NCBI RefSeq assembly: GCF_000526155.1
Contig: NZ_JAFN01000001.1
Span: 3,536,264 to 3,600,263, forward strand
DNA length: 64,000 nt
Source of the DNA: Deferrisoma camini S3R1
GTDB lineage: Bacteria; Desulfobacterota; Deferrisomatia; Deferrisomatales; Deferrisomataceae
Reading direction: 5' to 3'
Shown: piece after piece, positions 1-64,000 of the stretch
How positions within the stretch are numbered: position 1 is the first letter of the stretch
Layout of the letters: every line of letters begins with the position of its first letter
The notes under the pieces: model-generated
Told to the model about the DNA's origin: nothing
Database searches by the model: none
Seen by the model: only the letters and a program-made list of their open reading frames with translations
Program-made: the position numbers and the translations under genes

Positions 1-1
1 C

Positions 2-472
2 CTGGCCGCCCGGGTCGGCCGGGCGGCGGCCCGGGCCGGTGCGGTGGTGGTGTGCGGCGGGCTCGGCGGGGTCATGGAGGCGGCGTGCCGGGGCGCCCGC
101 GAGGCCGGGGGGCGCACCGTGGCCGTGATCCCGGGGCCGGACCCGGCCGCGGCGAACCCCTGGGCGGAGGTGGTGGTGGCCACCGGCCTCGGGCACGCCC
201 GCAACGTGGTGGTGGTCCAGTCCGGGGATGCGGTGATCGCCCTTCCCGGCTCCTGGGGGACCCTGAGCGAGATCGCCCTGGCGCGCAAGTGCGGCCGGCC
301 GGTGGTCGCGGTGGGCGCGTGGCGCCACCTGGAAGGGGTCCGGGTGGCGGAGGGCCCGGAGGAGGCGGTGGCGCTGGCCGTGTCTCTGGCGGGGCGACGC
401 CCTGACGAACGCACCCCCGCCGGTGCCGAGCCGGTCCCGACGCGAGGCCCATGGGACGAAGGCGCATCGTAA
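2..472 (+). CDS. TIGR00725/LOG-like Rossmann-fold protein (5'-partial)
   Basis: The reading frame is already open at base 2, so the start lies outside the window. The visible 156 residues include a glycine-rich CGGLGGVMEA segment, ARNVVVV, and ALPGSWGTLSEI. These match the nucleotide-binding and PGGxGTxxE-type signature of the LOG/TIGR00725 family, whose characterised members include cytokinin-activating phosphoribohydrolases; TIGR00725 proteins themselves have no settled reaction. The catalytic segment is altered here (PGSWGT instead of PGGxGT). The last 22 bases overlap the next gene, suggesting translational coupling. Family assignment is fairly secure; substrate unknown. Confidence 0.75.
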   Translation: MAARVGRAAARAGAVVVCGGLGGVMEAACRGAREAGGRTVAVIPGPDPAAANPWAEVVVATGLGHARNVVVVQSGDAVIALPGSWGTLSEIALARKCGRPVVAVGAWRHLEGVRVAEGPEEAVALAVSLAGRRPDERTPAGAEPVPTRGPWDEGAS

Positions 473-1146
473 CCCTCGTGGCGTGCCTGGGGGTGGCCGC
501 GGCCGTAGGGGCCTGCGGCACCCCCTACGCCCTGCGCCACAGGGTGGGGCCCGGAGAGACCCTGGCCGCGGTCGCGGCCCGGTACGGCGTGAGCGAAGAG
601 GAGATCCGGCGGTTCAACCACCTGACGCCCAAGGACCGGGTGCGGCCGGGGGACGTCCTGTTCGTCCCGGCCGGGGGGCCGCCCCCGGCCGAAGCCCCCC
701 GGGAGAAGCCGGCGAAGCCCCCGCGCCCCGAGCCGCCCCGGCGGGTCGCACCCCCGCCGGAGCGCCGTTCCCGGAGCACCGGGGCCGGGTGGCCGGTGGA
801 CGGGAAGGTCGTGCGCGGGTTCGCCCCCGAGCGGGGGAGCCGGGGGGTGGACCTGGCCGTGCCCCGGGGAACCCCGGTGCGGGCGGTTCGGGCCGGAGAG
901 GTGGCCTACGCGGGCACTCCCGCGCCCGCCTACGGCGGGGTGGTGGTGCTCCGGCACCCCGGGGGCGTGTACACCGTGTACGGCAACCTGGACTCCGTGG
1001 GGGTGAGGCGCGGGGAGGCCGTGGAGCGCGGGCGGGTGCTGGGGACGTCGGGACCGGCCCGGAGGGGGCTCGGCCCCCACGTCCACTTCGAGGTGCGCCG
1101 GGGCGAGGAGCCCGTGGACCCCCAGAGGTTCGTTTCGGGACGCTGA
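451..1146 (+). CDS. nlpD: NlpD/EnvC-like LysM-M23 lipoprotein, probably non-catalytic
   Basis: 231 residues. A lipoprotein signal ends at VGACG (Cys about 22). One LysM domain follows (about 28-72), then a Pro/Arg-rich linker, then an M23 (LytM) domain from about 115. The HxHFEV motif is present (HVHFEV), but the first zinc ligand normally found in HxGxD is replaced (SRGVDLA). The domain therefore looks degenerate, as in NlpD/EnvC proteins that activate periplasmic amidases instead of cutting peptidoglycan themselves. It overlaps the upstream gene by 22 bases and precedes an RpoS-type sigma factor, the nlpD-rpoS order known from gammaproteobacteria. Role in septal or envelope peptidoglycan processing is inferred. 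Confidence 0.8.
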   Translation: MGRRRIVTLVACLGVAAAVGACGTPYALRHRVGPGETLAAVAARYGVSEEEIRRFNHLTPKDRVRPGDVLFVPAGGPPPAEAPREKPAKPPRPEPPRRVAPPPERRSRSTGAGWPVDGKVVRGFAPERGSRGVDLAVPRGTPVRAVRAGEVAYAGTPAPAYGGVVVLRHPGGVYTVYGNLDSVGVRRGEAVERGRVLGTSGPARRGLGPHVHFEVRRGEEPVDPQRFVSGR

Positions 1147-1265
1147 GCCCGGCTTTCCCCGCTCGTGTATTTCCCGCTACCATGGGAAGAAGCCGGCCCC
1201 ATGGAGCGGCGGCCTCTGGCGGCGCGCGGCGAACGTCCCCTCTGGCGACCCAGTTCGAGGACCCC

Positions 1266-2144
1266 ATGCACGATCGTCGGGACGGTGCGGACCGAAGGAA
1301 GGCGGCCAGGCGCTACACCCCCAGCACGATCTCCATCTACCTCTCGGAGATCCGGCAGACCCGTCTGCTCACCCCCGACGAGGAGAAGGAGCTGGCGGCC
1401 CGGGTTCAGGCCGGCGACCCGGGGGCCCGCCAGCGCATGATCGAGTGCAACCTGCGGCTGGTGGTCACCATCGCCAAGCGGTACGTGAACCGAGGGCTGC
1501 CGCTCCTGGACCTGATCGAGGAGGGGAACCTGGGGCTCATCCGGGCCGTGGAGCGGTTCCGCCCCGACAAGGGGTGCCGGTTCTCCACCTACGCCACCTG
1601 GTGGATCCGTCAGTCCATCGAGCGGGCCCTGGTGAACCAGTCCGACACGGTGCGGCTGCCGGTGCACGTGGCAGAGGAGATCAACCGCCTGCGCCGGGCC
1701 GCCGAGGAGATCCGGGGCAAAGAGGGCACCGAGCCGGACGAGGAGGCCCTGGCCCAGAAGATCGACCGGGACCTCGAGCACGTGCGGCGGCTGATGCGGC
1801 TGGCCCGCCGGACCTTCAGCCTGGATCAGCCGCTGGGCACCGACGAGGACTACACCCTCCAGGACGTGATCGAAGACCCCTCGGCCCAAGATCCCGAGGA
1901 GATGGTCCTCGAAGACGACCGGCTCCGGGTCCTGGAGCGATGGCTCCAGGACCTCCGCCCCCGGGAGCGCCGGGTTCTGGAGCTCCGGTACGGCCTGGGC
2001 GACGAGGCGCCCCAGACCCTGGAGCAGATCGGACGCGAGTTCGGCGTGACCCGGGAGCGGATCCGGCAGATCGAGATGAATGCGCTCAAGAAGCTCCGTC
2101 GGATGGCGGCCCGGGCCCGGGTTCCCTTCGGCGAGCTGTACTGA
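1266..2144 (+). CDS. rpoS: RpoS-type RNA polymerase sigma factor
   Basis: 292 residues starting at an ATG preceded by GAGGA a few bases upstream. Region 1.2 (about 17-46, SIYLSEIRQTRLLTPDEE), region 2 (NLRLVVTIAKRYVNRGLPLLDL, then FSTYATWWIRQSIERA for -10 recognition), region 3, and region 4 with a helix-turn-helix (LEQIGREFGVTRERIRQIE) are all visible. It lacks the long N-terminal region 1.1 and insertion of RpoD and fits the group 2 RpoS class. Position directly after an nlpD-like gene supports the RpoS name. It would direct stationary-phase or stress transcription. The frame is open far upstream, but only the ATG at 1266 gives a normal sigma N-terminus. Confidence 0.9.
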   Translation: MHDRRDGADRRKAARRYTPSTISIYLSEIRQTRLLTPDEEKELAARVQAGDPGARQRMIECNLRLVVTIAKRYVNRGLPLLDLIEEGNLGLIRAVERFRPDKGCRFSTYATWWIRQSIERALVNQSDTVRLPVHVAEEINRLRRAAEEIRGKEGTEPDEEALAQKIDRDLEHVRRLMRLARRTFSLDQPLGTDEDYTLQDVIEDPSAQDPEEMVLEDDRLRVLERWLQDLRPRERRVLELRYGLGDEAPQTLEQIGREFGVTRERIRQIEMNALKKLRRMAARARVPFGELY

Positions 2145-2171
2145 GCCCACCCCCTGAACGAGGAGCGCGCC

Positions 2172-2690
2172 GTGGTGGAAGAACTCAAGAAGAAGATCCG
2201 GGACATCGAGGATTTCCCCAAGCCGGGCATCGTGTTCAAGGACATCACCACCCTGCTGCGGGACGCCTCGAGCTTCAACCGGGCGGTGGACCTGCTGGGG
2301 CACCGCTACCTGGACCAATCCATCGACCTGGTGGTGGGCATCGAGGCCCGGGGGTTCGTGGTGGGGGCGGCCCTGGCCTACAAGCTCAACAAGGGCGTGA
2401 TCCTGGTGCGCAAGCCGGGCAAGCTCCCCTACAAGACCCACTCGGTGAGCTACGAGCTGGAGTACGGCACGGACACCCTCGAGATCCACCAGGACGCCAT
2501 CGAGTCGGGCCAGCGGGTGCTCATCGCCGACGACGTGCTGGCCACCGGCGGCACGGTGCGAGCCGTGGTGGACCTGGTGCGCAAGACGGGCGGCGAGGTG
2601 GTGGAGTGTGCGTTCCTGGCGGAGCTCACCTTCCTCAAGGGTCGAGATAGGCTCCGGGACGTGCCGATCCACAGCCTGATTCAGTTCTGA
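2172..2690 (+). CDS. apt: Adenine phosphoribosyltransferase
   Basis: 172 residues, GTG start with AGGAG 6-10 bases upstream. Converts adenine plus PRPP to AMP in purine salvage in the cytoplasm. The N-terminal [18 protein letters not shown] is typical of Apt, [15 protein letters not shown] is the adenine-binding region, and [13 protein letters not shown] is the PRPP-binding loop. Full family length, nothing missing. It sits 27 bases after the sigma factor gene and 29 before nfo and may be cotranscribed. Confidence 0.95.
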
Positions 2691-2719
2691 GGGCAGAGAC
2701 GCTGGAACGCCTGCGTGGG

Positions 2720-3586
2720 GTGGGACGACAGGCCCCCGGCCCTCCCATCGGGGCCCACGTGTCGGTGGCCGGCGGACCCGTGGCCGCCTGGGAGCGTACG
2801 GTGCGGCTTGGGGCCGAGGCGGCCCAGGTGTTTCCCGGCAGCCCCCGGTCGTGGGAGAGCCCGTGGCCCGGGGAAGAAGCGCTCGCCGAGGCCGGCGAGG
2901 CGTTCCGGCGCTCGGGCATCCCGGTGTTCGTGCACGCCATCTACCTGGTGAACCCGGCGTCCGACGACCCCGAGGTCCGGCGAAGATCGGTAGAGGCCCT
3001 GGCCCGGAGCCTGGAGTACGCGGCCGGTCTGGGGGCCCGGGGGCTCGTGGTGCATGTGGGCCACGGCAGGGGGGTGGACCGGGGGGTGGCCCTGGAACGA
3101 GTGCGGGGCACTCTGGAGAGGGCGCGGGAGCGGGCGGAGCGGATCGTGCCCTATCTCCTCGAGACCGGGGCGGGGGGAAAGGGTTCGGTGGGCTCCTACC
3201 TAGAGGACCTGGTGGACCTGGCGCGGGGGCTGGGCCACCACACCCGGATCTGCGCCGACACCGCCCACCTGTTCGCGGCCGGCCTGCCGGTCCACACCGC
3301 CCGCGGCCTCGACGGGTGGCTCTCGGCGGTGGAGGCGGCGCTCGGGCCCGGCGCCGTCGGGCTCGTCCACCTCAACGACTCCAAGACCCCCTTCGGATCG
3401 GGCCGCGACCGCCACGAGAACCTCGGCCGGGGCGAGATCGGCGGCCGGTCCCTGGCCCGTTGGGTGCGCCATCCGACCCTTCGCACCGTTCCCTTCGTCA
3501 TCGAGACCCCCGGCTTCGACCGCCAGGGTCCGGATCGCCGGAACCTCGCCCGGGCCCGCCGCTACCGCCGGGGCCCCCGGCGCTGA
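2720..3586 (+). CDS. nfo: Deoxyribonuclease IV (apurinic/apyrimidinic endonuclease)
   Basis: 288 residues. Cleaves DNA 5' to abasic sites in base-excision repair. Metal ligands of the endonuclease IV TIM barrel can be followed in order: AHVSVAGG, VVHVGHG, LLETGAG, CADTAHLFAAG, VHLNDSK, RHENLGRGEIG and FVIETPG. The GTG at 2720 is the first start after the apt stop; no strong ribosome site is seen, so a nearby alternative is possible. Followed by the integron relic. Confidence 0.92.
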   Translation: MGRQAPGPPIGAHVSVAGGPVAAWERTVRLGAEAAQVFPGSPRSWESPWPGEEALAEAGEAFRRSGIPVFVHAIYLVNPASDDPEVRRRSVEALARSLEYAAGLGARGLVVHVGHGRGVDRGVALERVRGTLERARERAERIVPYLLETGAGGKGSVGSYLEDLVDLARGLGHHTRICADTAHLFAAGLPVHTARGLDGWLSAVEAALGPGAVGLVHLNDSKTPFGSGRDRHENLGRGEIGGRSLARWVRHPTLRTVPFVIETPGFDRQGPDRRNLARARRYRRGPRR

Positions 3587-3631
3587 GGACCCGGGCTACC
3601 AGGCCCTCCGAAACCGGTTCCCATCGGGGCG

Positions 3632-3661
3632 TTGACAGAGCCCGAACCTCCACGGTATACA
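3632..3661 (+). promoter_or_regulatory. Sigma70-type promoter facing the integron relic
   Basis: TTGACA (3632-3637) and TATACA (3656-3661) separated by 18 bases, the best consensus promoter seen in the window. It reads rightward across a short open frame and antisense to the integrase remnant. What it once drove is unclear. Confidence 0.6.
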
Positions 3662-3703
3662 AAAAGCCGTTTGCGGGAGCGAGAGCGGATCAGGGGGAGG
3701 CCA

Positions 3704-3850
3704 ATGCCGAGACGTCCCGCCCCATTCCCCGAATCGGAACAGCCGCGGCACACCCGACGAGGTGGTCGCGGCTTTCTTGCGTCAGGGGCCCGGCTGGAAC
3801 GGTTCTTGGTTGGCGCCGGAACCCGCCGGGCCCCGAACGGCCAGCCCTAG
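3704..3850 (+). CDS. Short open frame behind a strong promoter, unrecognised
   Basis: 48 codons starting at an ATG with GGGGGAGG just upstream and a consensus-like promoter 43 bases before it. The product is Arg/Pro-rich and resembles no family I know. Its 3' half lies antisense to the integrase stub, so the reading frame may be accidental or the 5' end of a gene cut by rearrangement. Listed because promoter, ribosome site and start line up. Confidence 0.25.
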
Positions 3851-3940
3851 ACGGTTCAGCACGTGGGTGTAGATCATGGTCGTTGACACGGCCGCATGAC
3901 CGAGCAGCTCCTGAACCGTCCGGATGTCCGAACCGGCCAT
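3782..3940 (-). pseudogene. intI: Integron integrase remnant (C-terminal 52 residues)
   Basis: Minus-strand translation gives [27 protein letters not shown] before a stop at 3784-3782. This is the C-terminal catalytic block of tyrosine recombinases, with the LLGH histidine and the YTHV nucleophile tyrosine, and the wording is specifically that of integron IntI proteins. The N-terminal five-sixths of a normal 320-residue integrase, including the RxxR half of the active site, is absent: upstream of 3940 homology stops abruptly. The stub points away from the cassette, the expected intI orientation. Non-functional. Confidence 0.8.
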
Positions 3941-4000
3941 GTCCCACCTTCCCACACCACGCGCCTCCCCGGCGCGCTTGCGAAACGAAATCTACAGCAT

Positions 4001-4061
4001 GTTAGGCCGAATACAACCCGAACGGATTAGGCCGACGTCGGCCTAATCCTCGGATACTGTT
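4001..4061 (+). other. Integron core site plus attC-like hairpin, split by the IS
   Basis: GTTAGGC at 4001-4007 fits the cassette core GTTRRRY. From about 4011 an inverted repeat begins, centred on a perfect 26-base palindrome at 4024-4049. The outer arms read ATACAAC..CCGA on the left and TCGG..ACTGTT on the right. If the IS is removed, the right arm continues into GTTAGAT (5693-5699), giving a simple-site geometry with a two-base bulge in one arm, as in attC sites. The palindrome is seen directly; the attC interpretation is inference. Confidence 0.5.
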
Positions 4062-4062
4062 G

Positions 4063-4140
4063 ATGGCCTCCTCCTCGGAGCCGCCGACCTCGGCTACGCT
4101 CCAGGGTGTCCTCAAACCCTCTCGCCAAGGAGGAGGCCAT
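4063..4140 (+). promoter_or_regulatory. Inverted repeat covering the transposase ribosome site and start
   Basis: ATGGCCTCCTCCT at 4063-4075 is exactly complementary to 4128-4140, which contains the AAGGAGGAGG ribosome site and the first two bases of the transposase ATG. An mRNA that begins upstream of 4063 could fold a 13-base-pair stem with a 52-base loop that hides the start. This would block expression from outside promoters, a control seen in other IS families. The repeat is seen; the function is inference. Confidence 0.5.
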
Positions 4141-5185
4141 GCGTTTCTACCTGGGACAACATGACTTCTACTGCGGCATCGATCTCCATGCCCGGAGTCT
4201 CTATGTCTGCATCCTCGACCACGCCGGTGAGGTGCGCCTCCACCGAAAGATCCCAGCTTCTCCGGAGGCCCTCTTGCGGGTCCTCGAGCCCTTTCGCCCT
4301 GACGTGGCCGTTGCCGTGGAGTGCATGTTCGCCTGGTACTGGATCAGCGATCTGTGCGCCCGAGAAAACCTCCCCTTCGTTCTCGGTCACGCCCTCTACA
4401 TGCGCGCCATCCACGGCGCCAAGGCCAAGAACGATCGCATCGACTCCCTCAAGATCGCCCATCTCCTCCGGGGTGGCACCTTTCCCCAGGCCTACGTCTA
4501 CCCCGCCCAGATGCGCTCTACTCGCGATCTCCTTCGGCGCCGCCACTACCTCATGCGCCGCCGCGCCGAGCTCCTGGCCCACATCGAGAACACCAACTCC
4601 CAGTACAATCTGCCCCCGTTTCGCAAAAAGCTCGCTTATGCCGCCAACCGCGTCGATGTGGCCGATCGCTTCGAAGACCCCAGCGTGCGTACCATGATCG
4701 AGATGGATGTGGACCTCGTTGATGTCTACGACCAGCTCCTCGCCGAGATCGAGCTCCATCTCGTCCGCACCGCCAAGATCCACGACCCCCATGCCTTCCA
4801 CTGCCTTCGCACCATCCCAGGCGTCGGCAAGATCCTCGCGCTGACCTTCCTCTACGAGATCCACGACATCCGCCGCTTCCCCCGTGTCCAGGACTTCTGC
4901 TCCTACGCCCGGCTTGTAACCCCTGCTCACGAGTCCGCCGGTAAGCGAAAAGGCTCGGGTGGACGAAAGATCGGCAACCCGCATCTCAAGTGGGCGTTCT
5001 CCGAGGCGGCCATTCTTCTCCTTCGCGAGTCTTCGCGCGCCAAGCGCCATGTCGAGCGCCTCGCCGGCAAGCACGGCAAGGGCAAGGCCCTTTCGATTCT
5101 CGCCCACAAGCTCGGCCGCGCGCTCTACTTCATGCTCAAGCGGCGGGAGGCTTTTGACGAAAACCGCTTCTTTGCAACCACCTGA
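4139..5185 (+). CDS. IS110-family DEDD transposase/recombinase
   Basis: 348 residues. The N-terminal RuvC-like DEDD domain shows CGIDLHARS (first Asp), AVECMFAWYW (Glu) and AKNDRIDSLK (two Asp). The C-terminal Transposase_20 domain has TIPGVGKILA and a serine/glycine-rich segment ending KGSGGRKIGNPHLKW. Family members catalyse RNA-guided insertion using a bridge RNA from the element's non-coding end. The ATG at 4139 is chosen over an upstream GTG because AAGGAGGAGG lies immediately before it. The gene looks intact and is less GC-extreme than its neighbours. Confidence 0.9.
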   Translation: MRFYLGQHDFYCGIDLHARSLYVCILDHAGEVRLHRKIPASPEALLRVLEPFRPDVAVAVECMFAWYWISDLCARENLPFVLGHALYMRAIHGAKAKNDRIDSLKIAHLLRGGTFPQAYVYPAQMRSTRDLLRRRHYLMRRRAELLAHIENTNSQYNLPPFRKKLAYAANRVDVADRFEDPSVRTMIEMDVDLVDVYDQLLAEIELHLVRTAKIHDPHAFHCLRTIPGVGKILALTFLYEIHDIRRFPRVQDFCSYARLVTPAHESAGKRKGSGGRKIGNPHLKWAFSEAAILLLRESSRAKRHVERLAGKHGKGKALSILAHKLGRALYFMLKRREAFDENRFFATT

Positions 5186-5692
5186 TGGGCCGGGGCATGG
5201 GAGCCGTTTCGTCTAACTGGGACGATGGGGTCTCAGCCGCGCGTTGCACCCGAAGAACTCTCCGTTTGCGCTCCGAGCGCGCGTGCCCCGGGTGCCTCGG
5301 CCCTTCGACCCGAGCCCATGTCGCTTTGATTGGACCCATGCCCCGGGCCCCGCTGGTTTGTGTGACGTCCCGGTCTTCGGGGTTCGTGCTCTGCCCCTCC
5401 CCCGAGCCGCGCTACGAACTGGACAGGTCAACCACCTGAGCCCCACCGCAAAGAGTCGGCCGGCACGAGGGCACGAAGCTGTTTCTACCGGCGAGGCCCG
5501 GCTTTTCAAGGACCTCAGCCAAACGACCGTCGATACGTGTTTGGTGCAGACACGAACGTCTGCAAACCCGAAAACCAGCAAACGAAGTCAGAGACCGAAA
5601 CCACCGACGCTGGGACCCGTCACTTACGCAAAACCGAGAAAAACCTCGGTTCAGGGACCGTTTTCGCCTTGACCGGAGGAGGCCATATACGT
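5186..5692 (+). ncRNA. IS non-coding right end, candidate bridge RNA
   Basis: No convincing protein gene in 507 bases. Clear short hairpins are visible: TGCAGAC/GTCTGCA at 5545-5564 with a 6-base loop, and AACCGAG/CTCGGTT at 5632-5651 with a 6-base loop. In IS1111-type elements the bridge RNA that pairs with target and donor is encoded at the right end, so this is where it should lie. The placement rests on family knowledge; no guide match was computed. Confidence 0.35.
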
Positions 5693-6557
5693 GTTAGATG
5701 AATCATAGAGTGGTCATGGATAGCGAAGACCAATACGCCAAACTTGACGAATACGCGGCGCGTCGGGAGTCGGAAATTCGTCCGATGTTGCAGCCATACT
5801 TAGACGTAACGGATCAGTATGGTCGGCTGATCTGCCGACTGAGTGAACACATTGGGAAACGACCTCCAACTTCTGTTCAGGATGCTGTTATTAGAGATCT
5901 GATGGCAGATGTTTTTGATTTCCTGTATGAAGTTCGGCCATTCATTGTTAAGGGGCAAACTCTCGTCGCCTATCCGCTGGCTCGACGCGCATACGAGTCG
6001 CTGACTCTCCTACAAGTATGCGTATTAAAGGAAAGTGCAGCCGAAAAATGGAATGCTGGGAAGAAAATCAAAAACGAAGAAATCCGTAAGGCATTGGGAA
6101 ATAACCCCATAGGTGAATCAGAGGAAGAACTTCGAAAACTCTATCGATTTTTTTGTGATATGACGCATCCAAATCGGGATACCATCCCTTATAGGGGGCT
6201 AGGCGAAGGCAACGAGTTCGTGTTTGGCTCCATCGGTGTACCAAATCTCGCAGTAGTTTTGGATTACTGCCTAAAGCATATAGATCTTTGGTATTGGTTT
6301 TGTCCAGTTGTGGCGTGGTTTTACAAGGAAATCCTTTTAAAAGCAGATCCGTCATTCCATGATGACCATAACCAGGCGAGAGAGAAAGCAAAGCAAGTAA
6401 CAAATTGGTTAACTGATCAATACAATAGGGTGCTGGAACAATACAAGAACGATGTCGATGTCCTTCGCCCGAAATTCATCTAACAATGACGTAAACTCGG
6501 ACCAATAAAGCGCCGCTCCTTCGTTGCTCTGCTTTATGGGTCCGGTTACGCCAGGCG
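5693..6557 (+). mobile_element. Integron gene cassette
   Basis: Bounded by core sites GTTAGAT (5693-5699) and GTTAGAC (6557-6563), it contains one gene reading away from the integrase stub and ends in an attC overlapping the gene's stop. Base composition is much poorer in GC than the surrounding DNA, as expected for a mobile cassette. This is the only complete cassette visible; the platform integrase is broken, so mobility would need help in trans. Confidence 0.8.
5698..6483 (+). CDS. Cassette-encoded hypothetical protein
   Basis: 261 residues, largely helical, with Glu/Lys-rich ends and an FFCDMTHPNRDTIPYR segment in the middle. A D-x-x-HP motif of this kind occurs in several uncharacterised helical families (DUF5677-like), but I cannot name the family with confidence. 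No signal peptide or clear membrane segment. Codon use is AT-rich relative to flanking genes. The first ATG overlaps the core site; an alternative ATG at 5716 would give 255 residues. The stop codon lies inside the attC. Function unknown. Confidence 0.75.
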   Translation: MNHRVVMDSEDQYAKLDEYAARRESEIRPMLQPYLDVTDQYGRLICRLSEHIGKRPPTSVQDAVIRDLMADVFDFLYEVRPFIVKGQTLVAYPLARRAYESLTLLQVCVLKESAAEKWNAGKKIKNEEIRKALGNNPIGESEEELRKLYRFFCDMTHPNRDTIPYRGLGEGNEFVFGSIGVPNLAVVLDYCLKHIDLWYWFCPVVAWFYKEILLKADPSFHDDHNQAREKAKQVTNWLTDQYNRVLEQYKNDVDVLRPKFI

Positions 6558-6563
6558 TTAGAC
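6478..6563 (+). other. attC recombination site (59-base element)
   Basis: Starts with ATCTAAC (RYYYAAC) and ends with GTTAGAC (GTTRRRY). The inner arms pair: TGACGTAA with TTACGCCA, and CGGACCAATAAAGC with GCTTTATGGGTCCG, leaving one unpaired base as in functional attC sites. The loop is about 20 bases. Total 86 bases, normal size. This is the clearest evidence that the locus is an integron. Confidence 0.85.
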
Positions 6564-6591
6564 GGCAGATGAAATCGAGGTCCACCGGCAG

Positions 6592-6741
6592 ATGAAGCAG
6601 CTCGCAAGCTATTCGTTCGACGCCCCTACGTCCGAGATCCAGATAGATGCGGTGCTGGATCAAGTCGACGCCTGGCTTCGGTCCAAAGGGAACCTCGTTG
6701 AGGAGGGCAGATCGCTTTGGGCCGCCGTTGACAAGTTTTAA
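6592..6741 (+). CDS. Short frame just after the attC, gene fragment
   Basis: 49 codons from an ATG, open upstream to the core site, ending in TAA at 6739-6741. The product contains SFDAPTSEIQIDAVLDQVDAW and has normal-looking amino-acid composition, so it is probably a fragment of a former cassette or flanking gene. Not recognised. The sequence TGACAAGTTTTAAAG at its end recurs in variant form about 36 bases later. Confidence 0.3.
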   Translation: MKQLASYSFDAPTSEIQIDAVLDQVDAWLRSKGNLVEEGRSLWAAVDKF

Positions 6742-6887
6742 AGTTGGGTGGGGGCGCCGCCGCGCTGACAAGTTTTGAAGTTTTGGACCGGGTGCAGCCA
6801 TGTCAATGGCGCTGCCAGGCGCGGATAGGCTGCGCCGACGGGCTCCGGCAGAACCCGGCGGGCGGGGCAGTGGCGGCGCGGCTGGGG

Positions 6888-7613
6888 TCAACCGCCCGGG
6901 CCCCGGGCAGGGGTCGCCTCGGGGCCGGCAGGCGGGGCGGGCGGCGGAGGTGGGAGCACCTCGGCCGTGAAAACGCCTGGTTTTTCCCACTGGCGCCAGC
7001 GGTTGGGGAGGCGCAGGGTGTCCACGGTGAGGCGGGCCTCGCGCACGGCGAGGACGGCGTGGATGCCGGGTTTGAGCCGGATCACGGTCTGGCCCCGGAC
7101 CGAGACGTTCCGGGCCTCGGCCTCGCCCTCGAGGCCTTCGACGACCTCGGTCTCGCCCCGGCGGGCCACGAGCACGGTCACGGGCCGAGGCAGGTCGATC
7201 TCCAGGGCGTCGGTGTGCACCTGAAACGGGCCTTCGACCCAGCGGCGTACGAGTACCTCCCCCTTCTCCACGCGAAGTTCCCGGCATACCGGCGTGCGGC
7301 CCTCGAAGGCGAAGGGCACCCGGACCTCGGTCGCGCCGAAGAGTCGGACCGCGCCCTCGGGCAGAAGGATCTCCACCTTGCCCCGGGGACCGGTGGACAC
7401 GGTGTCGTCCGGCTCGAGGAGCACCGGGCCGGTCAGCGGTCGGGCCTGCCGGGCGTGGCGCGGTCGAAGCCACGCCTCGCCTTCCACCCGGCCCACCTGG
7501 GGGTGGAGCCCCCTCGGGGGAGCGGCCGGCCGCCACGGCGGGGGGACGCAGCCGGCCAGGGCCGCGCACGCCCAAACGAGGAAGAAGAGGAGGTTCAATC
7601 GCCCTGGGCGCAT
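6888..7613 (-). CDS. FecR-domain lipoprotein, copy A
   Basis: 241 residues with a lipoprotein signal ending AALAGC, then a FecR-like domain (GEAWLRPRHARQARPLTGP through VSTGPRGKVEILLPEGAV) and a C-terminal basic region finishing in a poly-Pro tail. FecR domains bind periplasmic ligands or sense envelope signals; this form has no TonB or sigma partner nearby. It is nearly identical to the protein at 10653-11372 except for the first 40 residues. The start is the ATG at 7613, which overlaps the truncated mogA as in copy B. Role unknown. Confidence 0.75.
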   Translation of the reverse strand: MRPGRLNLLFFLVWACAALAGCVPPPWRPAAPPRGLHPQVGRVEGEAWLRPRHARQARPLTGPVLLEPDDTVSTGPRGKVEILLPEGAVRLFGATEVRVPFAFEGRTPVCRELRVEKGEVLVRRWVEGPFQVHTDALEIDLPRPVTVLVARRGETEVVEGLEGEAEARNVSVRGQTVIRLKPGIHAVLAVREARLTVDTLRLPNRWRQWEKPGVFTAEVLPPPPPAPPAGPEATPARGPGG

Positions 7614-7850
7614 TCCGACGGGTCCCCCTGGATCTTCTCCATGGCGTGGGGGAGGGCCGGCAGGAGCACCTCCAGGTTCTCCCGGGCGGCCTTGGGGCTC
7701 CCCGGCAGGTTCACCACCAGCACGGCTCCCCGGATGCCCACCACGGCCCGCGAGATCATGGCGTGGGGGGTCTTCTGGAGGCTCGCCCAGCGCATGGCCT
7801 CGGCCATGCCCGGCACCTCCCGGTCGATCACGTCCCGGGTGGCCTCGGGG
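7595..7850 (-). pseudogene. Truncated mogA (C-terminal half)
   Basis: Encodes EATRDVIDREVPGMAEAM to the normal C-terminus, essentially identical to residues 80-166 of the intact mogA at 11357-11857. The N-terminal half, including the GGTG motif, is missing: at 7850 the sequence switches to unrelated DNA. Overlaps the FecR copy A start as in the parent. Cannot make an active molybdopterin adenylyltransferase. Confidence 0.85.
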
Positions 7851-7919
7851 CCGGGGGCCGGGACGCTGGTCGAGAATGAAAGTTGCGAGGTCTGGCTGCA
7901 GGCGGGCAGGCATGGTGCC

Positions 7920-7988
7920 ATGCCGAGGAGCGCAAGGGCGGTCGTGCCCGGCGTGCTTGAGCACGTGATGGCTCGTGGGATTGACGGA
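7920..7988 (+). pseudogene. Y1 (REP-associated/IS200-like) transposase N-terminal scrap
   Basis: The frame from ATG 7920 reads MPRSARAVVPGVLEHVMARG, the typical opening of Transposase_17 (Y1) proteins, where PG..YHVxxRG is the conserved start. Homology ends after about 23 residues; no HuH or catalytic tyrosine follows. A small relic left at the breakpoint between truncated mogA and the toxin gene. Confidence 0.5.
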
Positions 7989-8008
7989 TGCGCCGTCCTT
8001 CGGTGCGT

Positions 8009-8448
8009 CTACCTGCGAGGGTTTGACGCGGCTCCTTCGGCCCAATGCACGAAGGGTTCAGGGAGCACCGCCGGGGTTCGCCCCTTGCGGAAATCGTTCG
8101 GGTTCCGCGTTACGATCCGCTCCGCCCCCACGGCCTCGGCGGCGGCGTGACACACGGCATCCTCCAGATCGGAGAAACGGCTGGCCAGGGCCGCCTCGAC
8201 AACCCCCTGCGTCACCGGTGCCACCCGGATGCGCTCCAGGAGGTGGGTCGTCAGCTGCCGGGCCCGGTCGGCGCCCACCCGGCGGCGAAGGAGGTAGTAG
8301 ACGGTCGTCACGCAGTGGGCGGCGAGGTAACCGGTGACGCGGCCCGTTGCCGCTAGATCCAAAAGGCTGCGGCAGAGGCGGGAGCGAAGGGCGGGCGGTC
8401 GAGCAACACGTCGAGCACGACGTTGAGATCGAACAGGACCGCTTTCAC
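8009..8448 (-). pseudogene. PIN-domain (VapC-like) toxin, frameshifted, copy A
   Basis: Starts GTG at 8448 with VKAVLFDLNVVLDVLLDRPP, the PIN opening with its catalytic Asp. After about 32 residues it hits TAG in the AAAFWI segment; one frame over it continues as LLDLAATGRVTGYLAAHCVTT through LEDAVCHAAAE and IVTRNPNDF, the rest of a PIN domain. A single missing base near 8355 explains this. Twelve bases follow the antitoxin stop. The same lesion exists in copy B, so it predates the duplication. As written, no active nuclease. Confidence 0.75.
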
Positions 8449-8721
8449 CGATACTTCCTCTCAATGGGCCGCCAGCTCGGCTTCCAACTGCTCGTCGGTG
8501 GGGGGTGCCCCCTCCCCCTTTCCGGCGCCGAGCAGCGTCCGGGTCCACGGGCTCAAAGCCCTCTGCTCCAGCTCCGCTTCTGTGACGCTCACAAAGAAGT
8601 CCTCGATCGACTTCGAAAGGGAGACCCCCCGTCTTGCGGCCCACTGCTTGGCCCGTCGGATGACGGCTTCGTCCATCCGGAGGGTGAGTTTCGTCTGCAT
8701 GCCGACCTCCTGACGTATATT
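8262..8721. repeat. Duplicated toxin-antitoxin segment, copy A
   Basis: About 460 bases repeated with few differences at 10100-10565. It includes the N-terminal part of the toxin and the whole antitoxin with its leader. With the fecR-mogA duplication the order is fecR-mogA', TA, ATPase, TA', fecR-mogA, so the two repeats are not a simple tandem copy. Confidence 0.85.
8461..8700 (-). CDS. Ribbon-helix-helix-type antitoxin, copy A
   Basis: 79 residues beginning MQTKLTLRMDEAVIRRAKQWAARRG, a VapB/DUF6364-like DNA-binding N-terminus, followed by an acidic C-terminal tail that would wrap a PIN toxin. It directly precedes the PIN gene in the usual antitoxin-toxin order. AGGAGGT lies a few bases before the ATG. 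Intact here, frameshifted in copy B. Confidence 0.7.
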   Translation of the reverse strand: MQTKLTLRMDEAVIRRAKQWAARRGVSLSKSIEDFFVSVTEAELEQRALSPWTRTLLGAGKGEGAPPTDEQLEAELAAH

Positions 8722-8760
8722 TTGGAAAAGACGTCAGAAGCCGCTGATCCGCAAGCTTTG

Positions 8761-9975
8761 TCAAGGGCCCAACCAGTGCTCTACCGGCTTTTCGAGGAAC
8801 TCCTTCAGGGGAATTCCATCTCCCCCCACGAGCAAGGTGCGGGTTGGCGCGAAGGCTCGGGCAAAGTGGGTCAGTCCGGGCAGAGCGTGGGGGGGGCGGC
8901 CGCTCTTGACCTCGATCGCAACGAGTCGGCGGTCGGCCCGGAGCACGAAATCCACCTCTCGGTTCCGTTCACGCCAGTAGTACAGCTGGCACACGCCTCC
9001 CGCCGACGCGTTGGCAAGATGCGCTCCCACGGCCGACTCCACGAGACGGCCGCGGAACTCCCTGTCGGTCAAGGCCTCTTGCGGCCCGAGGCCCGCCATG
9101 GCGGTCATCAGCGCTGTGTTCAACACCTGGAGTTTCGGGCTCGAGCCTCTGCGCCGCACGGGTTGAGCGGCATATTTCTGAAGGCCGGTGAGCATGCCGG
9201 CCCGGCTGAGCAGGTCAAGGTAGTGGGCCAAGGTGGTCGTGTTTCCCGCATCTTGAAGCTGGCCCAACATCTTGGTGTAGGACAGAACCTGTCCCGAGTA
9301 GCGGCAGCCCAGGTCGAACACACGCCGGAGCAACGCGGGTTTGTCCACCCGCGTCATCATCAATACGTCACGCGCAATGGTCGTCTCGACGAGAGCGTCC
9401 AGCACATAGCGTCGCCATCGTACCGGGTCCCCGGCGAGCGGGGCAGCGCCCGGGTAGCCGCCGAAGTAGAGGTAGTCGTCCGGCGAGAACCCGAACGCGG
9501 TGCGCATCTCGGGGTAGGACCAGTGGGGCAGGTGGATCACCTCGAATCGCCCTGCGAGGCTCTCTGTGAGCCCACGCTGCATGAGGAGCGGCGCAGAGCC
9601 GAGCAAGACGACCTTGAGCGGTCTTCCGGCGCGGGTGTCTTCGTCCCAAAGTCGCTTTACGGCCTCCGACCACCGGGGGATCTTCTGGATCTCGTCGAGA
9701 GCCAGAACGGCTCCGGCCTTGCCCGCGTCAGCAGCGGCGAGCCGCCCTCGCTCCCATTGGGCGGCAATCCATGCGGTGTCGCCGGGAGTTGGTTCGTCCG
9801 CGGAAACGAACACACTCGGTAGGTCGAGTCGGCTCAGGACCTGGCCCACCAGCGTCGTCTTGCCCACCTGGCGGGGGCCGGAGACCACCTGCATGAAGCG
9901 CCGCGGCTCCGCAAGTCGGGCCGCGAGGACCTTGGCCTGGCCGCGCTCAAAGGGAGGAAACGAAAGAGTGCTCAT
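8761..9975 (-). CDS. AAA ATPase with DUF4143 domain
   Basis: 404 residues. Walker A is GPRQVGKTT (about 34-42), Walker B VLALDEIQKIP. The C-terminal half carries the DUF4143 segment ending YYWRERNREVDFVLRADRRL..AIEVKSG, which resembles a degenerate PD-(D/E)xK nuclease core. Such proteins are common in accessory islands and are of unknown role; some are proposed toxin-antitoxin or defence components. It is intact and stands alone between the two copies of a toxin-antitoxin segment. A palindrome lies just upstream of its start. Confidence 0.85.
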   Translation of the reverse strand: MSTLSFPPFERGQAKVLAARLAEPRRFMQVVSGPRQVGKTTLVGQVLSRLDLPSVFVSADEPTPGDTAWIAAQWERGRLAAADAGKAGAVLALDEIQKIPRWSEAVKRLWDEDTRAGRPLKVVLLGSAPLLMQRGLTESLAGRFEVIHLPHWSYPEMRTAFGFSPDDYLYFGGYPGAAPLAGDPVRWRRYVLDALVETTIARDVLMMTRVDKPALLRRVFDLGCRYSGQVLSYTKMLGQLQDAGNTTTLAHYLDLLSRAGMLTGLQKYAAQPVRRRGSSPKLQVLNTALMTAMAGLGPQEALTDREFRGRLVESAVGAHLANASAGGVCQLYYWRERNREVDFVLRADRRLVAIEVKSGRPPHALPGLTHFARAFAPTRTLLVGGDGIPLKEFLEKPVEHWLGP

Positions 9976-9980
9976 AACAG

Positions 9981-9996
9981 TGAGTAAATTTACTCA
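9981..9996. promoter_or_regulatory. Perfect 16-base palindrome upstream of the ATPase gene
   Basis: TGAGTAAATTTACTCA, 5 bases from the ATPase start codon on the minus strand. AT-rich and perfect in a GC-rich background, so probably an operator for a dimeric regulator or a duplication scar. A partial third copy (TTCGAGTAAT) lies 5 bases further on. Confidence 0.4.
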
Positions 9997-10099
9997 ATGG
10001 TTCGAGTAATATCAAGTACGGGGCTGCCAGCTTGCGGGGCGAAAACGAAAGTTGGAAGGGAAATCGGGCCGGCATGGTCAAGGACCTGCGCGAGTTGGT

Positions 10100-10565
10100 G
10101 CCCGGTCGGCGCCCACCCGGCGGCGAAGGAGGTAGTAGACGGTCGTCACGCAGTGGGCGGCGAGGTAACCGGTGACGCGGCCCGTTGCCGCTAGATCCAA
10201 AAGGCTGCGGCAGAGGCGGGAGCGAAGGGCGGGCGGTCGAGCAACACGTCGAGCACGACGTTGAGATCGAACAGGACCGCTTTCACCGGTACTTCCTCTC
10301 CCAATGGGCCGCCAGCTCGGCTTCCAACTGCTCGTCGGTGGGGGGGGCCTCCTCCCCCTTTTCTGCGCCGAGCGGTGTCCGGGTCCACGGGCTCAAAGCC
10401 CTCGGCTCCAGCTCCGCTTCTGTGACGCTCACAAAGAAGTCCTCGACCGACTTCGAAAGGGGGGGAGCCCCCCCGTCTTGCGGCCCACTGCTTGGCCCGT
10501 CGGATGACGGCTTCGTCCATCCGGAGGGTGAGTTTCGTCTGCATGCCGACCTCCTGACGTATATT
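10100..10565. repeat. Duplicated toxin-antitoxin segment, copy B (truncated)
   Basis: Matches 8262-8721. Its left end stops at 10100 inside the toxin gene, directly joined to unrelated DNA (10003-10099) that holds no recognisable gene. Its right end joins the fecR copy B tail at about 10600. Confidence 0.85.
10191..10544 (-). pseudogene. Broken antitoxin fused in frame to toxin N-terminus, copy B
   Basis: The antitoxin starts normally (MQTKLTLRMDEAV), then an indel in a G-rich run near 10460 shifts the frame and its own stop is lost. By chance or rescue the shifted frame runs into the toxin start and reads VKAVLFDLNVVLDVLLDRPP before ending at the shared TAG. The rest of the toxin continues out of frame to the breakpoint at 10100. 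Neither protein can be normal. Confidence 0.75.
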
Positions 10566-10625
10566 CTTGAGAAAGGCTACGTCATGGGTCGGTGATCCAC
10601 AAGCTCTGTGGCGCTGCCCGGGTCG

Positions 10626-11609
10626 GGCGGGGCAGTGGCGGCGCGGCTGGGGTCAACCGCCCGGGCCCCGGGCAGGGGTCGCCTCGGGGCCGGCAGGCGG
10701 GGCGGGGGGCGGAGGTGGGAGCACCTCGGCCGTGAAAACGCCTGGTTTTTCCCACTGGCGCCAGCGGTTGGGAAGACGCAGGGTGTCCACCGTGAGACGG
10801 GCCTCGCGCACGGCGAGGACGGCGTGGATGCCTGGTTTGAGCCGGATCACGGTCTGGCCCCGGACCGAGACGTTCCGGGCCTCGGCCTCGCCCTCGAGGC
10901 CTTCGACGACCTCGGTCTCGCCCCGGCGGGCCACCAGCACGGTCACGGGCCGAGGCAGGTCGATCTCCAGGGCGTCGGTGTGCACCTGAAACGGGCCTTC
11001 GACCCAGCGGCGTACGAGTACCTCCCCCTTCTCCACGCGAAGTTCCCGGCATACCGGCGTGCGGCCCTCGAAGGCGAAGGGCACCCGGACCTCGGTCGCG
11101 CCGAAGAGCCGGATCGCGCCCTCGGGCAGAAGGATCTCCACCTTGCCCCGGGGGCCCGTGGACACGGTGTCGTCCGGCTCGAGGAGCACCGGGCCGGTGA
11201 GCGGTCGGGCCTGCCGGGCGTGGCGCGGCCGGAGCCAGGCCTCCCCCTCGACCCGGCTCACCTGGGGGTGGAGCACCCGGGGCGGGGGCTGCCTGGGCCA
11301 CGGGATCGTGGCGCAGGCCGAGAGGGTCAGCGCCAGGCCCACAACGGCGAGGGGGATCAGCCTTGGCCGCATTCCGAGGGATCCCCCTGGATCTTCTCCA
11401 TGGCGTGGGGGAGGGCCGGCAGGAGCACCTCCAGGTTCTCCCGGGCGGCCTTGGGGCTCCCCGGCAGGTTCACCACCAGCACGGCTCCCCGGATGCCCAC
11501 CACGGCCCGCGAGATCATGGCGTGGGGGGTCTTCTGGAGGCTCGCCCAGCGCATGGCCTCGGCCATGCCCGGCACCTCCCGGTCGATCACGTCCCGGGTG
11601 GCCTCGGGG
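10626..11609. repeat. Duplicated fecR-mogA segment, copy B (parental)
   Basis: Counterpart of 6861-7850. Here mogA is full length and operon context is intact, so this is the ancestral copy. The two copies differ mainly in the stretch coding for the FecR signal peptide. Confidence 0.9.
10653..11372 (-). CDS. FecR-domain lipoprotein, copy B
   Basis: 239 residues. Lipoprotein signal ending TLSAC, then the same FecR-like domain as copy A: VEGEAWLRPRHARQARPLTG, EPDDTVSTGPRGKVEILLPE, a ligand-binding beta region and a Pro-rich tail. Last gene of the birA-to-fecR operon; its start overlaps mogA by 16 bases. Likely exposed in the periplasm. The link to molybdenum genes upstream may be incidental. 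Function unknown. Confidence 0.8.
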   Translation of the reverse strand: MRPRLIPLAVVGLALTLSACATIPWPRQPPPRVLHPQVSRVEGEAWLRPRHARQARPLTGPVLLEPDDTVSTGPRGKVEILLPEGAIRLFGATEVRVPFAFEGRTPVCRELRVEKGEVLVRRWVEGPFQVHTDALEIDLPRPVTVLVARRGETEVVEGLEGEAEARNVSVRGQTVIRLKPGIHAVLAVREARLTVDTLRLPNRWRQWEKPGVFTAEVLPPPPPAPPAGPEATPARGPGG

Positions 11610-11857
11610 GCCACGTCCCGGGGCGCCACGCCGGTGCCGCCGGTGGTGAGGATGAGATCGAGCTCTCCGCTGTCGGCCCAGGCGATCAGGGTCGAGGCGA
11701 TCCGGTCCCGCTCGTCCGGGATCACGTCGTACCGCTCCACCCGGTAGGGGCCCGTGGCCAGGACCTCCCGGATCGCCGGGCCCGACAGGTCCTCCCGTTC
11801 GCCCCGGGCGCCCCGGTCCGAGAGGGTCAGGATGCCCACCCGCCAGACCCGGCTCAC
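11357..11857 (-). CDS. mogA: Molybdopterin adenylyltransferase (MogA/MoaB family)
   Basis: 166 residues, GTG start whose GTGA overlaps the stop of the MOSC gene. Activates molybdopterin by adenylation before metal insertion in molybdenum-cofactor synthesis. Visible: VGILTLSDRGARGEREDLSG, the MoCF-binding LTTGGTGVAPRDVAPEAT, and NLPGSPKAARENLE. Normal length for the single-domain MogA/MoaB type. Next to a MOSC protein, consistent with Moco metabolism. Confidence 0.88.
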   Translation of the reverse strand: MSRVWRVGILTLSDRGARGEREDLSGPAIREVLATGPYRVERYDVIPDERDRIASTLIAWADSGELDLILTTGGTGVAPRDVAPEATRDVIDREVPGMAEAMRWASLQKTPHAMISRAVVGIRGAVLVVNLPGSPKAARENLEVLLPALPHAMEKIQGDPSECGQG

Positions 11858-12300
11858 GGCTCCGCCCCCCGGGGCAGCACCTCCAGGGGGTCGCCCACCC
11901 GCACCGTGCCGCAGGTGATCACCTTGGCGAACACCCCCTCGCGGGGCATGACGCAGTCGCCGGCCTGGTAGTAGATGGCGCAGCGGTTGTGGCACTCCTT
12001 GCCGTGCTGGGTGAGCTCCAGCACCACCTCTGCGCCCACCCGGATCCGGGTGCCGAGGGGCAGGGCCAGGAGGTCCACGCCGCGGGTGGTGAGGTTCTCC
12101 GCGAAGTCCCCCGGGCCCACCTCGAGGCCTGCGGCCCGCATCTTGTCCACGCTCTCTTCGGCAAGCAGGCTGACCATCCGGTGCCAGTCGCCGGCGTGGG
12201 CGTCGCCCTCCAGGCCCTCGGGCCCGATGCGGGCTTCCGGCACGGGGGTCTTCCTCACCCCTTTGGTGCGACTGATGTTGATGGATACGATCTCAGGCAT
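11854..12300 (-). CDS. MOSC-domain protein
   Basis: 148 residues. MOSC domains are the C-terminal sulfur-carrier fold of Moco sulfurases. Here the motif order is VPEARIGPEGLEGDAHAG, then the signature GDFAENLTTRGVD, then GAEVVLELTQHGKECHNRCA with the conserved Cys. Stand-alone small MOSC proteins adjoin mogA/moa genes in anaerobes, often fused to MogA elsewhere. Overlaps mogA by 4 bases. Confidence 0.85.
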   Translation of the reverse strand: MPEIVSINISRTKGVRKTPVPEARIGPEGLEGDAHAGDWHRMVSLLAEESVDKMRAAGLEVGPGDFAENLTTRGVDLLALPLGTRIRVGAEVVLELTQHGKECHNRCAIYYQAGDCVMPREGVFAKVITCGTVRVGDPLEVLPRGAEP

Positions 12301-12324
12301 GGTCGGCTCGTCGGTCGTTGGGGG

Positions 12325-13341
12325 TTAGAGTTTGCGCCGCCGTGCGAGCACCCGGGTGGCGCCGGAGGAAACGGGACTCGGCACGTTGCGGCTCTTGGCG
12401 ATCTGCCGGAGGTCCCGGTCCTGAAGGGTCTCCAGGAGCCGCAGGGCCTTGGGCAGCGGAGTCTTGGGGTTCTGGCACAGGGCCACACGGATCGGGTAGC
12501 TCTTCACCCAGTCCCGGCGTTGGAGGATGAGCCGGATCACCTCCTCCGCCACGGTCCGATCCTGGGCGATGGCCAGCACCTCGTCTTCCCGAATCTTGGG
12601 GCTCTGCACCACCGCCCGCACCACGGCCTTGTTCGTGTCGCGCACCAGGAGCCTCCGGGCCGCCTTGGACCCCAGCATGGCGAGCCGGATCTTCTGGGCC
12701 ACCGTGAGGCTCCGCACCATCTGGTACAGGTTCTCCCGCTCGGGCTCGGCCTCGGGCGGGGGGGCCTCGTCGTCCACGAGCACCGGCGGCAGGGCCGGGG
12801 GCAGCTCGGCCTCGTTCTCCTCCGATTCCCCCGCCCCGGCGGCCTCCGGGCCCGGCTCCTCGCCCCGTTGCTCGGCCGCCAGGCTCTCGAGGCGGCTTCG
12901 CTCCTCGGGGGGCAAGATGGGGTTCCGGAGCACCTGGTGCGCCAGGTCCGGGGCTCGAACGAGAAGCCGGTGGTTCCGGGCCAGCTGGGCCGCGATCTCC
13001 GGATCGGGCGAGGCCGCGAACCGCGAGGCCGCCTCCGGGGTCAACCCCGGGTGTTGCAGAAGCCTAAGGACCAGGGGGCGGGGGAGGTCGCTCCGCCCCG
13101 CCAGCCGTTCCAGGGCCTCGGCGGGAAGCTCTCGGCTCTCCAGGGCCGCCCCGATCACGTTCGCGGGGAGCTCGGCCCACGCCCCCTGCGCCGCCTCCCT
13201 CACCCGCGGTGAGGGGTCGGTCAGCAGCCGGGCGACCACCGTCACCAGCGCGTGGGGGGGCAGGGGCACGATGCCCTTGGCCGCCGCCAACCGTGCCGGT
13301 TCGGGGACCTCGGGCGAGGTCCAGCGGTCCACCTCGGTCAC
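12325..13341 (-). CDS. HEAT-like repeat protein of unknown function
   Basis: 338 residues with repeating short helical units, for example LTDPSPRVREAAQGAWAELP, LLQHPGLTPEAASRFAASPD and LQRRDWVKSYPIRVALCQN, separated by an acidic Pro/Glu linker (about 165-210). This is DUF2336/leucine-rich-repeat-variant-like, as often found in deltaproteobacteria. No signal peptide. The start is taken as the GTG at 13341 because it overlaps the SPOR gene stop by 4 bases. Probably a cytoplasmic scaffold; partner unknown. Confidence 0.65.
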   Translation of the reverse strand: MTEVDRWTSPEVPEPARLAAAKGIVPLPPHALVTVVARLLTDPSPRVREAAQGAWAELPANVIGAALESRELPAEALERLAGRSDLPRPLVLRLLQHPGLTPEAASRFAASPDPEIAAQLARNHRLLVRAPDLAHQVLRNPILPPEERSRLESLAAEQRGEEPGPEAAGAGESEENEAELPPALPPVLVDDEAPPPEAEPERENLYQMVRSLTVAQKIRLAMLGSKAARRLLVRDTNKAVVRAVVQSPKIREDEVLAIAQDRTVAEEVIRLILQRRDWVKSYPIRVALCQNPKTPLPKALRLLETLQDRDLRQIAKSRNVPSPVSSGATRVLARRRKL

Positions 13342-14309
13342 GGGCGCTCCCGCAGATACGTGGCGATCCCCTCCTTGGCCAGCCGCTTCCGGGCCGCCTC
13401 GGCCTCGGCCCGGGTGAACGGCCCGGCGTACACGGTCCACACGGGAAACGGGCCTTCGTAGGGCTCCACCCGGGCCCGGATGCCGTTCTCCTTCAGCAGC
13501 CGGGCCGCCCGGAGGGCCTCGGCCTTCAAGAAGAAGTACGCGAGGAGCTGCCCCTGGGGCTCGACCTGGTACCCGCGCCGGGTCAAGGCCTGCCGGGCCT
13601 TGCTGCCGTCACCCGATCCGAGCACGAGCCGGAACCCCTTGGAGACCCGCTGGGTCTGGCGCAGAAACGTGGCGAACCCCAGCTTGCGGAGCCGCTGCTC
13701 CGTCTCCATGCGGTAGCGCTGGCTCCGGAACATGCCCGCCTGGAGGGCGAACGGCCGCTCGGGTTCGGGTGGGGGGGCCGGAGCGGCCGGGGCACGGGCG
13801 GGCTGCTCTGCCGGCTCGGCAGGCGGCGCCGGGGCCCGGGCTGGCTCCCCGGCCCGCTCGGGCGGGACCGGCGCGGTGGCCGGGCCCCCGCCGGGCTGGG
13901 TCTGCGCCTCTGCCGGGGGCTCCGCCGGGCCCGGCTCCTTCGGCCGGGCCGGTTCTCCCTCGGCAGGGGGCGCCACGTCCACCTCGTGGACCTCCGGCCC
14001 GAACCGCGATCCGTCGGGGCGGGCCGTGGCCTTCCCGGCCGGCAAGGGCCGAGGGTTGGCCGTGAGGGCCGTGCGGCCCTCCAGCCGGTCCCGCAGGAGG
14101 ATCCCCGCCCCCTGCACCCCCGCGAAGATCAGCAGGAGCACGAGGAGCGCCCACAGCCTCCACGTCCCCGGCGAGCCGGCCGGGGCTTCGGCCCCTGCCT
14201 CGGCCGTTTCCTCGGCCGCGGAGGCGCCGGGCTCCGGGGGTTCCCCCTCCCTTTCCGGAGAGGGGGCCTGGGGCTGCTCGTGCTCGGGGGGTTCCGGCGT
14301 GTCGGCCAC
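13338..14309 (-). CDS. SPOR-domain membrane protein
   Basis: 323 residues. An acidic, Pro/Glu-rich cytoplasmic N-terminus (1-48), one membrane helix (WALLVLLLIFAGVQGAGILL, about 52-71), a long Pro/Ala/Glu linker, then C-terminal SPOR-like beta-alpha repeats (FALQAGMFRSQRYRMETEQR and VWTVYAGPFTRAEAEAARKR). SPOR domains bind denuded septal glycans, so a division-site or cell-wall role is likely. Lies 3 bases after the EF-G-like gene and overlaps the HEAT-like gene by 4. Confidence 0.8.
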   Translation of the reverse strand: MADTPEPPEHEQPQAPSPEREGEPPEPGASAAEETAEAGAEAPAGSPGTWRLWALLVLLLIFAGVQGAGILLRDRLEGRTALTANPRPLPAGKATARPDGSRFGPEVHEVDVAPPAEGEPARPKEPGPAEPPAEAQTQPGGGPATAPVPPERAGEPARAPAPPAEPAEQPARAPAAPAPPPEPERPFALQAGMFRSQRYRMETEQRLRKLGFATFLRQTQRVSKGFRLVLGSGDGSKARQALTRRGYQVEPQGQLLAYFFLKAEALRAARLLKENGIRARVEPYEGPFPVWTVYAGPFTRAEAEAARKRLAKEGIATYLRERP

Positions 14310-14312
14310 CGG

Positions 14313-16391
14313 CTATTCCTGCTCCTCGCTGCGGGCCTCGGCCACGATCTTCTCCGCGATGTTCGGCGGCACCTCCTCGTAGTGGTCGAAGCGCATGGTG
14401 AAGATGCCCCGGCCCGCCGTCATCGACCGCAGATCCGGTGCGTACTCGAGCATCTCGGCCAGGGGCACGTGGGCCCGGATCACCTGGACCCCGTCCTCCG
14501 GGTCCACCCCGAGCACCCGGCCCCGCCGCGAGTTCAGGTCGCCGATCACGTCACCCATGTAGGCGTCGGGCACCCGGACCGTGACCTCCATGATGGGCTC
14601 CAGGAGCACCGGGCTGCACTCGGCCGCGCCCTTCTTGAACCCCAGCGAGGCCGCGATCTTGAAGGCCATCTCCGAGGAGTCCACCTCGTGGTACTTGCCG
14701 TCGAACAGGGTCACCTCCACGTCCACCATGGGGTACCCGGCCAGGATGCCCCCGGCCATGGCCTCCTTGACCCCGTCCTCGCAGGCCGGAATGTACTGCT
14801 TGGGGATCGCCCCGCCCACGATCTTGTCGATGAACCGGAACCCCTCGCCCCGGGGCAGGGGCTTGATCTCGAGCCAGGTGTCACCGAACTGGCCCCGGCC
14901 GCCGGTCTGCTTCTTGTAGCGGCCCTGGACCTTGGTGCTCTTCTTGATGGTCTCGCGGTAGGGGATCTTGGGCTTGCGCAGCTCCATGTCCGCCCCGAAC
15001 TTGCGCTTCATCCGCTCGCACGCGATGTCGAGGTGGAGCTTCCCCATGCCCGACACCAGCAGCTCGTGGGTCTGCTCCTCGCGCCGGACCTGGATGGTGG
15101 GGTCCTCGTCCTGGATCCGCCGCAGGGCCTGGTTCATCTTCTCCTCGTCGCCCCGGGCCTTGGGGTAGGCCGCGTAGGTCATGAGGGGCTCCGGCGCGCC
15201 GATCCAGGGCAGCACGACGGGATTGGCCTTGTCGCACAGGGTGTCGCCGGTGCGGGTCTCCTTGAGCTTGGCCACGGCCAGGATGTCGCCGGTGCCGGCC
15301 ACGGCGGCGGGCTTGGAGTCCTTGCCCACCAGGGCCAGGATCTGCCCCACCCGCTCCTCGGTCTGGCGGTTGGCGTTCCACACGTTGGAGTCGGAAGAGA
15401 GGGTGCCGCTCCAGACCCGGAACAGGGTCAGCCGGCCGGCGAAGGGGTCGGAGAGGGTTTTGAACACCAGGGCACACAGGGGCTCGTCGTCCGAGGGCTG
15501 CCGGGTGATCGGCTCGCCGTCGGGCCCCTCGCCCTCCACCGGGCCCCGGTCCGCCGGGCTCGGGAACGCCTCCACGATCAGGTCCATCAGGGCGGCCGAC
15601 CCGATGTTCTTCGCGGCGCACCCCACGAGCACCGGCACGAACTGGCGGCTCACAACCCCGGCCCTCAGTGCCCGGCTCAGCTCGGCGGGCGTGATCTCCT
15701 GGCCGTCGAAGTACTTCTCCATCAGCTCGTCGTCGGTCTCGACCAGGTGCTCGATCAGTTGCTCCCGGGCCGAGGCCACGGCGTCGGCCATGTCGTCGGG
15801 AACCGGGCCCTCCTGGGGCTTGCCCGAGTCGTCCGCGAACGTGAAGGCCTTGCCAGAGAGCAGGTCCACGTAGCCCTGGAACCCGGCCTCCTTCCCGATG
15901 GGCAGGTGGATCGGCACGAACGAGGCGTCGAACGCCGAGCGGAGCGCCTCCAGGGCGGTGTCGAACCGGGCGTTCTCCTTGTCCAACCGGTTCACCACCA
16001 CAGCCCTGGGCAGGCCCAGCTCGTCGGCGGTCTGCCAGACCTTTTCGGTCTCGAACTTGATCTCGGACTCCGGCCCCACCACCACCACGGCCGCGTCCAC
16101 GGCCTGGAGCGCCGCCTGGGCCTCGTACAGGAACACGTCGTAGCCGGGGGTGTCGAGGAGGTTCACCTTGGTCTTCCGGTGCTCGAGCCAGGCCAGGGCG
16201 GCCGAGATCGAGAACTTGTGGCCCTTCTCCTCCGGCTCGAAGTCGAGCACCGAGGTGCCGTCGTCCACCCGACACAACCGCGTGGTCACGCCGGCGCAGT
16301 AGAGCATCCCCTCACCCAGGCTGGTCTTGCCGCTGCCTCCGTGTCCCACCAGGGCCACGTTGCGGATCTTGTCCACGTCGTACCGTTTCAT
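14313..16391 (-). CDS. fusA2: Elongation factor G paralogue (FusA2 type)
   Basis: 692 residues with all EF-G domains: GTPase domain with G1 GHGGSGKTS, switch/G3 DTPGYDVF, G4 NRLDKE, then domain II, domain III (PTIQVRREEQTHELLVSGMG), domain IV (TGGRGQFGDTWLEIKPL) and domain V. G1 is not the AHxDxGKTT of the main translocase, and the DTPG follow-up residue differs (YD for HVDF), marking it as the second EF-G family. Members are proposed to act in ribosome recycling or under stress. It sits with coaX and birA, not with ribosomal protein genes. Confidence 0.88.
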   Translation of the reverse strand: MKRYDVDKIRNVALVGHGGSGKTSLGEGMLYCAGVTTRLCRVDDGTSVLDFEPEEKGHKFSISAALAWLEHRKTKVNLLDTPGYDVFLYEAQAALQAVDAAVVVVGPESEIKFETEKVWQTADELGLPRAVVVNRLDKENARFDTALEALRSAFDASFVPIHLPIGKEAGFQGYVDLLSGKAFTFADDSGKPQEGPVPDDMADAVASAREQLIEHLVETDDELMEKYFDGQEITPAELSRALRAGVVSRQFVPVLVGCAAKNIGSAALMDLIVEAFPSPADRGPVEGEGPDGEPITRQPSDDEPLCALVFKTLSDPFAGRLTLFRVWSGTLSSDSNVWNANRQTEERVGQILALVGKDSKPAAVAGTGDILAVAKLKETRTGDTLCDKANPVVLPWIGAPEPLMTYAAYPKARGDEEKMNQALRRIQDEDPTIQVRREEQTHELLVSGMGKLHLDIACERMKRKFGADMELRKPKIPYRETIKKSTKVQGRYKKQTGGRGQFGDTWLEIKPLPRGEGFRFIDKIVGGAIPKQYIPACEDGVKEAMAGGILAGYPMVDVEVTLFDGKYHEVDSSEMAFKIAASLGFKKGAAECSPVLLEPIMEVTVRVPDAYMGDVIGDLNSRRGRVLGVDPEDGVQVIRAHVPLAEMLEYAPDLRSMTAGRGIFTMRFDHYEEVPPNIAEKIVAEARSEEQE

Positions 16392-16437
16392 GCCCGCTCC
16401 TTTCTCGCTGAAATCGGGGGGTGTCGGCCGGTCGAGA

Positions 16438-17223
16438 TCAACCCGCGTTGCGCTCGTACAGGATGCGAAGTCCCTCCAGGGTCAGGAACTCCTCCACTCT
16501 CTGGATGTGTCGGCTCTCCTTCGCGATCAGGGGGGCCAGCCCGCCGGTGGCCACCACCAGGGGCGGTCCGCCCACCTCGGCCTGGAGCCGCTCGATCAAG
16601 CCATCCACCAGGCTGGCGTACCCGAACACGATGCCCGACTGGATGGAGTGCACCGTGTTGCGGCCCAGCACCCGCGGCGGCCGCTCGAGCGCCACCTTCG
16701 GCAGCTTGCTGGCCCGGGCGAACAGGGCCTCCATGCTGATCTGGAGCCCCGGCGCGATCATCCCTCCCATGTAGGCGCCGGCCTCGTCCACGTAGTCGAA
16801 GGTGGTGGCGGTGCCGAAGTCCACGATGATCAGGGCCTGGCGAAACTTCTCGTACCCAGCCACCGCGTTCACGATCCGGTCGGCCCCCACCTCCCGGGGG
16901 TCCTCGTACCGGATCGGCATGCCCGTACGGATGCCGGGGCCCACGACCACCGGGTCCCGATGCAGAAACTCCCGGCAGGCCTCGGCCACGGTGGGGGTGA
17001 ACGCCGGCACCACCGACGAGACCGCCACCCCTTCGATCCGGCGGATCTCGATCCCCGACAGGTCGAACAGGCTGCGCAGCAGCACGCCGAGTTCCTCGGG
17101 GGTCTTTCGGGCGTCGGTGGCGATGCGCCAGTGGGCGGTGAGCTCCCGGTCCGCGAACACCCCCAACACGGTGTGGGTGTTGCCCACGTCCACCGCCAGG
17201 AGCAGCTCGGTGTGCTGGGTCAT
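16438..17223 (-). CDS. coaX: Type III pantothenate kinase
   Basis: 261 residues. First step of coenzyme A synthesis, ATP-dependent phosphorylation of pantothenate. ASKHA motifs: AVDVGNTHTVLG (phosphate 1), PGIRTGMPI with GADRIVNAVAG, and DFGTATTFDYV (phosphate 2), later VVATGGLAPLI. The start at 17223 gives the DVGNT motif at its normal distance and an ATGA overlap with birA. A birA-coaX pair is common in bacteria. Confidence 0.93.
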   Translation of the reverse strand: MTQHTELLLAVDVGNTHTVLGVFADRELTAHWRIATDARKTPEELGVLLRSLFDLSGIEIRRIEGVAVSSVVPAFTPTVAEACREFLHRDPVVVGPGIRTGMPIRYEDPREVGADRIVNAVAGYEKFRQALIIVDFGTATTFDYVDEAGAYMGGMIAPGLQISMEALFARASKLPKVALERPPRVLGRNTVHSIQSGIVFGYASLVDGLIERLQAEVGGPPLVVATGGLAPLIAKESRHIQRVEEFLTLEGLRILYERNAG

Positions 17224-18221
17224 GGAGCCCTCGTGGTCGCGTAGTGCAGATCGCCGGCCAGGATGCGGCGGGTCGTTCCGTCGGGGGCCTCGAGGAGCAA
17301 GGCGCCGGCGTCGTCGAGCCCCACGGCCGTGCCCTCCACCGGGCCGGACGGCGTGTGGACCCGAACCCGCCGGTCCGCGGCCCGGAACCACCGGGTCCAC
17401 GCCTCCCGCACCGCCCCGAAGCCGTGGGAAACGAATCGATCATACAGAGGTTCCAGGGCCTGAAGGAAGCCGCAAAGCACCGCCAGGCGGTCGGGAGGCG
17501 GGGGCGCGGCCCAGGCCGCCAAGGTGGTGGCCAGGGCCCGGACCTCCTCGGGCAGGTCGTCCGGGGCGCCCCCCACGTTCACCCCCACGCCCAGGACCAC
17601 GTGCCGGGCGGCCTGGGCCTCGGCGCGCATCTCCAGGAGGATGCCCGCCACCTTTCGGCCGCCGAGGAGCACGTCGTTGGGCCACTTGATCTCGATGGAC
17701 TGGCGAGGCGCCCACGCGGCCAGGGCCTCGGCCAGGGCGGCCGAGGCCACGTAGGTGAGGGGAGGCACGGCCGCCGCCGGGAGGGGCGGCCGCAGGATCA
17801 GGCTGAACAGGAGGCTTCGGCCGGGGAGGTCGGCCCAGGACCGGCCCCTGCGGCCCCGGCCCCGGTCCTGATGCTCGGCCACCACCAGCGCCCCTTCGGG
17901 GGCCCCTTCCTCGGCCCACCGGTCCGCCTCGGCATTGGTGGAGCCGGTGCGGGCAAGGTAACGGACCGGACGGCCCAACCGGGCGGTGGCGAGGCATGCC
18001 TCGACCTCGGGGGGGCGCAGACCCCGCCAGGCCCGGTGCAAACGGTACCCCCTTCCGGCCCGGCTCTCGACCTCGTACCCCGCTTCCCGCAGCTCCTCCA
18101 CCGCCTTCCACACCGCAGACCGGGTCACCCCCAGCCGTCGGGCCAGCTCCTGACCCGACAGGCCGCCGGGGTCGGCCGTGAGCAGCAGGCGAAGTACGCG
18201 GTCGGAAAGGGGTTCGGCCAT
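17220..18221 (-). CDS. birA: Biotin ligase/biotin operon repressor
   Basis: 333 residues. N-terminal winged helix (about 5-65, LSGQELARRLGVTRSAVWKAV) for DNA binding, then the ligase core with EHQDRGRGRRGRSW (biotinyl-AMP binding), IEIKWPNDVLL, and the C-terminal SH3-like domain (GPVEGTAVGLDDAGALLLEA). Attaches biotin to carboxylase subunits and can repress biotin genes. First gene of the leftward operon. Confidence 0.93.
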   Translation of the reverse strand: MAEPLSDRVLRLLLTADPGGLSGQELARRLGVTRSAVWKAVEELREAGYEVESRAGRGYRLHRAWRGLRPPEVEACLATARLGRPVRYLARTGSTNAEADRWAEEGAPEGALVVAEHQDRGRGRRGRSWADLPGRSLLFSLILRPPLPAAAVPPLTYVASAALAEALAAWAPRQSIEIKWPNDVLLGGRKVAGILLEMRAEAQAARHVVLGVGVNVGGAPDDLPEEVRALATTLAAWAAPPPPDRLAVLCGFLQALEPLYDRFVSHGFGAVREAWTRWFRAADRRVRVHTPSGPVEGTAVGLDDAGALLLEAPDGTTRRILAGDLHYATTRAP

Positions 18222-18329
18222 GGTTTCCCCATGGTTTCCGAGAAGAGGGGCCGCTGGGTCTGGTCAGGGAAACGCCTTAGTAGCAGAGGGGTTCGGAGGG
18301 TGTCAACGCCGCGGGAGGCGCCCCCTCAG

Positions 18330-18800
18330 GCCCTGCGGAGCCGGGCAACGAGGAAAGGTGACGTTCCGTGATCCGAGGGCCTTGGCGGCCGCAGGGCATG
18401 GGGTTCAGGAACCGGAATTCAGCGGACAGGAGACAGGAAATCCCCCTTCGGCTGCTGCGCGACCTACAACGGGGAGAGTAACTTTCCCTGAACCGGGTAG
18501 CTGCGGCGGGGCATGGGGTCTGCTTCCGGCCGCGCGCGAAGCCGGGCATGGAGATTCGCCGCGCAGGCACGGGGCACCGGCGGTGGCTTCATGACCGTTC
18601 GGCGGGGCACGAACGAACTCACGATGCGAGCGTTGGAGGCGCTGCGCGGCGAGCCAAGGAGCCGCGCGCGGCTCTCCAGCAGACCCCATGCCCCCCGGAC
18701 CATGAGGTGGAGGCGAAGAGGCATGGTAATGCCTAGAACGTGTGAGAATCCGGGAGGTTCTCAAGCTTCCCAGCGTCCCAGCCTCCTAGCGGAAGTGATA
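18330..18800. repeat. Fold-back intergenic repeat: half copy plus full copy
   Basis: A full element has arms GGGGCATGGGGTCTGC (18508-18523) and the exact complement at 18679-18694; inner arms (GGCCGCGCGCGAAGCCGGGC against GCGCGCGGCTCTCC) also pair. A left half of another copy (18397-18465, GGGCATGGGGTTCAGGAACC) precedes it. The right tail (CATGAGGTGGAGGCGAAGAGG to CCTAGCGGAAGT) recurs at 54885-54985 and 62715-62810. Nothing else is seen between birA and the toxin gene. Confidence 0.75.
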
Positions 18801-18813
18801 TGGAAAAGGGGGA

Positions 18814-19155
18814 CTACGCCCCCAAGATGTGGCGAAGAACGGCTTTAAGCTGCCGTTGGTCAGAGTCGGAGAGATGCCCCAGCTTCCTGAGAACGAGCTG
18901 TTTGTCGATCGTGGCGATCAGGGGTTTGAACACGGAGGGTTTCAGAAGGCCCGCTTCTCGCCACTTGACGAGGGGAGCCTCACCCACGGTTGAGCTCGGG
19001 CGGACCTGGCTCGTCACCGCCAGGATGATGAGGTCCGCCCTCGCCAAGTGATAGGCCCTCGAGCTGACGACCACGGCCGGCCGTTTCTTGATCGCCTTCT
19101 GGTCGGTAAACGGGAACGGGACGAGGACGACGTCGCCGAATTCAAAGTCGGTCAT
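18814..19155 (-). CDS. MazF/PemK-family mRNA endonuclease toxin
   Basis: 113 residues: FGDVVLVPFPFTDQKAIKKRPAVVV is the classic N-terminus of the MazF fold, followed by LIILAVTSQ and a C-terminal SVFKPLIATIDKQLV segment corresponding to the conserved 'K..R..T' part of the active site. Cleaves mRNA when released from its antitoxin. It overlaps the antitoxin gene by 14 bases, so the pair is translationally coupled. Flanked by repeats, typical of a mobile addiction module. Confidence 0.85.
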   Translation of the reverse strand: MTDFEFGDVVLVPFPFTDQKAIKKRPAVVVSSRAYHLARADLIILAVTSQVRPSSTVGEAPLVKWREAGLLKPSVFKPLIATIDKQLVLRKLGHLSDSDQRQLKAVLRHILGA

Positions 19156-19348
19156 ATTCAGCGTCGTCCTCGTTGTCCCATGCTTTCCGAAAGGCCTCCT
19201 CCGCCAGTTCCGTCACGGCTTTGCTGAGTTCCCGGTCATGGTGGCGTTGATGAAGGAAGTCCACGAAGTCTTCCACCTCGGCCATCCTCTCGGGCGGAAG
19301 CGCGCGAATTTTCTCCAGCAACGCTCGTTCTCTTGCAAGGGACGACAT
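19142..19348 (-). CDS. Antitoxin of the MazF-type pair (DUF2281-like)
   Basis: 68 residues, MSSLARERALLEKIRALPPE followed by MAEVEDFVDFLHQR and an acidic tail (WDNEDDAEYDRL). The ALPPERxxEVxDFVDFL block is typical of DUF2281-type antitoxins. The ATG at 19348 is chosen because the toxin-adjacent protein needs no longer N-terminus and the upstream frame is repeat-derived. Confidence 0.7.
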   Translation of the reverse strand: MSSLARERALLEKIRALPPERMAEVEDFVDFLHQRHHDRELSKAVTELAEEAFRKAWDNEDDAEYDRL

Positions 19349-19504
19349 GCTGTTTCTCCCTTCGAGATCCTCTTGGCCCTCCAGCAAAAGAATTCTTGCT
19401 GCCGAACCGTCTTTCGTCAAGGACTGCCTACCAACCGCCCAGCAGCCCGAAGGCCCCAGACCGACGACCAACGACCGAAGTTGTCAGGGGTTGACCCGGG
19501 ACAA

Positions 19505-19526
19505 TTTTGGGAATAAAATCCCAAAA
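19505..19526 (+). promoter_or_regulatory. Inverted repeat at the DUF6502 gene start
   Basis: TTTTGGG (19505-19511) and CCCAAAA (19520-19526) flank AATAAAAT; the whole is AT-rich in a GC-rich region and ends one base before the start codon. It could be an operator overlapping the promoter or a start-proximal hairpin giving autoregulation. No ribosome site is visible between it and the ATG. Confidence 0.5.
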
Positions 19527-19527
19527 C

Positions 19528-20367
19528 ATGAGCGAGACCGGATCCTCCTCCAACCGAGCACTGCTTGCCGCCGTCCTGGCGATTCTTCGGGCCCTGGTCC
19601 GGGTGCTGCTGCGCCACGGCGTGCCGTACCCGGTGTTCTCCGAGCTGGCCCGGTGGGCCTACGTGGACGTGGCCACCCGCGAGTTTCGGCTGCCGGGCCG
19701 CAAACAGACCCGCTCGCGCGTCTCCGTGCTGACCGGCCTGTCCCGAAAAGAGGTCCAGCGGCTCCAGGAAGCGCCCCCCCCGGCCCGGGCCGAGGACGTG
19801 GAGCGGTTCCACCGGGCCGCGCGGATCGTCTCGGCCTGGACCCGGGAGCCCCGGTACCGCAACGAGCTGGGGGAGCCGCTCGTGTTGGCGTTCGAGGGGG
19901 AGGGGCCGAGCTTCTCGGAGCTGGTGGCCCGCTACGGCGCGGACGTGCCGCCCCGGGCCGTGCTGGACGAGCTGGTGCACACCGGCACGGTGGAGCGGCT
20001 GCCGGAGGGCCGGGTGCGGCTCCGGACCCGGGCCTACCTGCCCCAGGGGGCCGAGCCCCAGAAGCTGGCGGTGCTGGGCGAGGACGTGAGCGCGCTGATT
20101 CGCACCATCGACCACAACCTGACGACAGAGCCCCAGGACCGGTGGTTCCAGCGGCACGTGGCCTACCGGGGGGTGCCGGCCTCGGCCGTTCCGGCGGTCC
20201 GGGATCTGGCCGGCCTGGAGGGGCAGCGGGTCCTGGAGGTGCTGGACCGGGTGCTTGCCGAGCGGATCTCGGAATCGGCCCCCGGGCCCCGGCGCCGGGT
20301 CCGCTTGGGGGTGTTCTGGTACGAGGAGCCCGACGGCGACGGCCCAGGCGTGGGAGAAGGCACATGA
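19528..20367 (+). CDS. DUF6502 family protein
   Basis: 279 residues, cytoplasmic, with winged-helix-like segments: YPVFSELARWAYVDVATREF, RVSVLTGLSRKEVQRL and FSELVARYGADVPPRAVLDELV. The family is uncharacterised but is typically found directly upstream of a DUF5666 lipoprotein, exactly as here, with an ATGA overlap. The helix-turn-helix character and the inverted repeat at the start suggest a regulator of the downstream gene. The ATG at 19528 is preferred over an in-frame start at 19507. Confidence 0.75.
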   Translation: MSETGSSSNRALLAAVLAILRALVRVLLRHGVPYPVFSELARWAYVDVATREFRLPGRKQTRSRVSVLTGLSRKEVQRLQEAPPPARAEDVERFHRAARIVSAWTREPRYRNELGEPLVLAFEGEGPSFSELVARYGADVPPRAVLDELVHTGTVERLPEGRVRLRTRAYLPQGAEPQKLAVLGEDVSALIRTIDHNLTTEPQDRWFQRHVAYRGVPASAVPAVRDLAGLEGQRVLEVLDRVLAERISESAPGPRRRVRLGVFWYEEPDGDGPGVGEGT

Positions 20368-21338
20368 GGATCGTGACGTGGTCCGCCCTGATCGGGGCGG
20401 CGTTGGCTGTGGCCGGCTGCGGGGGCGCGGGTGGGACGGCCGCGCTCGACAGCGGGCCGGGCGGGGGCATCGGCGGCACGGGCAGCGTGGCCGTGACCGC
20501 CCAGGGGCCGATCCAGGGGTTCGGCAGCGTGATCGTGAACGGGGTGGAGTTCGAGTTGCCCGACGGCGCGACCGTGCTGGTGGACGGCGTGCCGGCCGCC
20601 GAGCAGGACCTCAGTGAGGGCATGGTGGTGCGGATCACCGGCACCTACCGGCCCGGGGAGACGACGACGGCGGGGTACGTGCCGGGCGAAGCCGACGAGG
20701 TGCGCTACGACAGCACGATCCGCGGTGTTGTGACCTGGGTCTCTGGGTCCGCGTTCGAGGTGTTGGGCCGGGCCGTCCGGGTCGTCGGGTCCACCCGGTT
20801 CGGGGACGACGAGCGGCCCGAACTCGGCGACTTCGTGGAGGTGAGCGGTCTGGACGAGCCCGACGGCGGCCTGCGGGCCACCTTCGTCCGGGTGATCAAA
20901 CGCTCCGGGGAGTTCGATCCGGAAACGGACGAGGTCAAGGTGAAGGGCGCGGCCCACACCGTGGACCCGGAGGCCGGCACGTTCCGGGTGGGGGACCAGC
21001 CGGTCCGCGCGCCCGCGGGGGTGCCGCTGCCGGCGGAGAATGAGGTGGTCGAGGTTCGAGGCCATCTGCAGAACGGGGTGCTCGTGGCGGAGGCGATCGA
21101 GGGGGGAGAGTCGCCCCTGCCCGAGGGGCACGAGGTCGAGATCTCCGGGGTGGTGAACCTCGCAAGCGGCACCTGGTTCACCCTGGACGGCACCGAGGTG
21201 GACGCGGCAGACGCCAAGTTCGAGGGTGGCACCGCGGCCGACCTGCGGCCGGGCCTTCGGGTCGAGGTGGAGGGCACCGTGGAAAGCGGCATCGTGATCG
21301 CCCGGGAGGTGGAGATCCAGGGTGGGGAAGACGACTGA
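20364..21338 (+). CDS. DUF5666-repeat lipoprotein
   Basis: 324 residues with a lipoprotein signal (LAVAGCGGAGG). A glycine-rich linker is followed by repeated beta modules of the DUF5666/OB-like type: GPIQGFGSVIVNGVEFEL, GVVTWVSGSAFEVLGRAV, GAAHTVDPEAGTFRVGDQPV, and GVVNLASGTWFTLDGTEVDA. Acidic C-terminus. Likely a surface or periplasmic beta-rich protein of unknown ligand, paired with DUF6502. A strong hairpin terminator follows. Confidence 0.8.
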   Translation: MRIVTWSALIGAALAVAGCGGAGGTAALDSGPGGGIGGTGSVAVTAQGPIQGFGSVIVNGVEFELPDGATVLVDGVPAAEQDLSEGMVVRITGTYRPGETTTAGYVPGEADEVRYDSTIRGVVTWVSGSAFEVLGRAVRVVGSTRFGDDERPELGDFVEVSGLDEPDGGLRATFVRVIKRSGEFDPETDEVKVKGAAHTVDPEAGTFRVGDQPVRAPAGVPLPAENEVVEVRGHLQNGVLVAEAIEGGESPLPEGHEVEISGVVNLASGTWFTLDGTEVDAADAKFEGGTAADLRPGLRVEVEGTVESGIVIAREVEIQGGEDD

Positions 21339-21344
21339 CAAAGG

Positions 21345-21382
21345 GGCCCCGCCCGGGTTCTTGGCCGGAGCCGGGCGGGGCC
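21345..21382 (+). terminator. Hairpin terminator after the DUF5666 gene
   Basis: GGCCCCGCCCGG and CCGGGCGGGGCC separated by 14 bases, 6 bases past the stop. Perfect 12-base stem; no U-run follows, so termination efficiency is uncertain. Confidence 0.6.
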
Positions 21383-21437
21383 AAACGCAACCCGCGGGCC
21401 ACCATCGGGCCCGCACAACGCGCACGAGGAGGGTACC

Positions 21438-22754
21438 ATGAACAGACTTCGGATCGGAACGGCATTGGTCCTGGCCCTGCTGCTGGCCGCCTGCGGTGGG
21501 GGAAGCGGGAGCGGGACCTCGGCCGACACGGCCACGCTCACCGGCACCCTGGGCACCGGCGGGGCCGCGCGGGTGGCGGCCCGGACGGTGGCGGCCACGG
21601 CAGGGGACTTCTACGTGGAGGCGGTGGACGAGACCGGAACCGTGCAGGACTCGGCCCAGGGGCTCCAGGCAGGCGACTCGTTCGAGCTGCGCGTGCCGGC
21701 CGGGCACACCTACGTGATCGTGGTGGGCGACGCCATGGGTCCCCTGGGGGGGGCGGTGTACGACCCGGCTGCTGGGCGGGCCGACTTCGAGGTGCCGGCA
21801 GGGGTGACCCACCTAGTGCTGGGCACCCTCGACGTGGACCCCGACCGCCGGGAGGTCGAGATGGAGGGGGACGGCGATCCTCTGGCGCCCGCCGAGCACA
21901 TGGAGAAGCCCGAGGATAACGACGGCGACCACATCCCGGACTTTGCCGACTGGGACGACGACAACGACGGCATCCCCGACGATCTGGATCAGGTGGCCGG
22001 AGTGGACACCTCCAAGGACCACGACAACGACGGCGTGGTCGACCGGGACGACGAGGACGACGACGGCGACGGCGTGGCGGATACGGAAGATGCGATGCGG
22101 TACGACCACGACAACGACGGCGTGGACGACGACCGGAGCATGGGGCAGGTTGGGGATGCGGCCGTGGGCGCCGGGGTGTACGCGGACAACGGCTGCGCCG
22201 CCTGTCACGGCGACGACGGCTCCGGCGGCACGTCGGGCGAGTCGGTCCGGGGCGTCTCGGCCCACGAGCTGGCCGAGGTGCTCCTCCGGGGTGAGGACGA
22301 GGGCGAGGAGCACGAAGGCGCCATGGGGGACGACGACGGCGAGGAGTCCGACGACGGTGGGCAGGAGTTGGGGATGCGGGCGTTTCCCGATCTGGTTCCC
22401 TATGCCGCGGATCTGGCGGCGTTCCTAAGCGGCCAGGCCGGCTCGCCCGCCGCCGGGACCCAACCGACGGACACCGGCTCCCAGACTCCGCCCGCCGACG
22501 CGGGAACCCAGACTCCTTCGTCGGACACCGGCACGCAGCCCCCGATGCCCACGGCGGACGGACAGGCGGTGTTCGACAGCATCTGTAGCAGTTGCCACGT
22601 GCTGGGATCCTACGACACCATGGGGTTCGCCCCGGATCTCTCCGGCAAGGGGGCCCTGGTGTCCAGCAAGTTCGGCGGCGGCGCGAACCACATGGGCAAC
22701 ACCCTGACCGACGCCGAGATCCAGGTGGTGGCGGATTTTCTGAACGCCAACTGA
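21438..22754 (+). CDS. Calcium-repeat dihaem cytochrome c lipoprotein
   Basis: 438 residues. Lipoprotein signal ends LLAACGGG. After a beta domain (about 30-135) come thrombospondin type-3-like calcium repeats (DNDGDHIPDFADWDDDNDG, DHDNDGVVDRDDEDDDGDG, about 155-235), then CAACH at 253-257, a Thr/Pro/Gln linker, and CSSCH at 383-387 in a normal cytochrome c domain. Both CxxCH sites should bind haem after export and processing by the ccm system encoded next door. Probably an outer-surface electron carrier stabilised by calcium. GGAGG lies before the ATG. Confidence 0.85.
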   Translation: MNRLRIGTALVLALLLAACGGGSGSGTSADTATLTGTLGTGGAARVAARTVAATAGDFYVEAVDETGTVQDSAQGLQAGDSFELRVPAGHTYVIVVGDAMGPLGGAVYDPAAGRADFEVPAGVTHLVLGTLDVDPDRREVEMEGDGDPLAPAEHMEKPEDNDGDHIPDFADWDDDNDGIPDDLDQVAGVDTSKDHDNDGVVDRDDEDDDGDGVADTEDAMRYDHDNDGVDDDRSMGQVGDAAVGAGVYADNGCAACHGDDGSGGTSGESVRGVSAHELAEVLLRGEDEGEEHEGAMGDDDGEESDDGGQELGMRAFPDLVPYAADLAAFLSGQAGSPAAGTQPTDTGSQTPPADAGTQTPSSDTGTQPPMPTADGQAVFDSICSSCHVLGSYDTMGFAPDLSGKGALVSSKFGGGANHMGNTLTDAEIQVVADFLNAN

Positions 22755-22773
22755 TCGGACCACCCCGAAACCA

Positions 22774-22812
22774 CGAGCGCCCCCGCCCCGGTGAACGGGA
22801 CGGGGGCGCTCG
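22774..22812. terminator. Bidirectional hairpin between convergent genes
   Basis: CGAGCGCCCCCGCCCCG pairs with CGGGACGGGGGCGCTCG (one mismatch), loop 5 bases, between the dihaem lipoprotein and the leftward ccm operon end. Confidence 0.65.
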
Positions 22813-22832
22813 CTTTCGGAGGAGCCGCAGAG

Positions 22833-23408
22833 CTACGGCTTGCCAGCCCCCTCGCCTTCGATCTTGGCGATCTCCCGGCGGGCCATCTCCGCGAGCCGGG
22901 GATCGGGCATGCCCTCCAGGACCTTCTTGAACATCTCCAGGGCCTTGGCGTTGTCGCCCTTGCGGTAGCGGTAGATGATGCCCATGTGGAGCACGGCTCC
23001 GAGCTGGTTCGGGTCCAGCTCCACGACCCGGCCGAACTTGGCCAGGGCCTCGTCGTAGCGTCCGGTCTGCTGGTAGATGGTGCCCAGGTCGCTCAGCACG
23101 TGGACGTCGTCCGGGGCGAGCGCCTCGGCCTTCTCGAACACGGCCAGGGCCTTGCGACCCTGCCGAAGCTCCAGGTAGGTGTCGCCCAGGGCCACCAGGG
23201 TCTCCAGGTCGTTGGGGTTGGCCTGGAGGGAGGCCTCCAGGCGGGCCGCCTGGTTCCGGAGGGCGGTGGTCTGGTCCTGCACGTGGGCGTCGCGGCCCTT
23301 GGGGGCCCCGCCCCCCAGGTAGTACACGGTCATCAGGGTCACGGCCACCACCACCAGCCCGAAGAACCCCAGGGTCACGGCCTCTCTGCGGGTGCGCACG
23401 GCCTCCAT
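22833..23408 (-). CDS. TPR protein of the cytochrome c maturation operon
   Basis: 191 residues: one membrane helix near the N-terminus (VTLGFFGLVVVAVTLMTVYYL), a short coiled region, then about three TPR units (LETLVALGDTYLELRQGRKA, VHVLSDLGTIYQQTGRYDEA). It resembles the periplasmic TPR part of CcmI/NrfG, which binds apocytochrome C-termini and hands them to CcmH/CcmF. Last gene of the ccm operon. Confidence 0.75.
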   Translation of the reverse strand: MEAVRTRREAVTLGFFGLVVVAVTLMTVYYLGGGAPKGRDAHVQDQTTALRNQAARLEASLQANPNDLETLVALGDTYLELRQGRKALAVFEKAEALAPDDVHVLSDLGTIYQQTGRYDEALAKFGRVVELDPNQLGAVLHMGIIYRYRKGDNAKALEMFKKVLEGMPDPRLAEMARREIAKIEGEGAGKP

Positions 23409-23410
23409 GG

Positions 23411-23557
23411 TTACTCCTCCCCGCGGCCGAGCCGCTCCCTGAGGGCCTCGATCTGCCGGGCCACCCGTGCCTGCCGCCGGGCGAGCCCCGCGACGTAGAG
23501 GGCGAGCCCGCCCCAGATGGCCATGTACGCCAACACCACGAACGTCTGCTTGGTCAT
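23411..23557 (-). CDS. ccmD: CcmD-like haem exporter small subunit
   Basis: 48 residues: one membrane helix (FVVLAYMAIWGGLALYVAGL) followed by a basic helix (ARRQARVARQIEALRERLGR). This is the size, topology and position of CcmD, which helps release holo-CcmE from CcmABC. Lies 2 bases before the TPR gene and 98 bases after ccmC, the gap holding short AGCCTCCT repeats. Confidence 0.75.
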   Translation of the reverse strand: MTKQTFVVLAYMAIWGGLALYVAGLARRQARVARQIEALRERLGRGEE

Positions 23558-23655
23558 TGTCCGTTCTCCGTATCAGGATTCAGAGTTCAGAGGACAGGGG
23601 CCAGAGGGGTCGGCCGTGCCGACGTTGGCTGCGAGCCTCCTAGCTTCCCAGCCTC

Positions 23656-24330
23656 CTAGCCTCCTAGCCTTTTTGTCAGATCCACCAGCTCGGCCTCCTG
23701 GAGGTGCAGGCCGTAGCGCAGCCGCACCAGGCCCGCCCAGAACACGAGCATGGCCGCCATGCACACCACCAGGGTCACGATCATGGACGGCTCCAGGCCC
23801 ACCGAGTCGGATCGGATCACGGTGGGGTGGATGCTGCGGAACAGCCGGGCCGACAGGAACACGATGGGCACGTCCACGAACCCGGCCACGGCCATGACCG
23901 CGGCGTAGGTGGCCCGGCGGGTCTCGTTCTCCACGGCCGAGCGCAGGATCAGGCAGGCGGTGTAGATGAACCACAGGATCAGCGAGGTGGTGAGCCGGGG
24001 GTCCCAGGTCCACCATGTGTTCCAGATGGGCCGGCCCCACAGGGAGCCGGTGATCAGGACCAGGGTGGTGAACACCACCCCCACCTCCACCCCGGCCGCG
24101 CCCCAGGCGTCCCACCGCCGTTTCCCCCGTACCAGGTACAGCACCCCGGCCACGCACGCCACGAAGAACGAGAGGAACGCGACCGCCGCCAGCGAAAGGT
24201 GGAAGTAGAAGATCTTCTGCACCACCCCCATGGTGCGCTCGGTGGGCGCGTAGAAGAACACCATGGCCACGGCCGCCGGCAGCAGCACGGCCGAGAGCAG
24301 GGGCAGGAGAGGAACACGTCGGGACGTCAC
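23656..24330 (-). CDS. ccmC: Haem exporter permease CcmC
   Basis: 224 residues, six membrane helices. The haem-binding tryptophan-rich loop is WGRPIWNTWWTWDPRLTT, with conserved His in FYFHLSLAAVAF and SIHPTV. CcmC attaches haem to CcmE in the periplasm. Four bases from the ccmB stop. Confidence 0.9.
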   Translation of the reverse strand: MTSRRVPLLPLLSAVLLPAAVAMVFFYAPTERTMGVVQKIFYFHLSLAAVAFLSFFVACVAGVLYLVRGKRRWDAWGAAGVEVGVVFTTLVLITGSLWGRPIWNTWWTWDPRLTTSLILWFIYTACLILRSAVENETRRATYAAVMAVAGFVDVPIVFLSARLFRSIHPTVIRSDSVGLEPSMIVTLVVCMAAMLVFWAGLVRLRYGLHLQEAELVDLTKRLGG

Positions 24331-24334
24331 GGTC

Positions 24335-25006
24335 TCACCCCTCTCGCACGACGAACGGGAACAGGAGGTAGCCCGCGGCGGCGTAGATCAGGCCGAACGC
24401 GGCCAAGGGCTCCAACAGGGGCAGCAGCTCCGTCAGGGGCCGGCCGGCCAGGGCGCCGCCCGAGGCCTTCACGGCCAGGGCCACCAGGGGAAGGATCAAG
24501 GGAAACAGGAGGATCGGCAGGAGCACCTCGTTTCGCCGGGTGCCGGCCGACACGGCCGACAGCAGGGTGCCCGCGGCCGAGAACCCCGCGTCCACCAGCA
24601 GGAGCGACGGCACCAGGGCCAGGGGTCCGCCGGCCAGGCCGGTCCCGAACAGCACGAAGAACACCGGCACTAGCACGGCCTGGGAGAGGAGCATCAGGGT
24701 CAGGTTCATCAAGGCCTTGGCCGCGAACACCGCGCCCGGCGACGCCGGGCTCACCAGCAGGGCCGAGATGCACCCGTTCTCCCGCTCGCGGGCGAACACC
24801 CGACCGAGGCCCAGCACGGCCGAGAAGATCACCGCCACCCATAGCACCCCGGCCGCCGTCTCGGGGGTGAGCCGCCGGCCCGGCCCCTGGGCCACGTTCA
24901 GGATCACCAGCACCAGGGCCCCGAAGAAGGTCATGGACGCCACGGACTCCTTCTTCCGGAGCTCGATCCGCAGGTCCTTGCGGTACAGGAACCACACCCG
25001 GCTCAC
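24335..25006 (-). CDS. ccmB: Haem exporter permease CcmB
   Basis: 223 residues, GTG start overlapping ccmA by 4 bases. Six hydrophobic helices; N-terminal VWFLYRKDLRIELRKKESV and ARERENGCISALLVSP are the conserved CcmB cytoplasmic segments. Membrane partner of CcmA in the ABC complex that frees haem-CcmE. Confidence 0.9.
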   Translation of the reverse strand: MSRVWFLYRKDLRIELRKKESVASMTFFGALVLVILNVAQGPGRRLTPETAAGVLWVAVIFSAVLGLGRVFARERENGCISALLVSPASPGAVFAAKALMNLTLMLLSQAVLVPVFFVLFGTGLAGGPLALVPSLLLVDAGFSAAGTLLSAVSAGTRRNEVLLPILLFPLILPLVALAVKASGGALAGRPLTELLPLLEPLAAFGLIYAAAGYLLFPFVVREG

Positions 25007-25728
25007 GGCGCCTCCATGCAGCGGAAGTAGGTGTCCTCGAACCCGTCGGCGTCCACCTCGTCGCGGCCGGCCAGGAACACCAGCCGGCCCCGGGCCAGGA
25101 TGCCCAAGCGGGTGGCCGACTCGATGCCCCGCCGGAGGTTGTGGGTGACCATGACGATGGTGCGCCGCCGGTCGTGGAGCGCCCGGAGCCGCTCCCGGAG
25201 CACCGAGGCGGCGTGCTCGTCCAGGCCCGTGTAGGGCTCGTCGAGGAGCAGCAGGTCCGGGTCGTTCACCAGGGCCCGGGCGATGGTGAGCCGCTGCTGC
25301 ATGCCCCGGGAGAACGCCCCCACGGGCGAGTCCCTGCGGTCGTACAGGTCCACCTGCCGGAGCAGTTCCTCGGCCCGGCCGGCCGGGTCGGCCACCCCGT
25401 ACAGGCCGGCGTAGAACTCCAGGTTCTCCCGGGCCGTGAGGTCGTCGTACAGGAACGACTGGTGCGACACCAGCCCCAGCCGGGCCCGGAACGCCTCGGG
25501 GTCGTCCTCCAGGTCGAAGCCCCGGATCCGCACCGTGCCGGAGGTGGGTCGGAGCAGGGTGGCCAGGATCTTGAGCAGGGTGGACTTGCCCGCGCCGTTG
25601 GGCCCGAACAGGCACAGGAACTCCCCCTCGTCCAGGGTGAAGCTCACGCCTCGCAGGGCCTCGACGCCCCCGAAGGCCTTGCGCAGGCCCTCCACCGTCA
25701 GGAACGGCTCACCCGCGCTTGCGGCCAC
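25003..25728 (-). CDS. ccmA: Haem exporter ATP-binding protein CcmA
   Basis: 241 residues. Walker A FGPNGAGKST, Q-loop LVSHQSFLYDDLTARENL, signature FSRGMQQRL, Walker B LLLLDEPYTGLD, H-loop VTHN. Supplies ATP energy for release of haem-CcmE. The GTG at 25728 overlaps the preceding gene by 20 bases. Confidence 0.92.
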   Translation of the reverse strand: MAASAGEPFLTVEGLRKAFGGVEALRGVSFTLDEGEFLCLFGPNGAGKSTLLKILATLLRPTSGTVRIRGFDLEDDPEAFRARLGLVSHQSFLYDDLTARENLEFYAGLYGVADPAGRAEELLRQVDLYDRRDSPVGAFSRGMQQRLTIARALVNDPDLLLLDEPYTGLDEHAASVLRERLRALHDRRRTIVMVTHNLRRGIESATRLGILARGRLVFLAGRDEVDADGFEDTYFRCMEAP

Positions 25729-26017
25729 CCCGCTCCTCCTGCTCCAGCCGTTCCAGGGCGTCCATGGCCTCGGCCGCCTTGAGGGCGTAGAACTCCCGCA
25801 GCTCCTGGAAGTCCTCCTCGCTGATCTTGCCGGTGGCCCGCTCGAACTCCACGTCCTTGATCGCCTTGAGATAGCCCTTCTTCTCCTGCTCCAGGGCCTC
25901 GAGGCGCTGCCGGCGGGCGTCGTCCGAGGCCACCAAGACCTCACGGGGCCCGAACAGGGGCGCCGCGGTGAGCACCAGGAGCCCGATCACCAGAACACAG
26001 AACACCGCCACGGCCAT
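25709..26017 (-). CDS. Small membrane-anchored coiled-coil protein (CcmI N-terminal type)
   Basis: 102 residues: an N-terminal membrane helix (AVAVFCVLVIGLLVLTAAPLF), then a charged helical region (LEALEQEKKGYLKAIKDVEFER..GKISEEDFQELREFYALKA). This resembles the N-terminal module of CcmI and a family common in ccm clusters of deltaproteobacteria. With the separate TPR protein at the operon end it may form a split CcmI. Confidence 0.65.
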   Translation of the reverse strand: MAVAVFCVLVIGLLVLTAAPLFGPREVLVASDDARRQRLEALEQEKKGYLKAIKDVEFERATGKISEEDFQELREFYALKAAEAMDALERLEQEERGGRKRG

Positions 26018-26020
26018 GGG

Positions 26021-26499
26021 TCACGCCTCCTCGTCCAGGTGGGACAGCTCTTCCTCGATGCGACGCCGGGTCTTCTCGTCGAGCCGGGGGGGCGCCGAAC
26101 CCGGGCCCCGGGGCCCGGACCGGCGCCGGCCGGCCGAGCTCCACCGCCGCACCACCACGGCGGCGACGGCCGCCCCGAGCAGAAGGCCCACGAACGGTCC
26201 CACGTAGGCCACCAGGTTGAAGCCCCGTTTGGGCGGGTAGGTCAGGATGTCCTCCCCGAACTCCCGGGCGAAGTAGTCCAGGATCTCCTGCTTGGTCTTG
26301 CCCTCGGCGATCATGCGGCGGATGGCGGCCCGCATCTGGTCGCCCCCCTGACATCGGTCGGCGGTCAGGGGTTCCCCCGGGCACGCGTAGCACAGGAGCC
26401 CCTCGGCCACCTCGGTCTCGGTCAGCGCCAGGGCCGGCCGGGCCGGCACGATCGCGGCGGCCAGGAGCCACAGAGCGGCGAGCCACACGACGTTGCGGG

Positions 26500-26503
<4 letters not shown>
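26021..26503 (-). CDS. ccmH: CcmH/NrfF-family thiol protein, variant motif
   Basis: 160 residues. Signal peptide (1-27), then LLCYAC (Cys38, Cys41) in place of the usual LRCxxCQNQ, with a further Cys51, followed by MRAAIRRMIAEGKTKQEILDYFAREFGEDIL typical of the three-helix CcmH fold, a membrane helix, and a charged tail. CcmH keeps apocytochrome haem-binding cysteines reduced. The QNQ segment after the CxxC is replaced by PGEPLTADRC, which is unusual. Confidence 0.85.
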
Positions 26504-28452
<1,949 letters not shown>

Positions 28453-28507
28453 GGGCGATCTCCTCCTTGTCAGGCGTCAGATGACTGTGGACAGAGGACA
28501 GGGGGCA

Positions 28508-28924
28508 TCATTCCCCTTCCGACTGGTACTTGGAGGGGCACTTCACCAGCAGGTTCTGGGCCCGGAACAGGTTCTGGGCCCGGGCGTAGGTACCCTCGAG
28601 CAGCACCTCGATGTCGGGCTTGAAGGCGTCGGGCTTGGGGCCCTCGTACCGGGCGTTGATCACCTCGTCCGGGGACTCGGCGTCGCGCACGGCGAACTCC
28701 AGCACCAGGCGCTTCTGGTCGTAGCGCACCGTGCCGCCCACCACCTCGCCCCCCACCCGGACGGAGTCTTGGTCGGTGAGCTTCCGACCCGTCGGGGAGT
28801 TCTTGAGCTCGGACACGGTCAGGTAGTAGGCGCTGGTGGTGGAGATGCCCCGGTAGATCAGGAACCCCACGCCGAGCGCCACCACGAGGATTCCCACCAG
28901 GACTTTGCGGGTGGACCTCTTCAT
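28508..28924 (-). CDS. ccmE: Haem chaperone CcmE, CxxxY type
   Basis: 138 residues: N-terminal anchor (VLVGILVVALGVGFLIY), beta-barrel domain (VRVGGEVVGGTVRYD, ARYEGPKPDAFKPDIEVLLEG), then the haem-attachment segment. The classical HxxxY is replaced by Cys129-P-S-K-Tyr133. CxxxY CcmE proteins are known from Desulfovibrio and archaea. First gene of the operon, 55 bases before ccmF. Confidence 0.92.
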   Translation of the reverse strand: MKRSTRKVLVGILVVALGVGFLIYRGISTTSAYYLTVSELKNSPTGRKLTDQDSVRVGGEVVGGTVRYDQKRLVLEFAVRDAESPDEVINARYEGPKPDAFKPDIEVLLEGTYARAQNLFRAQNLLVKCPSKYQSEGE

Positions 28925-28969
28925 CCGCGGACCCTCCGGGCTGATCAGGCTGGAAGGCTAGAAAGCTAT

Positions 28970-29225
28970 GAACCCGGCGACAAAACAGGCACATCACCTC
29001 GGAGCGCGGGGCAAGGGACCTGCCTCCGGCCGGGCGCGAAGCCGGGCATGAGATTCGCCGCGCAGGCACAGGACCGAAGAGCTGGTTTCATGACAACTCG
29101 GTGGAATCCGGCCCATTTCGCGGTTCGAGCGTCAGAGGCGCTGCGCGGCGAGCCAAGGGGCCGCGCCCGGCTCTCCGACAGGTCCCTTGCCCCTCCGAGC
29201 AGGGATCGATAGCGCCTGTTTATCC
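28970..29225. repeat. Fold-back intergenic repeat
   Basis: Arms GGGGCAAGGGACCTG (29008-29022) and CAGGTCCCTTGCCCC (29179-29193); the inner segment GCCGGGCATGAGATTCGCCG to GCGCGGCGAGCC is the same as in the copies at 18508 and 54636. Flanked by CCGGCGACAAAACAGGC on the left and its near-complement (GCGCCTGTTTATCCGCCGGG) on the right. Confidence 0.75.
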
Positions 29226-29232
29226 GCCGGGT

Positions 29233-29480
29233 GAATAGAAAGCTGGGAGGCTAGGAAGCTGGGAGGCTCGCCAGCCAGCCTCGGCTCGGCGGTCCCCTCC
29301 GGCGGAGGGGCGGCCGACCGAAGGGAAGGGGCTTAGCAGGAGTCGTGCCAGGGAGGGCGGGACGGCGGGAAAGCTAGAAGGCTGGAAGGCTGGGAGGCGG
29401 AAGGCTAGGACGTTGGGCGCTGGGAGGTGAGGGCTGACGGCGCAAGCTGGGAATTTGGCTTTTGGCTTTCCAGCCTCCTA
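29233..29480. repeat. AGGCTAGAAGGCTGGGAGG short-word repeats
   Basis: Tandem degenerate 8-10-base words (AGGCTAGGAAGCTGGGAGGC) at 29233-29281 and 29370-29410, and in the reverse sense at 29467-29490. The same words appear in other gaps: 23640-23680, 38700-38735, 40804-40853, 43707-43740 and 58720-58745. Confidence 0.6.
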
Positions 29481-29490
29481 GCTTCCCCGC

Positions 29491-29770
29491 CTCTCTGCCC
29501 CAAAAAGGGGCAGATGGGACAAAATGTCGCAGGCTGGGTCGTGTTCCGCAGCAAGGCATACGCCCATCTCGGGTGAACCTGGGGCCTTCGACGGAGCGCG
29601 ACGCCCGAGCAGCCAGGGCCGCCCGGTGCAGGGGAGCGACCGCGGCGCGTGCCCTCACGCGCCGCAGCGGACCGAACCGTGGCGGCCCCTGCGAGGGCGT
29701 GCAGCGGAGGAGGAGGCCCCGGGGTCACCCCCTGACGCGATATGCGAACACCACACTACACCCCCTCTCT
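29491..29770. other. Intergenic stretch with one hairpin, otherwise empty
   Basis: CTGCCCC-AAAAA-GGGGCAG at 29495-29513 is a compact hairpin. TGGGACAAAATGTCGCA at 29515-29531 is an imperfect palindrome (GACA-N3-TGTC) that could bind a dimeric regulator. The remainder to 29770 shows no recognisable gene or repeat. Confidence 0.4.
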
Positions 29771-31116
<1,346 letters not shown>

Positions 31117-31120
<4 letters not shown>

Positions 31121-32640
31121 GCCGGTGCTCCTTCGTCCGGGCCGGTGCGGGCCAGCGTGATCACGAACCGGGCCCCGCCTCCGGCGGCGTCTTCGATCCG
31201 GATGCTGCCGCCGTGCTCGTCCACCACGTTGGCCACGATGAACAGCCCCAGGCCGGTGCCCTCGCCCACGTCCTTGGTGGTGAAGAACGGATCGAACACC
31301 TTCTCCCGGATCTCGGGGGGGATGCCCGGACCTTCGTCCTCGTACACGACCCGGAGACGTTCGGCCGGGGCGTCCGGGTCCTCCCCGATCTCCACCCGGA
31401 TCGTTCCGCCCCCGGGCATGGCCTGGAGGGAGTTGAGCATCAGGTTCACGAACATCTGGCGGAGGGCGGTCTCGTCCCCCCTGAGCCGGTCCGAAGCGGC
31501 CGCGACGTCCAGCCGCACCTCGGAGCGGTTGCGTTTCGCGCGCAGCCGCGACAGGGAGAACGCCTCCTCCGCCACGTCCCCTAGCCGAACCTGCCCCAGC
31601 GCCCGGCCGGACTTGCGGGAGAACGCCAGCAGCCGGTCGATGGTCTCGGTGATCCTCCGCACCTGGCGGACCACGGCCTCCAGGGGCCTGCGGTTGGGGT
31701 CGTCCGGGCCGAGCCGGGCCAGCACCTGCTCGGCCCGGCCCTGGATCACGTTGAGGGGGGTGCCGATCTCGTGGGCCAGCCCCGAGGTGAGCTGCCCGAC
31801 CGAGGCGAGCCGCTCGGCGTGGCGCAGCCCCCGCTCCAGCCGCAGCTTCTCGCGGTAGAACGCCTCCCTCTGTCGGCTCTGCTCCTCCAGCCGCGCGGCC
31901 ATGCGGTTGAACTCGTCCACCAGCTCGTCCAGGTCGGCCACGCCGGTCTTGTCGATGCGCAGGGTCAGGTCCCCTTCGCCCAGGCGCCGCGAGGCCTCCT
32001 TGAGCCGCCGGATCGGCAGGGAGATGTTGAGCCGGCTGATGAGGAAGATCACCACCCCCAGCAGGGCGGCCACGGCCGAGGTGAACAGGAGGAACCGCCT
32101 CGTCACCCCCGACAGGATCACGCCGATGTGCCGAAGGGGAAGGATCACCTCCACGGCGCCGAGGAACGCACCGTCCGGATCCCGCACCGGCTGCACCACG
32201 CTCAGGTACCGTTCGGTTCCCACCTCCAGCACCTGCTCCCGGCCCTCGGTTCCGACGCGGTCGGGATCGAGGGGTTGGTGGGGCAGGGGCGGGTCGCCGC
32301 ACTCGGGGCAGGCCAGGCTCAGCAGGTTCCCGTCCCGGTCGTAGAACCGCAAGGCGGGCACGGCAGGCCCCTCGAACGGGCTGATCTCGGCCAGGATCTG
32401 CTCCAGGTCCACGGTGGGGTCGGCGGGGTGGTAGTAACGCAGCACCGAGGCCAGGGCCCGGGCCAGGATCCACGCCTTGGACCGGGTGGCCTCGATCAGG
32501 TGGTGCTTCTCGTCCTGCACCGACACGTGACCGAGGGCGGCGGCGGCGAGCACGATGAGCGTGAAGATGTAGAGGAACAACCGGGTGGCGATTCGCACCG
32601 GCCGGGCTCCTGTTCGGTGTGCACTCGGTTTCGGTGGCAT
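31117..32640 (-). CDS. Membrane sensor histidine kinase
   Basis: 507 residues. Helix 1 (LFLYIFTLIVLAAAALGHV), a periplasmic sensor loop with CPECG (about 112-116), helix 2 (LFTSAVAALLGVVIFLI), HAMP, then HisKA with GLAHEIGTPLN and HATPase with NLMLNSLQA, DEGPGIP and GTGLGLFI. Partner of the NtrC-type regulator. The CPECG pair could bind a metal or respond to redox; the trigger is unknown. GGCATGTCAT occurs twice just upstream of the start. Confidence 0.92.
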
Positions 32641-32748
32641 GTCATGCTACCGGGGCCCGGGGGGCATGTCATCCCCGGCCGCTGACCCCGCCGCCCGCGG
32701 GGGGCGTGTCGAGGTTCCGGCGCCACCCGGTGGTCGGGGGGCGGGTAC

Positions 32749-32777
32749 TTGACAGCCGCGAGAGGGTTCCCTACGGT
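32749..32777 (+). promoter_or_regulatory. Sigma70-type promoter
   Basis: TTGACA (32749-32754), 17 bases, TACGGT (32772-32777). Start of transcription expected near 32784, 26 bases before the GTG of the next gene; GGAGGGCCGAG precedes that codon. Confidence 0.6.
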
Positions 32778-32809
32778 AGCCGGGTCCGTTCACCCTGCGG
32801 AGGGCCGAG

Positions 32810-33151
32810 GTGGCGAGAACCGTTGCGACACGGTGGGTCTGGATCGCATGGCTGGTGGCGGGGATCCTTCTGCTGCACGGGCCTGCGGTTCTGGGGGACC
32901 CGGTTGGGTCGGCCGATGGGGCCCCGTCCGCCACGGTTTTCGCGGCCCCGTCCGGTGTGGGGGGGGAACCGCTGTCCCCGGACGGCCCTGCCGCCTGCCC
33001 GGTTTGCCACTACTGCGCCTCCTTGCCCCTGCCCGATCCGGGCGCGGCCGTGACCCTGGACCTGAGGCTCCTGCCCCGTTGCGCCGATTCATCCCCGCCG
33101 GACAGCGGCGTCGGGGACGTCCCCTCTCCGATCCCCATCGTCGTCGTTTGA
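32810..33151 (+). CDS. Small exported Cys-motif protein
   Basis: 113 residues with a signal peptide (VWIAWLVAGILLLHGPAVLG), a Pro/Gly/Ser-rich region and ACPVCHYCASLPLPDPG, then a short variable tail. The CPVCHYC cluster suggests metal (copper or zinc) binding, similar in style to DUF2946-type proteins, but I cannot assign a family. Has its own promoter and precedes a thioredoxin-like gene by 180 bases. Confidence 0.55.
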   Translation: MARTVATRWVWIAWLVAGILLLHGPAVLGDPVGSADGAPSATVFAAPSGVGGEPLSPDGPAACPVCHYCASLPLPDPGAAVTLDLRLLPRCADSSPPDSGVGDVPSPIPIVVV

Positions 33152-33331
33152 ACCCCATGCCTTGCACGGGGCGTGCCTCCCCCGCCGGGGCGGTGGGCAC
33201 GCGGGGTGCATGGTCTCTTCCGGACGTCGGCAGAAATGCTCGGGACCGGGGTCCGTCCGCCTTTGCGCCGCTGAGGGAGCCCCTCTCCGTGGACGTTCAG
33301 CAACGGGTCGGCCCAAGCGGTCTACAGGATC

Positions 33332-33949
33332 GTGGGAATGCGGGAACACAAGTGCAGAAATCGGTTGCGGGAAACTAGGGTCGGAGTCGGGCGTTTCAGG
33401 GGGCCCTTGCCCCGCAGGCCGGGGTGGCGGATCCTGGGCGTTCTGGTGTGCCTGCTGCTGCTCGCCGGGCCCTCGTGGGCGTTGTTCGGGGTGTCCAAGC
33501 GGCCGCAACCCGGCAGCGAGGCTCCCCGGTTCGCGGCACCGCTGCTGCGGGGGGGCACCTTCGACCTGGGGACCTACCTGGGCAAGAACCCGATCCTGCT
33601 CGACTTCTGGTCGATCTACTGCGTGGCGTGCCTCAAGGAGATGCCGAGCCTGCTGGACATCTACGAGCGGTACAAGGACCAGGGGCTCGTGGCCGTCAGC
33701 GTGAACCTGGACAGCTTCGGGGCCAAGCGGGTCCTGCGGTTCGTGCGGGGGCTCAAGTACGAGATCACGTTTCCGATCGTGATCGACAAGCGGCGGGAGG
33801 CGGGCGGGCGCTACGGGGTGAGCGTGCTGCCCACCACCGTGGTGATCGACCGGGAGGGCAAGGTTCTGTACTACCACGTGGGGTACTCCCCCGGCGACGA
33901 GAAGGAGATCGAGGCCCAGGTGCGCAAGGCCCTGGGGCTGGCCGAGTGA
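33332..33949 (+). CDS. TlpA/ResA-like thioredoxin-fold protein
   Basis: 205 residues in the longest form. An N-terminal anchor (ILGVLVCLLLLAGPSWALF) precedes a thioredoxin fold with active site WSIYCVACLKEMP and the cis-Pro segment VSVLPTTVVID. It probably works in the periplasm on disulfides of apocytochromes, the CcmG/ResA role absent from the ccm operon. The start is uncertain: GTG 33332 or ATG 33338. Confidence 0.82.
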   Translation: MGMREHKCRNRLRETRVGVGRFRGPLPRRPGWRILGVLVCLLLLAGPSWALFGVSKRPQPGSEAPRFAAPLLRGGTFDLGTYLGKNPILLDFWSIYCVACLKEMPSLLDIYERYKDQGLVAVSVNLDSFGAKRVLRFVRGLKYEITFPIVIDKRREAGGRYGVSVLPTTVVIDREGKVLYYHVGYSPGDEKEIEAQVRKALGLAE

Positions 33950-33972
33950 CCGGGGGCGCAGGAGGAAGGGCA

Positions 33973-34194
33973 ATGGAGAACTGGCTCGAGTTCTGGGAGT
34001 TGGCGGCTACTTGGACCTTCGTGCCCCTGCTCGCGGCCATCGTGCTGCTGGTCACGGTCGGCACCGGCTGGTGGAAACCCCGTTGGCCCCGGTTGATGTG
34101 GGTGCTGGGGCTCGCCCTGGTGGCGACCAGCCTCTACCTCGGCGTGGCCCGGGGGGAGTGGGGGGAGACCCTGTTCAACGGTCAGCTCCTCTGA
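33973..34194 (+). CDS. Small two-helix membrane protein
   Basis: 73 residues after GGAGGAAGGG: helices FVPLLAAIVLLVTVGTGWW and LMWVLGLALVATSLYLGV. Lies 23 bases after the thioredoxin-like gene, so probably the same transcript. No family recognised. Confidence 0.65.
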   Translation: MENWLEFWELAATWTFVPLLAAIVLLVTVGTGWWKPRWPRLMWVLGLALVATSLYLGVARGEWGETLFNGQLL

Positions 34195-34264
34195 CTGAGC
34201 TGCATAGGGGTCGGGTGACCCCCGGACAGGGCAGCAAAGCTCGGTTTCCGCGATTGCCTCTTCA

Positions 34265-34400
34265 AAGGCATTGCCAGGGTGCGGGGTGGGGGCCTGGTTC
34301 CGGCCGGGCGCGGGGGCGGGCTTGAGATTCGCCAGTCGGCACAGGACAGGAGAGCTGGCTTTATCCGAAGCCTCGGTGGGTGTGGGGCCTTAATGTCGTG
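34265..34400. repeat. Truncated fold-back repeat
   Basis: Left half only: GGGGCCTGGTTCCGGCCGGGCGCGGGGGCGGGC then TTGAGATTCGCC and CAGGAGAGCTGGCTTTAT, as in the full copy at 29008. No right arm follows. The rest of the gap to 34544 holds an isolated TTGACA (34472) but no clear -10. Confidence 0.6.
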
Positions 34401-34544
34401 CTCCGTAAATTCGCTGATCCCCCCCGCGGCATATGCTTTCTTGCGGTACCCGACACCCATGGAGTGGCGGGTTGACAACTTGCGAATCGACGTCCGAGGC
34501 CGGGGCGGGGCCTGCTGCCGGTGTCGGACGAAGAAGGAGTCGAG

Positions 34545-35366
34545 ATGCGATCGACCACGTTTCTTGCTCTCGTCGTGCTGACGGCCGGGGTTGCAGCCCC
34601 GGCTTCGGCGTTCGTAAAGGACGGGTGCGGCGCCGGCGACTGCCGGTCGTGCCACAGCCTCTCCAAGAACGAGGCCGAGAACATCCTGAAGGGGCTGGTG
34701 CACGAGGTGCTCTCGGTGGAGTTCAGCGATGTGCCCGGGTTGTGGGTGGTGGACGTGGAGGACCAGAGGGGGCGGCGGGGGCCCGTGTACATCGACTTCT
34801 CCAAGCGTTACGTGATCACGGGCAACGTGCTGGAGGTGGCGACCCGTGAGAACCTGACGCGGCGGAGGATGATCGATCTGAACCGGATCGACCCCTCGCG
34901 GATTCCCCTGGACGACGCCCTTGTGATCGGGGATCCGGCGGCCGAAAAGAAGATCGTCGTGTTCACCGACCCGGACTGCCCGTACTGCCGGAAGCTGCAT
35001 CCCGAGCTCCGGAAGGTGGTGGAGCGGCGGCCCGGGGTGGCCTTCTACGTGAAGATGTTTCCGATCAAGAAGACGAGCCGCGAGAAGGCGAAGACCATCG
35101 TGTGCACGCGATCCCTGGAGCTCTTGGACCGGGCGATGGAGGGCAGGGAGATCCCCCCGCCCGACTGCGAGACGGACCAGATCGAGAAGAACCTGGAGTT
35201 CGGTCGGAGCATCGGCGTGCGCTCCACTCCCACCCTGGTGTTCCCGGACGGCCGGGTGATCCCAGGGGCCAAGTCCGCCGACAAGATCCTGTTGCTGTTG
35301 GACGAGGCCGCGGCCCCTCCCCGCAAGGAGCCCCGGGCAGGGTCCGCGCGGGGGGGGTCTCGTTGA
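34545..35366 (+). CDS. DsbC-like thiol isomerase with an N-terminal CxxCH motif
   Basis: 273 residues. Signal peptide (1-22), CRSCH at 33-37, a DsbC-type dimerisation region (VHEVLSVEFSDVPGLWVVDV to RRGPVYIDFSKRYVITG), then a thioredoxin domain with CPYC (145-148) in FTDPDCPYCRKLHPE and cis-Pro STPTLVFPDG. Periplasmic disulfide isomerase or reductase. CRSCH would be a haem-attachment site for the ccm system. The ATG at 34545 (AAGGAG before it) is preferred over GTG 34521. Followed by a multihaem cytochrome. Confidence 0.85.
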   Translation: MRSTTFLALVVLTAGVAAPASAFVKDGCGAGDCRSCHSLSKNEAENILKGLVHEVLSVEFSDVPGLWVVDVEDQRGRRGPVYIDFSKRYVITGNVLEVATRENLTRRRMIDLNRIDPSRIPLDDALVIGDPAAEKKIVVFTDPDCPYCRKLHPELRKVVERRPGVAFYVKMFPIKKTSREKAKTIVCTRSLELLDRAMEGREIPPPDCETDQIEKNLEFGRSIGVRSTPTLVFPDGRVIPGAKSADKILLLLDEAAAPPRKEPRAGSARGGSR

Positions 35367-35391
35367 GTTCCCCACGCCAGGAGGTGCGGTC

Positions 35392-36501
35392 GTGAAGGGG
35401 GCGTTTCTTTCGCTTTGGGTGTTCGTCTTCGTCTGGTTGGGGGGGATGGCCGGCGCCGCGGTGCTGGACCCGGCCCTGTACGTGGGCAGCGAGCGGTGCC
35501 GAGGGTGCCATCCCGAGAAGTACCAGGGGTGGAGCAAGACGTTCCACGCCACGGTGGTGCAGGACGCCAAGAAGAACCCGGAGGCGGTGCTCGGCGACTT
35601 CTCCGTGCCGAACCTGGGGTTCACGCTCGAGGACGTGGAGTTCACCATCGGCGGGCACTGGCAGCAGCGGTACATGAAGAAGATCGGCGACGACTACTAC
35701 GTGTTGCCCAAGCTGTGGAGCGTGCAGTCCCAGAAGTGGCAGGCGTACAACGTGTGGTCGTGGCGGAAGATGCCGTACGGGAAGTACTGCAAGGGGTGCC
35801 ACGTGACCGGGTTCGATCCGGCCCGGGGGAAGGCGGTGGAGCCCCGGATCGGATGCGAGGCGTGCCACGGCCCCGGCCGGGCCCACGCCGAGGCCGAGGG
35901 GGCCGGGCCGATCGTGAACCCGAAGAAGCTCTCGGACGAGCGGCGGGACATGATCTGTGCGGCCTGCCACGTGCGGGGGACCGACCCGTCCAAGACGTAC
36001 TACTTCCCGGTGGGCTTCATGCCCGGGGACGATCTGGGCGAGCACTACGTGCCCAACGGCAAGGAGCCCGAGGAGACGAACACCCAGGCGGTCCTACGGA
36101 TGTTCGCCAAATGGAAGAAGAAGCGCGAGGAAGGCGCCCAGCTCAAGTGCGACGTGTGCGGGATTCCCGGCGTGGCCGAGGAGCGGGACCAGGAGAAGGT
36201 GGACTCGATGCTGGAGTTCTGCTTCGGGTGCCACGGGTTCAAGAACAAGTACGCCGAGCACACGCGCCACCCCGCGAGCGTCGGGTTGATGTGCTTCGAC
36301 TGCCACGTGCAGCAGACGAAGGAGATCATGAACCCGGGCACCCAGGACATCCACTCGTACGGCTACTTCCTCGTGCACAAGGAGAAGTGCTACGACCCGC
36401 AGATCGAGAAGGCCTGCGTCAAGTGCCACGCCGACAAGGGGCCCGAGTGGGCCCGTCGCACGGTGGAGTCGTGGGGCAAGCCGGTGGAGCTGGACCACTA
36501 G
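35392..36501 (+). CDS. Heptahaem cytochrome c (cytochrome c554-like)
   Basis: 369 residues, signal peptide 1-22. CxxCH at 36, 133, 155, 189, 277, 301 and 342. An eighth site is degenerate: CDVCG at 253-257. The spacing CKGCH..CEACHGPG..CAACH is that of the cytochrome c554/hydroxylamine oxidoreductase-type fold used for electron transfer or nitrogen/sulfur oxyanion reduction. The GTG start has AGGAGGT 6 bases upstream. Follows the DsbC-like gene by 25 bases and probably shares its transcript. Confidence 0.88.
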   Translation: MKGAFLSLWVFVFVWLGGMAGAAVLDPALYVGSERCRGCHPEKYQGWSKTFHATVVQDAKKNPEAVLGDFSVPNLGFTLEDVEFTIGGHWQQRYMKKIGDDYYVLPKLWSVQSQKWQAYNVWSWRKMPYGKYCKGCHVTGFDPARGKAVEPRIGCEACHGPGRAHAEAEGAGPIVNPKKLSDERRDMICAACHVRGTDPSKTYYFPVGFMPGDDLGEHYVPNGKEPEETNTQAVLRMFAKWKKKREEGAQLKCDVCGIPGVAEERDQEKVDSMLEFCFGCHGFKNKYAEHTRHPASVGLMCFDCHVQQTKEIMNPGTQDIHSYGYFLVHKEKCYDPQIEKACVKCHADKGPEWARRTVESWGKPVELDH

Positions 36502-36534
36502 CTTCCATGGAACTTCGGGCCTTCGGCCCGCTAG

Positions 36535-36800
36535 GCAGCTAGGCGGCCAGGCGGCTCTCGAACCGCGCCAACGCTCGGGGGGCATGGGGTCTGCGAATCA
36601 GGAGGCAGAAGACAGATTTCAGTGGACAGGTTGTGACCGCACGCCGTCAGACGCTGGACCAAGCCTGTCGTTCCTTCCCTGTCTCCTGTCCGCTGAATTC
36701 CGGTTCCTGAAACCCATGCCCCGCCGCCGGCAACGGCCCCGGACCAACGCACGTTACCCTTCTCCGTTGTTAGGGTCGCGCAGCGGCCGAAGGGCGCTTC
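36535..36800. repeat. Fold-back intergenic repeat (reverse orientation)
   Basis: Arms GGGGCATGGGGT (36579-36590) and AACCCATGCCCC (36711-36722). The right side continues with GCCGCCGGCAACGGCCCCGG and CGCGCAGCGGCCGAAGGG, the mirror of the left flank of the copy at 62564. Inner arms CAGTGGACAGG and CCTGTCCGCTG pair. Confidence 0.7.
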
Positions 36801-36806
36801 CCCCCC

Positions 36807-37328
36807 TCACCTCGCCACCTCGGCGTTGGCCTCCAGCGCCCGAGCCAGGTACTTCTTCATCCAGGCGGGATCGATGTAGTCCGGGAAGCACATGCGGTTC
36901 CCCGAGAGGTCCTGGATCACCTCGCCCCGGTAGTCCAGGAAGATCATCAGGCAGTTGTAGTTGTAGTCGAACTTCCGGCCCAAGGCGATCTCCTCCTTGG
37001 TCATGTTCTCGTTCAGGTTGATCCGGACCAGGAGGAACCGATTCTTGATGATGTCGGCCACCTCGGGGTCGGTGTACATCTTGGTGGCCAGGCCCTCGCA
37101 CCGGCTGCACCCTTCCGGGAAGTAGAAGTCCACGATGATGGGCTTCTTCTGCTCCCGCGCCAGCCGCATGGCGTCTTCGAGGGTGTACCAGTCGAGGGGG
37201 ATGTTGCTCGCGACCGAGTCCTCGATGCGCATGTGGGCGTTGCCGGAACGTCGGTTCTGGCCGCCGGTGGCGCACGCCCCGAGGGCCAGGGGGATCAGGG
37301 CCGCTGCCGCGATGAATCGGCTTCTCAT
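36807..37328 (-). CDS. Thioredoxin-like lipoprotein
   Basis: 173 residues, lipoprotein signal (IPLALGACATGG). Thioredoxin_7-type fold: WYTLEDAMRLAREQKKPIIVDFYFPEGCSRCEGLATKMYTD with the CSRC active site, then NRFLLVRINLNEN and YNYNCLMIFLDYRGEV. The cis-Pro position is replaced (NCLMIF), so classic oxidoreductase activity is uncertain. AGGAGACG precedes the ATG and a promoter lies 80 bases upstream. Confidence 0.78.
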   Translation of the reverse strand: MRSRFIAAAALIPLALGACATGGQNRRSGNAHMRIEDSVASNIPLDWYTLEDAMRLAREQKKPIIVDFYFPEGCSRCEGLATKMYTDPEVADIIKNRFLLVRINLNENMTKEEIALGRKFDYNYNCLMIFLDYRGEVIQDLSGNRMCFPDYIDPAWMKKYLARALEANAEVAR

Positions 37329-37407
37329 GGATCGTCTCCTGTCAGGGGAGGGACCGGTCCCGGTCCCAAGGTCCGAAGGGGCCCGCGAGCACGGGCCGTG
37401 TCCGGCA

Positions 37408-37435
37408 ACTATACCCGATTTCGTCCTCGGGGCAA
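37408..37435 (-). promoter_or_regulatory. Probable promoter of the thioredoxin-like lipoprotein
   Basis: On the minus strand TTGCCC (37435-37430), 16 bases, TATAGT (37413-37408). The leader of about 70 bases is rich in GGGACCGGTCCC-type self-complementary sequence. Confidence 0.45.
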
Positions 37436-37486
37436 TTCGGGGTTTCTCTGAACCGGCGACAACGTTGGCGCGTTTCATACCAAATT

Positions 37487-37800
37487 GCGTTCAAGGTGAT
37501 CAGCCCCCTGATCCGGCGGGGCAAGGGGCCTGGTTCCGGCCGTGCGTGAGTGCAGCAACCGACTCACGCTGCCCCCGACACTCAGCCCGAGTGTCCCAGG
37601 AACGGTAGGAAAGCGAACGTTGGCAATGCATTTCGGGTCACCGGCAGGGCGGGTATCGGCTGAGTGCCGGGGGCAGCGACTGTCGGAGCCACGCCCGGCG
37701 CTCCACCAGGCCCCTTGCCCCAGAGCGCGTCTGTTTGGCCGCCGGAGTAATAGGAGGCGCTGGCCTCCGTTTGTGGACCCGACGGACAAACAGGCGCTAC
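37487..37800. repeat. Fold-back intergenic repeat
   Basis: Perfect arms GGGGCAAGGGGCCTGG (37518-37533) and CCAGGCCCCTTGCCCC (37706-37721). ATACCAAATTGCGTTCAA lies at the left edge (37488), near-identical to 54598 and 38432. The inner sequence GTGAGTGCAGCAACCGACTC to GGCTGAGTGCCGGGGGCAG is the second internal type, shared with 43810 and 55052. Confidence 0.75.
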
Positions 37801-37904
37801 CCCTCCCAGCTCGGAGGGGCAAAGGGCCAGCCCTGGACCCCGCGGCGGGGTCTCGCGTAGGATACCCTGCCGGCGGATTCCGGAGGGTTGAGCGGAGTGT
37901 CATC

Positions 37905-38429
37905 GTGGTGCGCGGCTTGCGTGTGCTCCTGTGGATGCTCGTCGCCTTGCCCCTGGCGGTAGGACTGGGATGTTCCGGAGAGAAGGCCCCGGCCAAGGCC
38001 GAGAAGGGGCGGCCTGCCCCCGATTTCGAGCTCGTCGGGCTCGACGGGACGACCTGGCGGCTGTCGGACCTGAGGGGCAAGGTGGTGTTCGTGAACCTGT
38101 GGGCCACCTGGTGCCCTCCGTGCCGGCAGGAGATCCCCTCCATGGTGCGGTTTTACCGGCGGTACAAGGACAAGGGGGTGGAGATCCTGGCCGTGTCGGA
38201 GGACCGGGACCCGGCCGCGGTCCGGGCCATGGTGATGCGCCAGGCCGTGGCGTTCCCGGTGCTCATGGACCGGGACAAGCTGGTGTACGGCCTGTACCGG
38301 GCCACCGGGGTGCCCGAGACCCACCTGATCGACAAGAAGGGCGTGATCCGGCACTCGGTGATCGGGCCGTTCGACTGGGAGGCGCCCGAGGTGGCCCGGG
38401 CCGTGGACCGGCTGCTTCAGGAACCCTAG
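37905..38429 (+). CDS. TlpA-family thiol-disulfide lipoprotein (ResA/CcmG-like)
   Basis: 174 residues: lipoprotein signal (VALPLAVGLGCSGE), then a redoxin fold with FVNLWATWCPPCRQEIP (CPPC) and GVPETHLIDKKG (cis-Pro). This is the best candidate for the CcmG-type reductant of apocytochrome cysteines. Start GTG 37905, with GGAG 10 bases upstream; GTG 37908 is equally possible. Confidence 0.85.
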   Translation: MVRGLRVLLWMLVALPLAVGLGCSGEKAPAKAEKGRPAPDFELVGLDGTTWRLSDLRGKVVFVNLWATWCPPCRQEIPSMVRFYRRYKDKGVEILAVSEDRDPAAVRAMVMRQAVAFPVLMDRDKLVYGLYRATGVPETHLIDKKGVIRHSVIGPFDWEAPEVARAVDRLLQEP

Positions 38430-38502
38430 TGATACCGAGTTGCGTTCAAACAGAGATCCTTCTGGTTCAAGGTGCCGAAGACTTTGAACGTATGAGGTCA
38501 GC

Positions 38503-38667
38503 GTGAAGCCGTCGCCCCAGCGTACCTACACCTGCAACGACTACCGCCAGGAGATGCGGCTCCTGGGGCTCAAGCGCCGACTCGAGGACCCCGGGCTCAC
38601 GGACGACGAGCGTCGCAGGCTCGAGGCCGAGATCCAGGCTCTGGAGCGGGAAATGGGGATGGGTTGA
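38503..38667 (+). CDS. Conserved small charged protein
   Basis: 54 residues, GTG start: QRTYTCNDYRQEMRLLGLKR then RLEDPGLTDDERRRLEAEIQ and ALEREMGMG. A helical pair with one Cys near the N-terminus. I recall similar short proteins with T(Y/C)xCNDYRxEMxLLxL in deltaproteobacterial genomes; function unknown. Confidence 0.6.
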   Translation: MKPSPQRTYTCNDYRQEMRLLGLKRRLEDPGLTDDERRRLEAEIQALEREMGMG

Positions 38668-38739
38668 CTTCGGTCGCCGGTCGCGGATTTGGGTTTTCCG
38701 GCTTCCTAGCCTTCTAGCCTACTAGCCTTCCCGCCTATC

Positions 38740-40326
38740 TCACGCCGTTTCCCGGAAGGCGACCCCTTCGGCCCGTTCGGCCAGCCACTCGAAGGCCCAG
38801 GCGCTCTTGAACAGGATCACGGGTCGGCCCTGCCGGTCCTCGCACCACAGGGTGCTGGGGTCCCGATCGACGGCGGCCGGGTCGAGCCCGTCGCCCTCCA
38901 CCCACCGGGCCACCTGGAACGGCATCGGCTCCAGGGTGACCGTGACCCCGTACTCCGCCTCCAACCGGTACCGGAGCACGTCGAACTGGAGCACGCCCAC
39001 GGCCCCCACGATCGGGTCCTTGTCGCCCCTGGGGTGCCGAAACACCTGGATCGCCCCCTCCTGGGCGAGCTGCTCCAGCCCCTTGTTGAGCTGCTTGGAC
39101 TTCAGTGCGTTCTTCCCCCGCACCCGGGCGAAGTGCTCCGGGGAGAAGTGGGGCACCCCTCCGAACCGCAAGCCCGGGATCTCGCTCAGGGTGTCGCCGA
39201 TGTGCAGGGTGCCCCGGTCGTGGATGCCCACCACGTCCCCGGGGAACGCCTCGTCGATCACCACCCTCTCCTGGGCCAGGAACTGGAGCGGGAGGGCCAG
39301 GGCCACGTCCCGGCCCAGCCGGGGGTGGCGCACCTTCATGCCCCGCCGGAACCGGCCCGACACCACCCGCACGAACGCCACCCGGTCCCGGTGCTGGGGG
39401 TCCATGTTCGCCTGGATCTTGAAGACGAAGCCGGAGAACCTTTCCTCGTCGGGACCCACCGGCCCGGCCGTGGACTCCCGGGGGCCCGGCGGCGGGGCCA
39501 TCTCCAGGAAGTCCCGCAGGAACGGCTCCACCCCGAAGTTCGTGACCGCGCTGCCGAAGTACACCGGCGTGAGCCGGCCGGCCCGCACCCGGTCCAGGTC
39601 GAGCTCCTCACCGGCGCCCTCCAAGAGCTCCACCTCCTCGCGGAACGCGGCCAGGTCGTGGGGGTCCAGCAGGTCTGCGATGGCCGGGTCGTCGGCCCCG
39701 GTCACCCGGGCCTCGGTGCGGCGCTGGCCATGGTCGCCACCCTCGAACAGCAGGACCTTGCGGGCCCGCAGGTCGTACACGCCCCGGAACCGCTTGCCCA
39801 TGCCCAGGGGCCAGGTCACCGGACAGGCGGCGATGCCCAGCACGTCCTCGATCTCGGTCAGCAGGTCCAGGGGCGGCCGGCCCTCCCGGTCGAGCTTGTT
39901 CACGAAGGTGAAGATGGGGATGCCGCGCATCCGGCACACCTGGAACAGCTTGCGGGTCTGGGCCTCCACCCCCTTGGCGCAGTCGATCAGCATCACGGCC
40001 GAGTCGGCCGCCGTGAGGGTGCGGTAGGTGTCCTCGGAGAAGTCCTGGTGGCCAGGGGTGTCGAGCAGGTTCACCCGGTAGCCGGCGTACTCGAACTGGA
40101 GCACGCTCGAGGTGACCGAGATACCTCGCTTCTTCTCCAGCTCCATCCAGTCCGAGGTGGCGTGCCGGGCCGCCCGCCGGGCCTTGACGGCCCCGGCCAG
40201 GTGGATGGCGCCGCCGTAGAGAAGGAACTTCTCGGTGAGGGTGGTCTTGCCGGCGTCGGGGTGGGAGATGATCGCGAACGTGCGTCGCCGCGCGGCCTCG
40301 CGGGCCACGGCGTGGGGAAGCTCCAT
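38740..40326 (-). CDS. prfC: Peptide chain release factor 3
   Basis: 528 residues. GTPase that recycles RF1/RF2 from terminated ribosomes. G1 SHPDAGKTT, switch region GISVTSSVLQFEY, G3 DTPGHQDF, G4 NKLDREGR, and the RF3 C-terminal domain (GAVGVLQFDVLRYRLEAEYG). Normal length. ATG 40326 follows GAGAGG. Its own promoter is visible upstream. Confidence 0.94.
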   Translation of the reverse strand: MELPHAVAREAARRRTFAIISHPDAGKTTLTEKFLLYGGAIHLAGAVKARRAARHATSDWMELEKKRGISVTSSVLQFEYAGYRVNLLDTPGHQDFSEDTYRTLTAADSAVMLIDCAKGVEAQTRKLFQVCRMRGIPIFTFVNKLDREGRPPLDLLTEIEDVLGIAACPVTWPLGMGKRFRGVYDLRARKVLLFEGGDHGQRRTEARVTGADDPAIADLLDPHDLAAFREEVELLEGAGEELDLDRVRAGRLTPVYFGSAVTNFGVEPFLRDFLEMAPPPGPRESTAGPVGPDEERFSGFVFKIQANMDPQHRDRVAFVRVVSGRFRRGMKVRHPRLGRDVALALPLQFLAQERVVIDEAFPGDVVGIHDRGTLHIGDTLSEIPGLRFGGVPHFSPEHFARVRGKNALKSKQLNKGLEQLAQEGAIQVFRHPRGDKDPIVGAVGVLQFDVLRYRLEAEYGVTVTLEPMPFQVARWVEGDGLDPAAVDRDPSTLWCEDRQGRPVILFKSAWAFEWLAERAEGVAFRETA

Positions 40327-40360
40327 GGGGCCTCTCTTCGGGTGGGATGGGGGACCGCGT

Positions 40361-40389
40361 AGGGTACGGGAGGGAAGGGACAAAGTAAA
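40361..40389 (-). promoter_or_regulatory. Probable prfC promoter
   Basis: Minus strand TTTACT (40389-40384), 17 bases, TACCCT (40366-40361); transcription would start about 28 bases before the ATG. It abuts the upstream terminator. Confidence 0.45.
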
Positions 40390-40417
40390 GGGGCCGGCCG
40401 CTTCGACGGCCGGCCCC
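40390..40417 (-). terminator. Rho-independent terminator of the phasin-like gene
   Basis: CGGCCGGCCCC and its complement form a perfect 11-base stem with a 6-base loop, followed on the minus strand by TTTACTTTG. Confidence 0.75.
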
Positions 40418-40443
40418 ACGCGCCCCGCTCTTGTGCCGGCGCC

Positions 40444-40785
40444 TCACATGGTGGGCACCTCCTCCTCCCGGTCGCGCTCGCGCCGCTCCAGGTCGGCCAC
40501 CCGGCGCTCCAGGGCCCGGAGCTGCTCCTCCACGAGCTCCAGGTCCTTGCGGGGCACCAGGTCCATCTTGCGAAACGCCTCCTGGATCAGGTCCCGGATC
40601 CGGGCCTCCCACTCCTCCCGGGAGGCCTCGGCCTTGGTCAGGATCTCCTTGACGATGCTCTCCCCCTCCTCCTGGCTCATCCGGCCCTGCTCCACCAGCT
40701 CGTCCACGAGCTTGCGGGCCCGCTCCTCGGTGAGGGTGAGCATGCCGATCCCGGCCAGGGTGGCTTTCCGAAGCATGTCGAGCAT
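40444..40785 (-). CDS. Phasin-like coiled-coil protein
   Basis: 113 residues: MLDMLRKATLAGIGMLTLTE opening, then long amphipathic helices (ARKLVDELVEQGRMSQEEGE, LVEEQLRALERRVADLERRE). This is the PhaI/poly(3-hydroxyalkanoate) granule-associated-like family, widely present in bacteria without PHA. Cytoplasmic; binding partner not known. Confidence 0.7.
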   Translation of the reverse strand: MLDMLRKATLAGIGMLTLTEERARKLVDELVEQGRMSQEEGESIVKEILTKAEASREEWEARIRDLIQEAFRKMDLVPRKDLELVEEQLRALERRVADLERRERDREEEVPTM

Positions 40786-40803
40786 GGCGGTCTCCTCTCG
40801 GCG

Positions 40804-40853
40804 GAAAGGCTAGAAAGCTGGAAGGCTAGAAGGCTGGGCAGGCTGGGAGGCTT
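40804..40853. repeat. GGCTAGAAAGCTGGAAGGC short-word repeat
   Basis: About six degenerate 8-10-base words (AGGCTAGAAGGCTGGGCAGG) in tandem between the phasin-like gene and alaS. The remaining gap to 40931 shows no gene. Confidence 0.55.
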
Positions 40854-40931
40854 CCAGCCCCCACCCGCCGCCTCTGGGTTCAACCTGCCCCAGCTCCCCG
40901 AAGTTGTCAAACGGGAACCTGGGTTCGAAGG

Positions 40932-43583
40932 TCAGGCGCCCAGGAGCCTGGCGGCTTCTTCATAAGCCGCCTCCAAAGCGTTGTCCAGTCCCGAGGGGTC
41001 GGGCCCCCCGGCCTGGGCCAGCTCGGGCTTGCCCCCGCCCCGGCCGCCCACCTTCGCCGCCAGGGGCCGGATAAGGTCCCCGGCGCGGACCCGCTTCGTG
41101 AGATCTTTGGTCACGGCCACGAGGAGGAGGGCCTTCCCTCCGGCCTCGGCCCCGAGCACGACGATGCCCGAGCGGAGCCGGTCCCGGAGGCCGTCGGCGA
41201 ACTCCCGCAGGGCCTTGGGGTCGGCGGCCGGCACCCGAGTGGCCAGCACCTTGACGCCGTCCACCTCCCGGGCCTGGCCGAGCACGTCCCGGGCAGCGCC
41301 CCCCGCCATCTGGCTGCGGAGCGACGAGATCTCCCGCTCGAGCTCCTTGGTCCGCTCCAGGGTGCGGCGCACCTTGTCCGGTACCTCCTCCGGCTTGGAC
41401 CGCAGCAGGCCCGCGGCCTCGCGCAGGGCGTCCTCCACCCCGAAGGCCCACTCCAGGGCCCGGTCGCCCGTGGCCGCCTCGATCCGGCGCACGCCGGCCG
41501 CCACGCCGCCCTCGGACAGGATCTTGAAGAGCCCGATGTCCCCGGTGCGCGAGGCGTGGGTGCCCCCGCACAGCTCGGCCGACACCTCGCCCATGCGCAC
41601 CACCCGCACCACGTCGCCGTACTTCTCGCCGAACAGCGCGGTCACCCCCTGACGCCGGGCCTCTTCGAACGACTCCTCGGCCACGATCACAGGGTGGTTG
41701 GCCTGGACCCAGCGGTTTACCCGGCGCTCCACCTCGCGGATCTCCTCGGGGGTCATCGGCGCGAAGTGGGTGAAGTCGAACCGGAGCCGGTCCGGCGCGA
41801 CCAGCGACCCGGCCTGCTTCACGTGGTCCCCGAGCACCTGGCGCAGGGCTGCGTGCAGCAGGTGGGTGGCCGAGTGGTTCTGGGCCGTGGCGAACCGGGC
41901 CCCAGCCTCCACCCGGCCGACGGCCCGGTCCCCCTCCCGCACCCCCCCCCGGACCACCGTGCCGTGGAGCACGATCAGGTCGGGAAAGGGTTTCGTGGCG
42001 CTCTCGACCCTCACGCGGAACCCCTCGCCCTCCACGCTGCCGGTATCGCCCACCTGGCCGCCGCTCTCGCCGTAGAAGGGGGTTTCCGCGAGCACCAGCT
42101 CCACGGCGTCGCCCTCCCGGGCCTCGGCCGCCCTCTGGCCGTCCCGCACCAGCGCCGACACCACGGTGTGGGCCTCGAGCCGCTCGTACCCCACGAACCG
42201 GCACGACACACCCGAGGCCCGCAGCTCCCGGTACACCTCGGCCACGGCCTCCTCGCCCGACCCCTTCCACGCGGCCCGGGCCTTCTCCCGCTGGGCCTCC
42301 ATCTCGGCCTCGAACCCGGCCTCGTCCAGGGTGAATCCCCGGTCTCGCACGATGTCCTCGGTGAGGTCCACGGGGAATCCGTAGGTGTCGTACAGCCGGA
42401 ACACTACGTCACCGGGGATCACCTTCTCCCCCCGCTCCTCGAGCCGGGCCACCTCCTCCTCCAGGATCTGGAGGCCCCGGTCCAGGGTGCGGGAGAACCG
42501 CTCCTCCTCGTGGAGGATCACCTTGGCGATGTACTCCCGTTTGTCCGAAAGCTCCGGGTAGGCCCCCTCCATCTGGTCGATCACCACGCCGGACACCCGG
42601 TGGAAGAACGGGTCCTCGAACCCCAGCATCCGGCCGTGGCGCATGGCCCGGCGCATGATCCGGCGCAGCACGTACCCCCGACCCTCGTTGGAAGGCAGCA
42701 CGCCGTCGGCGATCAGGAAGGTGGTGGCCCGGATGTGATCGGCCACCACCCGGAGACTCACGTCGCTCTCTTCGCCCTGGCCGTAGCGAACCCCGGCCAG
42801 GTCGGCCGTGAACTCGATGATGGGCCGGAACAGGTCCGTGTCGTAGTTGGAGTGCACCTTCTGAACCACGGCCGTGACCCGCTCCAGGCCCATGCCGGTG
42901 TCGATGGACGGTTTGGGCAGCGGGGTCATGGTGCCGTCGGCCGAGCGCTCGAACTGCATGAACACCAGGTTCCACAGCTCCAGGAACCGATCGCAGTCGC
43001 ACTCGGGCCCGCACCGGTCCGGGTCAGGGCAGGGGTAGATGCCGGGCCCCTGGTCGAAGTGGATCTCGCTGCACGGCCCGCAGGGGCCGGTGTCGCCCAT
43101 GGCCCAGAAGTTGTCCTTGGCCCCGCACCGGACGATCCGGTCGGCCGGCACCGGGGTCTCGGCCAGCCACAGGTCCCGGGCCTCGTCGTCCTCCTCGTAG
43201 ATGGTCACCCACAGGCGGTCCGGGTCGAGCCCCATGCGCTCGGTCAGGAACTCCCAGGCGAACCGGATCGCGTCGCGCTTGAAGTAGTCGCCGAACGAGA
43301 AATTCCCCAGCATCTCGAAGAACGTGTGGTGCCGGGCCGTGCGGCCCACGTTCTCCAGGTCGTTGTGCTTGCCCGACACCCGCAGACACTTCTGGCACGT
43401 GGTAGCCCGGCGGTACTCGCGCCGCTCCTGGCCGGTGAACACGTCCTTGAACTGGACCATGCCCGCGTTGGTAAACAGCAGCGTGGGGTCGTTCTGGGGC
43501 ACCAAGGGGGAGCTCTCCACCACCCGGTGGCCCTTGGAGGCGAAGTAGTCGAGGAACGCTTTGCGGATCTCGTTTCCGGTCAT
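40932..43583 (-). CDS. alaS: Alanine-tRNA ligase
   Basis: 883 residues. Class II catalytic core with motif 1 region (GHRVVESSPLVPQNDPTLLF), CRV-like FEMLGNFSFGDYFK, the editing domain (HSATHLLHAALRQVLGD and CGGTHASRTGDIG, zinc-type ligands), and the C-Ala domain ending in glycine-rich KVGGRGGGKPELAQAGG. Full length. Extra Cys cluster DPDRCGPECDCDRF in the catalytic domain is common in this family. Confidence 0.96.
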   Translation of the reverse strand: MTGNEIRKAFLDYFASKGHRVVESSPLVPQNDPTLLFTNAGMVQFKDVFTGQERREYRRATTCQKCLRVSGKHNDLENVGRTARHHTFFEMLGNFSFGDYFKRDAIRFAWEFLTERMGLDPDRLWVTIYEEDDEARDLWLAETPVPADRIVRCGAKDNFWAMGDTGPCGPCSEIHFDQGPGIYPCPDPDRCGPECDCDRFLELWNLVFMQFERSADGTMTPLPKPSIDTGMGLERVTAVVQKVHSNYDTDLFRPIIEFTADLAGVRYGQGEESDVSLRVVADHIRATTFLIADGVLPSNEGRGYVLRRIMRRAMRHGRMLGFEDPFFHRVSGVVIDQMEGAYPELSDKREYIAKVILHEEERFSRTLDRGLQILEEEVARLEERGEKVIPGDVVFRLYDTYGFPVDLTEDIVRDRGFTLDEAGFEAEMEAQREKARAAWKGSGEEAVAEVYRELRASGVSCRFVGYERLEAHTVVSALVRDGQRAAEAREGDAVELVLAETPFYGESGGQVGDTGSVEGEGFRVRVESATKPFPDLIVLHGTVVRGGVREGDRAVGRVEAGARFATAQNHSATHLLHAALRQVLGDHVKQAGSLVAPDRLRFDFTHFAPMTPEEIREVERRVNRWVQANHPVIVAEESFEEARRQGVTALFGEKYGDVVRVVRMGEVSAELCGGTHASRTGDIGLFKILSEGGVAAGVRRIEAATGDRALEWAFGVEDALREAAGLLRSKPEEVPDKVRRTLERTKELEREISSLRSQMAGGAARDVLGQAREVDGVKVLATRVPAADPKALREFADGLRDRLRSGIVVLGAEAGGKALLLVAVTKDLTKRVRAGDLIRPLAAKVGGRGGGKPELAQAGGPDPSGLDNALEAAYEEAARLLGA

Positions 43584-43619
43584 GGGGGAGCCTCGGGTAT
43601 TGGTCGTTGAGTCGTTGGA

Positions 43620-44095
43620 TTCTGGTTCACGTCATTGCCCCGGCGACAGAATAGGCCCGTTTCCTCGGAGGGCGGGCTTCCGTGTAACTTGGGGCCTCCG
43701 GCCTGCTAGAAGGCTAGGAAGCTGGGAGGCTAGAAGGCTTGCAAACCTTCGTGATCTCCCAGCGTTCCAAGCATGACCACTCCTCTTTGGCGTCACCTCA
43801 CGGTCTCGGGGGGCAGGGGGCCTGTTGGAGCGCCGGGCGTGGCTCTGACAGTCGCTGCATCCGGTGCTCAGCCGATGCTCGCTTCCCCCAGGACCCCTGA
43901 AAACGTTCTCGTCGATCGATCCGCCACCGAATCTTTGCAACCCGGGCTGGGCGCCGGATGCAGCGTAAGTCGGATGCTGCACTCACGCACGGCCGGAAAC
44001 AGGCCCCCTGCCCCGCCGCCGGCAACGTCCAGACCAGGGAGAAGTTGCCCTCCCTACTGCCCGGCCCTGTACAGGGCCTGAAGGGGCTTCCATGT
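43620..44095. repeat. Fold-back intergenic repeat (reverse) with tails
   Basis: Perfect arms GGGGCAGGGGGCCTGTT (43810-43826) and AACAGGCCCCCTGCCCC (43998-44014). The left tail (CCAAGCATGACCACTCCTCTTTGGCG) is the mirror of the right tail at 62715-62760; the right side carries GCCGCCGGCAACGTCC. A short-word GGCTAGAAGG run lies at 43707-43740. No gene in the 533-base gap. Confidence 0.75.
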
Positions 44096-44116
44096 AACTT
44101 CCAGCTTTCCAGCCGC

Positions 44117-45259
44117 TTAAAACCGCTCGATCTTCATCCCGCCGTTTTCCTGCCCCTCGTCGGCCCCGCCCCACCGGGCGTCGCTGGTGGACTGGATGCC
44201 CGACATCTTCAGGGCGAAGTCGTCCGGGTTCGAGGACTGGCGCAGCGCCTCCTTATACGTGATGAGGTTCTTCTTGAGAAGCCCCATCAGCGACTGGTCG
44301 AAGGTCTGCATGCCGTAGGTGGTGAACCCCTCCGCGATGGCGGTGCGGATCTCCTTGGTCTTCTCCGGGATTTCGATGCACTCGCGCACCCGGGCGGTGG
44401 AGACCAGCACCTCCACGGCCGGCACCCGGCCCTTTCCGTCGGCCCGGGTCACGAGCCGCTGGCTGATCACGCCCTTGAGGATGCTGGCGAGCTGCAATCT
44501 CACCTGCTTCTGCTGGTACGGGGGAAATACCGAGATGATCCGGTGGATCGTCTCGGCCGCGTCCACGGTGTGGAGGGTGGAGAGCACCAGGTGCCCGGTC
44601 TCGGCCGCCACCAGGGCCGTCTCGATGGTCTCGAAGTCCCGCATCTCCCCCACCAGCACCACGTCCGGATCCTGACGCAGGGCGCTCTTGAGGGCGCCGG
44701 CGAAGCTCAGGGTATCGAACCCCACCTCCCGCTGGTTGATGATCGACTTCTTGTCGCGGTGGAGGAACTCGATGGGATCCTCGATGGTGATGATGTGGCA
44801 GGTCTTCTTCTGGTTGATGTAGTCGATCATCGAGGCCAGGGTGGTGGACTTGCCCGAGCCGGTGGTTCCGGTTACCAGGATCAGCCCCCGGGGCTCCATG
44901 GCCAGCTCCTCCACGGCCTTGGGCAGCAGGAGGTCCCGGATCGACCGGATCTCGGTGGGGATCACCCGGAACACCATGCCCACGGTGCCCCGTTGCTGGA
45001 ACACGTTCACCCGGAACCGTCCCAGGCCCGGAACGCCGTACCCCATGTCCACCTCGTGCCGGTGCTCGAAGGTCTCCCGCTGGGCCGGGGTCATGATGTC
45101 GAAGGCGAGCTTGTGGAGCACCTCGGGCGCGAGGCGGCCGGCCTCCTTGTAGGGATAGAGCTGACTGTCCTTGCGGAAGATGGGGGGAAGGCCGGCCTTC
45201 AGGTGGATGTCCGAGGCACGGGCCCGCACAGCCACTTCCAGCACGCGGTTGAGGTCCAT
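44117..45259 (-). CDS. pilT: Twitching motility ATPase PilT
   Basis: 380 residues. Walker A GTTGSGKSTT, Asp box TIEDPIEFLH, Walker B LVGEMRDFETIETAL, His box STLHTVDAAET, and the AIRAG-equivalent ETAL/AETGHLVL region. Depolymerises type IV pili for retraction. It is PilT/PilU-like; a C-terminal acidic extension (WGGADEGQENGG) is more like PilU. 10 bases downstream of recA. Confidence 0.9.
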   Translation of the reverse strand: MDLNRVLEVAVRARASDIHLKAGLPPIFRKDSQLYPYKEAGRLAPEVLHKLAFDIMTPAQRETFEHRHEVDMGYGVPGLGRFRVNVFQQRGTVGMVFRVIPTEIRSIRDLLLPKAVEELAMEPRGLILVTGTTGSGKSTTLASMIDYINQKKTCHIITIEDPIEFLHRDKKSIINQREVGFDTLSFAGALKSALRQDPDVVLVGEMRDFETIETALVAAETGHLVLSTLHTVDAAETIHRIISVFPPYQQKQVRLQLASILKGVISQRLVTRADGKGRVPAVEVLVSTARVRECIEIPEKTKEIRTAIAEGFTTYGMQTFDQSLMGLLKKNLITYKEALRQSSNPDDFALKMSGIQSTSDARWGGADEGQENGGMKIERF

Positions 45260-45269
45260 GGGGCGCCCC

Positions 45270-46289
<1,020 letters not shown>

Positions 46290-46313
46290 CGTCTCCTCCT
46301 TATATAAATTCGG

Positions 46314-46376
46314 TCGTTGGTCGTTGGTCGTTGGTCGTTGGTCGTTGGTCGTTGGTCGTTGGTCGTTGGTCGTCGG
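46314..46376. repeat. Heptanucleotide tandem repeat upstream of recA
   Basis: TCGTTGG repeated eight times without error (46314-46369) plus one TCGTCGG. It begins 24 bases from the recA start codon, in its leader or promoter. Related words (GACGACCAACGACCGAAGTTG) stand at 19463-19485, 55287-55325 and 12310. Confidence 0.85.
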
Positions 46377-46439
46377 TCGAAAACCGTGGTCCCCAGGCCT
46401 AGGCGGAGACCTCGGAGCCTACGGGGCCTGCTGAAGCGT

Positions 46440-46552
46440 CGGACACGGCGACCATGCGGCACGTGCGGCATGGCGGAAGCAGGTTCCTTGCCCCACCCCC
46501 GGATGCGTATCCGATGGATGGCAACTTTCGTCGCTGTCGCCCTCCCTGGCCC
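46440..46552. repeat. Partial fold-back repeat (reverse half)
   Basis: GCAGGTTCCTTGCCCCACCCCC (46482-46503) followed by CGTATCCGATGGATGGCAACTT mirrors the left edge of the copy at 54598-54652. GGGGCAAGGGACGAGG at 46559 may be a remnant arm. Confidence 0.55.
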
Positions 46553-46554
46553 GG

Positions 46555-47139
46555 TCAGGGGCAAGGGACGAGGGGGACCGTGACCCGGGGCAGGTATTCG
46601 GGGCCCTGGGGGTGCAGGCGGCTCTCGAACAGGGTCAGATGGGTCACCCTGAACCCGGGTCCTTGGGCCGTACGGATCTCCGGCCCGATCCGATCGAGGC
46701 CGACGATCCCCCCGGGGCCGCGCGCCCGGGCCAGGGTGATGTGGGGCCGGAACGGCCGGGATTCCCTGGGGAACCCGACGGTTTCCAGCCGGCTCTCCAC
46801 CTCCAGGGCGCACCGTCCCAGCACGGCGGTGTCGCCCCTCAGCCCCGCCCAAAGCACGCGGGCCCGACCCCGCGGGGGGAACGTTCCGATCCCGGCCGGC
46901 GCGAGCTCGGGATGCCCTCCGGCCGCGATCGGGTGGGCCAGGGCCGCGCGTACCGCCTCGAACCGGGGAGCCGGGATCTCCCCCAGGAACCGCAGGGTGA
47001 TGTGCATCCGGTCGGGGTGTACCCATCGGGCCCGGATCCCCCGGGACCGCACCCGGTCGGCGAGGTCCGCGAGGAACCCCCGCACCTCGGCGGGGAGCTC
47101 CACGGCCACGAACCCCCGGATCAGGCGCTCGCGCTCCAC
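46555..47139 (-). CDS. thpR: RNA 2',3'-cyclic phosphodiesterase
   Basis: 194 residues of the 2H superfamily: the two catalytic HxT motifs are HITLRFLGE and HITLARARG. Opens 2',3'-cyclic phosphates of RNA ends. The GTG at 47139 overlaps cinA by 19 bases. Part of the pgpA-cinA-thpR-recA order seen in many bacteria. Confidence 0.9.
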   Translation of the reverse strand: MERERLIRGFVAVELPAEVRGFLADLADRVRSRGIRARWVHPDRMHITLRFLGEIPAPRFEAVRAALAHPIAAGGHPELAPAGIGTFPPRGRARVLWAGLRGDTAVLGRCALEVESRLETVGFPRESRPFRPHITLARARGPGGIVGLDRIGPEIRTAQGPGFRVTHLTLFESRLHPQGPEYLPRVTVPLVPCP

Positions 47140-47618
47140 GATACCTTCGCCTCGGCCGCGAGCCGTTCCAGGACCTCGTCGGCGGCGCGTTCCTGGATCT
47201 GGGTTCTCGTCCCTCCCAACGACAACCTCTCGGCCCGGATTCGTCCCGGCCGGCCCCAGGCCACCCAAACCGTGCCCACGGGTTTCTCCGGGGATCCGCC
47301 CGTGGGGCCGGCGATGCCCGTGACCGCGGCCCCGATCCGGGCCGGGGACCGGGCGAACAGCCCCTCGAGCATGGCCCGGGCGCACGCCTCGGAAACGGCC
47401 CCCTGGAGCTCCAGCAGGTCCGCGGGCACCCCGAGAAGCTCGGTTTTCGCCCGGTTCGAGTACACCACGAGCCCGCGGTCGAAGTACGCGGAGCTTCCGG
47501 CCACGCGGGTGATGCGGTGGGCGATCAGCCCGCCGGTACAGGACTCGACCACCGCCAACGGGCCCCCGCCGGCGGACAGGAATCGACCGAGGCGGACCTC
47601 TGGAAGATCGGACGGCAC
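47121..47618 (-). CDS. pncC: Nicotinamide-nucleotide amidase (CinA C-terminal domain)
   Basis: 165 residues, only the CinA C-terminal amidase domain: VVESCTGGLIAHRITRVAGSS, GAVSEACARAMLEG, AAVTGIAGPTGGSPEKPVG. Deamidates NMN in pyridine-nucleotide recycling. GTG 47618 has GGGAG 8 bases upstream; a TTG at 47642 is less likely. Confidence 0.88.
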   Translation of the reverse strand: MPSDLPEVRLGRFLSAGGGPLAVVESCTGGLIAHRITRVAGSSAYFDRGLVVYSNRAKTELLGVPADLLELQGAVSEACARAMLEGLFARSPARIGAAVTGIAGPTGGSPEKPVGTVWVAWGRPGRIRAERLSLGGTRTQIQERAADEVLERLAAEAKVSWSASA

Positions 47619-47702
47619 GGCGCGGCTCCCACAGGTTGGCAACGACAGTGGGCCGAAGAACCGTTTCGGAGGGGCGTGGCAGGAACCCGCGGGCGCCGGG
47701 CC

Positions 47703-48155
47703 TCAGAGAAGGCCCCAGCGGCCCAGGGCCTCCAGGATCGCCCGCGTGACCAGGCCCGCGGCCACGTCGTCGAGGAGGATGCCCCATCCCCCCCCGATGC
47801 GGCGGTCGAACCACCGGATCGGGGGGGGCTTGAGTATATCAAAGGCCCGGAAGCACACAAAGCCGGCCGCAAGCACGAGCGGGGACGGAGCGAGGCCCAG
47901 CACGGCCACCCAGTACCCCATGACCTCGTCCAGCACCACCCAGGGCGGGTCGTGGACGCCGGCCCGACGTGCCGCCCGGCCGCACACGGCCGCGGCCACC
48001 GGCAGGCATGCGAGGAACAGGCCGACTTGGGCAGGCCAAGGGAGCCGGCCCAGGGCCCACACCAGGGGAACCGCCCCCAGGGTGGCCCAGGTGCCGGGCG
48101 CCCGGGGGAGCCGGCCCAGGCCCAGGCCCGACGCGGCCAGGGTCCAGAGGTCCAT
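47703..48155 (-). CDS. pgpA: Phosphatidylglycerophosphatase A
   Basis: 150 residues, several membrane segments. GLGRLPRAPGTWATLGAVPL, VLDEVMGYWVA and FDILKPPPIRWFDRRIGGGWGILLDDVAAG are the PgpA signatures. Makes phosphatidylglycerol for membranes. Confidence 0.92.
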   Translation of the reverse strand: MDLWTLAASGLGLGRLPRAPGTWATLGAVPLVWALGRLPWPAQVGLFLACLPVAAAVCGRAARRAGVHDPPWVVLDEVMGYWVAVLGLAPSPLVLAAGFVCFRAFDILKPPPIRWFDRRIGGGWGILLDDVAAGLVTRAILEALGRWGLL

Positions 48156-48158
48156 GGG

Positions 48159-49625
48159 CTACGGCTTTCGGTTGGGCTCGGAGTGGGCCGCCAGGAACGC
48201 CCTGACGCACTCGGGGTCGAACTGGGTTCCGGCGCACCGGTCCAGTTCGGCCACGGCCACGTCGTGGCTGAGCCCCCGGCGGTAGGCCCGGTCGCTGGTC
48301 ATGGCATCGTAGGTGTCGGCCACGGCCATCACCCGGGAGGCCAGGGGGATCTCCTCGCCGGCCAGGCCCTCGGGGTAGCCCTCGCCGTCGAACCGCTCGT
48401 GGTGATGGTACACGATCGGTACCACCTCCCGCAGAAACGAGATCGGCTCCAGGATCCGCCGGCCCATGGCCGGGTGGCTCTTGATGATCTCGTACTCCTC
48501 CGGCGTCAGCCGGCCGGGCTTGTTCAGGATGGAGCTCGAGATCCCGATCTTCCCGATGTCGTGCAGCAGGCCGGCCTGTCGTAGGGTCTCGCAGAAATCC
48601 GGGTCGAGGCCCATCTGCCGGGCCGTGGCCACGGCCAGCCGGGTCACGTTCTCGGAGTGGCCGTGGGTGTAGGCGTCCTTGGTCTCCAGCGCCAGTGCCA
48701 GGCCCTGGATCGTCTCGCGGAAGGTGCTCTCCAGGTCGGCGTAGAGGAGGGCGTTCTCCAAGCTGGCCGTGGCCCGGTCCCCCAGGACCACCAGCGCCTT
48801 CTCGTCCCGGGGCCGGAACGGATCCCGCTTGCGTCGGGAGTAAGCGTTGAGCAGCCCCAGCGTCTGGCCCCCCCGGCGCAGGGGGACCGCCAGCAGGGTG
48901 CCGACCCGGCCCCGGGCCTCGTTCGAGAGGAGCTCCTGGAGCCTTTCCCCCTGGAGCCGGAGGTGGGGCAGGCCATTGACCAGGGCCTCGATCCGATCCG
49001 GCGCGGCGAGCAGCGCGGGCGTCTCGCCCTCCGGCCCCAGCCCGATCCGGCGGGTGAACCCGTCGGCCTTGGGCGGCCGGAACCACAGCTCCACGGCGTC
49101 GGCCCCCACCTCCCGGCAGGCCGCCTCCACCACGATGCGGAGCACCTCGTCCAGAGACAGGCTCGACGAGACCGCCTCGCTCAGCTTCAGAAGGGCGATC
49201 TGCTCCCGCAGGTGAAGGTTCTCGGCCTCGAGCCGGATCTTCTCCATGGCCCGCTCCACCACCTGGAGGAGCTCCCCCACCTTGAAGGGCTTCAGGATGT
49301 AGTCGTACGCCCCGATCTTCAGGGCCTCGATCGCGGTCTCCACCGTGGCGAACCCGGTCATCATGATCACGATGGACGGATGCTCGGCCCGGCGGATCTC
49401 CCGCAGCAGCTCCAGGCCGCCCATCCGGGGCATCTTCAGGTCGATGATGACCACGTCGTACGGATCCTCCTGGGCGCGCTCCCATGCCTCGTCCCCGTCG
49501 GACGCCACGTCCACCGCGTAGCCCTGCTCCTCGAGGATGTCAGCCAGCACGCCGGTGATGTCGTCTTCGTCGTCCACCACCAGGACCCGGGGGGGATCGG
49601 GTGGGGTTCGCGTGGATGCTTCCAT
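48159..49625 (-). CDS. REC-GAF-HD-GYP response regulator
   Basis: 488 residues: receiver (VLVVDDEDD, VIIDLKMPRMGG, LKPFKV), GAF domain (about 145-290), then HD-GYP with LLHDIGKIGISS, SHPAMGRRIL, YHHHERFDGEGYPEGL. All HD-GYP metal and GYP residues are present, so active cyclic-di-GMP phosphodiesterase is likely. 29 bases after the PAS kinase gene, its probable partner. Confidence 0.93.
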   Translation of the reverse strand: MEASTRTPPDPPRVLVVDDEDDITGVLADILEEQGYAVDVASDGDEAWERAQEDPYDVVIIDLKMPRMGGLELLREIRRAEHPSIVIMMTGFATVETAIEALKIGAYDYILKPFKVGELLQVVERAMEKIRLEAENLHLREQIALLKLSEAVSSSLSLDEVLRIVVEAACREVGADAVELWFRPPKADGFTRRIGLGPEGETPALLAAPDRIEALVNGLPHLRLQGERLQELLSNEARGRVGTLLAVPLRRGGQTLGLLNAYSRRKRDPFRPRDEKALVVLGDRATASLENALLYADLESTFRETIQGLALALETKDAYTHGHSENVTRLAVATARQMGLDPDFCETLRQAGLLHDIGKIGISSSILNKPGRLTPEEYEIIKSHPAMGRRILEPISFLREVVPIVYHHHERFDGEGYPEGLAGEEIPLASRVMAVADTYDAMTSDRAYRRGLSHDVAVAELDRCAGTQFDPECVRAFLAAHSEPNRKP

Positions 49626-49654
49626 GTCGGCTGAGCTCCCGGGGCGGTTGCCCC

Positions 49655-51523
49655 TCAGGGGGATGCTGGATCTTCGGTCGTCTCGGCCTCGTCGCCTTGG
49701 GTGCGGAACACCGGCAGGCGCACCCGGGCCCGGGTGCCCCGGGGGGATCGGGGCTCCAGGAGCAGCTCGCCCCCGTGCCGCCGCACGATGCCCAGGGCCA
49801 CGAACAGGCCCAGGCCGGTTCCCTTGCCCGGCGGTTTCGTGGTGAAGAACGGCTCGAAGATCCGGTCCCGGTCCTCGGGCCGGATCCCCGGCCCGTCGTC
49901 CTCCACCTCGAACCACACCCCGTGCGCGTCGGCCCCGGTGCGGGCCACGACGGTGCCCTTGCCGGCCACCGCGTCCCGGGCGTTCGTGAGCAGGTTCAGC
50001 ATAACCTGCTCCAGCTCCTCGTGGTTTCCCAGGACCCGGGGGAGGTCGGGCGCCAGGTCCTCGACCAGGTGGACCCCGTCCCGGGTGAGGTCGTACCGGG
50101 CGAACGACAGGGCCCCGTGGACCACTTGGTTGAGGTCGATCGGGTAGAGCCCGTCGTCGCGCGGGCGTACGAAGCTCATGAGGTTGCGCACGAGCCGGTG
50201 GATGCGGTCCACCCCCTGGCGGATCCTGCGGGCGCCCTCCACGTCCCGGGGCGTCTGGAGCCGCATCTCCAGCAGCTGGGCGTAGGAGGAGACCGCGGTC
50301 AGGGGGTTGTTGATCTCGTGGGCGATGCCGGCCGCGACCTGGCCCAGGGTGATCAGCTTCTCGTGCCGCTCCACGGCCCGGGCCAGCTCCCGCTCCCGCG
50401 TGACGTCGCGGGCGTACGCCACGGCCGCCGTGATGCGGCCCTCGGGGTCCACCAACGGGCAGGCCCGGAACATGAACAGCCGCCCGCCCCGCCGGATCTC
50501 CCGTTCCGCCACCGTGCCGTCCCCCCGCTCGAACACCTCGGGCACGGGGCACTCGCCGCAAGGTGCGGGGTCTGCGTGGAGCACCTCGTGGCAGGGTCTG
50601 CCGATCAGCTCCCGGGGGTGCACCCCGGCCAACCGGGCCAGGGCCCGGTTGGCCCGGCGGATCCGAAACTTCCGATCCACGATGGCAATGGTGTCGGGGA
50701 TGGCGTCGAAGGTGCGCTCCCACTCGTCCTTGCCCACGCTGAGGGCTTGGTACAGCCGGCTTCGGCGCAGGGCTTCCTGCCCCTGGGCCACGAACAGCTC
50801 GACCAAACCCTTCTCGCGGGGCCCGAACGTGCGGCCTTCGGGAGCCCGCACCCACAGGTGGCACGAGCCCGGCTCGGGATCTCCCACGGGGAGGCGGGCC
50901 TCCACCCAGGCGCCGGGGTCCGGCTCGAACGAGGGGCCGGCGTTGCCGGGCCGAAACCCGCTGCGCGCACCCGGCAACACGGTGCCGAGGGCCTGGGCCA
51001 GATGGTCCCGGATCTCCTGGGGCACCTGGCTGCGTACGAACACCCTTTGGGCCTCGACCAGGGCGTGGAGGCAGCGGGTGTGTTCCTCGAGCTCGTCGTA
51101 GAGCTCCCTGAGGTTCTCCTGGCTGGCCTGGAGCTGGGCCATGTAGGCCGCCAGCTGGGCCCCGCTCGCCTCCTGTTGCTCCCGCAGCAGCTGGCGCAGC
51201 CGCACCCGTTCGGCCAGGCCCCGGAGGCGGGCTCCCCGCAGGAGGGGAGGCTCCGACGGGTCGAGCACCTCGTGGGCCCCGGCGGCCAGCGCGGCGGCGG
51301 TATGGGGAGCGCCCGATCGGCCCACGGCCACCACCAGCGCCTCGGGGTAACGGGCACAGGCCTCCCGCACCCGCTCGCGCACCGCCGGCCCGTGCTCGGT
51401 CACCAGCACCAGCGAAGGGGAGGGGCCCTCCCCGGCGAAGTCCGCCGCCGCGAGATCCGCGAGAAGATCCTCGCACGGCGGTCCGACCCATTCAAACGAA
51501 AGGTTCTCGGGGGTGAGGGGCAT
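49655..51523 (-). CDS. Cytoplasmic PAS-domain histidine kinase
   Basis: 622 residues, no membrane segment. N-terminal receiver-like domain without a clear phospho-Asp, a coiled coil (about 115-155), GAF-like region, PAS domain (ERTFDAIPDTIAIVDRKFRI) with a CGECPVP cluster after HEVLHADPAP, HisKA with GIAHEINNPLTAVSSYAQLL, and HATPase with NLLTNARDA and GTGLGLFVAL. The Cys motif HADPAPCGECP is typical of PAS domains of delta-lineage kinases and could bind a metal or haem. Likely controls the HD-GYP protein. Confidence 0.9.
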   Translation of the reverse strand: MPLTPENLSFEWVGPPCEDLLADLAAADFAGEGPSPSLVLVTEHGPAVRERVREACARYPEALVVAVGRSGAPHTAAALAAGAHEVLDPSEPPLLRGARLRGLAERVRLRQLLREQQEASGAQLAAYMAQLQASQENLRELYDELEEHTRCLHALVEAQRVFVRSQVPQEIRDHLAQALGTVLPGARSGFRPGNAGPSFEPDPGAWVEARLPVGDPEPGSCHLWVRAPEGRTFGPREKGLVELFVAQGQEALRRSRLYQALSVGKDEWERTFDAIPDTIAIVDRKFRIRRANRALARLAGVHPRELIGRPCHEVLHADPAPCGECPVPEVFERGDGTVAEREIRRGGRLFMFRACPLVDPEGRITAAVAYARDVTRERELARAVERHEKLITLGQVAAGIAHEINNPLTAVSSYAQLLEMRLQTPRDVEGARRIRQGVDRIHRLVRNLMSFVRPRDDGLYPIDLNQVVHGALSFARYDLTRDGVHLVEDLAPDLPRVLGNHEELEQVMLNLLTNARDAVAGKGTVVARTGADAHGVWFEVEDDGPGIRPEDRDRIFEPFFTTKPPGKGTGLGLFVALGIVRRHGGELLLEPRSPRGTRARVRLPVFRTQGDEAETTEDPASP

Positions 51524-51542
51524 GGCGGTAGGCGCAACTCCG

Positions 51543-51572
51543 TTGACCGAAACCGGGGCCCGCGGCTAGTCT
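51543..51572 (+). promoter_or_regulatory. Probable glnE promoter
   Basis: TTGACC (51543-51548), 18 bases, TAGTCT (51567-51572). The leader to the ATG is about 57 bases and contains an A-rich run, GAAAAAAACATCATATC, rare in this sequence. Confidence 0.45.
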
Positions 51573-51634
51573 GGCGATGGCCGGGACACCGAAAAAAACA
51601 TCATATCCAGAAATCGGCAGGAGATTCCAACAAC

Positions 51635-54538
51635 ATGAGTTTTCCCGATCCGGCCCCGGCGCGGCCGGTGGTGCCGGCGAACGCCCGATGGGCCGCGCAG
51701 GCGCGGGACGTGCTGGAGCGGGCCGGCCTGCGGGTGGACGCCTGGCCCGCCGCGCCGCGCACGGCCCTCGATGCGGCGGTGGGGGCGAGCCCCGAGGTGG
51801 CACGGTGGCTGGCCCGCACCCCGGCCTTGGCCGAGCGCCTGCTCGAGGAGGATCTCGGCAAGGTCCTGGGCGTGGACGACTACCGTCGTCGGCTGCGGCC
51901 TCGGCTGGGAACGACCCCCCACCCGGAGGTGGAGCTTCGGAGGGCCCGGGCCCGGGAGATGCTGCGCATCGTGGCGCGGGAGGCCGCCGGCCTGGCCCCG
52001 GTGGAGGAGACGGCCGGCGAGGTGAGCGCGTTCGCCGAGGCCGCGGTGGAGGCCGCCCTGGAACGGGCCTGGGTCGAGGCGGGCGGGGCCGAGGGGCCGC
52101 CGTCGTCCGTGGTGGTGCTGGGGATGGGGAAGCTGGGGGGCAGGGAGCTGAACCTCAGCTCCGACGTGGATCTGGTGTTCCTTTACGACGGCCGGGAGAC
52201 GCGGGGAGGGGAGTCTGCCGAGGCGTTTTTCACCCGGGTGGTGGGCCGGGTGGTGGAGTTGCTGGGAAGGGTCACCCCCGAGGGGTGGGTGTTCCGGGTG
52301 GATCTGGGCCTGCGGCCGGAGGGACGCAGCGGGGCCGCGGCCCACTCGGTGGAGAACGCGGTCCTCTACTACCAGTCGTGGGGCCAGACGTGGGAGCGGG
52401 CGGCACTGATGCGGGCCCGGCCCGTGGCGGGCAACCGGGCGTTGGGCGAGGCGTTTCTGCGGGAGGTGGAGCCGTTCGTGTACCGCCGGAGCCTCGACTA
52501 CACCACCGTGGAGGACCTCAAGGAGATGAAGGCCCGGATCGACCAGAGCGCAGCCCGGCGGTTCGGGGGCCAGCAGGACCTCAAGCTGGGCCGGGGCGGG
52601 ATCCGGGAGGTGGAGTTCTTCGTCCAGACCTTCCAGCTGATCCACGGCGGGCGCACCCCGGCGGTGCGCACCGCGAACACCCTGGAGGCCCTGGCCCGAT
52701 TGGCCGGGGCCGGTGTGATCTCCGCGGAGACCGCGACCCGGCTGGGGGGATGCTACCGCTTCCTCCGGAGCCTAGAGCACGCGGTGCAGGCCCTGCGGTT
52801 CCGGCAGACCCACCGGCTTCCCAGCTCCCACGAGGAGCTTGAGACGGTGGCCCGTCGGATGGGGTTCGGGGGGGAAGAGCCCGTGGCCGCCCTCATGGAG
52901 GCGCTCGAGGAGGTCCGGACCGAGGTCCACGGCGAGTACGGCCGTCTGATGCACGGGGCCGACCGGGAGTGGGGGGGAAGCGACGACGCCGAGGCCCGCG
53001 CCTTGCTCGGCCTGACCGGTCGGGAGGAGGCCCTGCCCCGGCTCCAGGCGGCAGGGTTTCGCAATCCGACGCGGGCCTGGGAGGGGCTGGAGCGGCTCCG
53101 GGGCACGGGGGCGAAGGCCCCTCCCTCTCCCCGCAGCCGGCGCATCCTGGGTCGGATCGGGCCCCGGTTGCTGGGAGAGGTGCGGCGGTGCCCGGACCCG
53201 GACCGGGCCCTGGAGTACCTGGCGGAGTTCCTGGCCGGCTCGGGGGCCCGCTCGTCGTACCTGGCGCTTCTGGAGGAGAACCCGGCCACGGCGCGTCTGC
53301 TGGTGCAGCTGTTCGGCACGAGCCAGTTCCTGTCGCGGTACCTGGTGTCCCACCCGGAGCTCTTGGACGAGCTGGTGCTGGGCCCCGGCGCCGCCACCGA
53401 GCTGTCCCTGGAGGAGCTCTCGGCCGAGCTGGACGAGGCCCTGGCCGGCCAGGAGGACGACGAGGCCGTTCTGGACGTGCTGCGCCGGTTCCGCAACGCC
53501 CAGTTCCTGCGGATCGCGCTGCACGACCTCTGGGGGGGGCTGGCGCCGGAGCAGGTGACCCGGCAGATCACCCGGGTGGCCGAGGCGTGCCTGGGAGCGG
53601 CCCTGGCCCACGCCGAGTCGAGGCTGCGGGAGCGCCACGGGGAGCCCCGGCTTCCCGACGGCCGGCCCGCCCGGTTCGCGGTGCTCGGCATGGGGAAGCT
53701 GGGGGGGGAGGAGATCGACTACCACTCGGACCTGGACGTGATCTTCGTGTACGAGGGGGCGGGCGAGACGACCGGCGGGGCGGGGAGAGCGTTGGGCAAC
53801 GCCGAGTACTTCGCCCGGGTCGCCCAGCGGCTGATCAGCGCCCTGGCCACCCGGACCCGGGAGGGAGTGGCCTTCCGGATGGACGCCCGACTGCGGCCGT
53901 CGGGAAACGCCGGTCCCCTGGTGGCCTCCCTGGAGGCGTTCGCGGCCTACCATCGCGAGCAGAGCCAGACCTGGGAGAGACAGGCCCTGATCCGGCTGCG
54001 GCCGGTGGCGGGGGACGGGGTTCTGGGGCAGCGGGTCCGGGCGGTGGCGGACGAGGTGCTCTATGGCGGTCCACCGGTCCAGGACCCGCGACCCGAGATC
54101 GCGGCCATGCGGGAGCGGATCGAGCGCGAGGTGGCCCGGGAAGAGCGGGGTCGCCTGGACCTGAAGGCGGGCCCCGGGGGGCTGGTGGACGTGGAGTTCG
54201 GGGTGCAGGCCCTGCAGTTGCTGCACGGCTGGCGCATCGAGGCGGCCCGCAGCCCCGCCACCCTGACGGCCCTGGGGGCGCTGCGGGCCGGCGGGGCCCT
54301 GGGCGGGGCCGACGGCTCGATCTGGGAGGAGGGGTATCGGTACCTTCGCCGGGTGGAGGCGCGGCTCCGGATCCTCTCGGAGCGGCCCACCGACGTGTTG
54401 CCTAGCTCGCCGGAGCGGATGGCGGAGCTGGCCCGGGGCTTGGGGTATCCGGATCCCCGGTCCTTGGAGCGGGAGGTAGCTGAGTGGCGAACCCGGATCC
54501 GGGGGGTATACGAAAGGGTCATGGGTGCCGATGGGTAG
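51635..54538 (+). CDS. glnE: Glutamine synthetase adenylyltransferase/deadenylase
   Basis: 967 residues. Two nucleotidyltransferase domains, each with GMGKLGG: VVLGMGKLGGRELNLSSDVDLVFLY (deadenylylation half) and AVLGMGKLGGEEIDYHSDLDVIFVY (adenylylation half), joined by a helical linker that binds PII. Controls glutamine synthetase in response to nitrogen. ATG 51635 has AGGAGA 10 bases upstream; the frame is open far to the left but has no conserved sequence there. Confidence 0.95.
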   Translation: MSFPDPAPARPVVPANARWAAQARDVLERAGLRVDAWPAAPRTALDAAVGASPEVARWLARTPALAERLLEEDLGKVLGVDDYRRRLRPRLGTTPHPEVELRRARAREMLRIVAREAAGLAPVEETAGEVSAFAEAAVEAALERAWVEAGGAEGPPSSVVVLGMGKLGGRELNLSSDVDLVFLYDGRETRGGESAEAFFTRVVGRVVELLGRVTPEGWVFRVDLGLRPEGRSGAAAHSVENAVLYYQSWGQTWERAALMRARPVAGNRALGEAFLREVEPFVYRRSLDYTTVEDLKEMKARIDQSAARRFGGQQDLKLGRGGIREVEFFVQTFQLIHGGRTPAVRTANTLEALARLAGAGVISAETATRLGGCYRFLRSLEHAVQALRFRQTHRLPSSHEELETVARRMGFGGEEPVAALMEALEEVRTEVHGEYGRLMHGADREWGGSDDAEARALLGLTGREEALPRLQAAGFRNPTRAWEGLERLRGTGAKAPPSPRSRRILGRIGPRLLGEVRRCPDPDRALEYLAEFLAGSGARSSYLALLEENPATARLLVQLFGTSQFLSRYLVSHPELLDELVLGPGAATELSLEELSAELDEALAGQEDDEAVLDVLRRFRNAQFLRIALHDLWGGLAPEQVTRQITRVAEACLGAALAHAESRLRERHGEPRLPDGRPARFAVLGMGKLGGEEIDYHSDLDVIFVYEGAGETTGGAGRALGNAEYFARVAQRLISALATRTREGVAFRMDARLRPSGNAGPLVASLEAFAAYHREQSQTWERQALIRLRPVAGDGVLGQRVRAVADEVLYGGPPVQDPRPEIAAMRERIEREVAREERGRLDLKAGPGGLVDVEFGVQALQLLHGWRIEAARSPATLTALGALRAGGALGGADGSIWEEGYRYLRRVEARLRILSERPTDVLPSSPERMAELARGLGYPDPRSLEREVAEWRTRIRGVYERVMGADG

Positions 54539-54597
54539 GGAGGAGCCGGCGACCGGATGGGCGCGCCTGCTCCCGGCCGCGCCGAAGCCGGGCATTG

Positions 54598-54862
54598 ATA
54601 CCAAGTTGCCATCCATCGGATACGTACCCGGGGGTGGGGCAAGGGACCTGCCTCCGGCCGGGCGCGAAGGCAGACATTGAGATTCGCCGCGCAGGCACGG
54701 GGTGGGGGAACTGGCTTCATGGCAACCCGTTGGAATCCGCACCCTCTCGCAGTCCAGACGTCGGAGGCGCTGCGCGGCGAGCCAAGGGGCCGCGCCCGGC
54801 TCTCCGGCAGGTCCCTTGCCCTTCTGAGCAGGGGGGCCATAGCTTTGAATGCAACTTGGTAT
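54598..54862. repeat. Complete fold-back element with outer inverted termini
   Basis: Outer termini ATACCAAGTTGC (54598-54609) and GCAACTTGGTAT (54851-54862) are perfect complements. Inside are arms GGGGCAAGGGACCTGCC (54636-54652) and GGCAGGTCCCTTGCCC (54806-54821), then inner arms GGCCGGGCGCGAAGGC and GGGCCGCGCCCGGC. This is the best-delimited copy, 265 bases, and looks like a miniature inverted-repeat element with no coding capacity. Confidence 0.8.
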
Positions 54863-54864
54863 GA

Positions 54865-55330
54865 GACCCCATGCCCCCCAGACCATGAGGTGGAGGCGAA
54901 GAGGCATGGTAATGCCTAGAACGCAGGGGAATCCGGGATGTTTTCAAGCCTCCCAGCGTCCTAGCGGAAGTTATCTGGAAGTCTCTCAGGCCCCTGCGGA
55001 GCCGGGCACCGGGGAAGGGTACCTCTCGTCGGTCCGGGGCGTTGCCGCGAGGGGGCAAGGGGCCTGGTTCCGGCCGTGCGTGAGTGCAGAATCCGGCTCA
55101 CGCTGCATCCGGCGCCCAGCCCGGGTTGCAAAGGTTCAGTGGCGGATCGATCTGCGCGAACGTTTTCAGGGTCCCTGGGGGAGGCGAGCATCGGCTGAGC
55201 ACCGGATGCAGCGACTGTAGGAGCCACGCCCAGCGCTCCACCAGGCCCCTTGCCCCCCGGCTCCGGTGTCGAGACGAGCTTTCGACCGACGACCAACGAC
55301 TGACGACCAACGACCGAAGTTGCTGGGAAG
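54865..55330. repeat. Orphan right tail plus second fold-back element
   Basis: 54865-54985 is the right tail (GACCCCATGCCCC to CCTAGCGGAAGT) without its left partner. A second element has perfect arms GGGGCAAGGGGCCTGG (55052-55067) and CCAGGCCCCTTGCCCC (55241-55256), with inner arms GCATCCGGCGCCCAGCC and GGCTGAGCACCGGATGC. Heptamer-like words GACCGACGACCAACGACTGA follow at 55285-55320. No gene in this 801-base gap. Confidence 0.75.
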
Positions 55331-55339
55331 GGGCGACAC

Positions 55340-57238
55340 ATGCGGAAACGAGTGCTCATCGTGGACGACGATCCGGGCACCCGGGAGCTCCTGATCGAGA
55401 TGGTGGCCGATCTCGAAGGGGTCGAGGTGGACACGGTGACCGCTTCCACGGACGAGGAGGGATACCAGCGGTTCCTGGAGGTGGGGCCGGACCTGGTGCT
55501 CCTGGACCTCCTGCTTCCGCGCAAAGGAGGCATGGCGCTCCTCCGCCGCATCCGGGAGCTGCGCGGCGGGCGGGAGGCGGCGGTCATCGTGATGAGTGCG
55601 GTGTTCCGGGAAGGGGACGCGCGCACGGAGGCCGTGGGGGAGCTGGGTGCTTTGGATTTCTTCCGGAAGCCGTTCCATCTGCCCACGGTGAGGACCCGGT
55701 TGCGGCAGGTGCTGATTCCGCCGGAAGGGCAGACCCAGGTGGAACCCCTGTTCGGCGGCGCAAAGGCGCCGGCCCGGGACGGGAGCCTGGCGGCGGTGGA
55801 GTTGCCGGTGGTCCTGCGCAACCTCGGCCGGGCGGACCGGACGGTGTGCCTCGACCTGAGGGCGGGCCGCGTCCGGAAGACTCTGTTCTTCCGGGACGGC
55901 AGGGTGGTGTTCGCGTTGTCGAACCGCCTGACCGACACCCTGAGCCGATTCCTCCTGGCCGAAGGGGTGATCGACGAGGACACCTACCGGGACGGCCTGG
56001 TGGCCATGAAGGAGCAGGGGCGCCGGATGGGGGAGTACCTGGTGGCGGAGGGCGTGCTGCACCCCGACGCGCTCCACAGCGCCCTCCGGCAGAACCTGTG
56101 GCAGAAATGCCTCGACGTGTTTTCGTGGACAGAAGGGGAGTTCCGGATCGGCCCGTTCCGGCCTCCACCCGCCGAGATCCCGGGCCCGCCGTTCGAGGTG
56201 GATCGTCTGGTGTGGGAGGGGGTCCTGGAGGTGTACCCCTTCGATCGGATCACGGCCGCCCTGGCCCCCTACGAAACCCTGCCCATGGGGCTGCGGGGAG
56301 ACCTGTTCGACCTGGCCGCCCGGGTCAGCCTGGAGCGCGACCACCTGCAGTTCCTCCACCTGGTGCGCCGCCGCAGCGGGGAGACCCTTGGGCGGATCCT
56401 TGCGGACGCCCAGGGGGAGAACGAGGTCCGGATCCTGTACTATCTGCTCGTCTACGGCTACCTGGGAGTGGCGGAGGCCGGGGGAGGGGGGCTGGACCTG
56501 ACCGAGTTCGAACGGGTCCGGCGGGCCCGGAAGGAGCTCGATGCCCTGCGGCGGCGAAACTACTTCCAGGTGTTGGGGGTGGGGATCACCGACAACGACG
56601 AGGCGGTTCGGCGGGCCTACCTGCAAAAGGCCAAGGACTACCACCCCGACGTGCTGTCGCCGGGGGAGCCCCAGGCCCTGCGGGGAATCTACGGCGAGAT
56701 CTTCCGGCTGATCCAGACCGCGTACGACGCCATCAAGACCGAGGCCCGGCGGGAGGAGTACCTGCGATTCCTGCAGGGGGGGGAGGCCGAGGCCAAGGAC
56801 GCATCCGACATCCTCGCCGCCGAGGGCCGGTTCCAGGAGGGGCGCCTCCTCCTGCGTCGCAGGCAGTGGGACGAGGCGGCCCGGGCCTTCGAGGAAGCCC
56901 TATCCGTGAACCCGGACGAGGGGGAGTACGTGCTTCATCTCGGGCTCGCCCGGCTGCGCCAGGCCGTGTCGGGCCGGGAGGGAGCCCTGGCCGAGGCGAA
57001 GGACCTGTTCCGCCGGGCCGCCGAGTTGCTGCCCGGGGCGCCGGAGCCGTGGTTTCGGCTGGGCCGCCTGGCGGCCCTGGAGGGGAGACAGGACGAGGCG
57101 CGCCGGTGCTTCCAGGAGACCCTGCGGCGGGATCCCCGCCACACCGACGCCCTGCGGGAGCTCCGACGGATGGACCAGGCGGCGGAGAAACGTCGGGGGA
57201 AAGGACTCGTGAACCTGTTCCGGAGGAACTCGAAATGA
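55340..57238 (+). CDS. REC-DUF4388-J-domain-TPR fusion protein
   Basis: 632 residues. Receiver domain 1-125 (VLIVDDDPG, VLLDLLLPRKGG, FFRKPFHLPT). DUF4388/PatA-type domain about 145-330 (LPVVLRNLGRADRTVCLDLRAG, LFFRDGRVVFALSNRLTD). J domain about 405-475 (YFQVLGV, AKDYHPDVLSPGE with the HPD motif). TPR repeats about 490-600. J domains call DnaK; together this suggests a signalling adaptor coupling phosphorylation to a chaperone or polarity function. Its stop overlaps the start of the selenoprotein-like gene (ATGA). Confidence 0.88.
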   Translation: MRKRVLIVDDDPGTRELLIEMVADLEGVEVDTVTASTDEEGYQRFLEVGPDLVLLDLLLPRKGGMALLRRIRELRGGREAAVIVMSAVFREGDARTEAVGELGALDFFRKPFHLPTVRTRLRQVLIPPEGQTQVEPLFGGAKAPARDGSLAAVELPVVLRNLGRADRTVCLDLRAGRVRKTLFFRDGRVVFALSNRLTDTLSRFLLAEGVIDEDTYRDGLVAMKEQGRRMGEYLVAEGVLHPDALHSALRQNLWQKCLDVFSWTEGEFRIGPFRPPPAEIPGPPFEVDRLVWEGVLEVYPFDRITAALAPYETLPMGLRGDLFDLAARVSLERDHLQFLHLVRRRSGETLGRILADAQGENEVRILYYLLVYGYLGVAEAGGGGLDLTEFERVRRARKELDALRRRNYFQVLGVGITDNDEAVRRAYLQKAKDYHPDVLSPGEPQALRGIYGEIFRLIQTAYDAIKTEARREEYLRFLQGGEAEAKDASDILAAEGRFQEGRLLLRRRQWDEAARAFEEALSVNPDEGEYVLHLGLARLRQAVSGREGALAEAKDLFRRAAELLPGAPEPWFRLGRLAALEGRQDEARRCFQETLRRDPRHTDALRELRRMDQAAEKRRGKGLVNLFRRNSK

Positions 57239-58722
57239 AGCAGCAGGCTCGGGCCGCGATGCGGTGGGTGTGGGGGGCGGCGGTGGTGTGCCTCGTCGGG
57301 GGGGGGATGGGAGGCGCCGCGGCCGCGGCCGGGCCCCGGCTGGGGCTCGCCTACACGGCCGGGGTGCGTGGCGAGATCGAACCCTGCGGGTGAAAGAGCG
57401 GCCGGTTCGGGGGTCTGGCCCGAAGAGCCGCCAAGATCAAGGACCTGCGGGAAACGCTGGATCTGCTGTACCTGGACGGGGGGGACGCCCTGTTCCGGAC
57501 CTTCCCGGTGCCCGACGGGCAGGCCGGTCGCCCGCTGCGGGAGCGGGCGGCCCTGATCGCGCGGGTGATGGTGTACGCCGGGGTGGCCGCCGCGAACGTC
57601 GGCCGCCTCGATCTGGCCGCGGGCCTCGGATTTCTGGAGGCCCTGGCCGCCGGCGAAGGGGTGCCCTGGATTGCGGCGAACCTGGAGACCCGGGACGGCC
57701 GGCGGCCGTTCCCTGCCTGGCGGAAGGTCCGCTGGGGGGGGCTGCGGGTGGGGGTGGTGGGGGTGACCCGGCCCGAGCCCGAACAGGACCGGCGACTGGG
57801 CATCCGGGTGGCCGATCCGGTCGAGACCCTGGCCAGGGTGCTTCCGGAGATCTGGGCCCAGGACGTGGACGCGGTGGTGCTCCTGTCGAACCTGGGGCTC
57901 GAACGGGAGAAGGAGCTGGCCCGGCGGTTCCCCCGGATCCGGCTGATCGTGGGGGGCGGGACCTATCCGTATCTGCCCGAGCCGCCGGTGGTGGGGGGCA
58001 CGGTGATCCTCCACGCCGGCGACCGGGGCCGGTTCCTGGGTGTGCTGGAGACCGATGCCGCGAGCCTGCGGGAGCGGTCCGCCCCGGTGAACCGCGGTCA
58101 AGAGGGGGTGTGGAAGGCGCGGCTGGCCTCGGCCGAGGCCCGGCTCCGCAAGGCTCCCCCCGACACGGCCCGGGCCGTGCTCAACGCGTGGAACCGCCAG
58201 GCCGCGGCCGCCCGGGCCACCCTGGAGCGCATCCGCACCTCGAAGGTCTGGTTCACCCACCGGATCGTGCCGCTCTCGCCCGACGTGGCCGAGATCCCGG
58301 AGGTGGCCTCCTGGGTGCGGCGGGTGACGGGCCGCCCCCAGCCGCCGACTGGCACCCGCCCGCGCCGAGTGCCGGCCACGCACACCGGCTCGGCCGGGTG
58401 CCGGGGGTGTCACCCCAAGGTGTACCGATGGTGGGTGTCCACCCGCCACGCCCGGGCCTACACCCCCCTCAGGGGAAAGAGGCCCGACCCCCGGTGTCTG
58501 GGGTGCCACGCCACCCGCGTGGTGCGGGGCACGGGGGCATCCACCGAACCCGCCGTGGGGTGCGAGGCGTGCCACGGCCCGGGTGCGAAGCACCGGGGGG
58601 CCGGGAACATCGTGGGGGTGCCGCCACCTGCGACCTGCCGGCGCTGCCACCGCGGGTACCACCCGAACGAGGCCTTCGACGAGAAGGCGGCGAGGGCGAA
58701 AATCCGCTGCCCAAAAGGCTAG
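57235..58722 (+). CDS. Candidate selenoprotein: 5'-nucleotidase-like tetrahaem cytochrome with in-frame UGA
   Basis: 495 residues if UGA at 57391-57393 is read as selenocysteine (position 53). Signal peptide 1-36, then AYTAGVRGEIEPCG-U-KSGRFGGLARRA. Homologues as I recall them have CGC at this spot, so U replaces a conserved Cys. A degenerate 5'-nucleotidase/metallophosphatase domain follows (LYLDGGDALF, VGVVGVTRPEP, VVLLSNLGL, LIVGGGTY), then a helical linker and a c554-like tetrahaem tail with CxxCH at 389, 421, 443 and 468. The frame downstream of the UGA stays intact for 442 codons. Exported; probably membrane-side electron transfer. Read conventionally it would be a 52-residue peptide. 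Confidence 0.82.
57391..57431 (+). promoter_or_regulatory. Bacterial SECIS-like stem-loop behind the in-frame UGA
   Basis: After UGA (57391-57393): lower stem GCGGC (57398-57402) with GCCGC (57427-57431), internal loop CGG/GA, upper stem TTCGGG (57406-57411) with CCCGAA (57419-57424), and a 7-base loop GGTCTGG. GGTCT starts 18 bases after the UGA, the same distance as GGUCU in the E. coli fdhF SECIS. It would bind SelB and direct selenocysteine insertion. Confidence 0.75.
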
Positions 58723-58793
58723 AAGGCTGGAAGGCTAGGAAGCCAGGGAGCCGAAAGGAGAGAACGAACCGATTCGGCCGCTCTGGACGGCGG

Positions 58794-59321
58794 TCACCCC
58801 CCGGCTTTCGTCGGAGGGGAGGCCGCCACGATCCGCTCGACGATGCCGGTGGTGGACTTGCCCGGCACGAACGGGATGGTGACCACGCGGCCGCCGTGGG
58901 ATTCCACCACGTCCCGGCCCACGATCCGGTCGGGGGCCCAGTCCCCCCCCTTCACGAGCACGTCCGGCCGCACGGCCTCGATCAGGCGCAGCGGGGTGTC
59001 CTCGTCGAACACCGTGACGAAGTCCACGCTCTCCAGAGCGGCGAGCACCGTGGCCCGTTCGTCCTGGGTGCAGATCGGGCGGCGGGGTCCTTTGAGCCTG
59101 CGCACGCTCTCGTCGCTGTTCAGCCCCACCACCAGACAGTCCCCCAGGGCCCGGGCCGCCTCCAGGTACCGGACGTGGCCGGGGTGCAGGATGTCGAAGC
59201 AGCCGTTGGTGAACACCACGGTGTGACCTGCCCGTCGGCGGTTCGACAGTTCGACCAGCAGCCGGGCGACGGGGACGATCTTGCGGTCGATGGCGGAAGG
59301 GGAACGGGCGGGGGCGCTCAT
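58794..59321 (-). CDS. rfaE2: D-glycero-beta-D-manno-heptose 1-phosphate adenylyltransferase
   Basis: 175 residues, nucleotidyltransferase only. [23 protein letters not shown] carries the HxGH motif (HPGH), DVLVKGGDW and the C-terminal [15 protein letters not shown] loop complete the site. Makes ADP-heptose for the lipopolysaccharide core; the kinase half (RfaE1) is not here. The 71-base gap to the previous gene is short-word GGCTAGAAGG repeat. Confidence 0.92.
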
Positions 59322-60937
59322 GGCTCGATCACCCAGGGAAGGAGCCCCTGGGTCCGCAGGAGGGCCCAGAGGTCCGGGGACAGCCTGGCCTGGGCCAGGA
59401 ACAGCTTTTCGCCGGCCGCCCGGGCGGGGTAGACGCGGCCGGTGAGCCGCGGGTCGTCCAACACGATGCCGGGCACCCTGAGCCGCACGGCGTCGGCCTT
59501 GGGGACCTCGACCGTGGTCTGCACGTGGGCCACCCCCAGCAGGGCCAGAAGGTCCCGGAGCACCGCGATGGGCGCGGCGCCAGGGGGCCACGGCATCGTG
59601 AACTGCCCTGCCCGGCGCAGCAGGGCCTCGATCCGGGCGGCCCCGGCCGGAGGAACCGAGTACTCGAGCCCTTCCCACCGGAACCACAGCTCGGGTCTCA
59701 CCCGGTACCGAACCCCTCCCCCCAGGGAGAGATCCAGGTCGGGCCGCACCCGGTGGGGCACGCCGAGAAGCGACAGCAGCCGGCCCGCCCCGGCGGCCCG
59801 GTCGGCCATGGGGAGCACGGCCGGCCTCAGGGGCTCGCCAGCGGGAGAAGAGGCGGCCGCAGGCGCGGGGCCGAGTCGGTGGATCTCCATGCCGAGCCGC
59901 CGGAGCTCGGCCGCCAGGGGCGGGGGGACCCGGGCGCCGGCCCGGAGGAACACGTAGATCTTCCCCTCCCACAGGTCCTCGGGCCGGGGAACCACGCTCC
60001 AGCGGGCCAGGACGAGGAGCTCGGCCCCGTCACCGAGGCTCACCGTGCGCGCGCCTTCCGTGATCTCGTAGAACCCCAGCAGAGGGAGCAGGCGCCCCAG
60101 CCGGGTCTCGGGATCCGGATCCACCCCCTGCACCACCCGGTATCCCCACGCCGTCTCGACCTCCCGGGCCAGGGCAGGGGCCAGGCGCCTGGCCGGATCC
60201 AGGAGCACCCGCCTCCCCGACGGGCCGGTCACCAGCGGGAAGTCGGCCGCGGGCAGCCTCAGGGTGCGGCCCCGGCCCAGGGGAAGAAACGTCTCGCCGG
60301 TGTCGGTCACCCGGCACCCCAGGGCTTCGAGGGTGCGGAGAATCGAGGCGTGGAACGCCGGGACCTCGAAGGGGGGAGGGGTCCGGGCCCCGGAGGCACG
60401 GACCAGGTCGGGGGGGATCCGGAGGCGCTGGCCCACGTACAACCGGTTGAGGTCCCGGATGCGCGGGTTCGCCCGGGCCACCGCTGCCAGCGCCTGGGGC
60501 ATCCGGTCCCGGGTCACCCCGTAGCGGCTCTTCAGGATCTTCCAGACGCTGTCCCCCGGTCGGACCGTGTACGCCTCGGCCGCCGCCGCGTTCTCGGCGC
60601 TTTGGATGCGCTCCTCGATCTTGAACGGCACCTTCACGGTCTGCCCCGGCCGGAGGCGGTCGGGGTCCACGCCGGGGTTGAGCTCCCGGAAGGCGGCCAC
60701 GAAGGCGGCCATGGCCTCCGGGTCCACCCGGTACTCCTTGCGGAGGATCTTCCAGAGGCTCTCCCCCGGCCGGATCCTCCGGGTCTCGGAGAACACCGAC
60801 CGGTTGCCCCTGCGTTCCACCGACAGGGTGCGTTGGAGCCGGATGGTGGTGCCCGGCGCCGGGGGCGCCTCCTCCGCGGCCGCGGCCGACACCGCCAGCG
60901 CGAGCGCCGTGAGCCAGCCGGCCCACCGGAGCCTCAC
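59318..60937 (-). CDS. Exported LysM-domain protein
   Basis: 539 residues from a GTG that overlaps the previous gene's stop (GTGA); a signal peptide ([19 protein letters not shown]) follows. Two LysM-like domains ([20 protein letters not shown] and [20 protein letters not shown]), then about 330 residues without a known domain, rich in R/L/P with repeated [20 protein letters not shown]-like beta units. Probably binds peptidoglycan. ATGA overlap with rfaE2. Confidence 0.78.
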
Positions 60938-62430
60938 CGGCCCAGTACCCCCAGGAAACATGGGCCCCCGATCCACAGGTCGTCCTCGAACTTCTCAATG
61001 TTCGCCCACGAGGCCGACACCGCCAGCGTTCGCTCGACGCCCAGCGCGTCGGTGAACGTGTAGGAGACGGCGACGGGGACGCCGTCGGCCGTGCTCTGGA
61101 CCGGGAACACCGTGTCCGACGTGGACTCGCCCAGGGTGAACCCGAAGGTCAGGGTGAACCGCCCCGTGTCCCCGTCCTCGGCCACCTCCAGTTGCCGCGC
61201 GGTGGACCCCACCGTGACCTCGAGGGTCGTCACCTCGTCCGGGACCCCGTTTCCCTCGAACCCCGGCAGGTCCTCGAGGGTCACGACGGCCCGGGCGTCC
61301 TCGCCCACGAAGCGGGTGGCCGAGATCGTAAGCAGCCGCACCAGGATGCCCCTCACCCCCTCGTCCGTGCCCATCCAGACGTTGCCCGAGGGGTCCACCG
61401 TGATCCGGTCCACCCGGTCGAACCGGGAGGACTCCTCCTGGGCCCAGCACCCCTGGCCCGGGAGGTCCGTTTCCGAGCACTCGGTGCCCTGCAGGGAGCC
61501 GTCCGGCCCCGGGGTCTGGAAGTATGCCCCCTGGTCCGTGGCCACCCACACCGTGCCGTCGAACGGATCCACCGCCACGTCCCGGAGGGTTCGGTTCACG
61601 GGGAACGAAAAACCGTCCGGCTGCGAGCCCGCCGGATCGGAACCCTGCAGGGTCTGGGCGGGGTATCGCAGGAGATCCGCCGTGCCGCTGCTCGGGGTTC
61701 CCACGACCCACAGGTCGCCCGTGAGACGGGAGAACGCCATGCCTCCCAGCGCCGAGAGGGTAGGGTCCACCAGGCGGGTGGCCGACGGGTCGCCGAGCCG
61801 GACCAGGTACAGGCGGGCGTCTCCCGAATCGAAGAACACCACGGCGGGGTCGTCGGCCCAGGGGGCCAATGCCAGGCGGGTGATCTCGTCGTCTTCTTGA
61901 TAAACGGTGGTGTTCGGCTGGGGTGCGCCCCCGCCCAGGGCCCACGATCGGACCCCGGAGGGGGTCGCGGCCCACAGGGTGCTGCCGTCCGAGGCGAGGT
62001 CCAGGACGCCCAGGCCTCCCGTGTCCAGGGAGGACGGGGGTTTCGGGCTCAATCCCGTCTCGGACAGGACCCGGCCGTACTGGATGCCCCGGGTGTCTTG
62101 CGAAGCCCCGTTGAACCCGAGGAAGAAGTTCTCCCCTTCCTCCAGGGCGCCGAACGCCACCGCCCGGGCCGCGTCGTCGAGGAGGCCGTCCGAGTTCTTG
62201 TTCAGGGGAAAGAACGACGCCAGCCGATCCCCCACGAGCGCCGCCACCCCCGTGTCGGCCGCGAACCAGACCCGGTTCGCCCCGTCCACCCCGATGGCGT
62301 GGATCCGGGAGGCGCTGCCGAGCTTGAGCGTGGAGAAACTGAGAAAGACCGATCGTTCGCACCGCCCCGTCCGGGGGGCCACGGCGCCGGCCACACAGAC
62401 GGCCATGAGGAAGGACAAGACGCGCTTCAT
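60934..62430 (-). CDS. Exported beta-propeller protein
   Basis: 498 residues, signal peptide about 1-24. Repeated propeller blades of the two-component-regulator-propeller/NHL kind: IHAIGVDGANRVWFAADTGV, GVLDLASDGSTLWAATPSGV, DVAVDPFDGTVWVATDQGA, ITVDPSGNVWMGTDEGV. The last 110 residues form a separate beta domain (TRFVGEDARAVVTLEDLPGF). No kinase attached. Heads an operon with the LysM protein and rfaE2; function unknown. Confidence 0.75.
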   Translation of the reverse strand: MKRVLSFLMAVCVAGAVAPRTGRCERSVFLSFSTLKLGSASRIHAIGVDGANRVWFAADTGVAALVGDRLASFFPLNKNSDGLLDDAARAVAFGALEEGENFFLGFNGASQDTRGIQYGRVLSETGLSPKPPSSLDTGGLGVLDLASDGSTLWAATPSGVRSWALGGGAPQPNTTVYQEDDEITRLALAPWADDPAVVFFDSGDARLYLVRLGDPSATRLVDPTLSALGGMAFSRLTGDLWVVGTPSSGTADLLRYPAQTLQGSDPAGSQPDGFSFPVNRTLRDVAVDPFDGTVWVATDQGAYFQTPGPDGSLQGTECSETDLPGQGCWAQEESSRFDRVDRITVDPSGNVWMGTDEGVRGILVRLLTISATRFVGEDARAVVTLEDLPGFEGNGVPDEVTTLEVTVGSTARQLEVAEDGDTGRFTLTFGFTLGESTSDTVFPVQSTADGVPVAVSYTFTDALGVERTLAVSASWANIEKFEDDLWIGGPCFLGVLGR

Positions 62431-62469
62431 CAGGGTTCCTCCGTGGGAAAAGAGCCTTATAGCACGCCC

Positions 62470-62815
62470 TTTTCCGGGCCTTCAAGGAAGCCCCCTTCGG
62501 CCGCTGCGCGACCCTACAACGGAGAAGGGTAACGTGCGTTGGTCGGGGGCCGTTGCCGGCGGCGGGGCATGGGTTTCAGGAACCGGAGTTCAGCGGACAG
62601 GAGACAGGAAATCCTGAAAAGCAGTCTGGGTTCCCGGGGGATCCTCTCGGGGCACCGAAGAGCTTTCTCCCTGTCCACCGATTCTGAATTCTGGCCCCTG
62701 GACCCCATGCCCCCCGAGACCGTGAGGTGGCGCCAAAGAGGCGGGGCCATACTTGGAACACTCGGGAATCAAGTAGGTTTTCATGCATCCTAGCGTCCTA
62801 GCGGAAGTTACAAGG
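62470..62815. repeat. Fold-back intergenic repeat with both tails
   Basis: Arms GGGGCATGGGTTTCAGG (62564-62580) and CCTGGACCCCATGCCCC (62697-62713). Left tail CTTCGGCCGCTGCGCGACC to GTTGCCGGCGGC; right tail GAGACCGTGAGGTGGCGCC to CCTAGCGGAAGTT. Inner arms CAGCGGACAGG and CTGTCCACCG pair. It shares tails with 36535, 43620 and 18330 copies. Confidence 0.75.
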
Positions 62816-62863
62816 AAAGCCCGGCCGCTGGCATCCCCAGAGGGGCGGCTCTATACTGCGGCC

Positions 62864-63688
62864 ATGCTGACGAGAACCCGATGGCGCGTGCAGGAGGTGC
62901 CGGCCGGCCCCGGGGAGGCCCGTGCCTGCTGGGAGGCCGCGGCCCGGGCCGGTGCGGTCGGTGCCGTGACCTCGTGGGGAGCGGGGATCCCCGGCCGGAC
63001 CTTTCTGCGCATCTACTGGGAGGTGACGCCGGGCGCCCCGGCTCCCCCCGAAGGGGAGGACCTGGAGGAGGAGAACTGGACCCCCTACTGGCGAGGGGCG
63101 CTGGAGCCGGTGGCCGTGAGCGCCCGCGTGTGGCTGGTGCCGGCCTGGGCGAGCCCCCCGCCGGAGGCCCGGGGGACCGTGTTGCGGATCGACCCCGGCA
63201 TGGCCTTCGGCGCCGGGGATCACCCCACCACCCGGCTTTGTCTGCGGGTCGTGGAGGCCATGGCCGCCGGGGCCGGCGTGCCCACCCCGGTGCTGGACGT
63301 GGGAACCGGCACGGGCGTGTTGGCCCTGGCCGCCGCCGCCCTGGGGGCGGGGCGGGTGGACGCGCTGGACATCGATCCGTTCGGGTTCGCGGCCTGCCGC
63401 CGGAACGCCCGGAGAAATGGGCTGGACGGCCGGGTGCGGCCGCTGCTCCTCTCGCTGGACCTCGTGGACGGGGCGTATCCCTTGATCCTGGCCAATGTGG
63501 TCGCCGGGCAGCTGGAAGCCCTTGCCGGCCACCTGCGGCGTCTCCTCCGGCCGGGGGGGCGGCTCGTGGTCAGCGGGTTCCAGGCGGACGAGGAGCATCG
63601 GGTGGTGGAGGCGCTGGGTCTCGCCGTGGAGGAGAGGGCGGTGGAGGACGGGTGGCCCGCGCTCACCCTGGCGAAGGAGGCACCCTGA
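62864..63688 (+). CDS. prmA: Ribosomal protein L11 methyltransferase
   Basis: 274 residues. A weakly conserved N-terminal substrate domain, then the SAM-binding core: DPGMAFGAGDHPTTRLC, VLDVGTGTGVLALAAAALGA, ALDIDPFGFAACRRNARRNG and LILANVVAGQLEAL (NVxxxxL motif). Trimethylates L11 lysines. ATG 62864 lies just 6 bases past TATACT (62852-62857), so the mRNA may be nearly leaderless; a frame extension to 62783 lies in repeat DNA and is rejected. Confidence 0.88.
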   Translation: MLTRTRWRVQEVPAGPGEARACWEAAARAGAVGAVTSWGAGIPGRTFLRIYWEVTPGAPAPPEGEDLEEENWTPYWRGALEPVAVSARVWLVPAWASPPPEARGTVLRIDPGMAFGAGDHPTTRLCLRVVEAMAAGAGVPTPVLDVGTGTGVLALAAAALGAGRVDALDIDPFGFAACRRNARRNGLDGRVRPLLLSLDLVDGAYPLILANVVAGQLEALAGHLRRLLRPGGRLVVSGFQADEEHRVVEALGLAVEERAVEDGWPALTLAKEAP

Positions 63689-64000
63689 TGGGACGGGTGA
63701 TCCCGCTTCTGCCCCGGCGGCGGGTCGAGGCCGAGATGCTGCTGCGGGTGTACCGGGTGCTCTGCCCCCAGGTGGGCCCCGACCGGGCCCTCGCCGTGGT
63801 GGCCGCGGCGGTGGAGGGGGCGGCCGAGGCGGCCGGCAGGGAGTTCGCCCGGCAGGCTCCGGGGGGACCGTCGCTCGAGCACTTCGCCACCGTGCTCGAT
63901 CGGTGGCGGGAGGGGGATGCCCTGGACGTCCGGGAGGTGCGGCTCGAGGAGGGGGTTCTGGCGTTCACCGTGACCCGGTGCCGGTACGCCGACCTCTACC
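63688..64000 (+). CDS. ATC-hydrolase (PF14196) family protein, 3'-partial
   Basis: ATG overlaps the prmA stop (TGATG). 104 residues are visible before the window ends: MGRVIPLLPRRRVEAEMLLR, AVVAAAVEGAAEAAGREFA, LDVREVRLEEGVLAFTVTR, CRYADLY. The FTVTRCRYADLY block is the family's opening signature (L-2-amino-thiazoline-4-carboxylic acid hydrolase). Members in anaerobes occur without ATC metabolism, so substrate is unknown. Confidence 0.75.
   Translation, partial: MGRVIPLLPRRRVEAEMLLRVYRVLCPQVGPDRALAVVAAAVEGAAEAAGREFARQAPGGPSLEHFATVLDRWREGDALDVREVRLEEGVLAFTVTRCRYADLY

Follow-up and report, generated by a model that had tools for sequence, protein, structure and literature searches.

A new member of the UshA-like (CxU) selenoprotein family with four haem sites in Deferrisoma camini S3R1

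A forward-strand gene in the window (the whole stretch of 64,000 nucleotides of Deferrisoma camini S3R1 DNA that was analysed) adds a well-supported new member to a known selenoprotein family, UshA-like (CxU). Its single in-frame UGA, codon 53, is almost certainly decoded as selenocysteine (Sec) by SelB and tRNA-Sec, directed by a SECIS-like element with a GGUCU loop 18 nt downstream. The explanation that best accounts for the whole, and that we consider probable, is an exported Sec protein in which an ancestral metal site has been lost and Cys51 and Sec53 carry out redox chemistry wired to the haems. The features of the gene and its product are as follows.

57235–58722, + strand: UshA-like (CxU) selenoprotein gene with four haem sites; 495 codons, one UGA read as recoded
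57235–57327, + strand: probable Sec-type signal peptide, residues 1–31, recognized by eye (hydrophobic helix, then AAAAA)
57334–58338, + strand: 5'-nucleotidase/SoxB-type metallophosphoesterase domain, residues 34–368, with the two-metal ligand set missing
57385–57393, + strand: Cys51-Gly52-Sec53, placed by homologue alignment, with the UGA at 57391–57393
58399–58413, + strand: haem site 1, CRGCH (residues 389–393)
58495–58509, + strand: haem site 2, CLGCH (residues 421–425)
58561–58575, + strand: haem site 3, CEACH (residues 443–447)
58636–58650, + strand: haem site 4, CRRCH (residues 468–472)

UGA codon 53 and the SECIS-like element

Translation of 57235–58722 gives 495 residues followed by a stop, and the sole internal TGA lies at codon 53, in EPCG-U-KSGRFGGLARRA. 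The first-pass annotation had read this codon as Sec and had proposed a search for the Sec machinery; the source genome (one 4.24-Mb contig) encodes selA, selB, selD and a tRNA-Sec (selC) with anticodon tca. The selD gene carries an in-frame TGA of its own, in TCGUAAK, and SelD (L055, G000:C1:2674710-2675627) is thus likely a selenoprotein itself.

Of the 112 homologues that cover the site, 55 have U at position 53 and 57 have C, with no other residue, and Cys51 is kept in 109. The 80 named loci were gathered through the haem motif and not through the PCG-U/C motif, yet all 112 sequences have U or C at position 53, which supports the Sec reading; the 57 Cys homologues likewise agree with the proposal that Sec stands in for the Cys of a CGC motif. 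When related genomes were searched with the NF041198 model, matches were found in 37 of 59, and most of the N-terminal matches contained one TGA.

The putative recoding signal comprises the following elements, the stems being placed from the predicted fold.

57391–57435, + strand: SECIS-like element, conserved in UGA genes only
57398–57402 with 57427–57431, + strand: SECIS lower stem
57406–57411 with 57419–57424, + strand: SECIS upper stem, loop GGUCUGG
57412–57416, + strand: GGUCU apical-loop motif, exactly 18 nt after the UGA

The predicted fold of the 45 bases that start at the TGA is a stem-loop in two parts with GGUCUGG exposed (−19.4 kcal/mol), so that a stem-loop with conserved G/U in its apical loop comes right after the UGA. 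The folding energy is weak evidence because the DNA is 70% G+C and shuffled sequences fold comparably: 16 of 200 shuffles of the 45-base stretch folded equally well (z −1.5), the 60-base stretch from the TGA folded no better than its shuffles (z about 0) and mean folding energies did not differ between UGA genes and Cys genes. Folding energy was dropped as SECIS evidence on these grounds, and an Rfam search at the UGA returned no credible RNA family.

Comparison of UGA genes with Cys genes is real evidence against chance and points to RNA-level selection that is confined to the UGA genes. GGTCT at +18 is found in 48 of 55 UGA genes and in 0 of 57 Cys genes (Fisher p 1.6e-24, relatedness ignored); Gly60, the second Gly of GGL, is encoded by GGT in 50 of 55 UGA genes and in 6 of 57 Cys genes, against a GGT background of 15% and 19%, respectively, and of 4.9% in six window genes. 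The p values obtained for these codon and motif comparisons, 1.8e-35 and 1.6e-24, ignore relatedness. If bases are counted from the T of the TGA, numbers 19–20 pair with 30–29 in 44 of the 45 distinct UGA genes. The 18-base spacing is identical in E. coli fdhF (there were matches in 5,368 E. coli genomes, those listed being annotated fdhF), and the fdhF-like SECIS described in the first-pass annotation thereby holds up.

In a list of open reading frames compiled without regard to Sec, the first part of the gene stops at the UGA and a new frame opens at 57508, as would be expected if the UGA truly ended the protein, or were a sequencing error, and what follows it were a remnant. That reading is very hard to sustain: 55 homologues share a TGA at the same site, 48 of them with GGTCT at +18, conserved sequence flanks codon 53 on either side and the genome holds the complete Sec machinery. 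The first-pass annotation had marked sequencing error as a point for checking, and the presence of TGA at the same site in dozens of other genomes rules it out. Gene callers that are blind to Sec will split or truncate the gene.

Family placement and gene neighbourhood

In 2008, Zhang & Gladyshev described UshA-like selenoproteins with a COG0737 domain and a CxU motif (PMC2398784), and these were relisted in reviews of 2022 and 2026 (PMC9312934, PMC13188914), the latter of which also names other multihaem selenoprotein families, ExtKL and the tetrathionate reductase family octaheme cytochrome. The window protein shows each hallmark of the published family: a COG0737/5'-nucleotidase-type domain, CxU with an in-frame UGA and Cys homologues. 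It matches NCBIfam NF041198, 'UshA-like (seleno)protein' (UshA_like_PCGU), over essentially its full length (E 4e-78, profile positions 17–512 of 519), with 263.2 bits (253.5 bits when searched on the genome) against a cut-off of 275; since its score falls below that cut-off, it is filed under the wider published family instead of the strict equivalog. Four haem sites are also present in L018, the relative with the highest score (560 bits), and the haem part is therefore a property of the known family, even if the family name gives no hint of it. The suggestion that a Sec haem protein of this type was undescribed therefore fails on two counts, the CxU family having been known since 2008 and NF041198 already spanning the whole protein, four haem sites included. 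Among the papers searched, none dealt with the biochemistry of UshA-like proteins.

In the tree, the window protein belongs to a well-supported clade of nine Deferrisomatales proteins with the motif PCGUKSG(R/K)(F/L)GG, which score around or under the NF041198 cut-off; one, L020, lies above it at 280.3 bits. The genome holds a second UshA-like copy (L003, G000:C1:2019024-2020304; PCGUKKNPRGG), which at 317.7 bits exceeds the cut-off and falls in a separate PCGU(K/Q)KNPRGG clade. Two genes flank the window copy.

55340–57238, + strand: upstream gene (response regulator, DUF4388, DnaJ, TPR); its stop overlaps the selenoprotein start (ATGA)
58794–59282, − strand: convergent cytidylyltransferase-like gene (RfaE2 type); the same neighbour occurs in 8 clade members

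A homologue of the upstream gene precedes the selenoprotein in four other members of the order (L138, L139, L140, L142), and the ATGA-type overlap is repeated in at least three of these. The neighbours of the window copy (the response regulator/DnaJ/TPR protein, RfaE2 and a LysM protein) give no pointer to electron transfer; clustering of neighbours found only regulatory or apparently housekeeping genes around the window clade and, in no group, a neighbour that names a substrate. The paralogous clade adjoins a 16-haem protein with a NapC/NrfH-like domain, often together with a cytochrome-b561-like multihaem protein, and the second copy of this genome, L003, adjoins a divergent 16-haem NapC/NrfH-like gene (L146:5508-7739).

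Several Cys homologues have distinctive settings of their own. Those of Planctomycetes and Verrucomicrobia (L118, L084, L086, L088, L095, L097, L101 and others) lie in a conserved cluster with genes for DUF4159, thioredoxin-HEAT and SIMPL proteins and for two large proteins that match no Pfam family (in L118, of 465 and 929 aa). In anammox Planctomycetes (L072:3799-4842 and relatives), the Cys homologue directly follows a DUF1573 protein, whose match to the OS_HP2 (seleno)protein model lies just below the cut-off and which is a possible functional partner. The Cys homologue L104 (BNCN01000001.1, 'Comamonas sp. KCTC 72670') nests inside Myxococcus sequences (end branch 0.09), so this record may be mislabelled or contaminated.

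Lost metal site, haem domain and proposed chemistry

The predicted AlphaFold model (mean pLDDT 82.5) is of low confidence precisely at residues 52–55 and across the haem domain. Residues 2–25 form a helix in this model, and the hydrophobic N-terminus, judged by eye, suggests that the protein is exported. The domain match and the four CXXCH motifs agree with the first-pass description of a 5'-nucleotidase-like protein that carries four haem sites; its export, also part of that description, is predicted. Structure comparison of the N-terminal domain gave Z 31.5 to the 5'-nucleotidase 2z1a and Z 29.9 to SoxB.

The ligand set of the two catalytic metals was assessed as DxH, GD, GNHE, SH and GGHxH. 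In the window protein aligned to 2z1a, D84 alone is kept, and the set required of a 5'-nucleotidase or metallophosphoesterase enzyme is absent; across the 112 homologues, the Asn ligand is found in 0, the neighbouring His of GNHE in 0 and the first His in 5. Cys-Gly-Sec occupies the loop in which the first pair of ligands used to lie. Because the ligands for both catalytic metals are lost, the N-terminal domain is very probably no phosphohydrolase.

The four CXXCH motifs and two extra His residues (405 and 453) are invariant in a 20-row alignment, and haem is predicted to be attached at all four motifs. The haem domain is missing from several Sec relatives, so the haems are not required by every relative. 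Elsewhere in the window (35473–35991), another multihaem cytochrome frame (413 aa) is similar to the haem part of NF041198.

We propose that the phosphoesterase fold was repurposed; its two-metal site is dismantled across the family, a loss that makes redox chemistry at Cys51-Gly-Sec53, wired to the haems, the probable function. Cys51 and Sec53 would act in the periplasm through a selenenylsulfide or a substrate-bound selenium intermediate, and electrons would move singly through the four c-type haems. A quinol-linked NapC/NrfH-like multihaem protein may feed the family's periplasmic reductase; quinol-driven reduction is suggested because the 16-haem NapC/NrfH-like protein adjoins the paralogous clade, not the window copy, and from that neighbour we lean, by a little, towards a quinol-fed periplasmic reductase. 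The most general form of the proposal, in which throughout the family a metallophosphoesterase fold stripped of its two catalytic metals serves as a periplasmic selenoenzyme wired to four haems and as a quinol-fed terminal reductase, is put forward tentatively, as a conjecture somewhat short of even odds.

Two other functions would fit a genuine selenoprotein. Cys51 and Sec53 might hold a soft metal ion or metalloid, whether for storage, for sensing or as a catalytic site, and the position of the Cys-Gly-Sec loop beside the lost DxH ligands, together with the retention of one Asp ligand in about half of the relatives, would suit such a role; of the candidate ligands there, however, only Cys51 and Sec53 are near-invariant and the rest vary, and the haem domain suggests electron transfer. 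In the 2008 survey, moreover, most selenoprotein families were homologues of thiol oxidoreductases, though the UshA-like family was set apart (PMC2398784). We regard metal binding as unlikely.

Less likely still is that the domain keeps a hydrolase function resembling that of SoxB and acts on a sulfur or selenium group borne by a partner protein, with Sec or Cys as the nucleophile and the haems taking up electrons. Among curated families SoxB ranks next, with matches to all 20 aligned members (best E 1.8e-36), and its structures match the N-terminal domain at Z 29.9; the score of the window protein, 56 bits, is far below the TIGR04486 cut-off of 550, the two-metal ligands are gone and no SoxYZ-like protein was found among the recurrent neighbours that were identified, some neighbour clusters being unclassified. 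Redox chemistry at Cys51/Sec53 is thus the reading that we prefer, and the loss of the two-metal site, the strict Sec-or-Cys position and the haem domain together make a testable case that 'UshA-like' proteins are redox enzymes, not nucleotidases.

Comparison with known systems

The closest known system is the NF041198 family itself, whose PCGU motif, 5'-nucleotidase-type domain, four-haem C-terminal part and conserved SECIS motif are all found in the window copy. UshA-like family 2 (NF049981, a model of 262 positions) has a related N-terminal motif region (E 1e-10), but its spacing is given as CxxU (PMC13188914), whereas the window protein has CxU and scores 41 bits against a cut-off of 140. 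ExtKL (NF040886) is also a multihaem c-type cytochrome with Sec, but it is a different family, matched weakly and in the haem part only (E 0.06). The Thermus 5'-nucleotidase (PDB 2z1a) and UshA have the same N-terminal fold; unlike them, the window protein lacks the metal ligands and the His of GNHE, and in place of the 5'-nucleotidase C-terminal domain it has a cytochrome c554/c7-like haem domain. The SoxB thiosulfohydrolase (TIGR04486; PDB 2wdc, 4uwq) likewise has the N-terminal fold in common with the window protein, which differs from it in lacking the two-metal ligands and in having Cys-Gly-Sec and a fused haem domain.
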